From Candidatus Rifleibacterium amylolyticum (GTDB lineage Bacteria; Muiribacteriota; Ozemobacteria; Ozemobacterales; Ozemobacteraceae), in assembly GCA_009917695.1 (NCBI GenBank), contig JAACJG010000006.1, positions 62,001-126,000 of the forward strand: a stretch of DNA of 64,000 bases, given 5' to 3'. A program made the translations under genes and the position numbers. The notes beneath the pieces were generated by a model. That model saw only the letters and a program-made list of their open reading frames with translations, did no database searches and had not been told where the DNA came from. Below, in pieces: positions 1 to 64,000 of this stretch. The stretch's first letter is position 1; the number at the start of each line of letters is the position of its first letter.

Positions 1-3000
1 CCAGCAGCGAAGGAGAAGCGTTACTGATAGTCGAACCGCTTGCTACTGTGTTCGAAGCCAGCATGGTGACGGTAAAATTCTCACCGACAAACACTTCTGT
101 AGGAGAAATGGTCAGCGATGCAACGAGATTTCCAGGAAGCTGAACGCGAAAATACTGTATCGCCCTTTTCGCGCCACCAGCAGCGGTTCCGCCGTCTGAA
201 ATGAGCACAGTCCAGGTGGCAAGAGCCGCTCCGGCCGGGAGTGTATAAAGATGGTCGATATATCCATTTGCATCAGCAGCAAGCTCTGGCGAGATATTCA
301 ACCAACCGGTTGGAGTGGTGCCGGCCTGTGGAATTTCACTGCTGTATAACCTGATTCGATAAGGAGTAGATAAGGCATCGAAGCCGTAGCCTCTTATATA
401 AACTGTTTGCAGAACATTGAAATCAGATTGCAGAGGTGTGTAAGTCAAATTTCGCGACAACCAGATGCCCTGAGGCTGGATTGTCCAGGTGTCCTGGGGC
501 GGCCCACCAGTCAGATACCCTCCGCTCTCCGGCCAGTTTTTATCATACCAGAGCAGATTCGAAGTAAATGTGTCGAGCCCGGTCGGAGAATCCTGGTTTA
601 CCGATATATCATAAATGATAGTGACGGTTGTGCCGCCACCAGCAAGATCATAAGGAAATGCAGGTGATAAAACGCTCTGAGAGTATCCGCCAATGTCGAA
701 AGACAGGCTGGCGGCTTCGAGCACAGCTGTTGCCTGGCCGCTGTTGCGAATCACAACCTCTATCCTTAGATTATTCTGGTTGAGATAGACGACTGTCGGC
801 ACAGCCGTAATCGAATCAACAGATAAAGAAGGCTGGGTCTGAATCAAACATGTGTTGCTGAGAAATGCTGCACTGGTCAAAAAAGTACCATCACTGGCGT
901 CAAAACCATAAACTGTTGCCGAAGCCGAAAAGTTGCCCGGTGCCAGCGCGGTAAAATCGTATGTGGCCGTTGCCTGACCGTCACCATCAACATCGATGAC
1001 CGCCGGGGCTGGCCCGGCATCGAGACTTGCCAGTAAAGCAGTGTTCAGATCAAGCGGACTTGCATAACCACTCTCAAGCTTTGCGCCACCAGTATTAACG
1101 AAAGTCATCGAACCGACAAATGACTGTCCGACAGAAACCTGCGCCGGCAACTCGAACATACCGCTCAAAACCGCAGGAGAAGTTACTTCAAAAAGATTCT
1201 CGACGGCTATGATCGTATTGGTCGGGTTGGTAATGCGCACTTTATAGTCACCGTAGGGAGATGCCGGAGCAATATCGAACTGGTGATACATGGTTCCAGA
1301 GGCGTCTGCGGTCAGCGGCGGCGATACCAGCACAGTATTGTTCGAGGGATCCAGCCAGCGGAACACGTATTCTGCATAAGGATTAACATTTTCACCGCGC
1401 GCGTAAACTGTTATGTTTCCAACCGTGGGCCGGTTAAAGCTTGCTGATGGAAAAGCGTATGCCGGATCTTTGAAGGTGTTGAGCTTTTCAGCTCTAATCG
1501 TCCAGGTGGCTGGTATAAGCGCGCCGGTATCCCACTTCAGAGGGCCACCGGTATTTTCGTCTGAACCATATATGTTGGCATTAACAGAATCGGTGCAGGT
1601 TGCAGTAGTCGGCGAAATATCGATACCGTATCGGGCCGTAGTCTCCATGTAACCGGGAAGCGTGATCGAAAATGGCGTGATACTGTAACAGGCATCATAG
1701 GTTCCGGTCGCAAAATATGGCGGAACCAGCAGGTCTGAATACTCCCATATTGCCGTAGCTTCGCCCATATTTGAAACTCTTAAAAATACCGGGGTATTGG
1801 TCTGGCCACGATACACCGTATCTGAGGCGATAACCTCTTCGAGAACCAGAGAACCGGGATTCTGTATTGTCCAGGAATCAGTTACATCAGAGCTTGAATC
1901 ATCGGTGTTGAGCCCGGAAAATTTGTCGGTACCCGAAGCGGTGCCGCTGATGACAGCAACGAAGCCAGAATCGCTCGTCGCTGAAACTTTGACCGCAAAT
2001 ATTGCAGTGAATTCACTTAACGGCGCTATTTCAACAGAATCAGTTGCAACAGGCGGCGGTATCACCACCGAATCAATCAGCAGGCTCGTCAGAGAACCCG
2101 TTTGAGGTTCATAATCTCCCAGAGAGAAAGTCAGACTGGCACCCTGAAAATAATACGGCGTTTCACCAAGATTGGCGATCAACATATTGACCAGAATATC
2201 AGCCTGCCCTTTGTTAACAAAGGTTGGAATCGTCTCAACCTTAAGTATGCTCAGGTTCGCGCGGCTTCTTACCAGCCACTCATGTGGTGTCTGTGCATCT
2301 TTGTCTTCGAAGGTGTAAATACCTGAAGTGGCAGAAGCAAAAGCATCAACCGTGGCTGTTCCTGTCGGAGAGTCAATTGCGACATCGACCGTGAACGTTG
2401 CTGTGATTGTGCCTCCCGGAGATATTTCCAGAGGAGGAGTCAATGAGGTGACAAGATTCTGAGTATAGCTTCCGAGAGAGAAAGACAATGAAGCGACGTT
2501 AACCGTGGCTGTTGCCGTATAAAAGTTACGAATCGTGATTTCAACCGGAATTCCAGTCTGTCCCTGGGTCACGCCATCAGGAGTATCTGCTCTTACTTCT
2601 TCAATCGATATTCCGCCATGTACGAAGCGCACTTCGTTAAGTTGCGCAAGCGCTGCTGCATGATTAGTTCTTTCGAATCCGACACGATATTGAATATAGC
2701 GATCAGTGCTGTTTAAAGGTGTGTTTCCACTGGTTGTGACCGTTGTGGTCGCCACCCAACCTGTCCAGCCGCCCATTTCCGGCAGAGGCGTAGAGCCGCT
2801 TCTGGTTGAGATAACCAGCTGATTTCCGGCCGGAACGTTGCAGTCATATTCTATTCTCTGCCATATCGGGTTAGCAGCACGCGAGTCAAAAATCATGGAT
2901 TCTATATGTGCAACTTCAATCGGAGTTCCACTGACCGGAGTGCCGACAACGTAGCCTCTGAAAGCATCTGCACACTGGTAAAAAGCTGATGGAGTCTTGC

Positions 3001-6000
3001 CGATACCGACAATGAGAGGAGTATTGGTCATGTATCTTGTGCTGTCGTTATTAGACAAGCCTACTGTATCGACCGTATTTACCGGTTGGTCTGTGCCACC
3101 GGGACCGATTACTCCAAGTTTACTCAGATAGTCGTAACGCATGGCAATATCACTCGAGCTGTATAAAACAGCCTGAAAGATATAAATATCATCATTCGAA
3201 GTATAACGATTGGTTCGCCAGGTAAAAGCTATTCTCGCAGGTCCTGCAAGATCATCTCTGAACACTCCGGGGTTTTGCGGATAGTTGGCATTGTTGTATT
3301 TCAGGTCGATCCAGAGCGGTGCGATAAGCTGGCCCCATCTGGTACCAATGAATTCCGCCCATGAGTTTGAGTAATCGCCATAGTTCGTTGAAGTTCTGTA
3401 CAAAAGGCCATTGGTATTCACGCGCCAGTTGTTTTGATAATCAATACCATAAAAGTAGAAGGACCAGGGAAGATTAAAGGCATCGCTTCTGGCATCATCC
3501 CTGTAATAGGTGTAGTTTGTGTTGCGTTCAAAGTGAACATTGGCGGTATAGCCGTAGTTAAAAGCCAGTGGCGTAACTTCAATACCCGGGTCAAAATCTT
3601 TTCTTGAATAATATGGTGTCCATTGGGTGCTGCAGTTGGCCGTTGCTGCGTTGGTGAACCCATAGTTGCCGGGATTGGTCGCCGAACCGTTATCCCAATA
3701 GATATAATAGGTCTTCGTCTCACCACGCAACATGTTTACCAGAAAAGCTATATCCATAGTGGTTGTTGTCGTAGCAAGCACAAATCTGCCAATCTCGTTG
3801 CCACAATCATCTGCGACTCTTATGGCATTTGCGACTACGTTGGCAAGCCCGGCCAGTTGAATGCGGCATGGCGCATTGAAACGTTCGGTAACATCCGGCT
3901 CGGTTATGGTAACGGTCACATATCGAGCCCAGGTTCGGCCGCCACTGTTCGAAAACAGTTTTGGCCGAATCGAGTTGGCATCTGTCGTCGTGTCTATCAT
4001 ACGCAGAACTCTGGCATTATGAAAATAGCTCTGCGAAGCGGTATCTGTTAATACTGCGTCCCGTCGCGCAACAAAGCCATCAGAAGCACCTATCGCATCG
4101 ACGTTGCCAAAGTTGTTGATACCTCGCACCGACGCGAAATATCTCGTCCCACTCGCAAGTGAGATGCCGGTCACAGACGCACTTTTTGCGTGTCCGACAC
4201 TGGTCCAGTCGTATATGTTGTTGCCGAACTTGCTGGTGCCGACTGCAACTTCGTAACGAATGACCGACGCATTTGGATGATCCCAGTTCAACTCTGCTCT
4301 GTTTTCAAAGAACGAATGTTCTACGTCGAACTGCAAGCCATCTCGAACAGTAATACCGGTAACAATGGTCGTTATGGCACCATCGCTGGACACCGGATCC
4401 AGGGGAACACCGCCGGTATCGACAATTCTCACCGTAACATAATACATGGTGCCACCAACCAGAGGCAGCCCCGAAAATGAATGACCTGTCGAAGTGCCCA
4501 CGTTTGTCCAGCCGACGATGTTTGTTCCACCTGGAGTAGTACCTACCGCCGCTTCGTAACGCAAAAAAGGTATAGATACTGCATCCCAGTTCCCTTGAAT
4601 GGTGTCTGGCAAAATAGAATTATCTATATCTTCCGCTGTACCATCCCGAACTTCAAACTGAACATAAGAAAACCCGTCACTTGAATAAGCTGGCAACGCA
4701 CCTGCCACAGCATGAACTATTCTTACCGAAGCATAATAAGTCTGCCCATCTGTGAGAGTGAATCCAGAAAGATTTCCACTGGTGATCGCTCCCATGTCGG
4801 TCCAGCCAACGATGTTGGTTGCGCCTGGAGTAGTGCCCAGGGCCGCTTCATAGCGCAAGACCGCCAGTCCTGTCGCATCATCCCAGTTTATATCGATAGA
4901 ATTCTGCGAAAACGAATAGTCTATATCAGAACCGGCTACCGGTCCATCTCTGACAGTGAGAGTAGTATTGACAATAGGCACAAAACCATCGCTCGAAAAT
5001 ACGGCGATTTCGGCCAGCGACGGGTCGAAGGCCTTAACACTACAGTAATAAGAAGCACCACTGCTCAGACTCAAACCAGTGAAACTGTAACTGGTTGATG
5101 TGTTAACATTAGTCCAGCCAACGACATCTGAAGCGCCAGCACTGGTTCCGAGTGCGACTGAATAGCTCGAAACAGGAATGCCAAGAACGTCCCAGTTCAT
5201 GTCGACATCGTTTAAAGACCCGGTAAAATCGACGTCGACACCACTGCCGTCACGTATGTCCATTTTCAAATAAACAAAGCCATCACTGGCCGAATAGTTC
5301 AAAGTTCCCCGGTCGGTCACCATTCTGACAGAAGTGTAATAGGTATTGCCGCTGGTCAACGAAACTCCGGTGAAGGTGTGGCCTGTTGCAGCAGCAGCAA
5401 GATTAACCCAGCCGGAAACATCACTGCCACCTGGCGTGGAGCCAAGTGCGACCTGATATCCGGTTCTGGTGAATCCGGTAACTGCGACATGCGCCCAGTT
5501 CATATCGATATCGGTCACAGTAATTATTGTATCAACATCGAGTCCGCTTCCATCATTGACCGTCTGGCGCACTATCGGCCATTCGACCGAATATGGCGAT
5601 TCGACGTCACCACCATCGAAGTCGGTAACCGCATAATAAACGACGCTGCCTGCCGGTGGTATGTGCGAAAAACTGTTGGTAGTGACCAATGAAGAATTGG
5701 GGTAAGAGCCAGAGGTAGTTCCCCAGTATATTCTATAAGGATTGGTTCCTCGCAGGTTGACATCGCTTGCGGGCGTAGTACTTACATTCCAGGAAAGTTC
5801 GTTCGAGGTGCCGTTAATGCCACCCGTCAGACCGGTCGGACTGAAATCAACCCGCAGATTATCGACGTATGATTCGCAGGTTGAGCCATTATCAGATCTG
5901 TAAAGCCAGTAAACTCGGTAAAGATAGGATGTTGAAGGATTCAGGACAGCAGAAATATCATAGGTGTTACTGGTCCATGCCGGGTGATTGGCGCCGAGAT

Positions 6001-6442
6001 CTATAAATGGATCACTTGCTATGGCTTCATTGGGGTAATCCGCTGGAACGTAATATCTAACAGAAAGATATACCCAGTGTCTGTCATCGATGGCAGTATC
6101 TATGTGATCAAAGCGAAGTCTGACGTTAATCGGCACGGCAGGAGTATCAAAACTCTGTGAAAGCACTGCGTTAGCATCCCGATTATTGGCGGTCCCAAGG
6201 AGTCGGACCTGGTAGCTGCCTCCAGAGTATCCACTCTGATCCCAGTTCGTCATATTCACATCTATAGCAGAGGGCGGAGCCGGAGGATTGTAGGTATTTT
6301 CTCTTCTGGAGCGCTGCCAGCCAGATGAATCTGTTGTGAAATGTGAATTGGTCAACTGATTGAGAGCTTCTGAGCTGTTGGCGATAAGCAGTAAACAGAT
6401 CAACAATACTACAGATCTGATAAAATCAAATTTTCGGCGCAT
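1..6442 (-). CDS. Giant secreted FN3/CARDB-like repeat protein, C-terminus outside window
   Basis: Open on the minus strand from an ATG at 6442 to the left edge (about 2,147 codons, no stop met on reading the frame through). A GGGAG ribosome site lies nine bases before the ATG. The N-terminus MRRKFDFIRSVVLLICLLL...SSEA is a signal peptide. A carbohydrate-binding-like segment follows, then five fibronectin-III-like repeats of about 100 residues (roughly 4060-5560), each containing a YEVALGTTPG..IVGW-like core and a YY.SVR strand. Next comes a DUF2341-like region ending in TYYIYWDNG (about 3670-4000), then an aromatic-rich module (YYRDDARSDAFNLPW), and then at least three CARDB/NEW3-like repeats (V.IRN.G.ATA...A.LSFSLG). 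It follows the 187-residue gene by 22 bases. Family knowledge suggests an extracellular adhesin or matrix protein; substrate unknown. No catalytic motif was recognised. Confidence 0.85.
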   Translation of the reverse strand, partial: MRRKFDFIRSVVLLICLLLIANSSEALNQLTNSHFTTDSSGWQRSRRENTYNPPAPPSAIDVNMTNWDQSGYSGGSYQVRLLGTANNRDANAVLSQSFDTPAVPINVRLRFDHIDTAIDDRHWVYLSVRYYVPADYPNEAIASDPFIDLGANHPAWTSNTYDISAVLNPSTSYLYRVYWLYRSDNGSTCESYVDNLRVDFSPTGLTGGINGTSNELSWNVSTTPASDVNLRGTNPYRIYWGTTSGSYPNSSLVTTNSFSHIPPAGSVVYYAVTDFDGGDVESPYSVEWPIVRQTVNDGSGLDVDTIITVTDIDMNWAHVAVTGFTRTGYQVALGSTPGGSDVSGWVNLAAAATGHTFTGVSLTSGNTYYTSVRMVTDRGTLNYSASDGFVYLKMDIRDGSGVDVDFTGSLNDVDMNWDVLGIPVSSYSVALGTSAGASDVVGWTNVNTSTSYSFTGLSLSSGASYYCSVKAFDPSLAEIAVFSSDGFVPIVNTTLTVRDGPVAGSDIDYSFSQNSIDINWDDATGLAVLRYEAALGTTPGATNIVGWTDMGAITSGNLSGFTLTDGQTYYASVRIVHAVAGALPAYSSDGFSYVQFEVRDGTAEDIDNSILPDTIQGNWDAVSIPFLRYEAAVGTTPGGTNIVGWTNVGTSTGHSFSGLPLVGGTMYYVTVRIVDTGGVPLDPVSSDGAITTIVTGITVRDGLQFDVEHSFFENRAELNWDHPNASVIRYEVAVGTSKFGNNIYDWTSVGHAKSASVTGISLASGTRYFASVRGINNFGNVDAIGASDGFVARRDAVLTDTASQSYFHNARVLRMIDTTTDANSIRPKLFSNSGGRTWARYVTVTITEPDVTERFNAPCRIQLAGLANVVANAIRVADDCGNEIGRFVLATTTTTMDIAFLVNMLRGETKTYYIYWDNGSATNPGNYGFTNAATANCSTQWTPYYSRKDFDPGIEVTPLAFNYGYTANVHFERNTNYTYYRDDARSDAFNLPWSFYFYGIDYQNNWRVNTNGLLYRTSTNYGDYSNSWAEFIGTRWGQLIAPLWIDLKYNNANYPQNPGVFRDDLAGPARIAFTWRTNRYTSNDDIYIFQAVLYSSSDIAMRYDYLSKLGVIGPGGTDQPVNTVDTVGLSNNDSTRYMTNTPLIVGIGKTPSAFYQCADAFRGYVVGTPVSGTPIEVAHIESMIFDSRAANPIWQRIEYDCNVPAGNQLVISTRSGSTPLPEMGGWTGWVATTTVTTSGNTPLNSTDRYIQYRVGFERTNHAAALAQLNEVRFVHGGISIEEVRADTPDGVTQGQTGIPVEITIRNFYTATATVNVASLSFSLGSYTQNLVTSLTPPLEISPGGTITATFTVDVAIDSPTGTATVDAFASATSGIYTFEDKDAQTPHEWLVRSRANLSILKVETIPTFVNKGQADILVNMLIANLGETPYYFQGASLTFSLGDYEPQTGSLTSLLIDSVVIPPPVATDSVEIAPLSEFTAIFAVKVSATSDSGFVAVISGTASGTDKFSGLNTDDSSSDVTDSWTIQNPGSLVLEEVIASDTVYRGQTNTPVFLRVSNMGEATAIWEYSDLLVPPYFATGTYDACYSITPFSITLPGYMETTARYGIDISPTTATCTDSVNANIYGSDENTGGPLKWDTGALIPATWTIRAEKLNTFKDPAYAFPSASFNRPTVGNITVYARGENVNPYAEYVFRWLDPSNNTVLVSPPLTADASGTMYHQFDIAPASPYGDYKVRITNPTNTIIAVENLFEVTSPAVLSGMFELPAQVSVGQSFVGSMTFVNTGGAKLESGYASPLDLNTALLASLDAGPAPAVIDVDGDGQATATYDFTALAPGNFSASATVYGFDASDGTFLTSAAFLSNTCLIQTQPSLSVDSITAVPTVVYLNQNNLRIEVVIRNSGQATAVLEAASLSFDIGGYSQSVLSPAFPYDLAGGGTTVTIIYDISVNQDSPTGLDTFTSNLLWYDKNWPESGGYLTGGPPQDTWTIQPQGIWLSRNLTYTPLQSDFNVLQTVYIRGYGFDALSTPYRIRLYSSEIPQAGTTPTGWLNISPELAADANGYIDHLYTLPAGAALATWTVLISDGGTAAGGAKRAIQYFRVQLPGNLVASLTISPTEVFVGENFTVTMLASNTVASGSTISNASPSLL

Positions 6443-6464
6443 GGCGGTTTCTCCCGAAAAACAG

Positions 6465-7028
6465 TCAGATATTACGCAGGTCGCAGTACAGGCGATATGC
6501 CTGCCAGGCAAAAGCAAGTATAAGAAACGTCAGAAGCAGATATTTAACAATCTTGAACAGATCCGTCGAATCTGAGCTGAGTACACTGCGATGGCGAGTC
6601 ATTTCGGCTGAATCCGAATTCGCTTCTGCCAGTTCGAGATACAGCCTGCGAACCTCTGCATTGGCTGGATCACTCTCGAGTTTCTTCTCGAGCAGAAGTT
6701 TTGCCTCGCTATAAGGCATACTGGCGATTCTGGTCAGAAGTTCGTCCTGGGGAGGTGGAAGGTAGTCGACCTGCCTGGGCGGAGGTTGATCAAGCCAGGC
6801 CGGCCTTGGCAAAGTCGGGCGATATGCGCGCGCCTGAATCCAGAAAAGCTCAGCGCTGTTCATATCACCCATGTCACGTGCCCGCATGGCGTGAATCATC
6901 AGTTCGGTAACCTGAATATCGATTCCCGAACGATTTTGCGCAACACCGATCTGCATTCTTGCCATTGAAGGTGCACCAGAAAATGCAACTATAGCGAAAA
7001 GCAGAACCAGAACCAACCGTCTATCCAT
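6465..7028 (-). CDS. Secreted, C-terminally membrane-anchored hypothetical protein
   Basis: 187 residues beginning MDRRLVLVLLFAIVAFSGAPSMA, a clear signal peptide. The mature part carries an alpha-helical, TPR-like stretch (ELMIHAMRARDMGDMNSAELFWIQA, then LLLEKKLESDPANAEVRRLYLELAEANS) separated by a proline-rich linker. A hydrophobic helix near the end (IVKYLLLTFLILAFAWQAY) is followed by a short charged tail. I do not recognise a family. It is immediately upstream of the giant repeat protein with a 22-base spacer, so the two are probably co-transcribed and this protein may help export or anchor its neighbour; that is inference. A TATAAT -10 box lies about 90 bases upstream. Confidence 0.75.
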   Translation of the reverse strand: MDRRLVLVLLFAIVAFSGAPSMARMQIGVAQNRSGIDIQVTELMIHAMRARDMGDMNSAELFWIQARAYRPTLPRPAWLDQPPPRQVDYLPPPQDELLTRIASMPYSEAKLLLEKKLESDPANAEVRRLYLELAEANSDSAEMTRHRSVLSSDSTDLFKIVKYLLLTFLILAFAWQAYRLYCDLRNI

Positions 7029-7116
7029 ATTTGTGTCTCTTTAATGTTGTTTTAACGAGAAGCTGCAACTGTTTGAAAGAACGAGAGAACACAACGCTTC
7101 ATATATCTCTATTTAG

Positions 7117-7122
7117 ATTATA
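7117..7122 (-). promoter_or_regulatory. Candidate -10 box for the 187-residue gene and giant protein
   Basis: On the minus strand this reads TATAAT, about 90 bases before the ATG at 7028 and just after the acl terminator. No convincing -35 hexamer was found at 16-18 bases, so the call rests on the -10 match and its position. Confidence 0.35.
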
Positions 7123-7146
7123 CACAGTAAAAGAGAAAAATGCAGC

Positions 7147-7183
7147 AAAAAAACTGCCTCAAAAATCGTTGAGGCAGTTTTTT
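7147..7183 (-). terminator. Rho-independent terminator of aclBA
   Basis: The inverted repeat ACTGCCTCAA / TTGAGGCAGT has a six-base loop and is flanked by runs of A and T, so it has a U-tract in either direction. It lies about 20 bases after the aclA stop codon and isolates the acl operon from the gene ending at 6465. Confidence 0.9.
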
Positions 7184-7205
7184 AGCGTATGCGGCTGATT
7201 ACAGA

Positions 7206-9047
7206 TTACTTTCCTGACGGCAGATCGTAAAGAATGTCATCCCATGGATGGCGATAGAGACCGGCTTTCTGGCGGTTTTGATCCATATAATGGCCTATCA
7301 TGCCGATTGTACGCCCGAGCAGAAACAATCCGTTGAGCCCGCCGCTGTCGACGACCGACTGAATTCTTTCTTCATCCCAGCCGAGGCCGTACATCATATC
7401 GACCGACAACACGCCGATCGCGCCATCGACGTTGAGAATGAGCGTATCTTTCTTGGCAGTGGTGAGCTGTTCGACTTCGAGAGCGTAATCGAGCAGACGG
7501 GTCTTCGGAAAACTCTTGCGCGCATATTCTTTGAGCAGTACAACACGCATGTCAGGATTTTTAAGGCTTTTGATGCGGTGACCGATACCCTGAATCTTGA
7601 TATTCTTCTTCTTCATGACCGATATGAACTGCTGCGGAGTCTGACCTTCATCGACAGCGGCCTTGAACATCAGTGCCGCACCGGCAACGGCACCACCGAA
7701 ACGCGGCCCTATAGTCAGAATGCCCGAAGCGACGGCGCTCATCAGATCGCGACCGGCACGCGCCGTAACGATAGTATTGTGTGCGCCTGAAACAGCGGGG
7801 CCATGGTCGGCGCAAAGCTTGAGCACCATTTCCATAAAGTCGGCAGCCCAGCGTGGCAGGCGTTCCTTGAACCAGAGCAGACCAATGGTTTCGCCAACCG
7901 AATAGCCTTCACCGATAATTGTGCTGATCTTGTGCCCGGCATAGAGCAGTTCGTCTTTCGAGTCATCGGAAATAGTGCAGGTGAAGTTGGTCGGCTTGCG
8001 CACCAGATTGCGCGCGACCGCTTCCGCGTAATCCATCGGAATTACTGGCGGCTCGACGTCGGCGGCCGGCTTGATAACGCCCTTCTTAACAAGCTTCTGA
8101 TAAGTTTCCTTTATCGCCTTGTCGTAGTCATCGAAAGACTGCGGCACAACAACGCCGGCTTCTTTAAGAGCGGCATTCTTGGCTTCGGCGGTTTCTCGGG
8201 TGGCATCGGCCTTGGCGCCGGCATGACCGAACTGAATGCCTTTGGGCATGTATTTGATCGAAGTGCCGGTAACCCACATGACCAGTGGCTTGGTAATCTT
8301 TTTGCTCTTAACCGCTTCGACGATGCTCCACTCTTCTTCACCGCCGACTTCGCCAAGACAGACCAGCATCTTGATGGCCGGGTTGGCTTCGAAGCGCAGC
8401 AGGTGTTCGAGCAGGGTCGAGCCGGCATAGGCATCGCCACCGATTGCCACACCTTCATACAGGCCGTCAGTGTTGAGGGCTACAATGTTGTAAGCTTCGT
8501 TCGACATCCCGCCAGACTTGCTGACGAAGCCGACTGAACCCGGGCGATGCAGTTTCGACTCGATGATGCTTTCGATGGTTCCGCCGGTGTTGGCGACCTT
8601 GAAAGCACCGGCAGTGATGCCGCCGACAGTGGCCGGCCCGATGATGACCTTGCCACGCTGCTGCGAAACCGCGCGCATGTGACGGGCCTGACGTTCGGGT
8701 ATGCCCTCAGCGATTACGACCAGAGTCCTGATCTGGTCGAAGGCCATGGCTTCAAGAGTGGTATCGTAAGCGCTGCGAAATGATGCGAAGTTGATGAAGA
8801 CATCTATGTCGGGATTGGCCATCAGCGCCGATTTTATATCGCCATAGACTGGAATGAAAATCTCTTTTTTGCCCCAGAACATTTTTTCTGAGCCATTTTT
8901 GCCCGGGTCGATCATCGCGCCGACCGAAGGGGTATCGCGGCGGCAGCAGTAGTCAAAATCGAGCATGCGCTGCACGGCTTTCGTCTGCAGGCCATAAATC
9001 AGCGCCCTGGTGTTTCTATCAAACAGAAGATAATCTGGACGACTCAT
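7206..9047 (-). CDS. aclA: ATP-citrate lyase, alpha (citryl-CoA lyase) subunit
   Basis: 613 residues, the usual length of the large subunit of two-subunit bacterial ATP-citrate lyase. Together with AclB it cleaves citrate with ATP and CoA to acetyl-CoA, oxaloacetate, ADP and phosphate in the cytoplasm. The N-terminal part is succinyl-CoA-synthetase-alpha-like (Rossmann and CoA-binding). The phospho-histidine loop is visible as QFGHAGAKAD near residue 275. The C-terminal part (about 350-613) is a citrate-synthase-like lyase domain with GIGHRIKSLKNPDMRV near residue 485. The ATG is preceded by AAGGAAGG and lies 23 bases after aclB, so the pair is one operon. A complete reductive TCA cycle would need further enzymes that are not in this window; the lyase could also serve acetyl-CoA supply. 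Confidence 0.95.
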   Translation of the reverse strand: MSRPDYLLFDRNTRALIYGLQTKAVQRMLDFDYCCRRDTPSVGAMIDPGKNGSEKMFWGKKEIFIPVYGDIKSALMANPDIDVFINFASFRSAYDTTLEAMAFDQIRTLVVIAEGIPERQARHMRAVSQQRGKVIIGPATVGGITAGAFKVANTGGTIESIIESKLHRPGSVGFVSKSGGMSNEAYNIVALNTDGLYEGVAIGGDAYAGSTLLEHLLRFEANPAIKMLVCLGEVGGEEEWSIVEAVKSKKITKPLVMWVTGTSIKYMPKGIQFGHAGAKADATRETAEAKNAALKEAGVVVPQSFDDYDKAIKETYQKLVKKGVIKPAADVEPPVIPMDYAEAVARNLVRKPTNFTCTISDDSKDELLYAGHKISTIIGEGYSVGETIGLLWFKERLPRWAADFMEMVLKLCADHGPAVSGAHNTIVTARAGRDLMSAVASGILTIGPRFGGAVAGAALMFKAAVDEGQTPQQFISVMKKKNIKIQGIGHRIKSLKNPDMRVVLLKEYARKSFPKTRLLDYALEVEQLTTAKKDTLILNVDGAIGVLSVDMMYGLGWDEERIQSVVDSGGLNGLFLLGRTIGMIGHYMDQNRQKAGLYRHPWDDILYDLPSGK

Positions 9048-9070
9048 TGTGTGGTTCCTTCCTTGTGCTC

Positions 9071-10348
9071 TCAGAATTTGAGGGCGTCTGATACGACGCG
9101 GGTCATGTGGTATTCGGGGCCATGCACTTCGATCGGCACGCCAAGCTTTTCGGCAGCAGCCTTGAGGTTGGCGAGGCCTTCCTGGTAGTTGGGGCCGCCC
9201 CGGCGCACGAAAATGCGGGCGTTGACCTTTTTGAGCTTGTCACCATACTCGTTGAGAGCTTTGATGATGCCGGTAAAAGTCTTTGCCACGTCGGTAAAGT
9301 TCGCGATACCACCGCCAAGAATGAGGGTTTTCGGTCGCTTTTTCTTATCAGACTTACGTGTCATCAGATCGAGCACGACTTTGGCGTATTCATAAGTCAG
9401 GCTGGTGCTGGGATTGCCAGAATACTCACCATACATCGCGAGTTCTTTGGCGAAACCAAGGTCGCAGACCGTGTCAGCGTAGATAACTGACGCGCCGCCG
9501 CCGGCCACCATGTTCCAGATGATGCCATCAGGATTGAGCAAAGTCAGTTTGAGAGAAGCGCCTGAAAGAGCGTCGAGCTCACGAATTTTGATTTCTTCGG
9601 GACTGAGATTCTGCCCGAAAGCAGCCGGGAATTCGATATCGCTGCCCCACATGTCGGCGCACAGAAACTCAGCGGTATCGTCGAGTTTGGCGACCATATC
9701 GAGCGGAACGATCTTTTTGCCGGCGATGGCGAAAGGATTGATTTCGAGATAAGCGAAATGCATGGCGGCAAAATAGCGATAGAGACCGCGTAGAAAGTTG
9801 GCGACCAGCTCTCGATTTTTGCCAAGCTCGGCTGGCATTGCCTTGTCGACTTCGGCTGCGACTTCTTCGATACCACCAAGAACCGGAACCTTGATGGTAA
9901 CGACTTTATCCCAGTTTTCTTCGACGTTGATGCCGCCCTCGAGCGAAAAATATATATAATCACATTCGGCCGCTGATTTGATGGCGGCATAATACTCGGC
10001 TTCATGAGCGACACAGAGCTCGATGATAAAATGCGTCAGCGTACCTTCGATGCCGTTCACTACCTGCTTTTTGCCGAGGCGTTCTTCGATCCACTTGCGG
10101 GTTTCGGCGAGGTTCTTGTTAACCAGAACCAGGCCGTGTTTGCCACGCTTGCCAAAAAGCTGGTCAGGCTTGGCCACCAGCTTTTCCTTTTTCAGCCATG
10201 GGTTTTCTTTTTCGAGCTTTTTCCAGTCGGTGTTTTCATCGACCAGCACGATGTGGCCTTCATAACCGACTCCCTGCTTGATGAAACTGTCAAGATGCCT
10301 TGCCAGCATTCTCTTTCCGTGATATTCGCGAATACCTCGCTGCGCCAT
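9071..10348 (-). CDS. aclB: ATP-citrate lyase, beta (ATP-grasp) subunit
   Basis: 425 residues from the ATG at 10348 (MAQRGIREYHGKR), chosen because AGGAGA sits eight bases upstream and homologous proteins begin here; the frame is open further upstream but that stretch contains the promoter. The fold is the ATP-grasp, succinyl-CoA-synthetase-beta-like subunit that binds ATP and activates citrate through the phospho-histidine of AclA. Visible family features include the N-terminal REYHGKRMLARHL helix, FSLEGGINVEENWDKVV, and LEINPFAIAGKKIVPLDMVAKLDD, which matches the metal and nucleotide binding region. It precedes aclA by 22 bases. Confidence 0.94.
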   Translation of the reverse strand: MAQRGIREYHGKRMLARHLDSFIKQGVGYEGHIVLVDENTDWKKLEKENPWLKKEKLVAKPDQLFGKRGKHGLVLVNKNLAETRKWIEERLGKKQVVNGIEGTLTHFIIELCVAHEAEYYAAIKSAAECDYIYFSLEGGINVEENWDKVVTIKVPVLGGIEEVAAEVDKAMPAELGKNRELVANFLRGLYRYFAAMHFAYLEINPFAIAGKKIVPLDMVAKLDDTAEFLCADMWGSDIEFPAAFGQNLSPEEIKIRELDALSGASLKLTLLNPDGIIWNMVAGGGASVIYADTVCDLGFAKELAMYGEYSGNPSTSLTYEYAKVVLDLMTRKSDKKKRPKTLILGGGIANFTDVAKTFTGIIKALNEYGDKLKKVNARIFVRRGGPNYQEGLANLKAAAEKLGVPIEVHGPEYHMTRVVSDALKF

Positions 10349-10389
10349 TTTTATTTCTCCTGCGTCAAGAATATCAGTACACCTGTAAG

Positions 10390-10419
10390 GGTATAAACTC
10401 ACCTCTGACAGCCTGTCAA
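10390..10419 (-). promoter_or_regulatory. Sigma-70-type promoter of aclBA
   Basis: On the minus strand a perfect TTGACA (10414-10419) is followed after 18 bases by TATACC (10390-10395). The predicted leader is about 35 bases, ending at the aclB ribosome site. It faces away from the dehydrogenase gene, so the spacer is a divergent promoter region. Confidence 0.6.
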
Positions 10420-10438
10420 GTACAGTATGCGGTAAAAA

Positions 10439-10466
10439 TTGCATTCGCAGCAGTAAAGTATATATT
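10439..10466 (+). promoter_or_regulatory. Candidate promoter of the hydroxyacid dehydrogenase gene
   Basis: TTGCAT, 16 bases, then TATATT, about 40 bases before the ATG at 10509. It is the diverging partner of the aclBA promoter. The spacing is slightly short and the call is tentative. Confidence 0.4.
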
Positions 10467-10508
10467 TTACCTGTAATACATTGTGACAATACATTGGAGG
10501 CAACGCTA

Positions 10509-11552
10509 ATGAACAGGAAAATCGCATTTTTTGATGCTAAGCCTTATGACCAGAAGTCTTTTGCGGAAATCAACCGCGACTATGGTTTCGAAATCAGCTA
10601 TTTTGACGCGAAACTCAACGAACAGACATGCAATCTGGCCGCCGGCCACGCCGGAGTCTGTGCGTTCGTAAACGATGACATCAATGCCAGGGTTGTCGAA
10701 AGCCTTTTTCAGAACGGAGTAGAAATTATCGGGCTGCGCTGCGCAGGCTACAATAACGTCGATTTCAAGGCTGCCTTTGAGAAGATACACGTAGTGCGTG
10801 TGCCGGCATACTCACCTTACGCCGTAGCCGAACATGCTGTAGCCATGATGCTGACGCTCAACCGCAAGACGCATAAGGCCTATCTGCGCACCCGCGAAGG
10901 CAATTTTTCCATCAACGGGTTGCTCGGCTTCGACATGTTCGGCAAAACAGCCGGCATAATCGGCACCGGGAAAATAGCGAGATGCCTGATCGCCATTTTA
11001 AAAGGCTTCGGCATGAAAATACTGGCATATGACCCACATCCCGATCAGAGCTGGGCAGAAAGCTTCGGCCTGCGCTATGTTGCGCTCGCTGAACTTTACT
11101 CCGCTTCTGATATTGTCTCACTCCATTGTCCGCTGACTCCAGACACCACCCATCTCATTAACCGCACGGCAATTGAGATGATGAAACCCGGTGTAATGAT
11201 AATCAATACTGGTCGCGGCAAGCTGATCGACACGGTTGCGCTTATCGATGGCCTCAAATCGGGTCGTATCGGCAGCGCCGGACTCGATGTCTACGAAGAA
11301 GAAAGCGATTACTTTTTCGAGGACAAGTCGACGGAATTGATCGCCGACGATGTGCTGGCGCGCCTGCTGACCTTCCCGAACGTGCTGGTGACTTCGCATC
11401 AGGCCTTTTTTACCGGCGAAGCCTTGCGCAACATCGCTGAGACCACTTTGACAAACTTTCGCGAATATTTTGCCGGCGGTTATCTCGCCAACGAAATCTG
11501 CTACCGCTGTAACCGTAGCTGCATCAAAAAAGAAGGCAAGCGCTGCTTTTGA
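10509..11552 (+). CDS. D-2-hydroxyacid dehydrogenase, D-lactate dehydrogenase type
   Basis: 347 residues from the ATG at 10509, which has GGAGG eight bases upstream. The NAD-binding motif is GIIGTGKIARCL. The catalytic set of the D-isomer-specific 2-hydroxyacid dehydrogenases is visible: INTGRGKLIDT (Arg), a Glu in GLDVYEEES, and the His in VLVTSHQAFFTGEAL. The sequence HCPLTPDTTHLIN and the DYFFEDKS segment are typical of the fermentative LdhA branch, which reduces pyruvate to D-lactate with NADH. The C-terminus adds a short CYRCNRSCIKKEGKRC tail with four cysteines, which is unusual for the family and might bind metal. It diverges from aclBA, placing an acetyl-CoA enzyme and a pyruvate enzyme around one regulatory spacer. 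Confidence 0.88.
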   Translation: MNRKIAFFDAKPYDQKSFAEINRDYGFEISYFDAKLNEQTCNLAAGHAGVCAFVNDDINARVVESLFQNGVEIIGLRCAGYNNVDFKAAFEKIHVVRVPAYSPYAVAEHAVAMMLTLNRKTHKAYLRTREGNFSINGLLGFDMFGKTAGIIGTGKIARCLIAILKGFGMKILAYDPHPDQSWAESFGLRYVALAELYSASDIVSLHCPLTPDTTHLINRTAIEMMKPGVMIINTGRGKLIDTVALIDGLKSGRIGSAGLDVYEEESDYFFEDKSTELIADDVLARLLTFPNVLVTSHQAFFTGEALRNIAETTLTNFREYFAGGYLANEICYRCNRSCIKKEGKRCF

Positions 11553-11646
11553 GACAAATCTTTATTTTACGTAAGAATTTGTATTTAGAAAGGCTTTGCT
11601 ATTATCATGCCGATTGACGGGCATATTTTTAAACAGGCGGGCCGGC

Positions 11647-13662
11647 ATGGAAGAAACACGCGTTCTGACCATTGTTTTCACTGACATCAAGGGTTTTACC
11701 GAGAGAACTTCACACAGCGATCGCGAAGCAGTCAGCCGATTGCTGCAGAAACACGAAGAACTGCTGCTGCCGCTGGCAAAAAATTACGATGGAGTGCTGG
11801 TAAAAACCATCGGCGACGCCTTTCTGCTGACTTTTGCCAGCCCGACCAATGCAGTGCTTTGCGCCATAATGATGCAGGAAAAACTCAAGGAGTTCAACGC
11901 TTCGGTCTCCGATGCCGAAAAAATCGAGATCAGAATCGCCATGAACACCGGCGAAGTGATCTTGCGCGACGGCGATGTCTATGGCGAACCGGTTAACGTC
12001 GCAGCCCGCATCGAGGCTCTTACCGACGCCAATGAAATCTGGTTTTCCGAGTCTACCTATCTGGCGATGAACCGCCAGGAAGTACCAACCAGCCTGATCG
12101 GCGAATACCGTCTTAAAGGCATCCCTGAAGCAGTCAGGGTATACCGCGTCGTGCGCGACGAAAACAGCGAATTCTACGCAAAAACAGTGCAGAATCAGCT
12201 TGCCAAAATTAGAGACATGCTTGCCGAAACCGTTCTGCCAACGGCGAAGCCGCGATCTGCCATACCGCTCTATTTCGTCGGTTTCGCGATTCTGCTGGCG
12301 CTGGCATACTTTATCTTCAGAGAAAGCGACCACGACAGGCATCTGCGCCTGGCGCGCGAGGCCTTTTCTGCCAGAGATTACCGCGGCACCATCGAAAGTC
12401 TGAAAAAAGCGGCGCAGATTCAACCTGCTGACAATCAAATGACCGATCTGCTCAAACAGGCTGTCAACAGCCACATCACCCAGCGCCTCACCATAGTTGA
12501 AAAAACGGCAGAAAACCTTGCTGAACTCGACCAGTTCGTCAAAGAAACCCGCGCAGCGTTTTCAACTCTGGATAACAGTCTGATCGACTGTGAAATCGAG
12601 CTGGCGCTTGCACAAGCCGATCTTTTAGCCAGGCAGAGATCGCGTGACGAAGCCGACAATCTGCTGACCAACCTCGCAAAGCGCAGCAATAACAGAAGCG
12701 ATGTTCTGTTCGCCATTGCCAGATTTTACAGCAATAAAGGCTACAACTGGACTCATACGATGAGATATATGCATCAGGCAGCTTTGACCGACCCGGCCAG
12801 CTTCGCCGCAAACCCTGAGGTATTGAGTGAATTTGCCTGGTTTCTCGATAAAGTGGCACCCGATGACGGTTATACCGAGATTCGCGATTTCATCGGTCAG
12901 CACTGCTTCGACCATTTTGCCGAAAAGCTCACCGGAGCGCTTTATCATCCTGGCGAAGATTTTCACGTATTACGGCGCAATGCCCGCTATCTTCTGCAAA
13001 AACGTGGCGAAACGATCGACGAAACCAGATTCTACCTTGTCGATCTGATGACCTCGCCGGGCAGCCGCAATTCAAAAGAACAGGCGGAAACTCTCGACTA
13101 TTTCGTAAAAAACGCTGAGAACAAAAAGGTTCTCGACGAAATTGCCGCACAGATAGCTTCTCATCCTTCTGAATTCAAACTGTTCGAGAGTTATTCCTAT
13201 GATCGCGGTGATCCCGAGACTCTTCTCGTCGCAGGCCCGTTTTTCGCACACTTCAAAAACTATCTCAGAAGCCGCCTGAATGCTGACAGCATAAGCCAGC
13301 GCCTTAACGCCTACAACGTGCTTATCAGTCGTAATGAAGTATCTGATGACGAGAGCTGGCAATACCATATCCGCAATCTCATCGACTTCAAAGGCATGCG
13401 CTGGAGCCAGGCTTACGCTCCGGCTTTGTATGAGTCCGTCGATTCCCTTTTGAACAAGCCGCTTCCGCCCAACTGGCAGGGAAACGCCGATCTGGTTGTT
13501 GTCGGCCGCAAAGCCGCTCTCGCTGCCCGCGAGCTTACAGCCCAGATTCAGCAGGCTATCGAAAAAGGCGAAGAAAACCCCTTTACCGCGCAAGGCAACC
13601 GGAATCTCAATGATTTCAAAGACTTTGCAGCCAGGCTGGCAAAGGCATTTCAACTGAAGTAG
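11647..13662 (+). CDS. Class III nucleotide cyclase with C-terminal helical-repeat domain
   Basis: 671 residues from the ATG at 11647 (MEETRVLTIVFTDIKGF). Residues 1-170 are a class III adenylate/guanylate cyclase catalytic domain: metal Asp in FTDIKGFTERTS, second metal Asp in KTIGDAFLLTF, and the transition-state region DVYGEPVNVAARIEAL. A single hydrophobic helix lies near residues 205-225 (LYFVGFAILLALAYFIF). The remaining 440 residues are TPR-like at first (LRLAREAFSARDYRGTIESLKKAAQIQPAD) and then unrecognised helical sequence. The order is the reverse of the common sensor-then-cyclase arrangement, so the helical part is predicted to lie outside the cytoplasm and act as the sensor. Product cAMP is most likely. 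The stop codon is TAG, and the gene ends six bases before the convergent giant gene. Confidence 0.85.
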   Translation: MEETRVLTIVFTDIKGFTERTSHSDREAVSRLLQKHEELLLPLAKNYDGVLVKTIGDAFLLTFASPTNAVLCAIMMQEKLKEFNASVSDAEKIEIRIAMNTGEVILRDGDVYGEPVNVAARIEALTDANEIWFSESTYLAMNRQEVPTSLIGEYRLKGIPEAVRVYRVVRDENSEFYAKTVQNQLAKIRDMLAETVLPTAKPRSAIPLYFVGFAILLALAYFIFRESDHDRHLRLAREAFSARDYRGTIESLKKAAQIQPADNQMTDLLKQAVNSHITQRLTIVEKTAENLAELDQFVKETRAAFSTLDNSLIDCEIELALAQADLLARQRSRDEADNLLTNLAKRSNNRSDVLFAIARFYSNKGYNWTHTMRYMHQAALTDPASFAANPEVLSEFAWFLDKVAPDDGYTEIRDFIGQHCFDHFAEKLTGALYHPGEDFHVLRRNARYLLQKRGETIDETRFYLVDLMTSPGSRNSKEQAETLDYFVKNAENKKVLDEIAAQIASHPSEFKLFESYSYDRGDPETLLVAGPFFAHFKNYLRSRLNADSISQRLNAYNVLISRNEVSDDESWQYHIRNLIDFKGMRWSQAYAPALYESVDSLLNKPLPPNWQGNADLVVVGRKAALAARELTAQIQQAIEKGEENPFTAQGNRNLNDFKDFAARLAKAFQLK

Positions 13663-13668
13663 TCAGGA

Positions 13669-16600
13669 TCACTGTTCGTAATACAGATACTCTCCTGATA
13701 ATGACCGCTGCTTTGTCGGAGAATGCAGCTGCCATCCTTTCGGGGAGAACGATGTCGGACGCCGCTGGTCTGGATCTTTCGTTCTCTCGAACTGAATTCC
13801 ATCGAACAATACCGAGGCAGAAGCGGGATATCCGTCTGGCGTCGAATTTTGCAGATGCAGAATGGTTTCACTGGCAAGCGCCGGCACGAACTGGTAATCA
13901 AAAACGGCATAAACCCGATACCAGACGTCGTGATCGGAGAGGTTGTTGCCGCCATGCATTGGATTGCTGCAGCCGAATGACACAACTGGCCCGATCGATG
14001 TGCACACCCCACTAGAAGCGATACGCACGCCATAAGATTCTACCGGTTCCCCTACCGAATCTATCAGCGTAAACTTGATATCTGCCGAACCAGTACCGGG
14101 ACTGACAAATCCCGAAAGAATGTAGCGACCAGCATCGGCGAATGTCGTGGTAGCAATTTCCTGATATACAGAATCCTTGATGTTGTAGCCTTCGATAATC
14201 GAAAAATCTACCATGTCACCGGCCGGACTCATATCTTCAGGCGTCACGGTAAAGCGCACGGTAGCGGTAGAGCTCTCGGCATAGTCTACATTTCCCTGCA
14301 GCAACAGCTCAGAGGTGCCTATGAATTCAAGCGGACTGGTTGGACTGGCGCTGAACATAGTCAGTCCCGGAGGGTCGAGTATCTCGGCAGACAAGGTTGG
14401 ATATGAGGCTACCAGCGAATAGGGATTACCAAAGTTATCTACGGCCCTTACTCTGAACGGGAACGGCCTGTTTTTGGGAACAGACGCGCCGGCAGCTGGC
14501 GATACGATTTCGAACGAATCAAAAACGCTCTCTTTAAGAAATTTCATGTCGCCAGTGACATCTGCAAGCGCATTTGCAGTGTTTTCAGCTTCAAGCCTCA
14601 GATTGATCGGCGAAACCGCAGTCGAATAAAGAACCTTGAGATAAAACAGTTTGCTGCCCATACTGTCTTCTTCGAAAAACTGAGTTTCGAAACCCGGCAG
14701 AATAGTCGGATCAGTCGCCGTTGGCGCGGTTCCAGGCACCACTGAAAAGTCGATGTCACCACTAAAATTCGCTACCGGATAGCCATTGACATCAAGAACA
14801 TTCACTCGCAACTGAAACCAGGAGTTCCAGTAAAAATTCGCACTGGCATCAGGCTGCGGCTGAACAACCAGGCGCACCGGGGGACCGAAGACCAGAATCG
14901 GCCCGGAAGTTGTCTTGAGATTGTCAACGTTCTCGATAGCGGTTATCCAGATCGTCTGGCTCTTATTGTAGGTCTGGTTGTTGATCGTAGCCACGCCGCC
15001 CGAGAAGTCTTCAGGATTGATAAACTGCACGCCAAGATATCCGGTTGAGGTAGCATTAAGCTTGAGCTGTATCGGGCCTTCTGGTATATAGTCGCTCTTG
15101 ACATTGCCGTCGGCAGTCAAGGCGGCTATCGAAATGGTAAAGGGCGAGTTGAGCGGAGCATATGGCGGCACCGTCAGCTTGATTTCACTGACCGGCCCGG
15201 GACTAACATATAATGGATCGAAAACTCCGATAAATGCTCCAGAAACCGCAGTAACTGTATAGGTTGCCGGAACATCGATACGCGCCGTTGTCGTGGCGTA
15301 GGCACCATCAACAAAACTCGCAGCCGAAATTACTGAAGGATAAATGGTTTCCGTGTCACCGAGCGATGAGACAATACTCAGGGTGGTGTCGCCGCTCCAG
15401 GTCTTGACCACAGCGTTGTTGACGTCTACCGCCTTAACCGCCATCGGAAACGGCTTTGTCGACTGCTGCGGCGAAAAAGCTTCTATCATCAGCCCTACCG
15501 CCGGCAACGCGCTTGATTTATGAATATTCACCGTTGCAGTGCCTGTTTTCGAAGGCTCCACGTTGTCGCGCACATTAAAGGTAAAGGTGCCGACATCTGC
15601 CCCGAGCGCTGGTCGATCGACGGTAAGCCAAACATAATTTTTAGCTTCATCCCAGGTCAGTGGCAGAAGCGCCGGCGTCAAAGTAACATCTGTCAGAGGG
15701 CCAATATCCCAGGAAAGTCGCTGCGTAGCTGTCAGTCGATTGTAGTTTTTCTTTTCCTGATCATAAATGTCTATTGCGGTCAATTCTGTCAGGAAAGCAG
15801 TTTCATCGGTCTGATGGTAGCCACAGGCAATGTCGAAGCGCGCCAACGGGCCGAAGAAATAAAGATTACCAGAAGTTCCCGAGCGGTCGAGAACGCTGTC
15901 GCGCGCCGTCAGCCTGATTCTACCATAGTCGTCATACGCCGTCGCGGTGATGGTTGCTACGCCATCGACAAATGTCGCTGTCGTTACCGAGAGCGTTCCG
16001 GTGCCATTATGCGTTATCTGAACCGTTCCCGTGTAATCCGTCTTGATATTGCCAATAGTATCATAAGCTGTGAGAAACACAGGGAATGAGCCATTGACAG
16101 TCTGGTAATAATTGTCGGGAAACGGATCAACCGTAGAAGTGCCGGGCACAACCTTGAAGTGCGACAGGTTGGTCGGCAAAAAGTTGACCGTCAAAGAACC
16201 AACTCGCACTGGCAGGGGGGGGCCTTTATTTGTAGCCCAGATCGTTATTTCGCCGGCCTCCCAGTTACGGGCATAAAGCTCTTTTACACCAATGGTAAAA
16301 CTGTTGGCTTCTTCTGGCATCATCGGCGGGACTACAGCCAAACCTGCACTATTGCTGGCGGTCAGATAAACACCGGCATTATCATACCCGGTAAAAACGT
16401 TACCGTCAGGGCCGACTGCCTTGATAACCAGCTTGAAAGCATCGCCGACCGTCGGCTCTGCCGGAATCGTCTCGAGATCGAAACGTTCAAAATCCGCCGA
16501 AGACGGCCACAGAGTGACATCCTTATCACCAACCACCGAACCAAATACAGCCGTTATCTTTTTGGTAGCCGGCATTACACCGACTTCATTCAGCTCAACC

Positions 16601-19600
16601 GACGGAATCAACAGCTGCCCATTCGAAAAACCTCCGGCACTGACCGGCAGAATCGAAGTAAAAGAGCTGAGCAGGTTGATCGTCTCGCTGAAGTTGGTCT
16701 TGAGATTGCCATAATCATCATAAACTTTAACGATAAGATTGAAAGGCACGCCGGCCGTCTGAATATCACTACAGCTCAACTCAAACCTCTTCGCCGGACC
16801 GGGCAGCACCGTCAACGGAAACTGATGCGTCATCGTCGCATTCACAGTATCGACAACCTGCAAATTTACCGGGCCTGGCGTTATCAGAGTAAACTCAGAA
16901 GTAAAAGTCTTTTGTCCGGCATCGGCTCCAATGAAGGCGTAATCTGCCGGCAGCGCCACGGCGGGATGTGCGTCATTACATGAAAAATGAACAGTTCCAA
17001 GATAATTTTGCGCGATGTTTCCATAAATGTCGAGCACCTTCAAGGTCACCGAGAAAGGAATGCCGGAATCGGGCGAAACCGTAGAAACGCTTATCAACAA
17101 AGTAGCGGGCGGAGCGTTACTGATCTCTATCGGGTTACTGACTCCACTGCGGTAACTGCTCTGCCCGGTCACGTTGATAATTTCTGCCTTGGTAAACGAA
17201 ACACCCGGCGTCAGTGTCGCCAACCCGACTGACCAGCTTGCCACCGGCAAAGAAGTCGGGTTATACGCAGCCGTACCACCGCTGCGGTTGTCGGTAAAGG
17301 TCATTATTCCACTGTAATCGGTCTTGACATTGTTGTAAACGTCGAGCGCCGTGATCGACAATGGGAAAAGAGTACCGGCCGGTTGCGGCGACAGCGCGAA
17401 AAGAGCAAAAGCCCCGATTCTGCCAGGATTAACGATGATGGGCACGGAAGTCGTCGCCAAAGTGCCGTCAGTTACCGTTATCGTGCTGGTCGGTCCATTG
17501 AAAAGAACTGAAGCGTTATAAAAAGTGTGTTGCCCAGCGTCAGCGGCAGGAATCACCGTATAGTCACCAGGCACGGAACCAGGAAACGGAGCAACGTCAG
17601 AGGTTGTAAAAGACCAGGTATCATCGTAGTCGTCGGCTATATTACCAAATGCATCTAGCGCCCGGACCGAGATGGTAAAAGGCACTCCCGCTGTAACCGA
17701 AGCCGGCACATCGATAGCCAGAGAAGCCACAACGCCGCCAAGAATCTCAACCTGCGTTTCGGCCGTAATGGTCGGCGAATAAGAGGCAATAATGGTCGCC
17801 GGCGGCTCGACATTGCGCTCGGCAAACATCGCGCCCTGCGTTCCCGGGGTATAATCGATCTGCACACTGCGCACATAGGGCGTCGCATCATAAAAGGTCT
17901 GCCCGCCGTTGGTGCCGATTACGTGTGCATCAAGCAGCAGAGCATATTGAATGTAGCGACGGTTAAGTGCCGCCGGCGGAATAGCTGTATACTGAGCTCC
18001 GGCTGGAGTCAGCGCCAGTTGTGTCCAGGCCATGCCGCCGATCGTTGCAGCATTGTTGCTGCCCCGCATGTAAAACCTGACGTTGCCGGTATTGAAGTTG
18101 GCAGCTATCCTTATCGGATTGGTCAAAGTCACCGCCGAAGTGCCGATATCATAAACCACTGATGTAAAACTCGCATTCTGCGGATAGCGATTGACCCTGA
18201 AATCATCTATCCAGGCCATGCCCGGCCTCGTAGTACTGTTGGCGCCGACACTGATGCCAAGTTTGGTATAAACGGTAGCTGCAACATCAGGTTGCGGATC
18301 AGGGGCACTGCCATTCGAACCGCTCAACTCCCGCCAGCTTTGCCCATCGTGACAGGCCATCGGGCGGAACCGACCCGGGTTTGCGCCAGCATTTGCATCT
18401 CGCCAGATACCTACAGCCAATGGATGTGTAGTAACCGTCGAAGGGCTGGTTCCAAACTTTCGACGATATCTGATGTTGTTGGGAGCATTACGATAAACAG
18501 CCTGCGCTGAAAAGACACCAATATCACGGTTGTTGGCATACGAATCGTCCACTCGCCTGAGCATGGCTGACACGAAGCGCGGTCTGGTTGCATGGCTGTC
18601 ATCTCGCATCATTATGCCGGCATGGCAGAGCGAAAAGTCGAGAGCGGTGTCGAACCACATGCGCCTGATGGTCAAAGTAGAATTGAAAGCAAAAATATCA
18701 TTGGCCGGCCAGTCGAAATACAGCAGATAATAGCTGTCGTCTGCATTTTCCTGCCAGCGGGAGTTAAGAGTTGAAGTGTCGCAAAGATGATTGGAAATAC
18801 TCCCGTCACCTATTGTCCAGAACATAAGCTGGCCGTTCTGAACTTCGAAGGTAGGGTCTGGAAGAGGTGTGTCATAGCTTACGATAACCACACCAGAGCC
18901 ACCATTGCCACCCTGATAGGAGTCATTCCCGGAAGAACCACCACCGCCGCCACCGGTATTTGCAGCGCCATTTCCTCCATTGCCGGTTTTACTTCCACCA
19001 CCGCCACCGCCGGCACCGCCAGTGCCAAGAATATCACCACCAGCTCCGCCACCGCCACCGGCATACCAGAGATTACTCCCGGTTATGTTGCTTTGCAGGC
19101 CAGCGCCACCATTGCCACCATCACCGTTTCCAGGCGATGCCGCACCATCTGCGCCAGCACCACCGCCACCACCGCCAGCTCTTCTGTTAGCAGTGTTGTT
19201 TGCTCTTCCATTGCCGCCATTCCTTCCCTGGCCCGCAATCCCTGTGCCTCCAGTTCCTGCCGTACCATTGCCGCCACCACCGCCGCCACCGGAACCGCCG
19301 TTACTGCCATTCTTGCCGACAGTAGCCCCGGCACCGCCTGAGCCACCGCCACCGCCGCCGGTTGCAACAATGACACCCAAACTTGAGTTCTGACCATCAC
19401 TCCCAACTGGAGGATTTCCACCACCAGTGGAGCCAGCACCGCCGTCACCAACGGTAATTGCTACTGGTATTCCGGGAATGACTGCCATAGTACCGGTTCT
19501 CATGCCACCAGCGCCACCACCACCGCCATACCATGCGCCACCACCGCCACCGCCACCTGCAACTACAAGGTAATCGACTGAAACTACTCCGGCTGGTGGC

Positions 19601-22600
19601 GTAAATGAATGGTTTCCAACAGCAGTGTATTGAACGACTTTTTTCATTACACCACCGTTGCCATCAAGCCCGAAGCGAAGTGTCTTCCAGTTACCGGCTG
19701 GATCCATTGTCAGAGCTTGCGAAAAATCTTCGTCATAGAGACCTTTGATCGAAATCTCACGCTTCTCATAATCAACTTTTAGATTACTCGTAGCTGAGGA
19801 GACAATAAAATCGTCGGTCAGCCACTGCCGGTTTTCCAATTGATTGAATTTTCCATCGTGCCCTGAGAGCAGCAACTGTTGTGGATCAAGATCACTCAAT
19901 CCAATGGCAGCGGCCGACATGGTAATGGCTTCAACAGCTTTACGGGCATAATTGTCGCATGCATCCCACCATTCGAGAGTCCAGGGAAATCTTTCACCGG
20001 CTTTTTGCGGCGTATCTGCCTGCAGCGTTATTCTGGCTACCGGTCCAGGATGCGACAGAAAGCCGACCGACCCGGTAAAAGCCGGTGCCAGCCTCGGCGT
20101 CGCCACAACCGATAAAAATCCCGTGCGCGTTACTATCGCCCAGAAAGTGACCTCTGATTCGCTGGTCAGAGTAATCGAACTGCCATAAGTTACACCATCA
20201 CGCGACACCGCTATACTTCCGTCAGAAACGCTGATATCGACTACAGAACTGATGGAAAAAGCTGTTTCGCGAAGAGACAAAGCCTGGTAGGTCAATCTGA
20301 AAGGCTCTGAAGCAACAACCTGACGGTCTGGCAACGACAACCAGCTACGCAGGAAGGGAAACTCGGGCGTTGTTGAGCGTGGGTTATCGACCCGCAGAGT
20401 GTGACTGACCGGACCGCCTGGAATCGACCCCGGAGGATCCGGGGTGAAGGTTACCGTTATATCCTGAGGCGGATAGGTCGGGAGCTCGTTTGGATTGCCA
20501 AGATCCCAACGCAGATAATAGACGTGCGTGCCCTTGTCAGCCGGCGAAAAAGTATGATCGGCAGCGGAAAAGGTTTTGTAAGTCCCAACTGAGCTGACAT
20601 TTACTGCATTGGTAAAGGCCGGTGTCGGATTATCGTAGACATCAACTACTCTGACAATGAAAGGAGTTGTCAATTCGCTGGAAGCGAATACCGGAAAATC
20701 GCCGGTGATACGATCGGCCGGGCCGGCATTGACTTTGATCGGCAGACTGTCGGCTGCAGTCAGGCCGGCCACCGTGGCCCGCAGCTTTTGAGTGCCAGCG
20801 GTGGTAAAAGTCCATGAACCGTTACGCATCGACTGATTGGCGAAAACTACCACCTGAGGCGATGGCGTCGAAGTTGCTTTGTTGTCTGTAGATGACAACG
20901 AAACGTTGCCGGTAAAACTGGCAGGATTTCCATAAGCATCAACAACCTGGAGCGTGTAATTAACAGCAGTTCCTGCGACTGTCGAATATGTCGACAGCTC
21001 GAGCTGCAACCTTCTCGGCGCCGAAGCCTGAACGGTTACATTCATGTTTCCACTGATTCCGGGAGAATTTATATCAAATACTGAAAGCTGATATGACCCG
21101 GCTGTATAATAGGTTGCTGAAAAAGTTCCCTGGCCGTTAACCAGTGTAGAATCCTGCGGAATGACTGCCCTGGAATCAAGAGTCGTAAACCTTATGCCGC
21201 CATTGTACTGTTCGTTGAGATCACCTGCCGAATTAGATGCGGTAACATCAAAAGAGAAGGCCAGGCCGGCAGGCAGGCTGATTGTAGAAGGCGACAGAGC
21301 AAAGTTGATCGTTTCGCCACTGACTACAGTTATGACATCTGTGGTATCACCGTTGCCAGAAACGGTTTCGCTCGCAGTTATAGTGAAATCTCCAAGATTC
21401 GCCGGGGTTACTTCCAGCAGAAATCTCTTGAAACCATTTTCAAAATCCTGAAACGTATAATTGGCAGGACCAGACACCGTAGGATCTGAATAAGTAAAAT
21501 TCACGCTGCCCGTGAATCCTTCCAGAGCATTGTCGAACCTGTCTTTAAGATAAAGATTGAACGAAAGCGAGGTTCCCAGGTCTACAGACAGAACATCCGG
21601 CCTCAATTCCACAACTGGATCAGCTGCATCTGCCAGGATAGTTACGAACTCCGAAACTCCGACTTTGCCTGAGTCTTCGACCTGAATACTGATGTTTTCG
21701 GCCTTGGTAAACCTGGCTCCGTTTATACCAGAAAAAGTTTTGACACCCGCATCAGTATCGAGAAAGGTATAAATGCCCGGAATACTGACATCACCGCCAG
21801 TTGCGGTATGAGAAATCACGACTGTTCCGGTGTAGTTGGTCAGCAGATTGCCCTGATTATCGCGCGCCCTGACCTCGAATGTGAAAGTAGCGCCGGCATC
21901 GGCAACCGGCGGTGTGTCGATCTCGAATTCAGCCAGGCCAGCCGGCTTAACGTTGAGAAACAGCAGGCCGATCTTTGAGTTATCTTTGACGTCTTCGACA
22001 CGCAGAACTACATTGCTGTCGGCTGTCGATAAAGAAATCGGAATAGCCAGAAAGCCATCGAGGAATTTGTATCCGGTCGTCATTGCCGGCGAGGATTCAC
22101 CTACGTTGGGAATAATTCTGCACGCGCCATCATATGAGGTCAAAACCTGCTCTGAGTTATCGCGGGCTTCGATAGTCAAAGTAAAGGGAACCCCGGCCAG
22201 CTGATCATACCCGGCATCGATAAGAAATCTGTTCAGCGTTGGCGGAGCCTCCGGGTGAACCGTCAATCCGACATTTCCCGACAATGCCGTAGCAGTCAGG
22301 CCAGAGACTGTAAGATTGCCGGCCGTATCAAGGGTCGTCGGGTGCAAACACAGTCCTGCCACAATATCGAGACTCGGCGTTGCTACTGTGCCAAGTGATG
22401 AAGTTAAGGTGGCAGCAGTATTTATCGTGACATCAGGATTACCATAATCATCCACTGCAGCAATCTCGAGATTGAATTCCACGTTCTGATACTGGTCTGG
22501 TTCAGCGCTTAGACGCAGCATGGTAGCAGCGCCGGCATTCACCAGCACATCGGTGTGAGTAGAGATTCCGCTCGATGCCTCGGTAACCGTGATAGTCTGA

Positions 22601-24642
22601 ATGGGGGCGGTAAAGAAAGAACAGTCGTTCAGATTGCCGACGCCGGCAACAAGATTGACAGAAACCGGAAATGAAGCAGGTGCCAGATCGGTTGTCTGAA
22701 TGATGATCTGCTCGTTGTTGCTGGTATCGGTATTGCCATAGCGGTCGTGAGCAATGATCTGCCCGGAAAAAAGATCGCCGGCGGTAATTGAAGCCGGAAA
22801 GCCTGTCAGAGCGAGAGAAACCGTTGGAGCCGAATTAGTCTGAACCGGCAGCGAATCTGAAGAAATCGCTCCCGAAGTAGCGGTGATCGTAAATGCTTCG
22901 GTAACTGGATTACGCGCCTGAAAAACTGTGGTTCCATTGTCAAAACCGGTAAAATTATGGCTGGCGCGTGGGAATTCAACGTTAAGAGAACTGGCTGAAA
23001 GGTTGACATTGCCGACGAAAGCCGTGACAGTGGCATTATTTTGATCTACAGCAGTTACCCTGAAATCAAAATATTCTCCGGCACCGGCGCTGGCAGGAGC
23101 ATCTACCCTGAAATCTGCGACCGGAAGGCTGTAAAAAATTTCGATTTCGTTCAAAATCGGCGTAAAAGCCGGATCGGATGTCGAAAGAATGGCCCGCACC
23201 TGTAAATACCTGGCAGGAGTAGCAATGCCGCTGCCATTGATAGTAATAGGATCGCTCCAGGCGCTGTATGGCCCGCCAGAGACATCTGCCGTTCTGGTCT
23301 GAAATGAGACCGAGGTGCCTGGCGCCGTAGTATTTGCTGACCAGGTCAGAGAATCAAATACGGGGTTGGCAACACCGGTATCGAATTCAACCGATTCATA
23401 AATACCTGTCTGTTCGTAGCCTGCAAAAGCCTCATCACTTAAGGTCACTTCCAGCGGGTACTTTGGCTTGATCTCAATCCAGTCAACCTGGCTGCGACGT
23501 TCACGAATAGTCGGCTGACCTGCCACAGAACGAGTTTGCATGCCCAGACCGACAATTGCCGATCTCGTTGGAGTGTTAATCGTAAAATCTACTGTCGATT
23601 CCATCCAGTCAGAAAAGCCGGCAGCAACGTCATAGCGGCGATCGCGACCGACGGCGGCGGCCTTGATAAACATCAGCGTTGCCCACCCGGTGTTGAAAGA
23701 AGCAGAATTAAAACGCCGTTGTGCATACAAAATGAATGTTCCAGTCGAAGGTACGGTTATTGTCTGCTGGTATGCCCGCCATGAACCGACAGCATAGGCA
23801 CCGACTGCGACGTTTTCTGGAAAACCCATTGATAGACATGCGTTGCTGTTAAAACCAGAGTAACCGGATGGAATAATCGATATTCCGGTTTCAATGGCCA
23901 AGGTAGGATAAGTCCCGTGAGGATCGGCAACAAGATTACCAAATCCATCGGCCGACTGAATGCCAGTGCCAGTACCATTAGGAGAAAGTCCCCAACTGTT
24001 GAGCCCATCTTCGAAATCATGGTTGAGGATGTAAAAACGACTGAGAGTAGTATCTTCAACACTGACAGCGTCGTCGTTTGCATAATATAGATAATAGGTA
24101 TTGTTCGCTACCGGAACCGCAGGATCAGCATCAGCTTCAAACAGCAACCTGACCGGGGTGCCGGGGTTATCTGTGGGTCTTTCATAATCGAGCAGACGAA
24201 AAGGAACCTGTGCTCCCGTCCAATCAGTCAAACGCAAATCTGACCAGTCATCTTTCGCATTACCTATAACATCGATCTCAAACTCACACTTCTCTGCATA
24301 TCGCCTGACTTTTCCAAGATTGGTAGTTCCATCGTGATGAATATCGTTCGGGATGTCGAGAACGATCGATCGTTTCCGAGCCCAAACTCCTCGGCCGCCG
24401 AACTTGAGCGCAGGAATGCCGTCATCTTCGCCCGGATTAGTGTTGCGCAACCTTAGAAAATCAGCACCAACGCCAGAGGTATCGGAAGCTACCACTTCGC
24501 TGAAAGCAGCTCCTGGCGCGGTAAAGTCCGCCAGATTGCTTATCTTGAACGAGGCAGCCTTAAGAGGGCCGGGGAACGCGACCATCAACAGAGCGAACAC
24601 AAGGGTTAGCAGAAAGAAGCGACGCTTATATTCATGCAGCAT
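13669..24642 (-). CDS. Giant secreted Ig-like repeat protein with DUF2341-like and glycine-rich domains
   Basis: 3,657 residues. The ATG at 24642 was chosen because GGAG lies seven bases upstream and it begins the signal peptide MLHEYKRRFFLLTLVFALLM. A DUF2341-like region follows (about residues 60-200, ending NTYYLYYANDD). Then come tandem Ig-like domains of about 90-110 residues with the recurring pattern F.I..P...AG..F...V.A.D..GN....Y.G, on both sides of a glycine-rich domain at about residues 1676-1919. That domain starts SFTPPAGVVSVDYLVVAGGG and ends GGNGGSGVVIVSY, typical of glycine-rich adhesin or tail-tip modules. A lectin-like segment (about 1920-2200) follows it. No C-terminal anchor was recognised. 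Probable surface or matrix protein; the ligand is unknown. Confidence 0.88.
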   Translation of the reverse strand: MLHEYKRRFFLLTLVFALLMVAFPGPLKAASFKISNLADFTAPGAAFSEVVASDTSGVGADFLRLRNTNPGEDDGIPALKFGGRGVWARKRSIVLDIPNDIHHDGTTNLGKVRRYAEKCEFEIDVIGNAKDDWSDLRLTDWTGAQVPFRLLDYERPTDNPGTPVRLLFEADADPAVPVANNTYYLYYANDDAVSVEDTTLSRFYILNHDFEDGLNSWGLSPNGTGTGIQSADGFGNLVADPHGTYPTLAIETGISIIPSGYSGFNSNACLSMGFPENVAVGAYAVGSWRAYQQTITVPSTGTFILYAQRRFNSASFNTGWATLMFIKAAAVGRDRRYDVAAGFSDWMESTVDFTINTPTRSAIVGLGMQTRSVAGQPTIRERRSQVDWIEIKPKYPLEVTLSDEAFAGYEQTGIYESVEFDTGVANPVFDSLTWSANTTAPGTSVSFQTRTADVSGGPYSAWSDPITINGSGIATPARYLQVRAILSTSDPAFTPILNEIEIFYSLPVADFRVDAPASAGAGEYFDFRVTAVDQNNATVTAFVGNVNLSASSLNVEFPRASHNFTGFDNGTTVFQARNPVTEAFTITATSGAISSDSLPVQTNSAPTVSLALTGFPASITAGDLFSGQIIAHDRYGNTDTSNNEQIIIQTTDLAPASFPVSVNLVAGVGNLNDCSFFTAPIQTITVTEASSGISTHTDVLVNAGAATMLRLSAEPDQYQNVEFNLEIAAVDDYGNPDVTINTAATLTSSLGTVATPSLDIVAGLCLHPTTLDTAGNLTVSGLTATALSGNVGLTVHPEAPPTLNRFLIDAGYDQLAGVPFTLTIEARDNSEQVLTSYDGACRIIPNVGESSPAMTTGYKFLDGFLAIPISLSTADSNVVLRVEDVKDNSKIGLLFLNVKPAGLAEFEIDTPPVADAGATFTFEVRARDNQGNLLTNYTGTVVISHTATGGDVSIPGIYTFLDTDAGVKTFSGINGARFTKAENISIQVEDSGKVGVSEFVTILADAADPVVELRPDVLSVDLGTSLSFNLYLKDRFDNALEGFTGSVNFTYSDPTVSGPANYTFQDFENGFKRFLLEVTPANLGDFTITASETVSGNGDTTDVITVVSGETINFALSPSTISLPAGLAFSFDVTASNSAGDLNEQYNGGIRFTTLDSRAVIPQDSTLVNGQGTFSATYYTAGSYQLSVFDINSPGISGNMNVTVQASAPRRLQLELSTYSTVAGTAVNYTLQVVDAYGNPASFTGNVSLSSTDNKATSTPSPQVVVFANQSMRNGSWTFTTAGTQKLRATVAGLTAADSLPIKVNAGPADRITGDFPVFASSELTTPFIVRVVDVYDNPTPAFTNAVNVSSVGTYKTFSAADHTFSPADKGTHVYYLRWDLGNPNELPTYPPQDITVTFTPDPPGSIPGGPVSHTLRVDNPRSTTPEFPFLRSWLSLPDRQVVASEPFRLTYQALSLRETAFSISSVVDISVSDGSIAVSRDGVTYGSSITLTSESEVTFWAIVTRTGFLSVVATPRLAPAFTGSVGFLSHPGPVARITLQADTPQKAGERFPWTLEWWDACDNYARKAVEAITMSAAAIGLSDLDPQQLLLSGHDGKFNQLENRQWLTDDFIVSSATSNLKVDYEKREISIKGLYDEDFSQALTMDPAGNWKTLRFGLDGNGGVMKKVVQYTAVGNHSFTPPAGVVSVDYLVVAGGGGGGGAWYGGGGGAGGMRTGTMAVIPGIPVAITVGDGGAGSTGGGNPPVGSDGQNSSLGVIVATGGGGGGSGGAGATVGKNGSNGGSGGGGGGGNGTAGTGGTGIAGQGRNGGNGRANNTANRRAGGGGGGAGADGAASPGNGDGGNGGAGLQSNITGSNLWYAGGGGGAGGDILGTGGAGGGGGGSKTGNGGNGAANTGGGGGGSSGNDSYQGGNGGSGVVIVSYDTPLPDPTFEVQNGQLMFWTIGDGSISNHLCDTSTLNSRWQENADDSYYLLYFDWPANDIFAFNSTLTIRRMWFDTALDFSLCHAGIMMRDDSHATRPRFVSAMLRRVDDSYANNRDIGVFSAQAVYRNAPNNIRYRRKFGTSPSTVTTHPLAVGIWRDANAGANPGRFRPMACHDGQSWRELSGSNGSAPDPQPDVAATVYTKLGISVGANSTTRPGMAWIDDFRVNRYPQNASFTSVVYDIGTSAVTLTNPIRIAANFNTGNVRFYMRGSNNAATIGGMAWTQLALTPAGAQYTAIPPAALNRRYIQYALLLDAHVIGTNGGQTFYDATPYVRSVQIDYTPGTQGAMFAERNVEPPATIIASYSPTITAETQVEILGGVVASLAIDVPASVTAGVPFTISVRALDAFGNIADDYDDTWSFTTSDVAPFPGSVPGDYTVIPAADAGQHTFYNASVLFNGPTSTITVTDGTLATTSVPIIVNPGRIGAFALFALSPQPAGTLFPLSITALDVYNNVKTDYSGIMTFTDNRSGGTAAYNPTSLPVASWSVGLATLTPGVSFTKAEIINVTGQSSYRSGVSNPIEISNAPPATLLISVSTVSPDSGIPFSVTLKVLDIYGNIAQNYLGTVHFSCNDAHPAVALPADYAFIGADAGQKTFTSEFTLITPGPVNLQVVDTVNATMTHQFPLTVLPGPAKRFELSCSDIQTAGVPFNLIVKVYDDYGNLKTNFSETINLLSSFTSILPVSAGGFSNGQLLIPSVELNEVGVMPATKKITAVFGSVVGDKDVTLWPSSADFERFDLETIPAEPTVGDAFKLVIKAVGPDGNVFTGYDNAGVYLTASNSAGLAVVPPMMPEEANSFTIGVKELYARNWEAGEITIWATNKGPPLPVRVGSLTVNFLPTNLSHFKVVPGTSTVDPFPDNYYQTVNGSFPVFLTAYDTIGNIKTDYTGTVQITHNGTGTLSVTTATFVDGVATITATAYDDYGRIRLTARDSVLDRSGTSGNLYFFGPLARFDIACGYHQTDETAFLTELTAIDIYDQEKKNYNRLTATQRLSWDIGPLTDVTLTPALLPLTWDEAKNYVWLTVDRPALGADVGTFTFNVRDNVEPSKTGTATVNIHKSSALPAVGLMIEAFSPQQSTKPFPMAVKAVDVNNAVVKTWSGDTTLSIVSSLGDTETIYPSVISAASFVDGAYATTTARIDVPATYTVTAVSGAFIGVFDPLYVSPGPVSEIKLTVPPYAPLNSPFTISIAALTADGNVKSDYIPEGPIQLKLNATSTGYLGVQFINPEDFSGGVATINNQTYNKSQTIWITAIENVDNLKTTSGPILVFGPPVRLVVQPQPDASANFYWNSWFQLRVNVLDVNGYPVANFSGDIDFSVVPGTAPTATDPTILPGFETQFFEEDSMGSKLFYLKVLYSTAVSPINLRLEAENTANALADVTGDMKFLKESVFDSFEIVSPAAGASVPKNRPFPFRVRAVDNFGNPYSLVASYPTLSAEILDPPGLTMFSASPTSPLEFIGTSELLLQGNVDYAESSTATVRFTVTPEDMSPAGDMVDFSIIEGYNIKDSVYQEIATTTFADAGRYILSGFVSPGTGSADIKFTLIDSVGEPVESYGVRIASSGVCTSIGPVVSFGCSNPMHGGNNLSDHDVWYRVYAVFDYQFVPALASETILHLQNSTPDGYPASASVLFDGIQFERTKDPDQRRPTSFSPKGWQLHSPTKQRSLSGEYLYYEQ
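18880..19620 (-). repeat. Glycine-rich low-complexity segment inside the giant protein
   Basis: The coding strand is dominated by GGN codons and encodes about 240 residues with runs of up to eight glycines, broken by YGGGGG, NGGNG and GGAGG units. It creates long proline/alanine-rich shadow frames on the other strand. It is a real protein domain: the flanking strands VDYLVVAGGG and GVVIVSY close it as in other glycine-rich secreted proteins. Confidence 0.85.
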
Positions 24643-24811
24643 TTTCAGGCTCCATTGCCGGCGCAATATCAGAAACCGCCAGTGAATGATCAAAAGCCGG
24701 AACATCGGTGCTGTCGAGATAAAGAGAAAACACCAGGACCATTATAAAAGATCCATAAAAACAGGCGCTTCTAAGCGACTTCAATCCTACTGCTGCATTG
24801 GCATTTCCCAC
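24632..24811 (-). CDS. Possible small membrane protein overlapping the giant gene start
   Basis: 59 residues from a GTG at 24811 preceded by GAGGAG with a five-base spacer; a TTG at 24826 is the other possible start. One hydrophobic helix is visible (ACFYGSFIMVLVFSLYL). Its stop codon lies 11 bases inside the next gene (overlap 24632-24642), an arrangement typical of translational coupling. I do not recognise it, and it could be a leader ORF or chance. It parallels the 187-residue membrane protein upstream of the first giant gene. Confidence 0.45.
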   Translation of the reverse strand: MGNANAAVGLKSLRSACFYGSFIMVLVFSLYLDSTDVPAFDHSLAVSDIAPAMEPENAA

Positions 24812-24866
24812 AAACACTCCTCGCAAAATCCTCGCGCAACCAACCGGCCTGTGTCAGCCGGCAACT

Positions 24867-24895
24867 TTATAATCATTTTTTAATCACACCACCAA
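24867..24895 (-). promoter_or_regulatory. Candidate promoter of the small ORF and giant gene
   Basis: On the minus strand TTGGTG (24890-24895), 17 bases, then TTATAA (24867-24872). It lies back to back with the plus-strand promoter at 24898-24926. Tentative. Confidence 0.35.
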
Positions 24896-24897
24896 CC

Positions 24898-24926
24898 TTG
24901 AAACCATTTATAAAACTTTTTATTAT
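24898..24926 (+). promoter_or_regulatory. Sigma-70-type promoter of the TPR-like membrane gene
   Basis: TTGAAA, 17 bases, then TATTAT (24921-24926) in an AT-rich stretch, about 65 bases before the ATG at 24991. Confidence 0.55.
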
Positions 24927-24990
24927 AATATTCTCATCTATGTATTATAATTGGGACTAGATAAAATAACAATGGTTGTCGGTTGGTACA

Positions 24991-25884
24991 ATGGACAAAA
25001 CAGACTTGAAAAAATTAGAGGATATCACCAGGGAAATCATCGAAACCCTGGAAGAGGAAATGCCCGAAGACAAATCGGGGATGTTGTGTGCCAAAAACCG
25101 CAATTCGCCTTTTCGGCAACTCGTCGGCCTGCTCGAAATGGAAATGGATTCGATTAGAATCATGTATTCAGACCTGCCATTACCAGCTATCGCTGCAGAA
25201 GAAAAAGAATCCAGAAAAACACCTGAAGAGGCTGGAACACCTATACCAAAAGAGCCCACCCGCCAGCCTGAACCACCTCGTCCAAAGTTTACTCCCAGAC
25301 CTACCAGCGACAGACCGCGCGAACCGGTTACAACTTCAGAACCAGAGCCAAAACACAAGCCCGCACCATCGAAGCTGCCATCTATCGAACAACCAAGCAC
25401 TGCAAATGCCGAAGTAAAGCCTCAGCCTGCGCTCGCCTCAAACAAGACTACCGATCAAAATTTTGCGGCAACTGCCAAAATCAAGCCGCAGTCATCACCA
25501 CCTGCAAGCCCGAACCCTCGAAATACCAAATTTCTTCTCGCGGCTGGTGTCGTTATCCTGATATTGCTGGCCGGTTTGAGCATGATTCGAAAAGAACCGT
25601 CACAGCAGCAACCGACAAAAGTAGTTGTCAACTGGTCTGACGTCGAAAAAGGCAAAAGTCACGCCAGCGAACTCAAAGACAAGGTTACCCCGCAGAATAA
25701 AAAGCAGGCTAAGTCCTTCTATACACTCGGCAACAAGGAACTTGGCAATAAAAACCTGCGCGCCGCACGCGAATATTTTCGCACCGCCGTTTCCCTCGAC
25801 CCGTCAAGCGAAGAATATATGGAATCCTACCGCCAGGTCGATTACATGATACGCAAGAATAACGCCACAAACCTGAAGCCTTAG
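24991..25884 (+). CDS. Single-pass membrane protein with proline-rich and TPR-like parts
   Basis: 297 residues from the ATG at 24991 (MDKTDLKKLEDITREIIETLEEEM); the frame is open slightly further upstream to a TTG, but the ATG is the better start although its ribosome site is weak. Residues 1-75 are acidic and helical, 75-175 are rich in Pro, Lys and Glu and probably disordered, one transmembrane helix follows (FLLAAGVVILILLAGLSMI), and the C-terminus has a TPR-like pair of helices (AKSFYTLGNKELGNKNLRAAREYFRTAVSLDPSS). The expected topology is N-terminus inside, TPR outside. No family recognised. The next gene starts 66 bases later and may be co-transcribed. Confidence 0.75.
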   Translation: MDKTDLKKLEDITREIIETLEEEMPEDKSGMLCAKNRNSPFRQLVGLLEMEMDSIRIMYSDLPLPAIAAEEKESRKTPEEAGTPIPKEPTRQPEPPRPKFTPRPTSDRPREPVTTSEPEPKHKPAPSKLPSIEQPSTANAEVKPQPALASNKTTDQNFAATAKIKPQSSPPASPNPRNTKFLLAAGVVILILLAGLSMIRKEPSQQQPTKVVVNWSDVEKGKSHASELKDKVTPQNKKQAKSFYTLGNKELGNKNLRAAREYFRTAVSLDPSSEEYMESYRQVDYMIRKNNATNLKP

Positions 25885-25950
25885 ACATTGATTTATTTGG
25901 CATTTACAGTTAGTCTGACTATTAGAGAAAGCAAGACGGAGGGTGACAGC

Positions 25951-27045
25951 ATGAGCGAAGTTCAGCAGACGACCGACCAACAGAATGCCCCTGAGATTAC
26001 CAGCGAAAAGCGCCGCCAGTATTTTACTTCCGGCATGATCAGATGGATTCTCAGCGAAGCCGGAAACACAGGCTGGGCGGATAAACTGCCACAGCGCTGC
26101 CAGGCGCTCGCTCTCGAAGCAAACAACATCGGCAACCAGCCTTCAGAAGGCCAGAAAAAAGGCAGAGCCGCGCTAAAAGCAGCTCCCGCCGCAGTTTTAT
26201 ACTGGCTTGGCATTTACACCGGCTTCTTCTGGATTGTACCTGGCGCTGCCCTGGGAGCTATCGGCAGCTATTTTATTACCGAGAGCATATACAACATCTT
26301 TAAAGCCGGCAAAGACGCGCGCTTCTATCGCACATTTCTGCATTATCTGCTGCGCATGGAAAACGCTGATGGCGTCATTTCGCCTGAAGAACTCGCCAGC
26401 CTCCGCTCCATTATCGAATTCATACCAGCCCCCACCGAAGAGAAACAGCAGTGGCTCGCTGCGATCGAGTCGCCCGAGGGGTATCAGAAGCTTGAGCCCA
26501 GTATGCGTCTCAATGATAAAGAAAAAGAGCAGATTCTCTCGGGTTGCTGGGGACTCGCGCTCTGCGACGGCTCCGCCGATGCCGAACGCGAAATGTTCGC
26601 AAAATTTGGTGAGGAACTGGCAATTACAAGCGAAAAGCTAGCCAATATTCAACAGAAGATGGAAGCAAAACTTGCCCAGCACGTCTTTCTGGTTGAGGAA
26701 ACCGCCCGCGTTACCGCCATACTGCACCCGGCTCTCAGCAGTAACAGCGCTGCTGCTGCCGGCATTTTACAGCTTGTCTCGCTAAAACCTGTGGCAAAGG
26801 AAGAATGGCAAAGACGCATAGAACTGATTCTGGCCAACTACGCCAGCGAAAGCGCCCGCCCGCTCGACCCTGAACTCGCACGTTCCATACTTCTCTCTGC
26901 GCTTTTACTGGCAACATATCTGGCAACGCCTGAGCAGCAGATCTGCCTCAGCGAAGCTTTCCAGAACATCAGCCAGGAAGCCGGACTCAAAGACGAACTC
27001 GCCGCTCCTGCCGAAGAGCTCACCCAGACCATCGCCAGTCTATAA
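25951..27045 (+). CDS. TerB-like domain membrane protein
   Basis: 364 residues from the ATG at 25951, which has GGAGGG seven bases upstream. A hydrophobic region near residues 85-125 (AAVLYWLGIYTGFFWIVPGAALGAIG) probably spans the membrane as a hairpin. It is followed by a TerB-like all-helical segment whose acidic pattern is visible in HYLLRMENADGVISPEELASLRSII and GLALCDGSADAEREMF. TerB-like domains occur in tellurite-resistance and DnaJ-associated membrane stress proteins; whether metal binding is retained cannot be told here. The C-terminal 120 residues are helical and unrecognised. It ends 36 bases from the convergent histidine kinase gene, and no terminator is visible between them. Confidence 0.65.
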   Translation: MSEVQQTTDQQNAPEITSEKRRQYFTSGMIRWILSEAGNTGWADKLPQRCQALALEANNIGNQPSEGQKKGRAALKAAPAAVLYWLGIYTGFFWIVPGAALGAIGSYFITESIYNIFKAGKDARFYRTFLHYLLRMENADGVISPEELASLRSIIEFIPAPTEEKQQWLAAIESPEGYQKLEPSMRLNDKEKEQILSGCWGLALCDGSADAEREMFAKFGEELAITSEKLANIQQKMEAKLAQHVFLVEETARVTAILHPALSSNSAAAAGILQLVSLKPVAKEEWQRRIELILANYASESARPLDPELARSILLSALLLATYLATPEQQICLSEAFQNISQEAGLKDELAAPAEELTQTIASL

Positions 27046-27081
27046 TGAGACAACATTAAGGGCGATTGCGACGGTTTCTGG

Positions 27082-29502
27082 TCAGCGACGTCTTATAACA
27101 GAATGAAGAACTGTGTGCAAAGTATTCAGACTGTAGGGTTTGCAGACGATTCCCTTGAAACCATGTTTTTCATAGTCTGCCATGATCGGGTCTTCAGCAT
27201 AGCCGCTTGATACTATTGCCACTGCATCAGGATCGATACTGAGAATTTCACCTATTGCTGCTGCGCCCCCAAGCCCTCCAGGCACGGTTAGATCGAGGAT
27301 TATCGCATCAAATGGCTGACCGTTCGCAAATTCTCTCTGATATGTCTCAACGGCGGCCTTTCCATCGGCAACAGCTGTAACTTCACATCCCAAGCGACCA
27401 AGTGCTCGGATAACCAGTTTGCGAATCGCCTCCTCATCATCCATTACCAGTATTCTGGGTTTGAAGTCTTCGTCAAAGCCTGCTGGCTGAGAAGCCTTAA
27501 CAACAGAATCCTCTGCCACTTCCGTTGCCGGCAGATACAAAGTGAAAGTCGTTCCAGATCCAACCAGTGACTCCAGCTTAATATCGCCACCGTGCCGTTT
27601 AATGATGGAAAAGACTGTAGCAAGCCCCAGACCGTTACCAGTCTTTTTAGTGCTGAAATATGGATCAAAAATACGCTGATGCAATTCTGGCGGAATACCA
27701 CACCCTTCGTCCCGCACGATTATCTTTATGTATTTCCCCTGACTGAGGCGCGATTCTTCATCTGCAGCAACTTCAATCGGTTCAAGACCTATATACAAGT
27801 GACCACCTGATGGCATAGCCTCTTTGGCATTCACCGTAAGATTGGAAAATACCTGCTGAATCTGTCCCCGGTCAACATCAGCCATTTGCAGATCAGGCGG
27901 GCAGTCAAGCACCAGTTTTACATTACTGCCAGCAAGATCGAAGCTGGCAACTTCTTTAATCAGGCTGCCAAGACTTACGTGCTCCTTGACCGGGCTGCCG
28001 CCTGTAGAAAAAGTTAGCAGCTGCCTGGTCAGACTCACGGCCCTTTCAAGAGAAAGCTCCGACTCTGCAAGTGCTTTTATCGCCGGATGATCCGCGCAAA
28101 TAGCCTCTCTTGCCAGAGCGATGTTACCATAGATTCCCGTCAGAATATTGTTAAAATCATGAGCAATGCCGCCAGCAAGTATGCCGATACTCTTGAGTCG
28201 CTCAACTTTATGAAATTCTTCCTGCATGAGGTATTGTGCGGTAACATCGTGAAAGACCATGACAACACCAGTTATCCCTCCATTCGGATCTTTTATTGGC
28301 GCTGCAGAATCTGCAATCTGATACTCTTTGCCATCTCTGGAAACTAGAACCGTATGATTGGCCAGCCCAACAATCGCGCCGACCGCTAATACTTTTTCAA
28401 TCGGAATTTGTGCCGGCTTTCTTGTTTTGGCGTTAACTATGACAAAAATTTCTGATATATTACGTCCAAGAGCCTCTGCCAGTGCCCAGCCGGTCAGCTT
28501 TTCAGCAATTGGGTTCATGAGCACAACTTTTTGTTCAGTGTCTGTTGCAATTACTGCGTCGCCAATAGAATTAAGAGTCGTCAACAGCTTCTCTTCGCTG
28601 ACTTTCAACAACTCATTGCTTCTCTTGATTTCTGACCGCGACTGGTCGATCTCTCCACCAACGTGTTGAGCAATAAGAGTCGCTACGAATAGAGATATCG
28701 CGACACTCACACAAGCAAGAATTCCAGATACCAGAGCAGGATTTATCTGCGTAATCCGGGCAAAATAGAGTGTTATAAGATCACTCAATACGATACTCAA
28801 CACAGCGAAGGGAAAAAGAAAACGCAAAAGGTAACTGCGCGTCGATGTGCCAGTCAGCAGCGACAGCGGCAAGTCATCTTTTTCTTTTAGCAGAGCCGAG
28901 AGAGACAGAAAGACGAATGCCAACGCAGTTGTCAAAGCCATAGGAATAGTTTTCTGCTGATACAAAAGCGGTCGACCGTATAAATAGGCAAGTACAAATA
29001 CACTGCCTGCAAAAAAAGAGGATAAACCGAGAAAACCCTTTAAATTCAATGCGAACTTGCTTTTCAGACCAGCAAAATGCTTAAGAACCTGTATGAAAAT
29101 TGAGGCGGCAATAAGGGAAAACACAAAACCGGTAACTGGTGCCATTCTGGCAACGGGCACGTCATTAAATCTGCCTGCCGAAGGAACCAGTCTGTTTTCA
29201 AAATTTAGATCCATGTTTAACCAGGCACCGAGCAAACACAGCAACCCAAAAATAAACACAAAAGCAGTGCCGGCAATGACAGACCACTTAAATAATCGGC
29301 TTGAATAATTCTTCCCCAGACAAAGCAAAGTCAGACCAAGAATTAAAAAGCAGACTGAGGTGCTTGGAGCCATTGGAATATAATCTTCACTAAGGCTGCC
29401 AAGAATCTTAAAACCAGGCAGGTAGCTCAACAAACCAAACAGCGCAAACAAAATCGCCATTAAAGAACTCAGGCGAGCTATATTGTCGTGGTTTATCCGC
29501 AT
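27082..29502 (-). CDS. Hybrid sensor histidine kinase with multi-pass N-terminus
   Basis: 806 residues from the ATG at 29502 (GAGGA close upstream). About 260 N-terminal residues contain seven or eight hydrophobic helices. A PAS domain follows (LNSIGDAVIATDTEQKVVLMNP). The HisKA phospho-acceptor is in GILAGGIAHDFNNILTG near residue 446. The ATPase domain has NLTVNAKEAM (N box), DEGCGIPPE (G1) and GNGLGLATVFSIIKRHGG (G2). A C-terminal receiver domain (RILVMDDEEAIRKL) has its phospho-acceptor Asp in AIILDLTVPGG near residue 734. Family knowledge predicts that it autophosphorylates and relays phosphate through its own receiver to a separate partner. No output regulator gene lies next to it. The signal is unknown. 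Confidence 0.92.
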   Translation of the reverse strand: MRINHDNIARLSSLMAILFALFGLLSYLPGFKILGSLSEDYIPMAPSTSVCFLILGLTLLCLGKNYSSRLFKWSVIAGTAFVFIFGLLCLLGAWLNMDLNFENRLVPSAGRFNDVPVARMAPVTGFVFSLIAASIFIQVLKHFAGLKSKFALNLKGFLGLSSFFAGSVFVLAYLYGRPLLYQQKTIPMALTTALAFVFLSLSALLKEKDDLPLSLLTGTSTRSYLLRFLFPFAVLSIVLSDLITLYFARITQINPALVSGILACVSVAISLFVATLIAQHVGGEIDQSRSEIKRSNELLKVSEEKLLTTLNSIGDAVIATDTEQKVVLMNPIAEKLTGWALAEALGRNISEIFVIVNAKTRKPAQIPIEKVLAVGAIVGLANHTVLVSRDGKEYQIADSAAPIKDPNGGITGVVMVFHDVTAQYLMQEEFHKVERLKSIGILAGGIAHDFNNILTGIYGNIALAREAICADHPAIKALAESELSLERAVSLTRQLLTFSTGGSPVKEHVSLGSLIKEVASFDLAGSNVKLVLDCPPDLQMADVDRGQIQQVFSNLTVNAKEAMPSGGHLYIGLEPIEVAADEESRLSQGKYIKIIVRDEGCGIPPELHQRIFDPYFSTKKTGNGLGLATVFSIIKRHGGDIKLESLVGSGTTFTLYLPATEVAEDSVVKASQPAGFDEDFKPRILVMDDEEAIRKLVIRALGRLGCEVTAVADGKAAVETYQREFANGQPFDAIILDLTVPGGLGGAAAIGEILSIDPDAVAIVSSGYAEDPIMADYEKHGFKGIVCKPYSLNTLHTVLHSVIRRR

Positions 29503-29910
29503 GATTCCTCTTTTGTCTGCCAAAGACCCTGTATTATTCTAAGACTAGTTGCAGCAAAAACATTGCAATAATAGTATCCAGTTAGTGATAAAGTATAAAA
29601 TACTGTATGCGAAGTCAACATGCATAGATCGACTGCCTCCTCTACAAATATATTTTGTACTTCAGGCGAACGACGTTCCGAAAAAAAGTCCTTAATTCTT
29701 TCAAGTTTTCGCAGGATGCTCTTGCGTCAGTAATGTCGCAGCAAAAATATAAATTGCGACGTTGCTGCGACGCTCAAGCGTTTTGCCAACGATCTGTCGT
29801 TTTCCACAACTCTTGTGACAATCTCATATTCAGATCAACACACCACTCTGGCACACATATTGCTTTTTATATCAACGAATAATAATGTACAACGACCTAA
29901 GAGGTGAAAA
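29503..29910. other. 408-base divergent spacer between histidine kinase and clpB
   Basis: No gene was found. It contains an AGTAT-AAA-ATACT palindrome near 29589 and a ten-base inverted repeat at 29735-29771. No CIRCE element of the usual TTAGCACTC type and no obvious sigma-32 promoter was seen before clpB. Confidence 0.6.
29735..29771. promoter_or_regulatory. Inverted repeat upstream of clpB, possible operator
   Basis: GTCGCAGCAA (29735-29744) and its exact complement TTGCTGCGAC (29762-29771) are separated by 17 AT-rich bases. The geometry, two half sites about 27 bases centre to centre, fits a repressor operator or an RNA hairpin in the clpB leader. It is 140 bases before the clpB ATG. Confidence 0.45.
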
Positions 29911-32508
29911 ATGGACATCAACAGAATGACACAAAAGTCACAGGAAGCGCTGCAGGCTGCGCAGAATAACGCTATTCAGCACGGTCACCAGGAAATCACC
30001 ACCGAGCACCTTCTTTCGGCCCTGCTTATCGACGACGCCGGAATGGTTCCACGCCTGCTCAATAACATCAATATTCCGATCAAAACGGTCAGAGATCGTG
30101 TAAACAGCCTTGTCTCCAAGCTTCCCAGAGTCTCAGGGCCAGGTATGACTCCTGACAAATTCTATGTCAGCAGCGAACTGTCGAAAGTTCTGGTTAAGGC
30201 CGAAGAAGAGATGAAAGCTCTCAAAGACGAGTATCTCTCGGTCGAACATCTTGTGCTCGCCATGATCGAAAGCTCTTCTACCGCTGTCGGCAAAATGTTC
30301 GCCGAACTCAACCTGACGCGTGACCAGTTTTTACAGGCGCTTACTGCGGTACGCGGCAATCAGCGCGTCACTTCGGCTAATCCCGAACAGACTTATGAAG
30401 CTCTCGAAAAGTATGGTCGCGACCTTGTCGCCATGGCGCGGGCCGGCAAACTCGACCCGGTCATCGGCCGCGATGCCGAAATTCGCCGCGTTATCCGCAT
30501 ACTTACCCGTAAAACCAAAAACAACCCGGTGCTCATCGGCGAACCTGGCGTTGGCAAAACCGCTATTGCTGAAGGTCTGGCGCAGCGTATTCTTCAGGGA
30601 GACGTACCTGAAAGCCTGCGTGATAAGACCGTATTCGCACTCGACATGGGTGCCCTGATCGCCGGCGCCAAATTCAGAGGCGAATTCGAAGAGCGCCTCA
30701 AGGCGGTTCTTGCCGAGATAAAAAGCAGCGACGGCCGCATTCTGATGTTCATCGACGAACTGCATACCATTGTCGGCGCCGGTCGGGCCGAAGGTTCGAT
30801 GGACGCCGGCAACATGCTCAAGCCCATGCTGGCACGCGGTGAACTGCACTGTATCGGCGCCACCACCCTCGACGAATATCGCAAACACATCGAAAAAGAC
30901 GCTGCCCTTGAGCGTCGCTTCCAGCCGGTGCTTGTTGAACAGCCCGATGTTGCCGACACCATTTCGATACTGCGTGGTCTCAAAGAGCGTTTCGAAGTGT
31001 TTCATGGCGTGCGTATTCAGGACCGCTCGCTCGTTGCGGCAGCGACTCTGTCGCATCGCTATATTTCCGACCGCTTCCTTCCCGACAAAGCGATAGACCT
31101 TGTCGATGAAGCCTGCGCCATGATCCGCACCGATATTGAATCGATGCCGGCCGAGCTCGACGAAGTCATGCGCCGCATGATGCAGCTTGAAATCGAAGAA
31201 GCTGCTCTGGTTAAGGAAAAAGATGAAGCCAGCCTGACGCGCCTCGAAGCTCTGCGCAAGGAACTGGCTGACCTGCGCCACCGCGGCGACTCGATGAAAG
31301 CCCAGTGGGAAAGCGAACGCGGCGTCATCAAGCGCGTGCAGACACAGCGTGAAATGATCGAAAAGATGCATCAGGAAATCGCCGAAGCCGAGCGCGCCTA
31401 CGACCTGAATCGCGCCGCTGAGCTCAAACACGGCCGCCTGCCCGATGCCATGAAACAACTCAAAGAAATGGAAGAAGAGCTCAAACAGAAACAGAGCACC
31501 GGCAAACTCGTGCGCGAAGAAGTTACCGAAGAAGAAATCGCCGATATTGTAAGCAAATGGACCGGCATACCGGTCACCCGCCTGATGGAAGGCGAAAAAG
31601 AGAAACTTCTGCATCTCGACGAGCACCTGCATAAACGCGTCATTGGCCAGAATGAAGCGGTAAATCTGGTTACCGACGCGGTTATTCGCTCACGCGCCGG
31701 CATCAAAGACCCGAATCGACCCATTGGCTCGTTTATTTTTCTTGGCCCGACCGGCGTCGGCAAGACCGAACTGGCCAAAACTCTCGCAGAGTCGCTGTTC
31801 GACACTGAAGAAAACATCGTGCGCATCGACATGAGTGAATACATGGAAAAACACTCGGTTTCGCGCCTGATCGGGGCGCCCCCGGGTTACGTCGGCTACG
31901 ACGAAGGTGGCCAGCTGACCGAAGCGGTGCGGCGCAAACCCTATTCGGTAGTGCTTTTTGACGAAATAGAAAAAGCACATAACGATGTATTCAACATCCT
32001 GCTGCAGATTCTTGATGATGGCCGCCTGACCGACTCACAGGGCCGCACCGTCGATTTTCGCAATGTCGTCGTCATCATGACCAGCAATATCGGCGCCCAG
32101 ACGCTGATTGGCGAAATCGGTGACAGCGGCGAAATTTCTGACGGCACCCGCAACAAGGTTCTGGCTGAGATTAAGATGTTCTTCAAGCCTGAGTTCTACA
32201 ACCGCATCGACGACATTATTCTGTTCACGCCACTGCAGCGTGAAGAACTCAACAAAATTATCGACCTGCAGATAGCAGCGATTCAGAAACGTCTCGACGA
32301 ACGCCGTATAACTCTCGAAATTGGCAACGATACGCGAGAATGGCTGATTGACCGCGGTTATAGCCCGGTATACGGCGCCCGCCCGCTCAAACGATTATTG
32401 CAAAAGGAGATTGAAACTCTGCTGGCACGTGCTATCATTGGCGGCAGCATCGCCGACGGATCGCACGTCAAAATCGTTATCCGCGACGACCGCCCCGCCG
32501 TAGCGTAG
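29911..32508 (+). CDS. clpB: ATP-dependent disaggregase ClpB
   Basis: 865 residues, full length for ClpB. With the DnaK system it extracts polypeptides from aggregates in the cytoplasm. Two N-terminal Clp repeats ([20 protein letters not shown]...EHLVLAMIE) are followed by AAA domain 1 with Walker [14 protein letters not shown] near residue 209 and Walker [10 protein letters not shown]. The long coiled-coil middle domain (about 400-530), which separates ClpB from ClpA, is present. AAA domain 2 has Walker [13 protein letters not shown] near residue 611, [10 protein letters not shown], and the sensor sequence [15 protein letters not shown]. There is no ClpP-docking loop. The ATG is preceded by AGAGGTG. 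The stop is TAG, and a 32-base palindrome begins eight bases later. Confidence 0.98.
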
Positions 32509-32515
32509 GGGGCGC

Positions 32516-32547
32516 GCGTAGGGGCAGGTCGCGACCTGCCCCTACGC
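32516..32547. repeat. Perfect 32-base palindrome after clpB
   Basis: The left arm GCGTAGGGGCAGGTCG is exactly complementary to the right arm with no loop. It starts eight bases after the clpB stop. There is no T tract, so it could act as an RNA-stabilising hairpin or be a dispersed palindromic repeat unit; similar GTAGGGGC..GCCCCTAC palindromes are known as dispersed elements in many genomes. Confidence 0.85.
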
Positions 32548-32597
32548 ATACGGTTACGCGACAATGATTATTAATTATTATACAGGAGGCTGTGATC

Positions 32598-33152
32598 ATG
32601 CATTTCTTTATTGGCACCTGGCTGCGCAAACTTGCCTCGACTTTTGCACTGACCATTCTCATGGTGGTCGGCGGCTTAATCATCGATCAGGCCTACCTTG
32701 ACAACCCGATTGGCGAAGGCACTCTAGGAGTAACCGCCGAAGAAGGCTATAACATGCCGGCAACGACAGAAATCTCTGTTACCGCTGATGGCTTTGATTC
32801 AATCAAGATCGACCTCAAGTCAGAAGTTGGCGATTTCGGTGGCGACATCGAAGTCCTCTCCCCTGATGGACACATGGTTTTTCAGAATCGCTTTGCTCTG
32901 CGCCATTATCCGCCCACACTTATGCCAAACCCGGCCAAGTGGCAGACTTTCAATATCCGCAACGTCGGCAAGGGCACCTACCTCGTGCGCCTTACGCAGG
33001 AGCGCCCCGGCCGCGCCAAAGTGTTCTTTTACCAGGGTCCGTTTCTGGCACGCATGGGGATATTGCCTATAATTGCCGCTTTCATTATTCTCGTCCTGAG
33101 CTTCACCTTCAGCAGCAAAAAACTTCCCGCCTCCAATCCTGACAATCAGTAA
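32598..33152 (+). CDS. Membrane protein with extracytoplasmic beta domain
   Basis: 184 residues from the ATG at 32598, chosen because AGGAGG lies eight bases upstream; a GTG six bases earlier is too close to it. An N-terminal hydrophobic helix (FALTILMVVGGLIIDQAYL) and a C-terminal one (MGILPIIAAFIILVLSFTF) flank about 110 residues of predicted beta structure (TEISVTADGFDSIKIDLKSE...GDIEVLSPDGHMVFQ...GTYLVRLTQERPGRAKVFFY), resembling a small jelly-roll or pre-peptidase type domain. I do not recognise a family. Expected location is the inner membrane with the beta domain in the periplasm. Confidence 0.7.
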   Translation: MHFFIGTWLRKLASTFALTILMVVGGLIIDQAYLDNPIGEGTLGVTAEEGYNMPATTEISVTADGFDSIKIDLKSEVGDFGGDIEVLSPDGHMVFQNRFALRHYPPTLMPNPAKWQTFNIRNVGKGTYLVRLTQERPGRAKVFFYQGPFLARMGILPIIAAFIILVLSFTFSSKKLPASNPDNQ

Positions 33153-33160
33153 TTCCGTCT

Positions 33161-33196
33161 TTGATCTGCGCAAATCTGCGACATCTGCGGATAATC
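33161..33196. repeat. TCTGCG-type spacer repeat, copy 1
   Basis: Three consecutive GATCTGCG / AATCTGCG / CATCTGCGG units of about ten bases followed by ATAATC. The same unit recurs at 38762-38800 (inverted), 44053-44075 and 45949-45983. Confidence 0.7.
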
Positions 33197-33225
33197 ACCC
33201 CGGCACAAAAAAATTCAGACAAAGC

Positions 33226-33254
33226 TTCACACAATAGCCTCAGATCAGTATAAT
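33226..33254 (+). promoter_or_regulatory. Sigma-70-type promoter of the phospholipase D-family gene
   Basis: TTCACA (33226-33231), exactly 17 bases, then a perfect TATAAT (33249-33254). It is 33 bases before the ATG at 33288. Confidence 0.6.
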
Positions 33255-33287
33255 TGTACCGTTAAGGTTAAACTGGAGGCTGTTGTT

Positions 33288-33707
33288 ATGAAAAAGCTGC
33301 TTTGTCTGATGCTTTTGCTCAACCTGTTTTTAATTACAGGAAACACCCCGTTGTCAGCCGATGCACGGTCTGACTACGAGAACTATGTATCTACCTATCA
33401 GGCCTATCGCAATGCCGTCAACGAAAAGAAGCCGGCCAGCGAAATTCTCGAGCTGCTCGAAACCTATCAAAATGCCAAAGCCGCTTACGAGAATTCTTAC
33501 AACCGGCAAAAAACTCAGACCGCGGTAGAACCTGCTGACGTTCAGACGCAGCCGACCTCGAGCGGCTCGACTGCTACCCGGGTAACTGCTGCTGTTAACG
33601 CGGCAGATACTGAATATTCGGCAGCCACCAGAGCAAAACTCCCGACCGGCCTGCAGAGAATTCTTGACCAGCTCTGGTCAGAACCTGGCCGCAAAAGCCC
33701 TGACTAG
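33288..33707 (+). CDS. N-terminal portion: signal peptide and helical segment
   Basis: 139 residues if translation ends at the TAG. A clear signal peptide is followed by a helical region (YENYVSTYQAYRNAVNEKK, then LELLETYQNAKAAYENSY), a Thr/Ser/Ala-rich linker, and the start of a helical repeat that breaks off at the stop. The abrupt end inside a helix argues that this was part of one longer secreted phospholipase D-like protein. It could still be made as a short periplasmic protein. Confidence 0.6.
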   Translation: MKKLLCLMLLLNLFLITGNTPLSADARSDYENYVSTYQAYRNAVNEKKPASEILELLETYQNAKAAYENSYNRQKTQTAVEPADVQTQPTSSGSTATRVTAAVNAADTEYSAATRAKLPTGLQRILDQLWSEPGRKSPD

Positions 33708-33710
33708 GCA

Positions 33711-35549
33711 ATGAAACTGCTGTCAACCTTTATCGATTCGAACAGCAATTCACAGTATGCTGACCTTGCCCGCTATGAACTGGCCAAAGCTTATGAACTT
33801 CTTAAAGAAGATGCTGCATCGGCCGAGAAAGTACTCAATCAGATTGGCCGCACCAATCCGCACTCGCGTCTTGCCGCACTGGCAAAAGAACGCATCCGCT
33901 TTCTCAATGCCACAAAACAGTATGACCAGTGGAAACAGGCACTTAACAGCAAATACGAAACTTCACGTGAAAGTTATTCAAAATATCTGAACACTTCATG
34001 GCTCGCCTTTCCGGTAAAGGTCACCCGCTGGATCGGCTATGCCGGCAAGCAGTTCAGCTTCGACAAAACCCAGAACGATTATGGCAAGTTCCAGATCTGG
34101 TATGAAGAGCTCGGAGCAAGATTTGCACCGCCGGTGGAAATTACCTTCGACCGTTTCAAGGCGGTCAACAACAGCAGCGATGATAATGCCGAAGTAAGGC
34201 TTGTCTACAGCAATTCTGAGGCATGGTATACACGCTGGAAGGTTCTTAACGAAGCTCGCCAGTCGATCGATGTACAGTATTTCATCATGGACAAGGATAT
34301 TTTCGGCTATTCCATGCTTGGCGTACTTCTCCAGAAAGCTAGAGATGGTCTCAAGATCAGGCTTCTGCTCGACGCCCGCGGCACCAAAAAGCTGACCCGC
34401 AAGCTTCTTGGCCAGGATCTTCTGCAGGAACTGACTGAATACCCCAATGTCGAAGTTAAGACTTTCAATCCAGTTCACAGCAACCTGCTGATGGTCTTCA
34501 AAGACCCACGCAAACTTATCGCCTCCAACCACGACAAAATTATCGTTGTCGATGAAGAATATGCAATCATCGGTGGCCGCAACGTTTCTATGGATTACTT
34601 CCTCGAACCCGCCGACCACCCGGGCGCCTATCGTGACTGCGACGTAATCATCAAGAGCCACGAGATAGCTGAACAGCTCGATTACGCTTTCGACGAAGAG
34701 TTCTCAAAACCGGTCAGTTACTCGATTGCCAAAGAGCTCTGGGGCAATGTCGATATCATGTCAGACTACCTTAAAGCAGGCTTTGATGTGATGAACACCC
34801 ACATCAACAACGAGCGTTTCGTCATGCCGCGCGATGCCAATAAAAAGTATCTCAAAGCCTCAGCCGATTTCCTCAAGGAAATGTCTGGCTACGACAATCT
34901 GCGCGCCTATACCGGATTCGACCCGTTCGCCAATTCGGTAATCGCACCAGTGAAAATCATCGACAAGCATTCGATCAAAGGCCCACGTAACGACATCACC
35001 GATCAGGTTATCCGTTACATCGATGGTTGTCAGAGCGAGATTGTAATCCAGAACCCATACGTCGTCCTCACCGAACGCATGTTCAACGCCCTAAAACGTG
35101 CCGGCAAACGTGGTATTCCGATAAGAATGCACACCAACAGCCCGGCTTCTACCGACAGTCTGGCGACCCAGGCCATGTTTTACGCTGACTGGAAACGCAT
35201 CTTCGCCGAAATACCCAATATTCGCATCTTCGTTTACAAGGGCGCCAACAAGCTGCACGCAAAGAACTGGGTATTCGACCACAAAATCGGCGTAGTAGGC
35301 ACCTACAACCTCGACTATCTGAGCGAAGAGGTAAATTCAGAAGTAGTAGCCGCGATTAAATCGAAAGAATTTGCAGAACAGCTGCGCAGCGGCATTTTCG
35401 ATGACATCGCGATCTCTGACGAATACCAGGTCGGCTACAGCTCAACCGGCGAAATAGAGTCTATCAAAGGCCCTGACGATCTGCCGGGCAAGAACTTCTG
35501 GCTGCTCAAGTTCATCTCCAAGCTGTCTTTCCTCAAAAAGATTATCTGA
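33711..35549 (+). CDS. Phospholipase D-family catalytic portion (cardiolipin synthase-like)
   Basis: 612 residues from the ATG at 33711, three bases after the TAG and in the same frame; there is no convincing ribosome site, so independent initiation is doubtful. It begins inside a TPR-like region, then has two HxK(x)4D motifs near residues 278 and 520 that pair to form one phospholipase D active site (each His attacks or protonates the phosphodiester). The GG.N after the first motif and GTYN after the second are typical of cardiolipin synthase and Nuc-type members. Likely acts on phospholipids or nucleic acid outside the cytoplasm if joined to the upstream signal peptide. Shares a bidirectional terminator with purD. 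Confidence 0.75.
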   Translation: MKLLSTFIDSNSNSQYADLARYELAKAYELLKEDAASAEKVLNQIGRTNPHSRLAALAKERIRFLNATKQYDQWKQALNSKYETSRESYSKYLNTSWLAFPVKVTRWIGYAGKQFSFDKTQNDYGKFQIWYEELGARFAPPVEITFDRFKAVNNSSDDNAEVRLVYSNSEAWYTRWKVLNEARQSIDVQYFIMDKDIFGYSMLGVLLQKARDGLKIRLLLDARGTKKLTRKLLGQDLLQELTEYPNVEVKTFNPVHSNLLMVFKDPRKLIASNHDKIIVVDEEYAIIGGRNVSMDYFLEPADHPGAYRDCDVIIKSHEIAEQLDYAFDEEFSKPVSYSIAKELWGNVDIMSDYLKAGFDVMNTHINNERFVMPRDANKKYLKASADFLKEMSGYDNLRAYTGFDPFANSVIAPVKIIDKHSIKGPRNDITDQVIRYIDGCQSEIVIQNPYVVLTERMFNALKRAGKRGIPIRMHTNSPASTDSLATQAMFYADWKRIFAEIPNIRIFVYKGANKLHAKNWVFDHKIGVVGTYNLDYLSEEVNSEVVAAIKSKEFAEQLRSGIFDDIAISDEYQVGYSSTGEIESIKGPDDLPGKNFWLLKFISKLSFLKKII

Positions 35550-35558
35550 GTCTTAAGA

Positions 35559-35598
35559 AAACTCCCGCCTGGCCTTGCGCCTGGCGGGAGTTTTTTTT
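35559..35598. terminator. Bidirectional terminator between phospholipase D and purD genes
   Basis: AAACTCCCGCC and its exact complement GGCGGGAGTTT enclose a loop of roughly ten bases and are followed by a run of T on the plus strand; the minus strand has TTTTCTT. It lies between the two convergent stop codons. Confidence 0.9.
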
Positions 35599-36847
35599 AC
35601 TGGCTTATCAGGCCGATGTCGCGGCGGTATTTGACGCGGGCGAGCTCGAGACGCGCAATGTCTTTGTAACACTTTTCGCGCGCTTCGTCGAGAGTCTCGC
35701 CGACAGCCGTAACGCTGATCAGGCGTCCACTGCGAAAACGATAATCTTCGGAGTCCTCAGATCTTCGGCAGTTCGAGAAAAACACCGTCGAATCGACAAC
35801 TTTGTCAAAGCCTCTGACTACCGGGTCAGAAGCCTCATTCTCGGGGTAGCCTTCGCGCGCGATAACTACAGAAACCGCGGCATGCCGACCAAAAGCAACT
35901 TCTGAGCCGACCGAACTGAGACAACCCATGGCACAGTCTTTTAACAAACCGGCGAGATCACCACGAAACCGGGTAAGAATGCTCTGAGTCTCAGGATCAC
36001 CAAGACGTGCGTTAAATTCGAGTACGCGCGGGCCCTGAGCCGTCAACATCAGCTGAATCGACATGAAACCACGATAAAGCAGATTATCGGTCTTCATTCC
36101 GTTAACCACAGGCTTAACTATGGTTTCGATAATGGTTTGATCGAGTTCTGAAGTAAGGTCTGGCGAAGGGCTGACAGCACCCATACCGCCAGTAGTCGGA
36201 CCGGTCTCGCCGTCTTCCGCCCGCTTGTAATCACGGCACGAACTGAACGAAACCCACTGCTGACCATCGGTAAGAATGGTATAAGAGCACTCGACTCCCT
36301 CCAGTCGTTCCTGCAGTATCAGAGGAGCTCCGTGCTGTTTGAGAAATTTCAGAGCCGCAGACTGCGCCTCTTCGAGATTGTCAGCGACAGTCACACCAAG
36401 GCCGTGTGAAAAGCCATCGCACTTCACTACGCGAATGTCTTTGTCGGCAGCAAAGGCGGCGGCGATTTCATCTTGATTGACCACAATATGAGTGCGCGGT
36501 GAAGGAATATGATGGCGCGCCATGAATTTGGCGGCAAATGCCTTGCTGGTTTCGATTCGACCGGCGTCTTCGGCGGGCCCGATTACCGGAATGCCCGCCA
36601 GAACAAGAGCATCAACGGTACCATCTTCGACAAACTTTGAAGAACCGACAACAGCCAGTTCAATCTTATCTTTGCAGAAGCGAACCAGTTCTGAATTATC
36701 TTTAAATGGGACGCGGCGACAGATATTGATGCCACTCATGCCGACATTGCCGGGGCAGGCAACTATCTGATGTACCGACGGAGAGCGCGCCAGCGCATGA
36801 ATCATAGAATGCTCTCTGGCTCCGGAACCGAGCACAAGTATATTCAC
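35597..36847 (-). CDS. purD: Phosphoribosylamine-glycine ligase (GAR synthetase)
   Basis: 416 residues from a GTG at 36847 (VNILVLGSGAREHSMIHAL), chosen because GAGG lies seven bases upstream and the family starts with this nucleotide-binding strand. It joins phosphoribosylamine and glycine using ATP, step two of purine synthesis, in the cytoplasm. Visible signatures are GSGAREH, the ATP-grasp segment VVKCDGFSHGLGVTVADN, GPTTGGMGAVSPSPD, and RVLEFNARLGDPETQSIL with the metal ligands. The usual glycine-rich loop motif KADGLAAGKGV is altered here to KCDGFSHGLGV, a noticeable change. No other pur genes are adjacent. Confidence 0.9.
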   Translation of the reverse strand: MNILVLGSGAREHSMIHALARSPSVHQIVACPGNVGMSGINICRRVPFKDNSELVRFCKDKIELAVVGSSKFVEDGTVDALVLAGIPVIGPAEDAGRIETSKAFAAKFMARHHIPSPRTHIVVNQDEIAAAFAADKDIRVVKCDGFSHGLGVTVADNLEEAQSAALKFLKQHGAPLILQERLEGVECSYTILTDGQQWVSFSSCRDYKRAEDGETGPTTGGMGAVSPSPDLTSELDQTIIETIVKPVVNGMKTDNLLYRGFMSIQLMLTAQGPRVLEFNARLGDPETQSILTRFRGDLAGLLKDCAMGCLSSVGSEVAFGRHAAVSVVIAREGYPENEASDPVVRGFDKVVDSTVFFSNCRRSEDSEDYRFRSGRLISVTAVGETLDEAREKCYKDIARLELARVKYRRDIGLISQ

Positions 36848-36934
36848 GACAATACCTCGAAAAACAGCTCGTAACAAAAAGATCGCAGTATGATACTACT
36901 CTTTTAAACCCGCGTCAAGACTATATGTACACAA

Positions 36935-36974
36935 AAAGCCGGGGCAATTCCACACATAGAACCGCCCCGGCTTT
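36935..36974 (-). terminator. Terminator after the glycine-zipper-like gene
   Basis: AAAGCCGGGGC (36935-36945) and GCCCCGGCTTT (36964-36974) form an 11-base perfect stem with an 18-base loop, followed on the minus strand by TTTTTG. It lies 11 bases after the stop of the gene ending at 36985. Confidence 0.85.
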
Positions 36975-36984
36975 GCTTGCGCGA

Positions 36985-38574
36985 TTATTCGGCTTTGAGC
37001 TGCTTTTTCAGTGCGGTGTATTCGTCAGAATATTTCTTGAGCTGCTCAAACACCTTCTTGGCGCCGTCCTGGTCGTTGGCTTCAACCATGCGGTTGTACT
37101 GGAGATAGGTGTCGTAGTATTTCTTTTCGACTTCGACAAGGCGCTCGGGCGAAGCGCTTACCGTAACCGGCGCTGAGTCTGCCGAAACGCTTCCCATTAC
37201 TGCCGGACCGGTGCCGCGGCCAGTGCCCGCGACCGAACCGATGGAAACCGGGAAGCCAACATTGCTGGTTGTCCGCTCGGACACCTGGCTGCCTTTGCCA
37301 AAGATATTGGTGATCTTGCCACCCTTGGTGAAACCGGCGATCATCTTAGCTACTTTGCTGCCGAGGAAACCGCCGACGATACCACCGATTATCGGACCAA
37401 TTACCGGTATCGGAGCACCCAGAGCCATACCTATTGCAGAACCGACCGATGAACCAACGAGGTCAACCTTGTCGATTGCCTTAAAAGCTTTGGCGACAGA
37501 GAATTCGCCGTTCTTGATGCCGCTGATCAGGTTGGAACCCATCTGACCGGAAGCAGAGGCAAACATTATCGGAATTACCGAGCCGACGAGCGCGCCGATC
37601 GGGCCGGGAACGAAAGTCTTAACCAGAGTAGCAGTAAACTGACCACCAGCGGCGCCGAGAGCCGATCCAACTACGTTTCCGGCGAATTCAAGAGAAGCTA
37701 CAGACTTAACAGCCTTTGAGAACGAAGGCTTATTGCCGTGTATCATGTCGATAGCCAGATTGGTACCAACGGCTACGGTAGTGGTAATAGCGAGGTTACT
37801 GAATGAAAAACTGTTCTTGAGGGATGTTTTGGCAGCCTGGGTTCCTTCACTGACGCCCTTGGCCATTTTGCCCGAAAAAGTATCGGCATACTGCACGCCT
37901 TCAGAAGCGTCGAGCATGAGCTTGTCGCCACTTCCCTCGGCATCTTTAACTTTACCGTTTTCGAAGGTTTTATCCTTGCTGATCAGACCAACTTTCTGGC
38001 CTACCGCAAAGATCTTGGCGCGAATAGCAGTAATGATGTTCTGCATGGCATTCTTGACTGTGGCCAGAATAGCCTTGATCTTGTCAAGAGCCGGGCCAAA
38101 TTTGCCATTCGACTGAATCTTGCTTGCCTGCACGCCGAGCTGCTCAACGCCATAAGCCAGCTGCTGGTCATAAGAAAGCGTGGTCGGAGAAGCGCCAGCC
38201 GCGATGGCTGCCTTTGCCTGCTGACCGGAAGTATTAAGAGTATTGCCAAGCAGTGCTTTGGCATTGCCAAGAATAGCCTTGAGACGTTCGCCAATGCTCA
38301 TCGCCTGCATATTGCTGGGCGCGATCTTGTCGTAAAGGGGCGCCGAAACTTTTTCGAGACTCACCAGAGTGCTCTGAGCAGTTCTCAGGTTGCTCTGCAG
38401 ATTGTTAAGTTCTGGCAGAACGTTGTTGAGTATCGAAATGTCCACCGGCTGGGTGTTAGAAACCGGAATAGTGACTTCCGGGGCCTGGGCGTAGGCGCCG
38501 AAAGTGGACAGCACGAACATGACCACCGTCAGCAGCGAGATTCTTCGCAACGCTTTTGTGTCAAACAGCTTCAT
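36985..38574 (-). CDS. Secreted protein with glycine-zipper-like hydrophobic segments
   Basis: 529 residues with a signal peptide (ISLLTVVMFVLSTFGAYAQA). Residues 30-200 are helical and amphipathic. The middle (about 270-440) has several Gly/Ala-rich hydrophobic stretches with G..G or A..G spacing: NVVGSALGAAGGQFTATLV, VPGPIGALVGSVIPIMF, and GMALGAPIPVIGPIIGGIVG followed by GFLGSKVAKM. Such glycine zippers occur in membrane-inserting secreted proteins, colicin-like pore formers and outer-membrane lipoproteins. The C-terminus (EVEKKYYDTYLQYNRMVEANDQDGAKKVFEQLKKYSD) is a charged helical hairpin. I recognise no family. The hydrophobic segments could insert in a membrane or pack in oligomers. It has its own terminator and stands alone. 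Confidence 0.75.
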   Translation of the reverse strand: MKLFDTKALRRISLLTVVMFVLSTFGAYAQAPEVTIPVSNTQPVDISILNNVLPELNNLQSNLRTAQSTLVSLEKVSAPLYDKIAPSNMQAMSIGERLKAILGNAKALLGNTLNTSGQQAKAAIAAGASPTTLSYDQQLAYGVEQLGVQASKIQSNGKFGPALDKIKAILATVKNAMQNIITAIRAKIFAVGQKVGLISKDKTFENGKVKDAEGSGDKLMLDASEGVQYADTFSGKMAKGVSEGTQAAKTSLKNSFSFSNLAITTTVAVGTNLAIDMIHGNKPSFSKAVKSVASLEFAGNVVGSALGAAGGQFTATLVKTFVPGPIGALVGSVIPIMFASASGQMGSNLISGIKNGEFSVAKAFKAIDKVDLVGSSVGSAIGMALGAPIPVIGPIIGGIVGGFLGSKVAKMIAGFTKGGKITNIFGKGSQVSERTTSNVGFPVSIGSVAGTGRGTGPAVMGSVSADSAPVTVSASPERLVEVEKKYYDTYLQYNRMVEANDQDGAKKVFEQLKKYSDEYTALKKQLKAE

Positions 38575-38931
38575 ATTTATTCCCTCCGCTCTTCAAACAA
38601 AGAGACTTTCAGATCAAACGGTACAATTACCTTTCAATTATAAGAATGCTTCCGAATTGTGTCAATGCCCCTCCGCCCGCTTCGATATTGGTATCACTAT
38701 CAGAATCGGTATCGTGGTCGTGGTCGGTATCGGTATCGAAACAGGCTTTCAACCAGATAGATTTTATCCGCAGATTACATGATTGCCGCAGATTATCAGG
38801 AGGCTTTCTTTGTGCATTTTTGTTTTTTTTCAGAAAATTATCGTCGTAATCTGACTGATCTGCGCTCGCTATCACAGGCAAAAATAACCAAATGCTTTGC
38901 AGACTGATGCAGGTGTTGTATCATCTTGTCT
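38575..38931. repeat. 357-base spacer with hexamer tract and inverted TCTGCG repeat
   Basis: No gene found. 38681-38740 is a degenerate hexamer tract of GGTATC / GGAATC / TGGTCG units. 38762-38800 holds two units reading CCGCAGATTA, the reverse complement of the TCTGCG repeats seen elsewhere. 38838-38870 holds a weaker forward copy (TAATCTGACTGATCTGCGC). The spacer separates divergent genes, so promoters must also be present, but none was convincing. Confidence 0.65.
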
Positions 38932-39687
38932 ATGAAATACCAACACCTGTTGACTGTGATTCTTGTTTTACTGATCGCGCAATGCCCATTGCACGCAAAA
39001 GACTACCGCCAATGGGAATTCGTCAACCCGGCCGATCTGAAAATTACCATTACCCCGGAAAAACTCGAACTCATATCTGGAACAATCGCAACATTCACCA
39101 TTACAATTCGCAATCGCACCAACCACACCGTCAACATCCATTACCCGACCGGGCAACAATGGGATCTCGCCACCTATCATGGCAGAACACAGATATTCAG
39201 ATGGTCGCAGGGCTACGAATGGGCAGACGCTCCACACACGATTCCCCTTAAGCGCGGCGAAACCCGCTCTGAGCAGCTCAGCTGGCTGACTGTAGATCGC
39301 AACGGCGAACCGCTTCCCCACGGCATTTACCGGGCACAGGGAATGGTCATGATTGCGCCACGCCATCTGGTTTCAAATGACTGCAAGATAAGACTGCTGC
39401 CGCCTGAAATCAAGCCACAACTACTGATTGAGACCCGTCTCAATCAGTTCTTCGACATAGAGTTGCCCAGATATTCTGGAAAACGCGAACTTGACTGGCA
39501 GATCGATTATGTCTACAACGACAATCGTATTGCCGTTCATTCCGTAAACAGAACCGCCGACAAGACCATTTTTACAATGCACCCGATGCGGGTTGGCCAT
39601 GTCGAATTTCACTTATACGCCTATCACGACACTCAGGACGCCACCAGATCGATCGAACGGCGCTCTTTTCGCGTCGAAGTCAGATAA
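38932..39687 (+). CDS. Secreted BsuPI-like domain protein
   Basis: 251 residues from the ATG at 38932, with signal peptide MKYQHLLTVILVLLIAQCPLHA. Residues 35-150 resemble the BsuPI (intracellular proteinase inhibitor) beta-sandwich: ATFTITIRNRTNHTVNIHY, GQQWDLATYHGR, IFRWSQGYEWADA, IPLKRGETRSEQLSW and GIYRAQG occur in family order. Although named for a Bacillus protease inhibitor, this domain is common in secreted proteins of unknown role. The last 90 residues form a second beta-rich domain (FDIELPRYSGKRELDWQ...HVEFHLYAYHD) that I cannot assign; a chagasin-like fold is possible but the usual NPTTGY signature is absent. It sits 15 bases before the PilB-like gene, so it is probably the first gene of that operon. 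Confidence 0.7.
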   Translation: MKYQHLLTVILVLLIAQCPLHAKDYRQWEFVNPADLKITITPEKLELISGTIATFTITIRNRTNHTVNIHYPTGQQWDLATYHGRTQIFRWSQGYEWADAPHTIPLKRGETRSEQLSWLTVDRNGEPLPHGIYRAQGMVMIAPRHLVSNDCKIRLLPPEIKPQLLIETRLNQFFDIELPRYSGKRELDWQIDYVYNDNRIAVHSVNRTADKTIFTMHPMRVGHVEFHLYAYHDTQDATRSIERRSFRVEVR

Positions 39688-39702
39688 GAGCCGGAGAAAA
39701 CC

Positions 39703-42700
39703 ATGAATACCACTGCAACTACCAAACAAACTGTCGAAAGTCTGATGGTGCAAAAAGGCCTGCTGAGCGAAGATCAGCTCGAAAAGGCACGAATCATTCA
39801 GGCTCAGACTCTTGAAAGACTCGAAAACATCATTGTCAGACTTGGTTTCCTTTCCGAACGCCAGATTCTTGAGCTCTGGGCTGACTTTCTCGGCATCTCA
39901 GTCGTCGATCTGACCAACATCAAGGTCGATGCCAAGATTCTCCAGCTGATCCCTGAATATCAGGCCAAGCAGTATAAGATGATCCCCTACAAGCGCGAAG
40001 GCAACCGACTGACCGTTGTCATGGCCGACCCTTTCGACATCATGGCTACCGACATGGTCGCTTTTCTTACCCAATGCAAGCTCGAAGTCCTGATTGCGCC
40101 AAAAAATCAGATAGAGCTTGCCATACGACAGCTCTATTCATGGGAAGGCTTTTCAGTCGCCGGCGACGAGTCGCGCAGCGAGCTTCAGGAAGCGGCCGAT
40201 TCGGGCATCGAGGTCGTGCGCAAAACTTCTGAGCAGGGCGCTGTCGTGCAGTTTCTCAATGCCATTTTCAAACAGGCCATTCTCAAGCGCGCATCTGACA
40301 TTCATGTCGAGCCGCGCGAAGACATACTGCTGGTGCGCTTCAGAGTCGATGGCATGCTGCATGATGCGATGACCGGCCCCAAAAGTCTTATCGCACCATT
40401 GATCAGCCGCATAAAAATTCTCTCACACCTCGACATCGCCGAACGCCGCCTTCCCCAGGACGGTCGACTCAAAGTAAAAATGCAGGACAAGGAAATCGAC
40501 TTCCGTGTCAGCACAGTGCCCAGCCTGCTCGGCGAAAAGGCGGTGCTGCGCCTTCTCCAGCGTGAATCAAAGTTCGATCTCGACAATATCGGCTTCTTCC
40601 CGGAAGATCTCGCGCGCCTCAAGTCTGCACTCGACGAGCCGTATGGTCTGATCCTGGTTACCGGCCCGACCGGCGCCGGTAAAACCACAACACTGTTCGG
40701 CATGCTCAAATACTTTTCCAGCACTGAGATAAATATTTTTACAATTGAAAACCCGGTCGAATATCGCATACCAGGCATAACTCAGGTTCAGATAAACGAC
40801 AAAATCGGCCTCGACTTCGCCAGCGGCCTGCGCACCGCCCTGCGTCAGGATCCCGACATCATTCTCGTCGGCGAAATCCGCGATCTTGAAACTGCCGAAA
40901 TTGCCTTCAGAGCCTCTCTGACCGGCCACAAAGTGTTGTCTACCCTGCACACCAATAACGCGCCGGCCAGCATCAACCGACTCATCAACATGGGCGTGCC
41001 TGCCTATCTGGTGACAGCCGCCATGCGGGTTGCCGTCGCCCAGAAGCTTCTGCACCGCAACTGCCCGCACTGCAAGACAGAATATCGACCGTCGCAAAGC
41101 ATCATGCAGCGCCTCAACCTCAACCCGGGCAAGCTCATTGGCACCAAGTTTTACAAAGGAGTCGGTTGTCGGGAATGCAACCAGACCGGAACCCTCGGCC
41201 GCACCGGTGTCTACGAAACCATGGTTATTACGGCCTCAATGAAAGACGTAATCATGGAAGGCGGCACCGAAATGGCAATCAAGCGCGTTGCCCGCCTCGA
41301 AGGCATGCGCACCCTGCGTGAAATGGCAATAGATCTGGCAATTGCCGGAGAATCGACACTCGAAGAAGTCGTCTACGTAACTCCTTCTGATGAAGAAGAA
41401 AAGCGAATTCCGCTCTCAGGCCTTCTTGGAGCGCAGGGCGGCTCTAATATCATCATGCCCGTACAGATGCAGCCGATGTCAGCGGCGATGCAGCCCAACA
41501 CCATGCAGGCTCCGGCCGGCATGCCACAACCCTCTCAACAGAAGCGCCCGGCCATCGACCTTAACGACCCGGTCATCAAAACCATCATCACTGCGCTCGA
41601 AAAAGAGTATCTTTTTCTGAGCGACGATAAACTCGCAGAGAAGTTGCATCTGCCGGTTCTACAGGTGCGCGAACTCATGCAGATGCGCAACCTCGAGCGA
41701 ACGGTCGATGGTTTCAGCCGCTACTTTGGCAAAACACCAGCCGAAATGAGCGAAGCCGATATAGCCGATGTTATCGGCATGATCTTTGAAAAGCATGGCG
41801 AAATTCCCGGTTGCATTTTTGAAGACGAAACCCAGGCACCAATATGGGCCTCTCTCGCCATAAAAGCTGCACTCGAAAAGCTGCGCCACAAGATTCAGAA
41901 ACCCGAAGAACTGCCAGAATACTTCAACGAGCAGTTCATCATCGATGCTGGCCTCGAACAGATTTATCTGTGGGCAAACCGCAGTCGCACTGCCATGATC
42001 GAACTTGCTGCGCCCGGCAAATTCAAAGCCTGGCAGTTTGGCGAAACTGAACAGTGGCTGGAAAATCGCGACATTATGTCCTGTGCCAGAGAAGCCCTCG
42101 AATGGCTGATGACCGAGAAACTTGGCTGCAGTCGTGGCGATCTGCCGGTAATGCTCAGCCGCGCCATATTCAAAGAGAACAACCTCGGCGCTTTGCTCGA
42201 AAAGTTCAATGACTCATGCTTTCAGCTGGTTAACAACCTTTATCCTAACGTATTCAAGCCCTGGCAGTTCGCCGAAGAAGAGCCTCTGATCTGGTTCCAG
42301 GAAGACCGTCTCGAAGTCGCTGCCAGTGCCACCCGCTGGCTCATCGAAGAACGTCTCGGCATGCCGGTTGAAGAAATACCCAAGCGCATCTCAATACGTG
42401 AATTCCATACCAATGGGCTTTCCAAACTGCTCGACCTGTTCAACCAGAATCTCGCGCAGGTGATCGAAAACGCCTACCCGGAACGCTTCAAACCCTGGCA
42501 GTTCAACGAACAGTCCGATCTCTGGAAATCGCCCGAAGCCATGGAAACCGCCCGTCAGGCAACCGAATGGCTTATTAACGATCGCCTGCACATCACACCC
42601 GAAAAAGCAGCGCAGCATCTTACCCGCCGTCATTTCATCAACAACGGCCTCGGCCAGATGCTCGGCAGCCTTTTCAACCATTCGCATTTCATGGCACTCG

Positions 42701-43209
42701 AAAACTGCATCGAAGTGCTCAAAACCAACGAGATCTTCCAGAAGGCGCTGTTCAACTACGCCCACGAAGTGCGCGAAATCAACGCCAGATGGGAAACCAT
42801 CGCCGAAAAAATCGCGATCAACCATTTCGGCAAAGCCCGCTTCAAGGTCACTCTGCCCAATCTCAAGATTGCGCCAATAGTGCCCGAGAACGAGCGCATC
42901 TACATCAATGCCGCCAACCAGATCGAGTATGTGCCGCAGATCGTCATTCCAAAACTCAGCGCCTACTCTGATTTCAGCGACTTCTCGAACTGGGTGCCCT
43001 ACTGCGACCGCCTGACCTACTGGATTCTCGGCGATGACCGCGGCGCCGGCTACGTCGAGCCAACCCACCCCAAGGTCAAACTCGTCTTTGTCGATGCACT
43101 GATCGCCGGCCTGCGCTCAAAAGGCCTGCTCGACGTCGTCGAAAAGGTGCAGCAACTGGTCGCCGCCCACACCCGCATGCTCGACCATAAGGCTCCCGCC
43201 GGAATCTGA
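39703..43209 (+). CDS. PilB/GspE-type ATPase with 600-residue repeat extension
   Basis: 1,168 residues; GGAGAA precedes the ATG. Residues 1-150 are the GspE N-terminal domain. The core has Walker A GPTGAGKTTTLFG near residue 324, the Asp box (ENPVEYRIPGITQVQIN), Walker B DIILVGEIRDLETAE, and the His box (STLHTNNAPASINRLINMG). A four-cysteine zinc motif follows (CPHC near 452, CREC near 488). The motor powers assembly of type IV pili or type II secretion pseudopili at the inner membrane. The family normally ends near residue 570. Here a Met/Pro/Gln-rich linker leads into about 550 more residues with at least three repeats of 77-78 residues, each containing FK.WQF, a Trp-containing stretch, and A..A.EWLI.ERL (near 773, 851 and 928). 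The extension's function is unknown. Confidence 0.9.
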   Translation: MNTTATTKQTVESLMVQKGLLSEDQLEKARIIQAQTLERLENIIVRLGFLSERQILELWADFLGISVVDLTNIKVDAKILQLIPEYQAKQYKMIPYKREGNRLTVVMADPFDIMATDMVAFLTQCKLEVLIAPKNQIELAIRQLYSWEGFSVAGDESRSELQEAADSGIEVVRKTSEQGAVVQFLNAIFKQAILKRASDIHVEPREDILLVRFRVDGMLHDAMTGPKSLIAPLISRIKILSHLDIAERRLPQDGRLKVKMQDKEIDFRVSTVPSLLGEKAVLRLLQRESKFDLDNIGFFPEDLARLKSALDEPYGLILVTGPTGAGKTTTLFGMLKYFSSTEINIFTIENPVEYRIPGITQVQINDKIGLDFASGLRTALRQDPDIILVGEIRDLETAEIAFRASLTGHKVLSTLHTNNAPASINRLINMGVPAYLVTAAMRVAVAQKLLHRNCPHCKTEYRPSQSIMQRLNLNPGKLIGTKFYKGVGCRECNQTGTLGRTGVYETMVITASMKDVIMEGGTEMAIKRVARLEGMRTLREMAIDLAIAGESTLEEVVYVTPSDEEEKRIPLSGLLGAQGGSNIIMPVQMQPMSAAMQPNTMQAPAGMPQPSQQKRPAIDLNDPVIKTIITALEKEYLFLSDDKLAEKLHLPVLQVRELMQMRNLERTVDGFSRYFGKTPAEMSEADIADVIGMIFEKHGEIPGCIFEDETQAPIWASLAIKAALEKLRHKIQKPEELPEYFNEQFIIDAGLEQIYLWANRSRTAMIELAAPGKFKAWQFGETEQWLENRDIMSCAREALEWLMTEKLGCSRGDLPVMLSRAIFKENNLGALLEKFNDSCFQLVNNLYPNVFKPWQFAEEEPLIWFQEDRLEVAASATRWLIEERLGMPVEEIPKRISIREFHTNGLSKLLDLFNQNLAQVIENAYPERFKPWQFNEQSDLWKSPEAMETARQATEWLINDRLHITPEKAAQHLTRRHFINNGLGQMLGSLFNHSHFMALENCIEVLKTNEIFQKALFNYAHEVREINARWETIAEKIAINHFGKARFKVTLPNLKIAPIVPENERIYINAANQIEYVPQIVIPKLSAYSDFSDFSNWVPYCDRLTYWILGDDRGAGYVEPTHPKVKLVFVDALIAGLRSKGLLDVVEKVQQLVAAHTRMLDHKAPAGI
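42022..42720 (+). repeat. Tandem 77-78-residue FKPWQF repeats in the ATPase extension
   Basis: FK[AP]WQF is encoded at 42022, 42256 and 42487, giving periods of 234 and 231 bases. Each unit continues with a Trp-containing segment, then A..A.[ER]WL[IM].[ED][RK]L and a segment ending NGL..[LM]L or NNLGALL, then a helix before YP..FK. A more divergent unit probably precedes them. The repeats resemble, from memory, those of DUF4046-type proteins; this needs a profile search. Confidence 0.75.
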
Positions 43210-43210
43210 C

Positions 43211-43963
43211 ATGCAGATCCAGTCTTTCTCGCAGACCGGCAGCATCAGAGACGACAACCAGGATCACCTGCTGATCGACTCTGATCTGCGCCTTGCCATC
43301 ATCGCCGACGGCCATGGCATAGCGGGAAAGGCTCTGGCAGAGTATACTGCCAACGCCATCCGCCAGCGCCTGCGCGAGATCGCGCCAGTAACCGGCAGCG
43401 ATGAGAACCTGCACCGCCTGCAAGAAGCTTACGATCTGGCAATAGCTGCAACGCCAGCCGAACTCGCCGGCAGCAGCCGCTGCGACATCGCCGCCACCTG
43501 GATCAACCGTGGTATTGCCGCCGTTTTTACTACCGGCGCCTGCCGCCTGCTTTCGGCCCTTCCAGAACAAAACTGGCTCGAACAGCGCGAGTTCGCTATA
43601 CCTGTCACCGCCGACACTTCGCTTCTTCTTGTATCAGAAGGTGCAGCGGCAGCATTAAGCTCGCAACAGCTGCAGCCCGCGCTCAACGGCATGCTCGCTG
43701 CAGCCGACGACGATGGTTTTGCTACTTTTGAACAACAGACAACCTCCGTTTACGATGGTGATGATTGCAGCGCTATTCTGCTCAGACTCGACCAGACCGA
43801 TCTGACCGCCGGTATCCCGCACGAAATAGAACTTTTCGAGCACTACAACCGCGCCTGGTCTTTCAAACTCTGGCAACCCCTCGCACTTGCAGCCGCCACC
43901 GGCCTCGCCACCATTGCCGCCGCCCGCAAACTCAAACCCCTGATCGCCCGCATCAAATCATGA
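43211..43963 (+). CDS. PP2C-like protein phosphatase with C-terminal membrane helix
   Basis: 250 residues; the ATG begins one base after the ATPase stop codon, so the two are translationally coupled. PPM/PP2C features are GSIRDDNQDHLLI (motif I), LAIIADGHGIAGKALAEY (metal Asp and Gly region), LLLVSEGAAAAL (in place of the usual LCSDGL), and DDCSAILLRL near the end (metal Asp). The sequence is short in the centre and the S.G replacement suggests altered activity, but three metal-binding positions are present. A hydrophobic segment at the C-terminus (PLALAAATGLATIAAARK) may hold it at the membrane. Coupling to the PilB-like ATPase suggests reversible phosphorylation control of pili or secretion; no partner kinase is nearby. 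Confidence 0.75.
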   Translation: MQIQSFSQTGSIRDDNQDHLLIDSDLRLAIIADGHGIAGKALAEYTANAIRQRLREIAPVTGSDENLHRLQEAYDLAIAATPAELAGSSRCDIAATWINRGIAAVFTTGACRLLSALPEQNWLEQREFAIPVTADTSLLLVSEGAAAALSSQQLQPALNGMLAAADDDGFATFEQQTTSVYDGDDCSAILLRLDQTDLTAGIPHEIELFEHYNRAWSFKLWQPLALAAATGLATIAAARKLKPLIARIKS

Positions 43964-44265
43964 AACATTTCGAGCACACAATCGCGTCATCCTGCGCGAA
44001 GCAAAGCGCAGTCGCGGGATCCATCTTCATAGCCAGCTCAAATTTCTAAAAAATTATCGGCGCAATCTGCGGATGTTTTTTCTTCTTCTTCGCGTCTCTG
44101 TGGCTTTGTGCGAAATTCGATAACGACAACGATTACGATTACCCTGCTTCGCTAAAGCTACGCAGGGCAGGCGAGCACGATAATATGGCAATATGCATAG
44201 GGGATTAAGCGATATGGTGATTTGTTCCGATATGTATTGAGAAAATTATTTTCAGGAGCAATACC
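43964..44265. repeat. 302-base spacer made of dispersed-repeat fragments
   Basis: 43984-44025 matches the widespread CATCCTG..GAAGC..GGGATCC type dispersed element. 44053-44075 is a TCTGCG copy. 44100-44116 has the TGTGGCTTTGTGCGAAA phrase, 44117-44145 a CGATAACGACAACGATTACG hexamer tract, and 44146-44172 an imperfect hairpin with arms CCCTGC and GCAGGG. No gene was found. Confidence 0.65.
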
Positions 44266-44400
44266 ATGAATACTTCTCAGAACCAGTTCAATATCGGAAT
44301 CGACGGAACTTATCAGACTATCGAAGCCATGAAAGGCGCCATTATCGGAACTCCAGACCGGCAGCGCCGCGAAGGAGCCAGCCTGCTGCGCGGGCGCTGA
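44266..44400 (+). CDS. 44-residue hypothetical protein upstream of hisS
   Basis: ATG at 44266 with AGGAG seven bases upstream, ending TGA at 44400, nine bases before hisS. The product begins MNTSQNQFNIGIDGTYQTIE and ends RREGASLLRGR; it is polar, without a signal peptide or membrane helix. There are no His-codon runs, so a histidine attenuation leader is not supported. It has the better ribosome site of the pair, and hisS may be coupled to it. Function unknown. Confidence 0.55.
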   Translation: MNTSQNQFNIGIDGTYQTIEAMKGAIIGTPDRQRREGASLLRGR

Positions 44401-44409
44401 GAAAACAGC

Positions 44410-45762
44410 ATGGCGATCTCAACCAAACCGCCCAGCGGAATGCGTGACTTTCTGCCGGCCGAACTGGCCCGGCGGCGTTATGTCATCGAGACCATTCAAC
44501 AGACCTACGAAAAATACGGGTTCGTACCGGTCGAGACACCCTCGATCGAAAATCTTTCGACACTGCTCGGCAAATACGGCGATGAAGGCGACCAGCTCCT
44601 GTTCAGAATCCTGCACCGCCGCGACAAACTTGCCCGCGCACTCGAAACCCCTGAAGTCGGCGAAAAAGACCTGGCCGACCTTGGGCTGCGTTACGATCTG
44701 ACCGTGCCACTGGCGCGGCTCATTGCCAACAACCCCGAATTACCGAAATTTTTCAAACGCTACCAGATCCAACCGGTCTGGCGCGCTGACCGACCCGGTC
44801 GCGGCCGCTTTCGTGAATTCTGGCAGTGCGACGTCGATATCACCGGCAGTAAATCGCTGATTGCTGAAGCAGAAGTCTGCTCAGCCGTATCAGAAGTATT
44901 GTTAAATCTTGGTTTCAGCAACTTCGAAATCCACCTCAACCACCGTCAACTTCTGAAATGCCTGATCAAAGCTGCTGGCATCGCTCTCGAAAACGAGGCG
45001 CTGACGCTGGTGGCCGTCGACAAGCTCGACAAGATCGGCATCGAAGGCGTCGAAAAGGAGCTCGAACAACGCGGGATCAGCGCGGCTCAGTCGCGCGCCC
45101 TGCTCGAACTGATTCAGCGTCCATGCGGCCTCGATGAAGCCGGCGAATTACAGCGTCTGAAACAGGCTCTCTCCGATAATAGCGAGGCCATCACTGCCAT
45201 TGCCCAGCTCGAAACCCTCACCAGTTTGCTCGACAGCTCAAAAGCAGCCGGGCATTACTGTATCGACGCCTCTCTTGCCCGTGGTCTCGGTTATTATACC
45301 GGCCCGATTTTTGAGATTCGTTCATCTGATTTTTCCGGCAGTCTTGGTGGCGGCGGCCGCTATGACGGCCTGATCGGCATGTTCAAAGGCAGTGAGATTC
45401 CGGCCGTAGGCTTCTCAATTGGCTTCGAACGCCTGCTGCTGGTGCTTGAAGAAAAAGGACTCTTCGGCCAGATTTCCTGCGGGCCAGATATCGTGATCTG
45501 TCATTTCGATGATGTCGCTGACAGCGCCGTCATCGAAGCAGCCAACAGTCTGCGCCAGCATGGCGTCAAAGTCGAAATCTACCCGGAAACACCGAAACTC
45601 GGCAAGCAGATCGCTTATGCCGAAAGCATCGGCGCCACCTGGGTCGCCATCATGGGTGCCAGTGAAGCAGCCGAAAAGGTGCTTTCGCTAAAACATCTCG
45701 TTTCCGGCGAACAGCACAAACTCAATTACACCGACACCGCCGCCCGCATCCTGAACAATTAA
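44410..45762 (+). CDS. hisS: Histidyl-tRNA synthetase
   Basis: 450 residues, class II aminoacyl-tRNA synthetase that charges tRNA-His. Motif 1 region SGMRDFLPAELARRRYV, motif 2 LRYDLTVPLARLIANN and VWRADRPGRGRFREFWQCDVD, HisA motif LARGLGYYTGPIFEIRS, and motif 3 GGGRYDGLIGMF..AVGFSIGFERLL are all present. The C-terminal anticodon-binding domain (DIVICHFDD...GVKVEIYPETPKLGKQIAYAESIGATWVAIMG) is complete. The usual GR..REF sequence is intact. It has only a weak ribosome site and probably depends on coupling with the short ORF before it. A strong terminator follows. Confidence 0.97.
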   Translation: MAISTKPPSGMRDFLPAELARRRYVIETIQQTYEKYGFVPVETPSIENLSTLLGKYGDEGDQLLFRILHRRDKLARALETPEVGEKDLADLGLRYDLTVPLARLIANNPELPKFFKRYQIQPVWRADRPGRGRFREFWQCDVDITGSKSLIAEAEVCSAVSEVLLNLGFSNFEIHLNHRQLLKCLIKAAGIALENEALTLVAVDKLDKIGIEGVEKELEQRGISAAQSRALLELIQRPCGLDEAGELQRLKQALSDNSEAITAIAQLETLTSLLDSSKAAGHYCIDASLARGLGYYTGPIFEIRSSDFSGSLGGGGRYDGLIGMFKGSEIPAVGFSIGFERLLLVLEEKGLFGQISCGPDIVICHFDDVADSAVIEAANSLRQHGVKVEIYPETPKLGKQIAYAESIGATWVAIMGASEAAEKVLSLKHLVSGEQHKLNYTDTAARILNN

Positions 45763-45781
45763 TTCAGACCAGATTCCACAG

Positions 45782-45811
45782 CCGGCCCTGCAACGACAGG
45801 GCCGGTTTTTT
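45782..45811 (+). terminator. Rho-independent terminator of hisS
   Basis: CCGGCCCTG and CAGGGCCGG form a perfect nine-base stem with a six-base loop followed by TTTTTT. Confidence 0.92.
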
Positions 45812-45833
45812 CGTGCAGCCAATCGTTGTCGAT

Positions 45834-45984
45834 TCGGGCACGTCACACGTGCCCCTGCCGTTATTCGTTATCGTTGTCGTTGTCGGTATCGGAATCGGGA
45901 TCGGGATCGTTTCTTTCCTTCTTTCCTTCTTTCTCTTCTCTTCGCGATAATTATCTGTGTAATCTGCGCCATCTGCGGATAACT
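45834..45984. repeat. Composite spacer repeat block after hisS
   Basis: 45836-45854 is a perfect hairpin (GGGCACGT / ACGTGCCC, three-base loop). 45859-45910 is a hexamer tract drifting from GTTATC to GGTATC to GGGATC units. 45911-45940 is a pyrimidine tract of CTTTCCTT units. 45949-45983 carries three TCTGTG/TCTGCG units ending GGATAA. The whole 45763-46076 spacer (314 bases) holds no gene. Confidence 0.7.
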
Positions 45985-46076
45985 CTTTTCTTCTTCTTCG
46001 CCTGCTTTTTTCTCTAAACCATGCCGGGCATTCTGCCGATAATTAACGAAGAAAATAATTGCATGGAGGCGACAAA

Positions 46077-46601
46077 ATGAATATCGGAACTATCAACCAG
46101 GAACTCTATCGTCCACTGACCGGCAACAAAGCCAATGCCCGCGCCGAAACCCGCATCAGCTTCGAAGCAGATGAGAAGAGACTGCGCGACAAAGCGTTCA
46201 AAAAAGATGACCTGGTCAGCCGCTTCTGGAACATGACCGACTCGATGCCCAGAGACAGTCAGATTGCCTTTGCCGCAACGGTTATCGCCGGCCGCATCAT
46301 GAATCAGGGTATGACCGACGAAAACAAGGCCTTCATGAAAAACGTCAGCAACCGCTTCTCACCCGAAGAAATCGGCGCGCTCAAGCAGCAGGTTCTCGCT
46401 CATCCGGCCGCCACCGGCAAAAGCACCGGCGAACTCGAAAAATTCCTCAATGACTTCGACAAAATGATCGCCGATCAGAAAAATCACGAACTCGACCCGC
46501 TCAACAAACAGCAGGCTATTCCGCGCCTGCGCTCAGCCGACGATATCTTTTTCCAGACCACTTCAACCCTCAACCCCCTCTACCACCCAAACGCAGCTTA
46601 A
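46077..46601 (+). CDS. Hypothetical cytoplasmic protein
   Basis: 174 residues from the ATG at 46077, with GGAGG seven bases upstream; the earlier TTG at 46059 is not favoured. No signal peptide or membrane segment. The sequence is charged and largely helical (SFEADEKRLRDKAFKKDDLVSRFWNM, FAATVIAGRIMNQGMTDENKAFMKNVSNRFSPEEIGALKQQV, TGELEKFLNDFDKMIAD) with a polar tail. Its N-terminus, MNIGTINQELYRPL, faintly recalls the short ORF before hisS, but this is too weak to claim relation. I recognise no family. Confidence 0.7.
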   Translation: MNIGTINQELYRPLTGNKANARAETRISFEADEKRLRDKAFKKDDLVSRFWNMTDSMPRDSQIAFAATVIAGRIMNQGMTDENKAFMKNVSNRFSPEEIGALKQQVLAHPAATGKSTGELEKFLNDFDKMIADQKNHELDPLNKQQAIPRLRSADDIFFQTTSTLNPLYHPNAA

Positions 46602-46607
46602 ACGGTC

Positions 46608-46639
46608 ATTGCGCGGCATCCGGCGGATACCGCGGCAAT
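46608..46639. terminator. Hairpin between convergent genes
   Basis: ATTGCGCGGCATCC and GGATACCGCGGCAAT pair with one bulge and one mismatch around a GGC loop. It lies between the stop codons of two convergent genes. There is no T tract, so it is a possible terminator or a palindromic repeat. Confidence 0.45.
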
Positions 46640-46659
46640 CTCACCGGAACTAATACTTT

Positions 46660-47523
46660 TCAGGGGTTGAAGAAGCCGGCCTGAACCATATCGAGGGCGG
46701 CATTAACTCCCATCAAAAACGCAGTGCCGTTGACCAGCCGATCAGCGGCTACTTTTTTTACGACGATTTCATCTGAACATTCGAAATCGCGCAGCATGGC
46801 ATGGAAAAAATGCTGCTGGAGCTCAGTCATGCGGCCTTCGATGGCGTAGCTGAGCCAGTTTCTGCCATGCAGGCCGGTGCGGTGCAAAAAGCGCTTCAAT
46901 TCTACGGTAAGCCGCTTGTACCAGCCCACCCGAAACCTTCGCCCGAGCGACATATTGCGCGCAGTCAACAGCAACCCACACAACGCCGCATCACCCGAAG
47001 ACGGCGTGCCGCTGCCGAAGCCGACAACGCTGATCAGCGGCAACTCAGAGAGTTCTATCAGATGTTTCTGAATAGTCTCTGACAGCCGCTTGAGACGGCC
47101 TTCAAGCTCGCTTAACTCCATGTTTTTTGTTTTACGTATCTGCCTGTTGATCAGACTTTTCATGTGTCCGGGAAAATCTCTGACGGCAAAACGCTCAGTT
47201 GAGTCGTAAGTGCGTGCGCCTGCCAGCTTGAGCTGTGTCAGAAACGGAATCTTCAAACAGTTTTCGGCAAACTTCCAGCCATCTTCCGGCAGTGGCTGAT
47301 CGAGAGTCGGCAGTTCACTGCACACGATAAAATCAGGCCCACAGCCAATTTCTTTGTTCACTATATTGATCATGCTGCCGCCCAGCGAAAACAGCACCAG
47401 CCGCTCAGCCGTGCGTTCGCGCAGCGAATAACTGTTCCCGGCCGCACTGGCCTGCAACAGTCTGGAATCGACAGCTTCCACCTCTGCAAAAAACCGGTTC
47501 TTTTCTTTCATAGCTGTATTCAT
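46660..47523 (-). CDS. DUF2877-like protein (AllH family)
   Basis: 287 residues. The diagnostic stretch SVVGFGSGTPSSGDAALCGLL matches the G.G.GLTP.GDD..AGLL signature of the DUF2877/AllH family, although the second Asp is replaced by Ala (GDAAL), which might alter function. AllH-type proteins are associated with allantoin/oxamate carbamoyl metabolism in some bacteria, but no such genes are nearby. The ATG overlaps the hicB stop codon by four bases, so it is translated with the toxin-antitoxin pair. No signal peptide. It ends against the hairpin at 46608-46639. Confidence 0.65.
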   Translation of the reverse strand: MNTAMKEKNRFFAEVEAVDSRLLQASAAGNSYSLRERTAERLVLFSLGGSMINIVNKEIGCGPDFIVCSELPTLDQPLPEDGWKFAENCLKIPFLTQLKLAGARTYDSTERFAVRDFPGHMKSLINRQIRKTKNMELSELEGRLKRLSETIQKHLIELSELPLISVVGFGSGTPSSGDAALCGLLLTARNMSLGRRFRVGWYKRLTVELKRFLHRTGLHGRNWLSYAIEGRMTELQQHFFHAMLRDFECSDEIVVKKVAADRLVNGTAFLMGVNAALDMVQAGFFNP

Positions 47524-47759
47524 GCCACTTTAAGGAGGTGCGAGGCGATGTCTTTTCCGGCTGTCGGTGGCGGCAGTTTTTTACCGTCAGCTTTATACAG
47601 TTCAACAGCCTCTTCGACGATCTGGCAGAGTTCGGCAAAGACCGCTCTCTCATCATCACCATGACAGCCGCCTAAAATCAAACCGGGCGCGCTCCCGACA
47701 TAGCACTGGTCTTCATTTGACCACTCAACGATTTTTACATACCGAGCGCTGTCTTTCAT
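47520..47759 (-). CDS. hicB: HicB-family antitoxin
   Basis: 79 residues, the short HicB form: MKDSARYVKIVEWSNEDQCYVGSAPGL is the degenerate RNase-H-like strand pattern (Y.V.VEW..ED..YV...PGL), followed by GDDERAVFAELCQIVEEAVELY. The C-terminal part lacks an obvious helix-turn-helix, so DNA binding would have to come from elsewhere or be absent. It overlaps the upstream hicA by four bases, as in classic hicAB operons, and overlaps the downstream DUF2877-like gene by four bases. Confidence 0.8.
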   Translation of the reverse strand: MKDSARYVKIVEWSNEDQCYVGSAPGLILGGCHGDDERAVFAELCQIVEEAVELYKADGKKLPPPTAGKDIASHLLKVA

Positions 47760-47953
47760 TTTTTAATCTCCTTGAGAGCAAGCTTAACCGCTTTGATCTG
47801 ATAAAACTTTGCATCGTCCGACGGCTTGCCCGAGATCGTTACTGGTTCCGATAAGTCGGCGTGAACAAAGTTTCTATGACTCCTCTTGCCGCCAAGATCA
47901 ACAAAACCAGCTCGTTCAAGCTCACTAATCAGTTCTCGAATTTTTGGAGGCAT
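47756..47953 (-). CDS. hicA: HicA-family mRNA interferase toxin
   Basis: 65 residues, typical HicA length. The dsRNA-binding-fold pattern is present: IRELISELERAGFVDLGGKRSHRNFVH contains the catalytic-type His in RSHRNFVH, then PVTISGKPSDDAKFYQIKAVKLALKEI. HicA cleaves mRNA when HicB is depleted. GGAG lies eight bases before the ATG. Confidence 0.85.
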   Translation of the reverse strand: MPPKIRELISELERAGFVDLGGKRSHRNFVHADLSEPVTISGKPSDDAKFYQIKAVKLALKEIKK

Positions 47954-47979
47954 TATATTCTCCTCACCTGATGTTTCTC

Positions 47980-48008
47980 ATTATATATCATCCGAATTGA
48001 TCTCTCCA
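47980..48008 (-). promoter_or_regulatory. Candidate promoter of hicAB
   Basis: On the minus strand a perfect TATAAT (47980-47985) lies 17 bases after a weak TGGAGA -35. It is 27 bases before the hicA ATG. Confidence 0.4.
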
Positions 48009-48186
48009 GCTGCAAATCGGTTCTTTGCGTTCAATCGGAAAATCTGTGCAATCTTGCGACTTTTTTGTGTCTAAGCAATCTGCTGACGAGCGCCGATATA
48101 CAGAAGGACTAATTATCTGATCTGCGAAAATGTTCCCTGCCGGCATCGCTGTGACCGGGCACCAGGGCTGAATCCGAGGAGATAAA

Positions 48187-51100
48187 ATGAAGCGATCGAG
48201 TCTGCTGTTCTTCGCTTTAATACTGATATTCAACCTCTATCCGCAATGTCCGGCACTTGCGGTATCGAACCTGTCGAATGGCGTCATTCAACTTCTTAAC
48301 GACGTCGATGGCAATGGATACATTAACCGTGGTGACACCATTCGCGTTTCCTGCACAGCCGTATTCGTTGCACCGGCAACAGCATGGGTAATAGCGCCTA
48401 CCGTTGATCTCAGCCAGATTGGAATAGCCAACACAGCTATGGCAGACCAGGGCGGCGGCAATTTTAGAGTAGATATCACTCTGACAAACTGGAATCAGGC
48501 TGTTAACTATATTCCCAGAAATATAACTATTTACTGTCGAGCAGATGATGAAATCTTTAACAATACGGTTACTGCGGCTCCAACATTTGATCTGGCTCAA
48601 GTTGAAGGCACAGGAGCGAGCGCGATAAATGACGTAACACTAACCAACAGAGCTCGACTTGGAGAAAGGCTGCGAATACAGATTACTGATAACAGATACC
48701 AGACCGACCCCCTCGGAGGAACCATCTGTACGGTAAACTTAACACCTATAGGCGGCAATGCTGCGACACCGATGCCATATGTTGGAGGAAATGTCTTCAG
48801 GGTGTTGTCAGACCCGATCCCGGCCGGGATCAATTATACAGGTCCACTGACAATAACCCTAAACGATCCGATGCTCGGGCATGCGGCAGTAGGCTATTTG
48901 ACAGCAAACGTGATAGTAGATTCGGGAGTTCCTACGGTTGATTTTGGTAATACATCTGTCGTAATACAATCAGGCAACCCAACAGCTCTTCCGGGTGATG
49001 TTCTAAGGATAACTGCAGCAGTAACAGCTTATGACAACGAAACAGTAACGGTTTTTTGCGCAGATCTTAACGGCCTCGCCACCTCGGTCCCAGCGCTCAA
49101 CCCTGCATTCCCAATGCCGCTGATCAGTTCGAGTGGATTGGGGAATCCAGCGGTCTGGCAGATTGATGTTACTTTGAGAGACGCTGATCTGAAGAGTCCG
49201 AGCCTGCTGTTCACATTTACGTTTACCGACGATGACGGCAATGTTATAACAGTACCAAGATATATATCGATAGATCTCGATGCTCCTAATGTATTGAACC
49301 CGACAGCCAGGGTCTGGTTACCAGAAGGTACCCTTTCTCCTACAAATACAGCAACCACTACCTGCCGACTCGAATTTATCGCATCGGTATCCATTGACAT
49401 AAATCCAGACACTCTTACCGCCAGTATCGACCTCTCAGAAATTGGCGCGTCCGCGCAGTATCCTATGACCCGCGTCGGTATGTCCAACAATTACCGGGCA
49501 TATTACACAGTTCCGCAGGGTAATCTTGAAGACATCCTTGGCTACGAATTCACCATATCTGTTCGAGATGCCGCAGGCAATCTTGTGGCACAGTCTACCG
49601 CACCTCAGATAAGAATAGATAACAAGCCGCCTGTATTAAGCAACATGCAGCTGACAAGCAGCAATCCTGTTAACCCCAATATTATCAGAGCTGGCGACCA
49701 GTTTACAGTTCAGTGCACCGTAACAGATATTGAAAGCGGTTCGGCGTCAGTCGATCTGTCGCGCCTTGGCATAGCCCCGCCATACCAGCTATTACCTGTT
49801 GGCAGCAATGTATACAGAAGAACCTGGACCCTGCCACCTGCCAGCACCTCACTGGCGCTGGACCCAATTGTAGATGAATATGTAGCACTGCGTGTATACG
49901 CGAACGACACGGTTGACAGCGGATCATATGTCGGACACATTGTAGATGGCTATACGGGCCAACTAATGATCGACAACGATGCACCGCAGATTCTCACAGC
50001 CACCTACACGTCCGTCCACAATCAATATCCCACCGATGCACTCGGGTATGTGAGAATCGGTGATTCAATAAGCTTTTACGCTCAGGTCGCCAGCGACCCA
50101 ATAACAGTCACCATCAACATGCTGAATCTTGGTCAGGGAAACGCAGAGAATATGTGGCAGTCCACAAATCCTGCATTTCCCTTAGACGATGGATGGTATG
50201 AATACAACCTCAATGGAGATGTTCCTGAAGGTCTTCTCAATCGCCAGACAGTTCAGTTCAGGGTTACTGCCACAGATGACGCCGGGAACGCCGACACATA
50301 TGATGTTTCTGTGCCGATAGACAACCGGCCAGTTAAAGTCAGCAATTTTGACGTTGATGTAACCTACCAGCTGGACAGGAACGATACCGACATCAGCATT
50401 ATCAATCTCAACAAACATGTAAAATTGACTGTAACTCTCACTCAACCTGTTCCCGCGGAAGCTGATCCGGTAAGCACGCCACATGCCAGTGCAACTATTG
50501 ATCTGAGTAACTTCGGCCTCGGAACTGCTGAAGCAATGACCTATGATGCCGGCCTAGGCGCATACACATATGAATTTGACAACACCTTGCCACAAAATAT
50601 CGATCTTGCAAGTTACCGTTTCCAGACGACAATCAAAGATATCTCCGGAAACCGTACGCTCAGCCAATCAGCGATGCGGCGAGTCGATAACTGGCCGCCC
50701 ACATTCAATGCTTCCCCTACCGCGAATGTAGTTGGTGGTGGATCCAGCGCCAAGATAGGTGACAGCATACTTTTCCGGGCTGATATCAAAAACAATGAAA
50801 ATACCGCGCCGGTGATCGATCTTGACAGCCTCGGATTGAGCAGTGCTCAGGCAATGACATTGATTTCCAGTATCGGTGGCGTCAACCGTTATGAATACAC
50901 CGCAACAATAAGCGCCGGAACCAGCAACGGAACCGATACCGCCTGGATTATCACCGCCAGGGATAATGACTTGAACTATGCAACCGACACAACAAACCTG
51001 TTAACGGTAGATAGTTCGGCACCACAGGTGGCAACAGCTCTAACAGTTTCTGGAAACAGTCAGGCCGGAATAATAAGAGCCGGCGAAAATCTTACCTTTA

Positions 51101-54100
51101 CTTTGCGCCTTGCGACTGACACAACTATTGCCAGTGACAGTGTAACTGTTGACCTGAGAATGATCGGTATCGACAACGCTGTATACCAGATAACCAATAC
51201 TGACACCTACGCTACTGGTTCGCTCTGGGTTGCCAACGTTACCAGCCTGGCAACCACGACTGAATACACTAACGTCAGATTTACCGCTACAATTACAGAT
51301 GCCTCCGGAAATGTCACAACATCGAATTCGCAGCTGTTCAGCGAAATTGATTGCAGACCGGTTACCATCAGCAATTTCGGATTAACTCTCTGGCAGGACA
51401 ATGGCGTAGTGAACCCTGGATTCGCCGGCCCGGACGATGTTGTGATGATCTGGGCAAGCGCTACCTATTATCAGGATGCAGTGCTTACCGGAAATCTGGC
51501 GACCGGTGCAGTGGGCCTGGAAGTCGATTATGCCTCAGCCACCCTCACCTATAACAGCACAAGAAATCGACACGAAGGCCTGATTACAATTGCTACGAAT
51601 ACCGTAACCAGCTGGCCAGTAGTTGCCGGCAATTTAATCTATAGAGTCAGAGCTGTTGATAACGTCAGCAACATAACTTCGACGGCTTATACCACCTGCC
51701 CTGATTTTGTCGTAAGAAACATAATGCCGACTGCTCTCACATCAGGCATTAACCTCTCTCCCAACTATTATCTGGCGACCACCAGCACAGATGTACTCAT
51801 CTACAATCTGGCCAGCAGCACGACTGGCGATGGCCTTATTGCATCGATTACCTTTGCCGACGATCTCGTCATTCACAAGGCCTGGCTTGACTTCAGAGAA
51901 TTCGGAACTGGCACAGTTGATTTGAAAACAGATAACAGCAGCAGTGCGGTTACCATTTCGGGTTATACTGTTAATCGCCTGCCACCAATCGAAGATGGTG
52001 TTTCAAGAAGAGTATGGTTGTATGCGATGGATCAAGCCGGCAATGCAACCTACACCTCCGAACGCGTGTTCATCGACAACATAGCACCAACACTCGTCAG
52101 CGCAGAGTTCGATGGCGAAATTCTTTCGGTGGCACTTTCCGAAAATTTTGACAATAACTCCTTTGTTGTCGAGAACTGGCAGATTATCGGCAGCTCTACT
52201 CTTGGCGCGCCGGCAAGCCTTACCTTCAATGCTACTGCTCCGAACGAAATTCTCGACTGGTCAAGCTTTCAGCTTGAACTTGATATCAGCCATCTCAGAA
52301 CGATGGCCGGCTGGGCATCCACACCGATTTACCTCAAGGTCACCAATACCGCAACTTCGGCTGTGACTGACATGTGGGGCAATGAACTGCGACCTGTAGA
52401 ATACTTCCCGATTACGATCACCGATTCGTCATGGCGTGAACCTGCGCGCATAACCCATTTTACGGTAGAACAGAACTGGCCGAACTCAGTTAATATTGAT
52501 CTGCTGTTCAGCAAGAACATGGATCAGGACAGCCTGGCGGCAACTGCTGCAGTCCTGCTGCTGGCAACTGACACCAGTGGAACTTTTGCAACCAATGTAG
52601 ATTACAACCTGGGTTATGTGTTTCAGGCCTCGAGTACCGCCCAGGCTTCTGATACATTCGCATGGCAGAGTCCAACCCATCTTCGTATCACTTTGTGCGA
52701 AACAGGGCGCCGCTGGGTAGCCAAAAAGCTTACCAACAATACCAGTCAGAAACTCTATTTTGCCTGCAGAAACACACTCAGGCCCTTTGTCATTGACTTT
52801 CTTGGTAAACCGGTCACTCACATCGATCCGACCTCTCCACTTCCAGGCGTTGACAACCGCCCCGTGTCGAACTTTGCGTTCCGTGGGCCACCGGATGATC
52901 CTAAGTTAAGCATAGGAGAACGCAGTCTGGTTCTTTCGGCCAGCGACCTGCTGCTGCTGTCGAACAGCCCTTACAATAACAACGAGACAGTGCCCTATCT
53001 TATCGAGCCGACTCCTACATTCAACAATCGTGTTACCAGCTTTCATGGCAAGATAATTCTTCACGAAAGCAACAGCGGCAGCACGCAGGTTCTGGAATTT
53101 GAGCCACTTGCTACTACAACTAATCAACTTTTTGCCAGCACAACCGTAACCCTTAAACTTACTGACGATGATCTGGTAAACATCCTTGCACTCTATCAGG
53201 CAAACCCAAGCCCGATCTGGGAAATGACGATTCAGGCTGGCGCCTTCACCAACCTGTGGGGCAACTCAAATCTTGCCTATCTGCCGTCAAGTTTCCCAGG
53301 CGCGATGCAGGTGGCTACCGGAACTCCCGCGGCCAGTGCCACTCTGGCGGCCGTATCCATGAGCGACAAGCCGCCGGTCAGCGCCAAACTCGCGGGTGAA
53401 CTGATATTTGAAGTTGAAGTGTTCCCGCCTGACATAGATGGCATACCGTTGCCGTTGCAATGGCAGACCACACCCAAAGCTGGCATTTTCTTACAGGATG
53501 CCGGCAACACCTGGGTTGCCTCAGGAACCTTCGTCAACTACACAGAACGAACTGTCGATGGCAGACTGCGTGGCGTTTTCCGCTACCAGAACACCGCAGC
53601 GCTGCCAACTAACCTGCAGAGTGTTCCTGCTGTCGTCAACATTTATGGCGTAACCGACATTTTTGGCAACAGCAAAGACCTGACCGCATCCTATGCTTAC
53701 GACCTTAACACTAAAAACGACGGAGCAGTCGAAGGGTTTACCGACGCGGCTTCTGCTGGAATCATTCTTGACACGCAGAAGCCAGTGGTAATGGTCAATC
53801 AGATCATACCGAACGATTACATTGGCAAAATTCCAGCCGGTTCAATATTCCGCGTAAACTTCGACGAAGATATGAATCAGGCGATCATTCCAACTCTCAC
53901 GCTTGCCACCTCAACCCAGACCATGACGTTTACCTTCTCTTCCTGGTCTGCTTCAGCTACTGCCGAGTTCACTAATGATTCAGCCTTTACCTCTACCCTG
54001 CCCAATGGCACCTGGTATTATCAGGTTACCGGCGGCACCGATATTGCAGGCAATATCATGACAACTACCGGCGCAACAGCTTTTCCTGTGCAGGTCCGCA

Positions 54101-57100
54101 CCTATGCGCCAGAAGTCAGCGCCGGCAATGTTGTTCTGCGCACAGTTCAGACCACAATCTCTACGGCAGAGCTTATAAATGAACCCTGGAGCAAATACCT
54201 GGCCGGCGGCAGCGCTGTATTCAGCGTAACCTATGATGCCGTGCCAATACAGAATCCGCCACACTTTCTCCAGATCTATGACCCGATCAGCAATGTCGTT
54301 CAGGGAGAAGTCGCGCTAAGCGCCATGAGCGGGAACCTAGCCACTGCAACAATAGCGAATATCGCCGCCACGACGGTTGGCCCGGTAGATTTTGCTGTGA
54401 GAATCAGAGACTCTCTCAACAACCGCACCGACAAAGTCCTTGACATGGTTTATGATGGCCTGGCACCAGACATGACTGTCTTTGACATCAGCGGCCTGGG
54501 GGTAGGTTCAACAACTGCCGAATACACATACTACAATCCACTCTCTGGCGATCTGCTTCTCAATTTTGAAGCAGTAACAACCGATACGCTCCGTCTCGCA
54601 GTTTTCAATGGCGCTGCAACTTCAACCCAGCTGTTGAATGACAGCGGCACCCCGGGCAATTACTTTCTCGCCACCGGCAGCACCTATGCCGACGGCCCAT
54701 ACACCTTTACCGTTGTCGATCTCGCCGGCAATATCGGCACAGGTCTGGCAACCCGCAAAGTTTACGCCGACGCATCTGCCCCAGTGCTTCTGTCTATTGT
54801 TCCAGAATATTCAGTTGGACAGCCCGGTCCTTATTACATAGGCAAATGTCTCGCCTCTGAAACGAGACTGGTTGTGACCTTCTCTGAACCAATGGACGCA
54901 GATCCGGCCCAGGAACCAACACTGGTGCTCACAAGAAATGCTTCAACCATCAACTGGCGCTTTGTCGGCTGGGTAAATCCTGCCGTAGCATCAACTGCCA
55001 TTTACGAAAATATCGGCGACATAACTTCTGCTCTTGAAACAGGCCAGTATCAATTCACCATGACCGGCGGAAGAGATCTGGCTTTCAACACAAGAACCCC
55101 TGCCAGCGACCAGACTAAGACCATCGAAGTCTATACCGCCGGCCCTTATGTAAATATTACTACCTATACCAATCAGAGCCATATCTATGGCACCACTCCG
55201 CAAACCAATCTCGGCTATAATCCGTTTTATACAGCTCCAGGCTCGGCCACAATCCGCATCGACTTTATCGGCACGACTTTCGACACTTACGACCTGATAG
55301 TCTCTTCAGGATCAACAGAAGTCGGCAGTTATACCGGCCTGCCTCTGCCCACTCCATCCATAATACCTTTCGAACCGACAAACGCATCCTGGTCATGGGC
55401 GGGCATTCACCCGCAGGATGCCAATTACACTCTGCGCGTTCGTGATTCCGGCGGCGATTATTCTCCCTCTTTCACATTCAGATACGATACTGCCACCCCG
55501 ACTATCAACACCGCCATTGCCATGACGACAGGCTCCGGTATTGCTACAGATACCGAATATGCTCCCGTCACTGTTCTCTACTATTCACCTGCTGCAGGCG
55601 ATGCAAACTTCAACATAACTACCATCAATCCTGATGTGATGCGGCTGCTCGTCTTCAACGGTATTGCAACACATGTAGCCGATATGACACCGGGACTTAC
55701 GAATCACAATGCCCTCTGGTCGTCGCTCAGCAACGCTGCTGCAATCGTTGATGGTCCATATATGGTTACGGGCGTGGATACGGCAGGTAATATCGCGGAT
55801 GGCACAGCCTCAACCTCTATAGTGATGATAGATACTGTGCCTCCACAACTTGCTTCGGCTGTTGTCATGATCGGTGGTCTGCCTTCGACGAGCACCGGCG
55901 TCGTTGCCACCAACACAGGTGTGTTCAGACTCACATTTGATTCAGGTATGAACACTTCCGCTGCGTCACCGACTCTGACTCTTGCCTCTGACAGCGGCAC
56001 GATCACCATGCGTGCTACCAGCTGGATCAGCTCTACTACCTGCGAATTCACCAACACTGTCGCAATTGACAAGTCATTCGCCCCAGGAACTTACAGTTAT
56101 CAGGTAAGCGGCGCGCTCGACTACGCCGGCAACACCAACGCTGTCCCTGCAATGGGTTCGTTCACAGTTGTATTGTTCACCGAAGAACCCGATCTTACCG
56201 CTTTCCAGGTTGTCAGCAATCAGACAGCTCTTTACGGGACCCAGGCATTCATAAATCGACCGCTGTCATTCGAAGCTTATGCTGCCGGTCCGGATATTGC
56301 CACATTAACTCTCAGTTATCGAACCGCCGCAGGTCATCCGTATCAGGAGCCACATCTGATACGCATTTACAACAGTGCCAACGTCCTCGCATCGGAAGCT
56401 GTGGTTCCTGGAGCCGTCGGTGGCATCAGCAGCTTTACGCTGAACTCCAGCGCTCTCGGGAATCCTCCCGCGGGTGCCACTGAATCATACAGCTTCAGGC
56501 TTATCGACAACATTGGCAACATCAGTGCGACCTACACCTTGCCAATAGTCTATGACAGCATTCGCCCCGAAGTGGCTACTGCCGCAATAAGCACTGTCTC
56601 GAATGCCATAAGCAGCCCGCTTTATTACAACGAACAACTGCACGGCGCTCTCAATGTCAGGTTCGAAACCAGCGCCTCAGCAGCAACTGATTCTCTCGTT
56701 CTGGCAATAGCGACTACTACTGCACTGCCTTATACATGGAACATGTATACCAATCTTACCACCGGTATCAGCACTTACTCGATTTCGGTCGCCAGTGCTG
56801 CCAGCCTCGCCGAAGGTCATTATGTAATCACTGCTGCCGATATGGCCGGCAACTTTGCCACAGGCACAGCTTCGATTACCATGTTTGTCGTCGACCGCAC
56901 AGCACCGGTAGTTCTGACCGCAACAACGTCGACAACATTGCCAGTCGTAAGTGCAACTGCCGGCGGTGCCACCTTCACTGTGCAGTTCAACGAGCACATG
57001 AATGAACTGTCTTCTGCAACACCGGCACTTGTGATAGCCACCACAACCGCCCAGATCGCCTGCACCTTCAAAGGCTGGATCGCATCAGATACTGCACAGT

Positions 57101-60100
57101 TCGTAAACACTGCCACAATCAGCAACGCCCTGCCACAGGGTGATTACGACTGTCGCGTCATTGCCTGGGATCTTACCGGCAACAAACTCGACACCAACAA
57201 CGCAGGCACCATGGTTGTTCAGTCTCGCGGCCCGATCATTGCATCGTGGAGCACTGTCTCCTACCAGCAGACGACAGCAAGCGAAACCCTTGCCAGTGGC
57301 CTGGAAATGCTGACCAATCAGCCATTCAGCGTCGATGTCTGGCCAAATGCTGCAACCATAACCATTGAACTGGCAGCGGCACCGGATGCAGAACCAATAC
57401 ATCTGCATTTCATGCAGGATAACACAACAGTAGCATCTTATCCTCTGGTTCTTAACGGAATGATAGCGAGCTTCACCTGGTCGGATGCCGCCAGTCCGAC
57501 TCCAACCCTGGCAACGACATATACCATGCGGATTGCAGATGATAACGGCGACTTCTCGCTCGAAAGCCTGCCATGGCGCATGGATAATGCCTCTCCGTCA
57601 GTACAGCTTCTCACCATTACCGGCGGCGAACTGGCCACCAGTTCGGTTTACTTCAATCCTGCCCGCCACCGCTATATCACCACCAGGTTCAACACAGCTG
57701 AAAGCGAGGCACCCAGACTTCGTATTCGCGGAAGTAATTCGACAGATACCTTTGAGCTGACCAGCGCAGGTACAAATCAGTGGTCTACCAACTTTGAAGG
57801 CCTTTACAGCCGCCCGAACAATCTCGGAAACTATGCTACGTTACCGGATGCCACCTACGCACTCGACATGGTTGACCGCGCCGGAAATATCGCATTCCTG
57901 GCTTCTGACGGTCTGCCTATCGACTTCGAAGTGGTAATCGACACCCTGGCGCCGATAGTAGCAACATACAGCACAAAAGTTGCCGGCAACAACGTAACCT
58001 CTTTTGCACCGGCCGCCGGCAATCTCGATATTACGGCAGTATCGGCTGAAACTCTTGTTGCGACAGGAGTTTACTGGATAGAAGTTCTCGATAACACTGG
58101 TGTCAGAGTCAATCGCCTGCCACTCACAGACAGTGTCGGCAGTTTCACTGCTACATGGGATGGCACCAACAGTGACGGTGATCTCGTGCTTGACGGTTAT
58201 TACACTTTAAGAGCCACTGACTACGCCGGAAACCCGACAATCAACTCGATTACTGTATTCGCTCGAACCACACCGTTCAGAGTCTCGACTATCGAGCAGG
58301 TTTCTGCTACTTCGGCTCGAATGTGGTTCAATCATGACATAGACGACACGACGTTTGGCGGCACACCGATCACTTCGGTGCCGGCTCTCGCCATCAGCGG
58401 CCTTGTCCGCGACCAGGAAAGGGCGATCACCTTTAACGTCAACCCGGCATTTACTCATGATACTTCCTACGTATTCACAGTTGCCACCAACACAATCAAG
58501 AGCGTATTCGGCTCTGGAATCTCTGAGACAGCAAGCACTGCCGTCCTGGTAGCAGATGGTCGAGGACCTGTTATCACTGGCGTCAGCTTCCATGGTCTTA
58601 CCGGCCAGCAGGAATTCAGAGTAGAATTTGACGAGAACTATACCGCAGCTTCAGCCGGCGATAAAGCGAACTACACACTTACCAGTGCCAGTGGTGCTAT
58701 GAGTATAGTACTGGCCACCACTCAGTCTGATCTGCGCAGTGTCGTTCTCACAGCCGACCCGGCACTGATCGAAAATGCCGACTACACCATAACTGCAAAC
58801 AACATAGTCGACAATTACGGCAACGCCACCAGTTCTTCGCTCGCCTTCAAAGGCCGCGATCTGACACCACCCGTTCTTACCGTATCGGCGTTCTCCAACC
58901 CGGCTAACGAAAACGATATAATTGTTGTCGTAACCAGTAACGAAACGCTGAAGAGCGCACCGAACCTCAGCGTGGCTCAAAGCAATGCGCCAGTTATCAC
59001 CACGGTCATGCAACAGGGTGCCGAACCAAAATCCTATATGATCGGCGTCAGTCTCAGTCCTTCTTACGCCGGCAATGGAACTCTGAGTGCTGAGGCACAG
59101 GATGTCGCCGGCAACACCGGTTATGGAACAAACACCTTCACGGTAGCCTACGTCTCATCGACGAGAGCATCTATTGTAATGTCGGCTGACAGCATGCTGG
59201 CACTCAATTTCAGCGAGCAAAGTCTGAAATCGGATGCGACCGTCAAGATTCTGCAACACAAACTCGAAAAGTCAGAATCTACCGGCGGCGCAATCAGAAC
59301 TTCTCTGCAACGGCAACTAAGAGCAGCCATGGGTTCTCTGCGCGGCAGCGCAGCAACAGACACCGTTCTGCCCAACCACGTTGAGCTGATTCCTGTATCT
59401 GATGCTTACGAAATCGGTATTCTCAAGAGCAAGGTCAACAACGGATTTAACGTAAATCTCTTGAGCAATGTAGCTACTTCGACCACCGGTATAGCACTGT
59501 TTAACCAGGTCGGCGACAGCTGGAACTTCGTAACCGCCAGCCGTGACAAGGAAGGGGCATTCACTGCCCGAACCGGCTCATCGCAGATCTTCGCGATCAT
59601 GCGCGATATCGCGGCGCCGCGCCTGAACCTTGCTGCTGACATGGAATTGAGCGAACCGTTCCGCACTGCCAGACCTGAATTCAGAGGTCGTGTCGAAGAA
59701 GCCGGTTCGGGTATCGACCCCAGAACAGTCATCGCCCGCATCGACGGCGGGCCGGGACAGCCGGTTCAGGTCGACAGCAACGGCAACTTCGTGTTCACAC
59801 CAATCGCCGACCTGGTGGCCGGCGACCACGATCTCGTGATCAAGGCTGCTGACCGCACTGGTAATACCGGTCTGATGGCTGCTACCAGGTTCCAGATCGT
59901 AATGCCGCTGAGCATCAGCCAGATCGTTCAATACCCCAACCCGGCTAACCGCCGCATGTTCATCAGAATAAGCGCGAACCGGAACGATCTGACCAGCGAC
60001 CTGGTAACGGTGACCATCTACGATGTTGCCGGTCATAAAGTCGACAACCTTGATTACATCAAGGCCGTCAAAGAAAATGTGGTTGGCCAGCGTTACCTTT

Positions 60101-60240
60101 ACGATATCCCATGGGATCTGCGCAACAGTGAAGGCAAGCCTGTCGCCAATGGCGTCTACTTTGCCCGTATTGTAGTAAGAGACCCGGATAATCCATCGAT
60201 CAAGACCAAACGCAATTTCAAACTGGCAGTATTGAGGTAA
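48187..60240 (+). CDS. 4,017-residue secreted Ig-like repeat protein with FlgD-like C-terminal domain
   Basis: GAGGAG precedes the ATG. The signal peptide is MKRSSLLFFALILIFNLYPQ...ALA. Right after it, DVDGNGYINRGD matches a calcium-binding EF-hand-type loop (D.D.NG.....D). Residues 40-1270 are about ten Ig-like domains starting with an I..GD or IR.GD strand and ending with D..GN. Residues about 1270-1860 are Big/SbsA-like domains with VTFSE.MD and F.KNMD patterns. Residues about 1870-3250 are a four-fold supra-module of some 350 residues. The region to about 3700 has further FlgD-like and Ig-like domains (AVSAETLVATGVYWIEVLDNTG). The C-terminus (ISQIVQYPNPANRRMFIRI...IPWDLRNSEGKPVANGVYF) is a FlgD-Ig-like module of the type used as a secretion tail. 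Likely a surface filament or adhesin. Confidence 0.9.
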   Translation: MKRSSLLFFALILIFNLYPQCPALAVSNLSNGVIQLLNDVDGNGYINRGDTIRVSCTAVFVAPATAWVIAPTVDLSQIGIANTAMADQGGGNFRVDITLTNWNQAVNYIPRNITIYCRADDEIFNNTVTAAPTFDLAQVEGTGASAINDVTLTNRARLGERLRIQITDNRYQTDPLGGTICTVNLTPIGGNAATPMPYVGGNVFRVLSDPIPAGINYTGPLTITLNDPMLGHAAVGYLTANVIVDSGVPTVDFGNTSVVIQSGNPTALPGDVLRITAAVTAYDNETVTVFCADLNGLATSVPALNPAFPMPLISSSGLGNPAVWQIDVTLRDADLKSPSLLFTFTFTDDDGNVITVPRYISIDLDAPNVLNPTARVWLPEGTLSPTNTATTTCRLEFIASVSIDINPDTLTASIDLSEIGASAQYPMTRVGMSNNYRAYYTVPQGNLEDILGYEFTISVRDAAGNLVAQSTAPQIRIDNKPPVLSNMQLTSSNPVNPNIIRAGDQFTVQCTVTDIESGSASVDLSRLGIAPPYQLLPVGSNVYRRTWTLPPASTSLALDPIVDEYVALRVYANDTVDSGSYVGHIVDGYTGQLMIDNDAPQILTATYTSVHNQYPTDALGYVRIGDSISFYAQVASDPITVTINMLNLGQGNAENMWQSTNPAFPLDDGWYEYNLNGDVPEGLLNRQTVQFRVTATDDAGNADTYDVSVPIDNRPVKVSNFDVDVTYQLDRNDTDISIINLNKHVKLTVTLTQPVPAEADPVSTPHASATIDLSNFGLGTAEAMTYDAGLGAYTYEFDNTLPQNIDLASYRFQTTIKDISGNRTLSQSAMRRVDNWPPTFNASPTANVVGGGSSAKIGDSILFRADIKNNENTAPVIDLDSLGLSSAQAMTLISSIGGVNRYEYTATISAGTSNGTDTAWIITARDNDLNYATDTTNLLTVDSSAPQVATALTVSGNSQAGIIRAGENLTFTLRLATDTTIASDSVTVDLRMIGIDNAVYQITNTDTYATGSLWVANVTSLATTTEYTNVRFTATITDASGNVTTSNSQLFSEIDCRPVTISNFGLTLWQDNGVVNPGFAGPDDVVMIWASATYYQDAVLTGNLATGAVGLEVDYASATLTYNSTRNRHEGLITIATNTVTSWPVVAGNLIYRVRAVDNVSNITSTAYTTCPDFVVRNIMPTALTSGINLSPNYYLATTSTDVLIYNLASSTTGDGLIASITFADDLVIHKAWLDFREFGTGTVDLKTDNSSSAVTISGYTVNRLPPIEDGVSRRVWLYAMDQAGNATYTSERVFIDNIAPTLVSAEFDGEILSVALSENFDNNSFVVENWQIIGSSTLGAPASLTFNATAPNEILDWSSFQLELDISHLRTMAGWASTPIYLKVTNTATSAVTDMWGNELRPVEYFPITITDSSWREPARITHFTVEQNWPNSVNIDLLFSKNMDQDSLAATAAVLLLATDTSGTFATNVDYNLGYVFQASSTAQASDTFAWQSPTHLRITLCETGRRWVAKKLTNNTSQKLYFACRNTLRPFVIDFLGKPVTHIDPTSPLPGVDNRPVSNFAFRGPPDDPKLSIGERSLVLSASDLLLLSNSPYNNNETVPYLIEPTPTFNNRVTSFHGKIILHESNSGSTQVLEFEPLATTTNQLFASTTVTLKLTDDDLVNILALYQANPSPIWEMTIQAGAFTNLWGNSNLAYLPSSFPGAMQVATGTPAASATLAAVSMSDKPPVSAKLAGELIFEVEVFPPDIDGIPLPLQWQTTPKAGIFLQDAGNTWVASGTFVNYTERTVDGRLRGVFRYQNTAALPTNLQSVPAVVNIYGVTDIFGNSKDLTASYAYDLNTKNDGAVEGFTDAASAGIILDTQKPVVMVNQIIPNDYIGKIPAGSIFRVNFDEDMNQAIIPTLTLATSTQTMTFTFSSWSASATAEFTNDSAFTSTLPNGTWYYQVTGGTDIAGNIMTTTGATAFPVQVRTYAPEVSAGNVVLRTVQTTISTAELINEPWSKYLAGGSAVFSVTYDAVPIQNPPHFLQIYDPISNVVQGEVALSAMSGNLATATIANIAATTVGPVDFAVRIRDSLNNRTDKVLDMVYDGLAPDMTVFDISGLGVGSTTAEYTYYNPLSGDLLLNFEAVTTDTLRLAVFNGAATSTQLLNDSGTPGNYFLATGSTYADGPYTFTVVDLAGNIGTGLATRKVYADASAPVLLSIVPEYSVGQPGPYYIGKCLASETRLVVTFSEPMDADPAQEPTLVLTRNASTINWRFVGWVNPAVASTAIYENIGDITSALETGQYQFTMTGGRDLAFNTRTPASDQTKTIEVYTAGPYVNITTYTNQSHIYGTTPQTNLGYNPFYTAPGSATIRIDFIGTTFDTYDLIVSSGSTEVGSYTGLPLPTPSIIPFEPTNASWSWAGIHPQDANYTLRVRDSGGDYSPSFTFRYDTATPTINTAIAMTTGSGIATDTEYAPVTVLYYSPAAGDANFNITTINPDVMRLLVFNGIATHVADMTPGLTNHNALWSSLSNAAAIVDGPYMVTGVDTAGNIADGTASTSIVMIDTVPPQLASAVVMIGGLPSTSTGVVATNTGVFRLTFDSGMNTSAASPTLTLASDSGTITMRATSWISSTTCEFTNTVAIDKSFAPGTYSYQVSGALDYAGNTNAVPAMGSFTVVLFTEEPDLTAFQVVSNQTALYGTQAFINRPLSFEAYAAGPDIATLTLSYRTAAGHPYQEPHLIRIYNSANVLASEAVVPGAVGGISSFTLNSSALGNPPAGATESYSFRLIDNIGNISATYTLPIVYDSIRPEVATAAISTVSNAISSPLYYNEQLHGALNVRFETSASAATDSLVLAIATTTALPYTWNMYTNLTTGISTYSISVASAASLAEGHYVITAADMAGNFATGTASITMFVVDRTAPVVLTATTSTTLPVVSATAGGATFTVQFNEHMNELSSATPALVIATTTAQIACTFKGWIASDTAQFVNTATISNALPQGDYDCRVIAWDLTGNKLDTNNAGTMVVQSRGPIIASWSTVSYQQTTASETLASGLEMLTNQPFSVDVWPNAATITIELAAAPDAEPIHLHFMQDNTTVASYPLVLNGMIASFTWSDAASPTPTLATTYTMRIADDNGDFSLESLPWRMDNASPSVQLLTITGGELATSSVYFNPARHRYITTRFNTAESEAPRLRIRGSNSTDTFELTSAGTNQWSTNFEGLYSRPNNLGNYATLPDATYALDMVDRAGNIAFLASDGLPIDFEVVIDTLAPIVATYSTKVAGNNVTSFAPAAGNLDITAVSAETLVATGVYWIEVLDNTGVRVNRLPLTDSVGSFTATWDGTNSDGDLVLDGYYTLRATDYAGNPTINSITVFARTTPFRVSTIEQVSATSARMWFNHDIDDTTFGGTPITSVPALAISGLVRDQERAITFNVNPAFTHDTSYVFTVATNTIKSVFGSGISETASTAVLVADGRGPVITGVSFHGLTGQQEFRVEFDENYTAASAGDKANYTLTSASGAMSIVLATTQSDLRSVVLTADPALIENADYTITANNIVDNYGNATSSSLAFKGRDLTPPVLTVSAFSNPANENDIIVVVTSNETLKSAPNLSVAQSNAPVITTVMQQGAEPKSYMIGVSLSPSYAGNGTLSAEAQDVAGNTGYGTNTFTVAYVSSTRASIVMSADSMLALNFSEQSLKSDATVKILQHKLEKSESTGGAIRTSLQRQLRAAMGSLRGSAATDTVLPNHVELIPVSDAYEIGILKSKVNNGFNVNLLSNVATSTTGIALFNQVGDSWNFVTASRDKEGAFTARTGSSQIFAIMRDIAAPRLNLAADMELSEPFRTARPEFRGRVEEAGSGIDPRTVIARIDGGPGQPVQVDSNGNFVFTPIADLVAGDHDLVIKAADRTGNTGLMAATRFQIVMPLSISQIVQYPNPANRRMFIRISANRNDLTSDLVTVTIYDVAGHKVDNLDYIKAVKENVVGQRYLYDIPWDLRNSEGKPVANGVYFARIVVRDPDNPSIKTKRNFKLAVLR
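53800..57950 (+). repeat. Four tandem ~1.05-kb supra-modules in the 4,017-residue protein
   Basis: Three domain types alternate four times. Type A (FRVNF.EDMN...LTLATS...W...A.F.N...LP.G.Y.Y.V.G..D.AGN) starts near 53823, 54836, 55888 and 56938. Type C follows near 54106, 55140, 56179 and 57230. Type B (YYNP..G...F......LRL.VFNG...Y..DGPY....VD.AGN) starts near 54505, 55555, 56617 and 57640. Periods are 1,013-1,062 bases. Confidence 0.8.
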
Positions 60241-60243
60241 AAA

Positions 60244-61008
60244 ATGTATAAACTGATCACGAAAAACCTTGTTAAAACTGCATTTGTAATCTTCATCGTC
60301 GGCGTCAGCCTGGTAATTGGCTGCGGCGGTGGAGGTGGCGGAACTGGTCGCCAGACACTGCCTGGAGAAAATCCAGCCGGACCGGTCATCATTATCGGCA
60401 CCGGCACCGGAACCGGAACAGGAACGGGGACGGGAACAGGCACTGGCACTGGAACTGGCACTGGAACAGATACCGAACTTACAGTTAACGAGAAACTCAA
60501 TAAAGGCTGGGCAGAAATGACAGCAGGTAACTGGGGCGGTGCGATGCTTCATTTTGAAGACGCGCTCAATGACACGCGTGCGACTGTTGCTCAACGCCAG
60601 CAGGCCTTCAATGGTCGTGGCTGGTCCAGGGTCAAATACTACAACACACTCTCCGGCATGTCTGACTTCATTCAAGCCGGCGATCTCAAGGAATCGCTGC
60701 TCGGCTACGCTCTGGGTCTGATTCAACAAAGCACACAAAGTGGCATTGCTCAGGCGGTTACAATTCTCAAAGATATTGGTCTTGACGACGAATCCTATAC
60801 GCTGACCCTCGAACATCAGTCGATTGGAGTCAGTACGGCCGAAGCGCGTGCCATGCTTTCCTATGCTCACTTCTGGCGTGGCAACGCAGGAGATGCTGAC
60901 GAAGCGCGCAGACTAATCATAAGAGCCAGAACTGAAGATTCATCAGAAACTTCTTCTGTCGCACAGATTTATAACACTCTCAAAGCAGCAGGTCTGACTG
61001 GCATATGA
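60244..61008 (+). CDS. TPR-like lipoprotein with a Gly-Thr repeat linker
   Basis: 254 residues. ATG lies four bases after the giant gene's stop. The N-terminus ends in the lipobox-like VSLVIGC followed by six glycines, so it is a predicted lipoprotein. A linker of a dozen Gly-Thr pairs follows (60397-60468), then a helical TPR-like domain: LNKGWAEMTAGNWGGAMLHFEDALND, RQQAFNGRGWSRVKYYN, AEARAMLSYAHFWRGNAGDADEARRLI. It probably sits at the outer membrane and may help assemble or hold the adjacent giant proteins. The tight spacing means co-translation with the upstream gene. Confidence 0.85.
   Translation: MYKLITKNLVKTAFVIFIVGVSLVIGCGGGGGGTGRQTLPGENPAGPVIIIGTGTGTGTGTGTGTGTGTGTGTGTDTELTVNEKLNKGWAEMTAGNWGGAMLHFEDALNDTRATVAQRQQAFNGRGWSRVKYYNTLSGMSDFIQAGDLKESLLGYALGLIQQSTQSGIAQAVTILKDIGLDDESYTLTLEHQSIGVSTAEARAMLSYAHFWRGNAGDADEARRLIIRARTEDSSETSSVAQIYNTLKAAGLTGI
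60397..60468 (+). repeat. Twelve-unit GGNACN hexamer tract coding Gly-Thr
   Basis: Twelve consecutive hexamers (GGCACC, GGAACC, GGAACA, GGAACG, GGGACG, GGCACT and so on). Each unit adds two residues, so slippage by whole units keeps the reading frame and only changes linker length. Confidence 0.9.
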
Positions 61009-61046
61009 TGAATTGATGTTCCCACATTGACTGGGAAAAAGGGATA

Positions 61047-61078
61047 GGCCGGCAGGTCGAACAATCGATCTGCCGGCC
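61047..61078 (+). terminator. Hairpin after the lipoprotein gene, possible terminator
   Basis: GGCCGGCAG-G-TCGA pairs with TCGA-T-CTGCCGGCC around an ACAA loop. The tail is CACACATTTT, only a weak T tract, so transcription may partly continue into the next giant gene. Confidence 0.6.
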
Positions 61079-61195
61079 ACACATTTTAGCCCGATACGCT
61101 CAGATCATTTTTTTTACTCCGGTTTTCGTCAGGAATTGCCGATGAACTATCTGACTAGTCGAAAACTATCAGTTCCACCCGGAGGAACCATTGCT

Positions 61196-64000
61196 ATGAT
61201 GTTAAAAAAGGCAAACACTGGATCGAAGAAAATCCTGATCAGGAGCGTATTTATTCTGCTGCTGCTCCTGTTGTCAGCAGGAGCAGGCCAGGCTGCCATT
61301 ACCAACCAGACAGCCGTACTGTCTTCAGATCTCAACGGTGACGGCATCGCCGGAATCGGCGATACCATTACATTTTCATGCCGTTCAACCACTGCTGATC
61401 CAAGCCAGTATCCCTATGTCAACCTGAGCTCATTCGGAAACCCATATTTCCCTCTGGTAAACATAGCAGGCGACTTCTATTCAGCATTTCTTACTGTTTC
61501 TCCGGGCAGTATAGAAAACAATACCGTACAGACATTCCAGTTCGCCGATGAAGGCGGAGTTCGCATAGGTGGCAGCCTGCTGGTCGACAACCGAAGGCCC
61601 AACTCACTTTATGGCCCATCTACCACCGGAGCAACCGGACTCAGTGGTGTTTACAAAGTTGGCGACAACCTGCAGATCGACATGGAGATGAGCACTTCTT
61701 TTGACAGCGATGTGCCAAGAGCTAATCTCACCAATATCGGACTTGGCGCCAGCCATATCATGTCAAGAGTTGGCGGCCCAGATTCAGCCCCGGTATATCG
61801 CCTAAGCCTGACTTTTCCGCTGAACCGCGAAGGCACAGCTACGCCAATCAGCGTTGCTGCAACAGATGATGCAGGAAACAGCCGCAGCTGGGATCTCTCT
61901 GTCTCCTATGACACAGTTGAACCTGAAATTCAGTCAGTTACAGCAGTAAACATGACTACCGGCAAAACCTGGGTAACCTCAGGCGACACCATACGAATTC
62001 AGGCGGTAATCAGCAATTATGACTACGATAAAGTCATAATGTATCACCCGACTCTCTTCGCCACCGGCATTACAATGATCCGGGTATCAGGCAACACTCC
62101 AGGTTCCGAGGCCGTTTATCAGTATGACTACTACCTTGCCGACGTGCCGGATCTGCAAAGCAATTTCGTAACCTTTGAAGTAAGAGCGACTGATGACGCT
62201 GGCAACCCAAGCAACCCGCGCACTTCCAACCCACTCGCTCTCGACAATATTCCTCCTGAATTTGCCCTGCCAATGGGTGTTAGCATGATCGAAAATGGTG
62301 GCATCATTGGTGATAACATTGCCATAATCAACGACCAGCTTCATTTCTACGGCAATATGTCGAGCGTAATGAACGATGTTCTCATCACTGTCGATCTGAG
62401 CGCTATTGGTGGTGTTGCCAATCAGATAATCCCTTTCAACAATTCGGCAACAACGACATTTGAACTGGTCTACAACATAATTCAATATACTTCAGAAAAT
62501 ACCATGCCGCGCGCCTTTACTATCACGGCTAAGGATACTGCCGGCAATACGATAAGCCAGGTAATTTTGCCAATAGTTTATGTTGATAATAACCCGCCCA
62601 CACTCAGTGGGGCTCAGATTCAGAATGTTTCCAGACCGAATCAGATTATCAGACACGGTGACCAGATGGCAGTTTCTGCCAGTGTGACAAACATTGACAA
62701 CGGCAGCGTCTGGGTAAACTTCGAGAGAGTTGGCGGCACAGCCAGCAGCACCCTGGCCCCATATAGCGGCACCACATACCGTCTCGACCACGTTGTCGGC
62801 GACCCGACAGCAGGCTTTCCTTACGATCAGAACGTCGCCTTCACCGTTTACGCAATGGATGATGCCGGCAACATGGTACAGGCAATATCAAGCCCTGTCA
62901 TGGTCGACAATGAACCACCACTCGTTATTGGGTCATCTTACATATCAGACCCGGTTCTCACAGTTACTCATCCATATGTCAGAGTTAATGACCGTATCAC
63001 CTTCAGAGTTCAACTTGCCAGTTCATCAGCGTCAGTGCATGACGGCGAAACTGTTAAGCTTAATTTGAGCGAATTCGGCGAAGCTACAGCTGTTGATATG
63101 GTCTATGACGGCATAGCTTCCTACAGCTATACCACCGATGTCCCGGCCGGAACTCTCAACAATGAATATTATTTCACCTTTGCTGCCACTGATAATGCTG
63201 GCAACAGCAGACCTGGCACCATAAAGGTTAAAATCGACAACAAGCCATGTGACGTAGGGCCGATGGCCGTAAACTGGCTAACTGACCTCAATAAGTCAGG
63301 AGTAGTAAACATTGGTGATCGTCTTGAATTTATCGTACCGGTAGACGAGCCTGATGCCGGCACCTGCACTATCGACCTATCACTGGTTGGTGGAGCAAGT
63401 TCCTATGTCATGAGCTATGACGCCGTTTTACGCCGTTACTATCTGATTCATGACTGCCTTGAATCGGCTACAGAGAATCCAAGCTACATTTTCAGAGCAT
63501 CGGTTGTCGATAAGGCCGGGAACGTCATGAACTCACTTTCGTCACCTTTCGAGGTCGACTGCCGACCCCCATTTATCGAATACGCCTCAGCAACATTCCA
63601 GGATCTCAAAGGAAAACAGGGCGTAGTAAATATTGGCGACAAGGTGAGTATTCTCGCCAAAGTAGACCTTGGACGGCTCGATGGTGGCGTGCCAACAGTC
63701 AACCTTACCGCAATCGGAGGCAGTTCTGCTCAACAACTGCTTGATGACGGCGCCAACAACGACGGCATTGCCGGTGACGGTCTTTATGGTTACACACACA
63801 CAGTTGTTACCGGTACTACTGATGGCGCCAGCACGACATTTACCGTACAGATTACTGACAATGCAGGTAATAGAGGTATTGCCAGTACCGAGCAACTCTT
63901 TGTCGATAACAAACCTCTGGTAATCACCTCGATCACCAGTTCCCAGATTTTTGACAACAACGGCAACACAATTGTCGATCTCGATGGTGTTTACACAACT
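61196..64000 (+). CDS. Fourth giant secreted Ig-like repeat protein, C-terminus outside window
   Basis: Open from the ATG at 61196 to the right edge (935 codons). GGAGG lies ten bases upstream. The signal peptide is FILLLLLLSAGAGQA following a basic start MMLKKANTGSKK. It then reads DLNGDGIAGIGDTITFSC, an EF-hand-type loop (D.N.DG.....D) starting the first Ig-like domain. Later domains begin with DLNKSGVVNIGDRLEF, DLKGKQGVVNIGDKVSI and FDNNGNTIVDLDG, with D.AGN near each end, at about 95-120 residue spacing. It is a paralogue of the 4,017-residue protein by this shared architecture, and is separated from it only by the lipoprotein gene. Confidence 0.88.
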   Translation, partial: MMLKKANTGSKKILIRSVFILLLLLLSAGAGQAAITNQTAVLSSDLNGDGIAGIGDTITFSCRSTTADPSQYPYVNLSSFGNPYFPLVNIAGDFYSAFLTVSPGSIENNTVQTFQFADEGGVRIGGSLLVDNRRPNSLYGPSTTGATGLSGVYKVGDNLQIDMEMSTSFDSDVPRANLTNIGLGASHIMSRVGGPDSAPVYRLSLTFPLNREGTATPISVAATDDAGNSRSWDLSVSYDTVEPEIQSVTAVNMTTGKTWVTSGDTIRIQAVISNYDYDKVIMYHPTLFATGITMIRVSGNTPGSEAVYQYDYYLADVPDLQSNFVTFEVRATDDAGNPSNPRTSNPLALDNIPPEFALPMGVSMIENGGIIGDNIAIINDQLHFYGNMSSVMNDVLITVDLSAIGGVANQIIPFNNSATTTFELVYNIIQYTSENTMPRAFTITAKDTAGNTISQVILPIVYVDNNPPTLSGAQIQNVSRPNQIIRHGDQMAVSASVTNIDNGSVWVNFERVGGTASSTLAPYSGTTYRLDHVVGDPTAGFPYDQNVAFTVYAMDDAGNMVQAISSPVMVDNEPPLVIGSSYISDPVLTVTHPYVRVNDRITFRVQLASSSASVHDGETVKLNLSEFGEATAVDMVYDGIASYSYTTDVPAGTLNNEYYFTFAATDNAGNSRPGTIKVKIDNKPCDVGPMAVNWLTDLNKSGVVNIGDRLEFIVPVDEPDAGTCTIDLSLVGGASSYVMSYDAVLRRYYLIHDCLESATENPSYIFRASVVDKAGNVMNSLSSPFEVDCRPPFIEYASATFQDLKGKQGVVNIGDKVSILAKVDLGRLDGGVPTVNLTAIGGSSAQQLLDDGANNDGIAGDGLYGYTHTVVTGTTDGASTTFTVQITDNAGNRGIASTEQLFVDNKPLVITSITSSQIFDNNGNTIVDLDGVYTT

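Follow-up and report, generated by a model that had tools for sequence, protein, structure and literature searches.

A private in-frame TAG codon in a phospholipase D-like gene of a Candidatus Rifleibacterium amylolyticum draft genome

The interrupted reading frame and its predicted product

The window analysed here is a 64,000-nucleotide stretch of DNA that forms part of contig C6 of the 5.39-Mb draft genome (G000) of Candidatus Rifleibacterium amylolyticum, which is 95.6% complete. It contains a 753-codon frame interrupted by a single TAG (Table 1). The initial annotation described this stop as in-frame, without loss of frame and closely followed by an ATG, and both a re-reading of the sequence and the homology found on either side of the stop confirm that description. 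The second ATG, at 33711, lies three bases past the stop, with the spacing TAG GCA ATG, and is conserved as an internal methionine in close relatives. The GGAGG before the first ATG is likewise present in close relatives (loci L009-L012). No Shine-Dalgarno-like sequence was found in the letters upstream of ATG 33711 (GACTAGGCAATG), in agreement with the annotated lack of a ribosome site for the second ORF. The N-terminal piece consists, in order, of a signal-peptide-like start (recognized by eye), a helical region, a low-complexity linker and the start of a TPR-like region. This piece is 67-68% identical to its counterparts in the same-genus genomes G001 and G002, and the C-terminal piece 84-85%.

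Table 1. Coordinates of the interrupted gene and of other features discussed in the text (positions without a contig or locus prefix refer to the window)
Feature	Location	Strand	Remarks
Full frame, 753 codons	33288-35549	+	ATG 33288 to TGA ending 35549; 1 internal stop, 0 bases lost
Ribosome-binding region of full-length gene, GGAGG	33270..33287	+	retained
N-terminal piece, 139 aa	33288..33707	+	ends at private TAG
Private in-frame TAG	33705-33707	+	Gln codon in G001/G002/G005/G003; stop-free in all orthologs listed
C-terminal piece, 612 aa	33711..35549	+	two PLDc_2 domains, both HKD motifs
Giant ORF, 3678 aa	13669-24705	-	glycine-rich domain
Giant ORF, 4017 aa	48187-60240	+	Ig-like domains
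PLD paralog with private TAG	L007, contig C23:30088		Trp codon in G002, G005, G003 and others
PLD paralog with private TAG	L269/L245, C17:107285-108253		Gln codon in G002
PLD-type gene with mid-domain frame change	L005, C17:135444-136818		frameshift-like
PLD-type gene of G001, two open frames	C180:20079-21402		275 + 271 aa
Solute-binding-protein gene with in-frame TGA	L200:10023-11303; C4:90268	-	345 + 81 aa
MgtE-type frame with in-frame TGA	L125:17287-19140 (C6:223779)		candidate split
Pseudopilin-like tandem pair	L209, C4:267729	-	239 + 244 aa frames

The downstream piece matches the PLDc_2 profile at 116 bits (cut-off 27), with two domains, and retains both HxK(x4)D motifs (HDKIIVVD and HAKNWVFD). 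The best NCBIfam matches are cardiolipin synthases, the score for TIGR04265 being 119.5 against a cut-off of 290 bits. The protein thus shares its two PLDc_2 domains with HKD motifs with the cardiolipin synthase/phospholipase D superfamily (PF13091, TIGR04265, ClsB NF008427), but it lies far below the cardiolipin synthase cut-offs and has an additional signal-peptide-like start and a TPR-like N-terminal region. A link to defence (DISARM DrmC) was rejected, as just one of the PLD domains gave matches, and these were weak and at superfamily level. The locus is best read as a single gene, predicted to encode an exported protein of the two-HKD phospholipase D/cardiolipin-synthase-like type that carries a TPR-like domain at its N-terminus.

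A structure was modelled for the intact ortholog of the sister genome G002, with the two pieces of the window gene included in the alignment (mean pLDDT 74.8, pTM 0.75). The model comprises an N-terminal helix that is likely a signal sequence, a helical region at approximately residues 107-178, and the PLD fold. The residue aligned with the stop (135) lies within this helical region, in the first turn of a helix spanning residues 134-146, which supports the earlier reading of one helical repeat running across the stop. A sequence search for solved relatives found none, and the best solved-structure matches were phospholipase D 7e0m and the phosphatidylserine synthases 8yr5 and 3hsi, at 12-15% identity.

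Elsewhere in the window lie two giant ORFs, which probably encode surface proteins; the one on the forward strand additionally matches a secretion-tail domain below the threshold.

Conservation of the gene among relatives

The alignment of close relatives across the site, which the initial annotation had proposed as a check, shows that none of them keeps the stop. The site is open in 10 of 10 full-length orthologs from named genomes, and no in-frame stop was found in orthologs across a survey of 56 genomes. Since the ten full-length orthologs read straight through the site, a chance open frame was rejected. The orthologs of the same genus that span the site are 85% (G001), 84% (G002), 78% (G005) and 71% (G003) identical to the window protein, and all four carry a glutamine codon at the TAG column, one base away from TAG. 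In most loci that reach far enough, the gene is adjoined by a purD-like gene and a gene for a 529-aa protein, and in several loci clpB with a 186-aa ORF lies upstream of it. This conserved gene order indicates that the relatives are true orthologs. Because every full-length ortholog checked is uninterrupted, the TAG is private to the window genome and does not reflect an ancestral two-gene arrangement; the coupled gene pair that had been listed among the possible causes is hereby refuted as the ancestral state.

Apart from the stop, the gene is well conserved. With the stop column left out, dN/dS of the window gene is about 0.08-0.09 in comparison with G001 or G002. Beyond the stop, pN is 0.086-0.087 relative to G001 and G002, which falls within the range of other pairs (0.061 for G001-G002 and 0.121 for G002-G005), and there is no sign of prolonged decay. 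The downstream sequence would look the same whether the stop arose by recent mutation or by error, or if the gene still functioned. Together with the retention of both active-site motifs, the low dN/dS suggests that the TAG is either recent or an error.

Stop-codon usage and other broken genes in the genome

The initial annotation considered genome-wide recoding of TAG unlikely, which agrees with all lines of evidence obtained here. Release factor 1 (RF1) is complete with its GGQ motif. Among the 45 tRNAs found, none has a CUA anticodon, although Ile-GAU and Ala-UGC are also missing and the set is therefore slightly incomplete; the suppressor tRNA proposed as a check was thus not detected, leaving amber suppression unsupported. 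PylS gave a sub-threshold match only, with nothing above the cut-off. As already noted for the window, TAG serves as a normal stop, both for clpB and for the ORF whose last base is 25884. Over the stretches read for stop usage (1.8 Mb of the window genome and 0.8 Mb of G002), TAG terminates 156 of 1376 genes (11.3%) and 79 of 547 genes (14.4%), respectively. Where a stop is followed by another coding stretch in the same frame, it is TAG in 11 of 106 cases, which is its normal share, so that an excess of TAG at such in-frame junctions was rejected. Nine of these 11 junctions look like ordinary gene ends; of the remaining two, one lies in the window gene and the other in the contig C23 paralog of the PLD family. 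These are the only two TAGs inside genes in the 1.8 Mb, one at a glutamine and one at a tryptophan site. Genome-wide recoding of TAG was rejected on the evidence of the tRNAs, the intact RF1, the PylS score, the use of the stop codons and the number of in-frame junctions. Furthermore, nothing unusual was found in the RNA structure around the stop (z -0.97), no known RNA element was found at the stop, and the literature yielded nothing specific on stop codons in Riflebacteria.

The window gene is not the only broken member of its family. The window genome contains eight genes with PLDc_2 domains, four of which are broken, three by TAG and one apparently by a frameshift, whereas all seven PLD genes of the sister genome G002 are intact. 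The three TAGs replace two glutamine codons and one tryptophan codon, and their flanking codons differ (GAC-TAG-GCA, AAA-TAG-GGC and GGT-TAG-ATC). The gene with the frame change has its nearest relatives in G012 and G008 (83-86%), both open and both from other genera of the family, and its matches in G001, G002 and G005 reach only about 50% or lower. Since the nearest relatives belong to other genera, this gene may have been acquired. In G001, a PLD-type gene on contig C180 appears as two open frames, which suggests that the family is also eroding in other parts of the genus.

Given codon use alone, about 64% of the stops created by transitions are expected to be TAG, which puts the probability of three TAGs out of three at about 0.3. 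Moreover, a solute-binding-protein gene that forms a 430-aa open frame in both G001 and G002 is split by an in-frame TGA in the window genome, showing that nonsense changes in this genome are not restricted to TAG. On these two grounds, the exclusive use of TAG in the three PLD genes was rejected as a sign of recoding. Two further arrangements were observed. An MgtE-type magnesium transporter is a candidate split, in which an in-frame TGA separates 164 aa of upstream sequence from the MgtE part. In addition, two near-identical pseudopilin-like genes follow each other in tandem without a change of frame, with a TAG and a short gap between them.

Origin of the stop codon and known parallels

Four causes had been put forward for the stop, and these fare differently. 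The best supported is an ordinary, recent nonsense allele at a glutamine codon of a single gene, to which we assign a probability of roughly two in three. It is favoured by the relatives being open throughout, by the glutamine in the four closest of them and by the conservation of the rest of the gene. According to this explanation, the glutamine codon would have changed recently to TAG, and the change would be carried in the sampled population, possibly as a minority allele. RF1 would terminate translation at the TAG, yielding an exported 139-aa fragment without either catalytic motif, and the allele is consequently predicted to be null or nearly null. We infer both that the TAG is a true base, not an artefact of assembly, and that the gene product does not function. 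The other broken PLD paralogs would fit relaxed constraint on a redundant family.

An error in the consensus or base calling of the draft genome, with real cells carrying an intact gene, is less likely. A single base separates the TAG from a sense codon in an otherwise well-conserved gene, and spurious internal stops are known from draft assemblies (PMC11017572). However, errors would be expected to spread evenly over genes, yet half of the PLD genes are broken, while 60 ABC_tran and 77 response-regulator domains are all free of internal stops. In addition, 176 pairs of orthologs shared with G002, amounting to 80.8 thousand codons, contain no true internal stop other than that of the window gene, the remaining stops in this comparison being gene ends or mis-extended starts by our own reading. 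Further nonsense breaks affect two of the seven other PLD genes, compared with two candidate splits among 1368 other genes (Fisher p = 1.3e-4, in a post hoc comparison that covers roughly one third of the genome, with contig C17 read in part). That the breaks concentrate in a single family favours genuine loss in a redundant family over random base-call error, and argues for relaxed constraint on it or for its selected loss.

A more far-reaching variant, for which the chances appear slim, is that in-frame TAG codons are silencing the exported PLD genes of this lineage collectively, or keeping their expression low. It draws on the private TAGs in three of the eight PLD genes, whose frames are otherwise conserved, and on the apparent frameshift in a fourth. 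Such a pattern could result from selection for loss, for instance where a phage or predator exploits these proteins, or from read-through regulation specific to the family.

Read-through of the TAG by amber suppression or at a leaky stop, giving a reduced and possibly regulatory amount of full-length protein, is very improbable. The preserved downstream sequence and active-site motifs and the same kind of stop in three PLD genes would agree with it, and frequent read-through of in-frame stops has been proposed for bacteria (PMC7918605). Against it stand the tRNA, RF1 and PylS results, the use of TAG, which is neither avoided as a terminator nor enriched at in-frame junctions, the differing residues and contexts of the three stops, the absence of the stop from every relative and the unremarkable RNA structure. 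Least probable is termination followed by reinitiation at ATG 33711, which would produce a catalytic protein of 612 aa that lacks a signal peptide. The spacing of TAG and ATG suits coupling and the methionine is conserved, but there is no Shine-Dalgarno sequence before it, the orthologs all form one chain, and the resulting protein would stay in the cytoplasm with an incomplete helical domain. Reinitiation could nevertheless occur at a low level.

Taken alone, the stop matters little, beyond the risk of mis-annotating a broken gene as two genes, the second without a signal peptide. If the cluster of broken PLD genes is real, a redundant family of envelope enzymes in Riflebacteria would be under relaxed or changed selection, and three natural amber sites would be available for read-through testing.

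The phenomenon itself is already known, and the window gene is another example of it. Belinky et al. 2021 (PMC7918605) described short-lived CAG-to-TAG stops in bacterial genes that are under purifying selection; those polymorphisms likewise consist of a lone TAG in place of CAG, with dN/dS well below 1 and open relatives. However, the stop illustrated in that study is common to several genomes, whereas the stop in the window gene is private and accompanied by breaks in sister paralogs. Spurious pseudogenes and internal stops that arise from assembly error have also been described (Cooley and Wright 2024, PMC11017572), and these similarly show one stop inside a gene that is normal in all other respects, but the breaks in the window genome differ from them in clustering in one gene family.

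Follow-up and report, generated by a model that had tools for sequence, protein, structure and literature searches.

The window, by which we mean the whole 64,000-nucleotide stretch of DNA analysed, encodes a pilus/secretion motor ATPase that continues beyond its catalytic core into a long C-terminal tail with tandem repeats. The fusion of motor and repeats is real, well conserved and, as far as our searches reach, undescribed; it joins a motor of familiar type to a new arrangement of tail domains. The motor gene, its parts and its two flanking genes are as follows.

38926-39687 (+): exported BsuPI-domain protein, 253 amino acids, with a signal-like hydrophobic N-terminus (PF12690, E 3e-10)
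39703-43209 (+): PilB/GspE-type motor ATPase with a C-terminal tail of about 610 residues, 1168 amino acids, with a GGAG ribosome-binding-site-like sequence 5' of it
39889-40140 (+): MshEN domain, residues 63-146 (PF05157, E 4e-18)
40228-41370 (+): T2SSE ATPase core, residues 176-556 (PF00437, E 1.5e-129, 432 bits)
41371-41574 (+): variable linker rich in Pro, Met and Gln, residues 557-624, the least conserved part
41575-41748 (+): HTH-like helical module, residues 625-682 (AF2 helices 2-11, 17-24 and 28-37, pLDDT about 86-90)
41857-42039 (+): DUF4046-type repeat unit 1, divergent, residues 719-779 (repeat profile; 6.4 bits with the independent HMM)
42055-42270 (+): DUF4046-type repeat unit 2, residues 785-856 (repeat profile and independent HMM)
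42289-42504 (+): DUF4046-type repeat unit 3, residues 863-934 (repeat profile and independent HMM)
42520-42711 (+): DUF4046-type repeat unit 4, residues 940-1003, without the terminal FKPWQF (repeat profile and independent HMM)
42730-43206 (+): C-terminal alpha/beta domain, residues 1010-1168, restricted to the clade and unmatched in all libraries used
43211-43963 (+): PP2C-like phosphatase, 250 amino acids, with a hydrophobic segment at its C-terminal end; only some genomes of the family have the gene

The motor core

The presence of a motor ATPase with a long repeat tail, first noticed in a sequence-only reading of this DNA, is confirmed. That reading described a complete PilB/GspE core with four catalytic boxes and a zinc motif, and so it proves: Walker A (residue 321), the Asp box (345), Walker B (383) and the His box (408) are all undamaged and are conserved across the family in an alignment of 24 rows, and the tetracysteine zinc motif (CPHC at 454, CREC at 489) has CxxC at both sites in 24/24 of these rows, some of which are one species present twice because it occurs in two collections. 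The protein was also said to be twice the normal length, which agrees with the open frames of 562-665 residues found for the remaining PilB-like ATPases that this genome encodes, save one of 1024. Against TIGR02538, the type IVa PilB equivalog model, the motor scores 582.2 bits over residues 13-560, below the curated cut-off of 675.65, and it also falls below the TIGR02533 cut-off (630). It is most likely a specialised, fast-diverged extension or secretion ATPase of the PilB family, forming its own clade with one copy per genome. A weak T2SSE match elsewhere in the DNA (C6:93714, about position 31714 of the window) was rejected as a motor, as it sits in a Clp-type AAA protein.

The c-di-GMP receptor motif of MshE consists of two RLGxx...LxxxLxxQ copies (PMC5013675). 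In the motor, the equivalent motifs (about residues 11-63, N-terminal to the MshEN match) are degenerate and read TVE...Q and RLE...F. All orthologues inspected that include the N-terminus have TVE/SVE-type and RLE-type sequences in place of RLG and have lost the second Gln, and the NCBIfam c-di-GMP motif model NF053729 gives 35.9 bits, below its cut-off of 38. A paralogue from the same genome (L002) has kept both RLG motifs. Judged from these motifs, nucleotide (c-di-GMP) control of the motor appears to have been weakened or lost.

Architecture of the tail

The tail consists, in order, of the linker, the short HTH-like module, four repeats of about 78 residues and the C-terminal alpha/beta domain. 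The sequence-only reading named repeats of 77-78 residues marked by FKPWQF; the motif, as FKAWQF or FKPWQF, is indeed found at residues 774, 851 and 929 with spacings of 77 and 78, and the profile counts four units, one more than had been named. An AF2 model of the 544-residue tail, built from 10 sequences, has a pLDDT of 84.6 and is all-helical from residue 625 to about 1040, after which the alpha/beta domain follows, the beginning of which includes a weakly modelled stretch. Residues 625-665 are modelled as three helices in an HTH-like order. Foldseek comparison of this model with the PDB and with viral models gave nothing at E < 0.1, and the tail received no significant label from Pfam, NCBIfam, PADLOC or PHROG. 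For the C-terminal domain, no match was found in the PDB or Pfam and no relative outside the family; modelled alone, it reached a pLDDT of 46.6, too poor for the fold to be judged. Three specific identities were considered and set aside. An MmcB-like PD-(D/E)XK nuclease as the C-terminal domain finds no support, as PF06319 matched no orthologue tail, an ExK motif is lacking and comparisons with PDB sequences were negative; a homing-endonuclease associated repeat (PF18780) reached an hhalign probability of 0.2% (E 0.28); and for a phage origin of the tail, no relative was found in a phage collection or in viral contigs.

The repeats and DUF4046 proteins

We consider it secure, from sequence comparison, that the fused repeats are homologues of the stand-alone proteins of DUF4046 type. 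The earlier suggestion of DUF4046 was right in substance, since homologues of the repeats pass the Pfam model, but the model itself is silent on the fused copies: PF13255 did not match any of the fused proteins at its gathering score of 22.8 bits. A plasmid protein from Alicyclobacillus scores 41.8 bits with PF13255 and is found by BLASTP with the tail at 7e-35, one from Priestia is above the same cut-off and is found at 6e-24, and a protein from a further bacterial family (L082) is over the cut-off at 39.3 bits. When the repeat region was compared by tblastn with 72,556 plasmids, a protein from Alicyclobacillus was found (E 1e-28, with 30.7% identity across 89% of the query length), and proteins from Priestia, Aneurinibacillus and Pontibacillus were found as well, several of them annotated as DUF4046. 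The similarity is not due to chance, because an HMM built exclusively from units outside the Riflebacteria gives 189 bits on the motor protein, where three units are strong and one is weak, whereas 2000 shuffles of the tail give at most 7.6. When the family tail and the repeat proteins of another bacterial family (f77) are compared profile to profile, the probability is 99.9%. We found no mention of DUF4046 in the literature searched.

In f77, a stand-alone repeat protein occurs in 19/20 genomes (13/13 of those of good quality), mostly with about 290 residues and three units. Its gene lies directly upstream of genes for an hldE-like kinase and an adenylyltransferase, names that we read from the sequences rather than from library matches, in the nine f77 loci examined and in L082. 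The plasmid copies are often beside ger (spore-germination) operons, as on pBM700 of P. megaterium QM B1551, once beside replication/relaxase genes and once among genes without a clear theme. As the repeat module stands alone in other phyla, where it has no PilB domain, its function would be independent of the motor.

Distribution, selection and origin

The tail is present, as one gene per genome, in 21/40 genomes of the phylum. All belong to the source family (21/24), in which the three genomes that lack a tail match are 69-84% complete, and the tail occurs in 0/16 genomes from the other families of the phylum. Within this sampling, then, the fusion marks a single family of the uncultured Candidatus Riflebacteria; it is standard there rather than across the phylum, and no known function was found for it. 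In one of the 21 genomes, the gene is split over two contigs. Among 190 genomes sampled across this phylum and the wider domain, repeats were found in three further genomes, in frames of 291, 318 and 624 residues that match profile positions of about 161-382 of 544 and have neither the HTH-like nor the C-terminal part.

A missed stop near residue 570, or another frame artefact, is rejected: the motor frame has no internal stops, it is open in about 20 family orthologues, and selection acts on the protein it encodes. By a simple Nei-Gojobori count, dN/dS is 0.019-0.047 for the C-terminal domain, 0.022-0.041 for the ATPase core and 0.05-0.14 for the repeats; in the closest orthologue pair, the linker has the highest value of all parts of the protein. 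As dS exceeds 1 in several comparisons, near pairs alone are informative, and in the two closest pairs the C-terminal domain has 0.019-0.024 against 0.022-0.033 for the core. The tail is thus under strong purifying selection, and its C-terminal domain is constrained like the core in the closest pairs.

A maximum-likelihood tree built from ATPase cores unites the tailed proteins in one clade, and of the sequences sampled the closest to this clade is a PilB of 715 residues (G031) from the Riflebacteria family f6. The join has a support of 100/100 and the cores are 48.7% identical, but the branches are long and the placement calls for caution. The tail of this sister consists of a linker and, at the extreme end, an HTH-like module (16.9 bits with the HTH profile of the tailed family; the best of 5000 shuffles gave 7.9). 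This suggests stepwise growth, in which a PilB would have gained the HTH-like module first and the repeats and end domain later. After the sister gene come a gene for a GAF-SpoIIE phosphatase and what looks like a STAS-type protein, neighbours that would suit motors linked to signalling.

Genetic context

The stop codon of the BsuPI gene lies 15 bp upstream of the motor frame. The BsuPI gene occurs in exactly the 21 tail genomes and in none else of the 40; it adjoins the N-terminal part of the motor on the same contig in 20/21 (the two are on separate contigs in one) and is immediately upstream in all loci whose contig includes the 5' flank. The genome of the source organism has 19 T2SSF (PilC-type) matches, none of them near the motor locus, whereas several of its other PilB paralogues have a T2SSF gene close by, and no pilin gene was seen near the motor locus. 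With no PilC nearby and a constant BsuPI neighbour, the motor is an orphan that has a single steady companion, an exported protein. The genomic evidence points to this upstream BsuPI-domain protein, and not the phosphatase, as the candidate partner.

Proposed function

That the tail tethers a partner, as the sequence-only reading had it, is plausible. As the likeliest reading, though with somewhat less than an even chance, we tentatively suggest a specialised motor for a pilus or secretion system, gated or placed by its tail, which would serve as an arm for docking proteins. As no significant structural match to the tail was found, the case for docking is one of composition and architecture: the conserved positions of the repeats are mostly hydrophobic or structural and the units are slightly acidic, which fits a protein-docking solenoid. 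If the motor is hexameric, as other PilB/GspE ATPases are, it would carry six flexible cytosolic arms, every one made up of four helical repeats plus a constrained end domain. A regulator or client protein from the cytosol could dock on these arms, which would thereby set when or where the motor drives a type IV pilus or type II-like machine. The motor would borrow a PilC-type platform encoded elsewhere, and the BsuPI-domain protein may be part of its cognate function, as cargo or as a filament-associated or envelope partner. Since the c-di-GMP pocket looks decayed, control may have shifted from nucleotide sensing at the N-terminus to the arm at the C-terminus.

Alternatively, the HTH-like module and repeats might bind nucleic acid, so that the motor would be physically attached to DNA or RNA, for instance to regulate its own operon or to be localised. 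The AF2 model has HTH-like helices, the stand-alone homologues encoded next to hldE have a basic character (whole-protein pI of 9.2-9.9 for those of f77 type), and DUF4046 genes lie beside operons as varied as ger, hldE and replication/relaxase, as is often the case with transcription regulators. The fused copies, however, are acidic, with a pI of 5.4 for the repeat region and 4.7 for the HTH-like module; the mean net charge per unit is -0.4 (mean pI 6.5, range 5.7-7.9) compared to +1.2 in the stand-alone proteins beside hldE, while the charge of the plasmid-encoded proteins is mixed. The putative recognition helix is non-basic, with an invariant Q and E and no invariant Arg or Lys, and no significant match to a DNA-binding family was obtained from Pfam, the PDB or PADLOC, nor from the PF18780 profile comparison. 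The acidity of the fused repeats disfavours the nucleic-acid tethering that the sequence-only reading had allowed for, and we regard such binding as unlikely. The broader idea, that the DUF4046 type of repeat is a nucleic-acid-binding solenoid widespread in bacteria and so far undescribed, fused here with an HTH to a pilus/secretion motor, seems to us doubtful to a still greater degree.

The tail could also act within its own molecule, as a regulatory collar packed on the ATPase ring, with no separate partner. Motor and tail are a single polypeptide, the constraint on the C-terminal domain resembles that on the core, and the apparent loss of the c-di-GMP input leaves a need for another control. 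Yet the variable linker speaks for an arm that is tethered rather than packed, and the repeat module, which occurs by itself in other phyla, would have a function independent of the motor; we think a collar improbable on balance.

Docking of the tail to the PP2C-like phosphatase encoded next, a partner named in the sequence-only reading, would be favoured by the 1-bp distance between the genes, by relatives of the phosphatase in the genus and in several other genera, and by the phosphatase, of another type, that follows the sister PilB in f6. The protein matches PF13672 at E 0.005 (16.8 bits, below the cut-off of 24), and its RxxNQD, DGHG and final DD metal-binding motifs are largely readable. 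The proposal is weak because several genera with the complete tail do not have this gene beside the motor: no recognisable PP2C neighbour is present in g9, g11 and g6 (L036, L037 and L040; in L038 the contig ends there). Moreover, the phosphatase drops to about 25-30% identity where the tail retains at least 50%, and the tail, as far as this was seen, is equally conserved with and without the PP2C gene. We judge this docking very unlikely. Finally, that the tail is ordinary lineage-specific decoration, mainly stabilising or localising an otherwise normal PilB, has a precedent in the 1024-residue paralogue of the same genome, which bears an unrelated tail (an HATPase_c fusion), but core-like constraint and strict co-occurrence with BsuPI exceed what decoration needs, and we put little store by it.

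Comparison with known systems

The known control of PilB acts through its N-terminal domain and through separate effectors such as PilZ and FimX (PMC11656802); the motor described here, in contrast, is a PilB-family member with a large, strictly conserved C-terminal arm. The work also turns an orphan Pfam family, DUF4046, into a mobile repeat module with three contexts (near ger operons, near hldE-like genes and fused to a motor), such that a function found in one would inform the other two. Bacillus and Priestia offer a genetically tractable stand-alone version of the repeat, and the spread of the tail, together with its strict pairing with an exported protein, makes its binding target testable.

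With PilB, GspE and MshE (PF00437 and PF05157; TIGR02538), the motor shares the MshEN and T2SSE domains, the catalytic boxes and the zinc motif; it differs in its decayed c-di-GMP motif, in having no adjoining PilC gene and in its 610 additional residues. The sister PilB of f6 has neither the repeats nor the C-terminal domain, and no BsuPI gene was found in its genome. The stand-alone DUF4046 proteins of Bacillales (PF13255) have the repeat unit in common with the tail, whereas the fused copies are joined to a motor and a C-terminal domain, are acidic and are too diverged for the Pfam model. The f77 protein of about 290 residues has three units homologous to units 2-4 of the fused tail, but it is free-standing and basic and adjoins heptose-synthesis-like genes instead of a motor.

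Synonymous divergence and labelling of the motor locus

The C-terminal domain of the tailed PilB motor (window:42730-43206) shows synonymous differences of 0.37 and 0.45 to the two closest orthologues, compared to 0.52 and 0.59 for the ATPase core; this lower divergence perhaps reflects an extra constraint at the nucleotide level, or perhaps noise. The locus is also present in three public records (L034, L039 and L042) labelled Methylomirabilis and Erysipelotrichia. As the genome set groups all three inside the Riflebacteria family with the tailed motor, they are apparently mislabelled.

Neighbouring genes and related loci

The genes and loci discussed here are the following.

window:36985-38574, strand opposite to the motor, 529-aa protein with glycine-zipper stretches (weak PF13488 match)
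window:48187-60240, giant repeat-rich putative secreted protein, 4017 aa
L084:26-7015, neighbouring stretch, giant repeat-rich putative secreted protein, at least 2329 aa
L085:3003-6077 (G000:C21:27002-30076), oversized PilB paralogue, 1024 aa, matched twice by MshEN and also by T2SSE, with a histidine-kinase-type HATPase_c domain at the C-terminus
L201:1363-6112, sister PilB locus of Riflebacteria family f6, PilB of 715 aa with an HTH-like tail

The glycine-zipper gene is conserved beside the motor locus in several genera. Both giant proteins have a segment at the C-terminus that resembles a sorting domain. The 1024-aa paralogue is a second oversized copy in the genome of the window, and in it a kinase-like ATPase domain is joined to a pilus motor.

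Genes encoding stand-alone DUF4046-type repeat proteins have neighbours of their own. At all 10 of the 10 loci concerned (L081, L082 and L128-L135), hldE-like kinase and adenylyltransferase genes lie directly 3' of the repeat gene, an order that constitutes strong synteny. On plasmids of Priestia and Alicyclobacillus, DUF4046-type genes adjoin ger spore-germination genes (L053, L054, L055, L058, L059 and L060).

Downstream of the f6 sister PilB are a GAF-SpoIIE phosphatase and a STAS-like protein, and a GGDEF-like gene lies nearby on the opposite strand (STAS and GGDEF assigned by reading the sequence). This sister PilB thus looks like a motor within a partner-switching locus.
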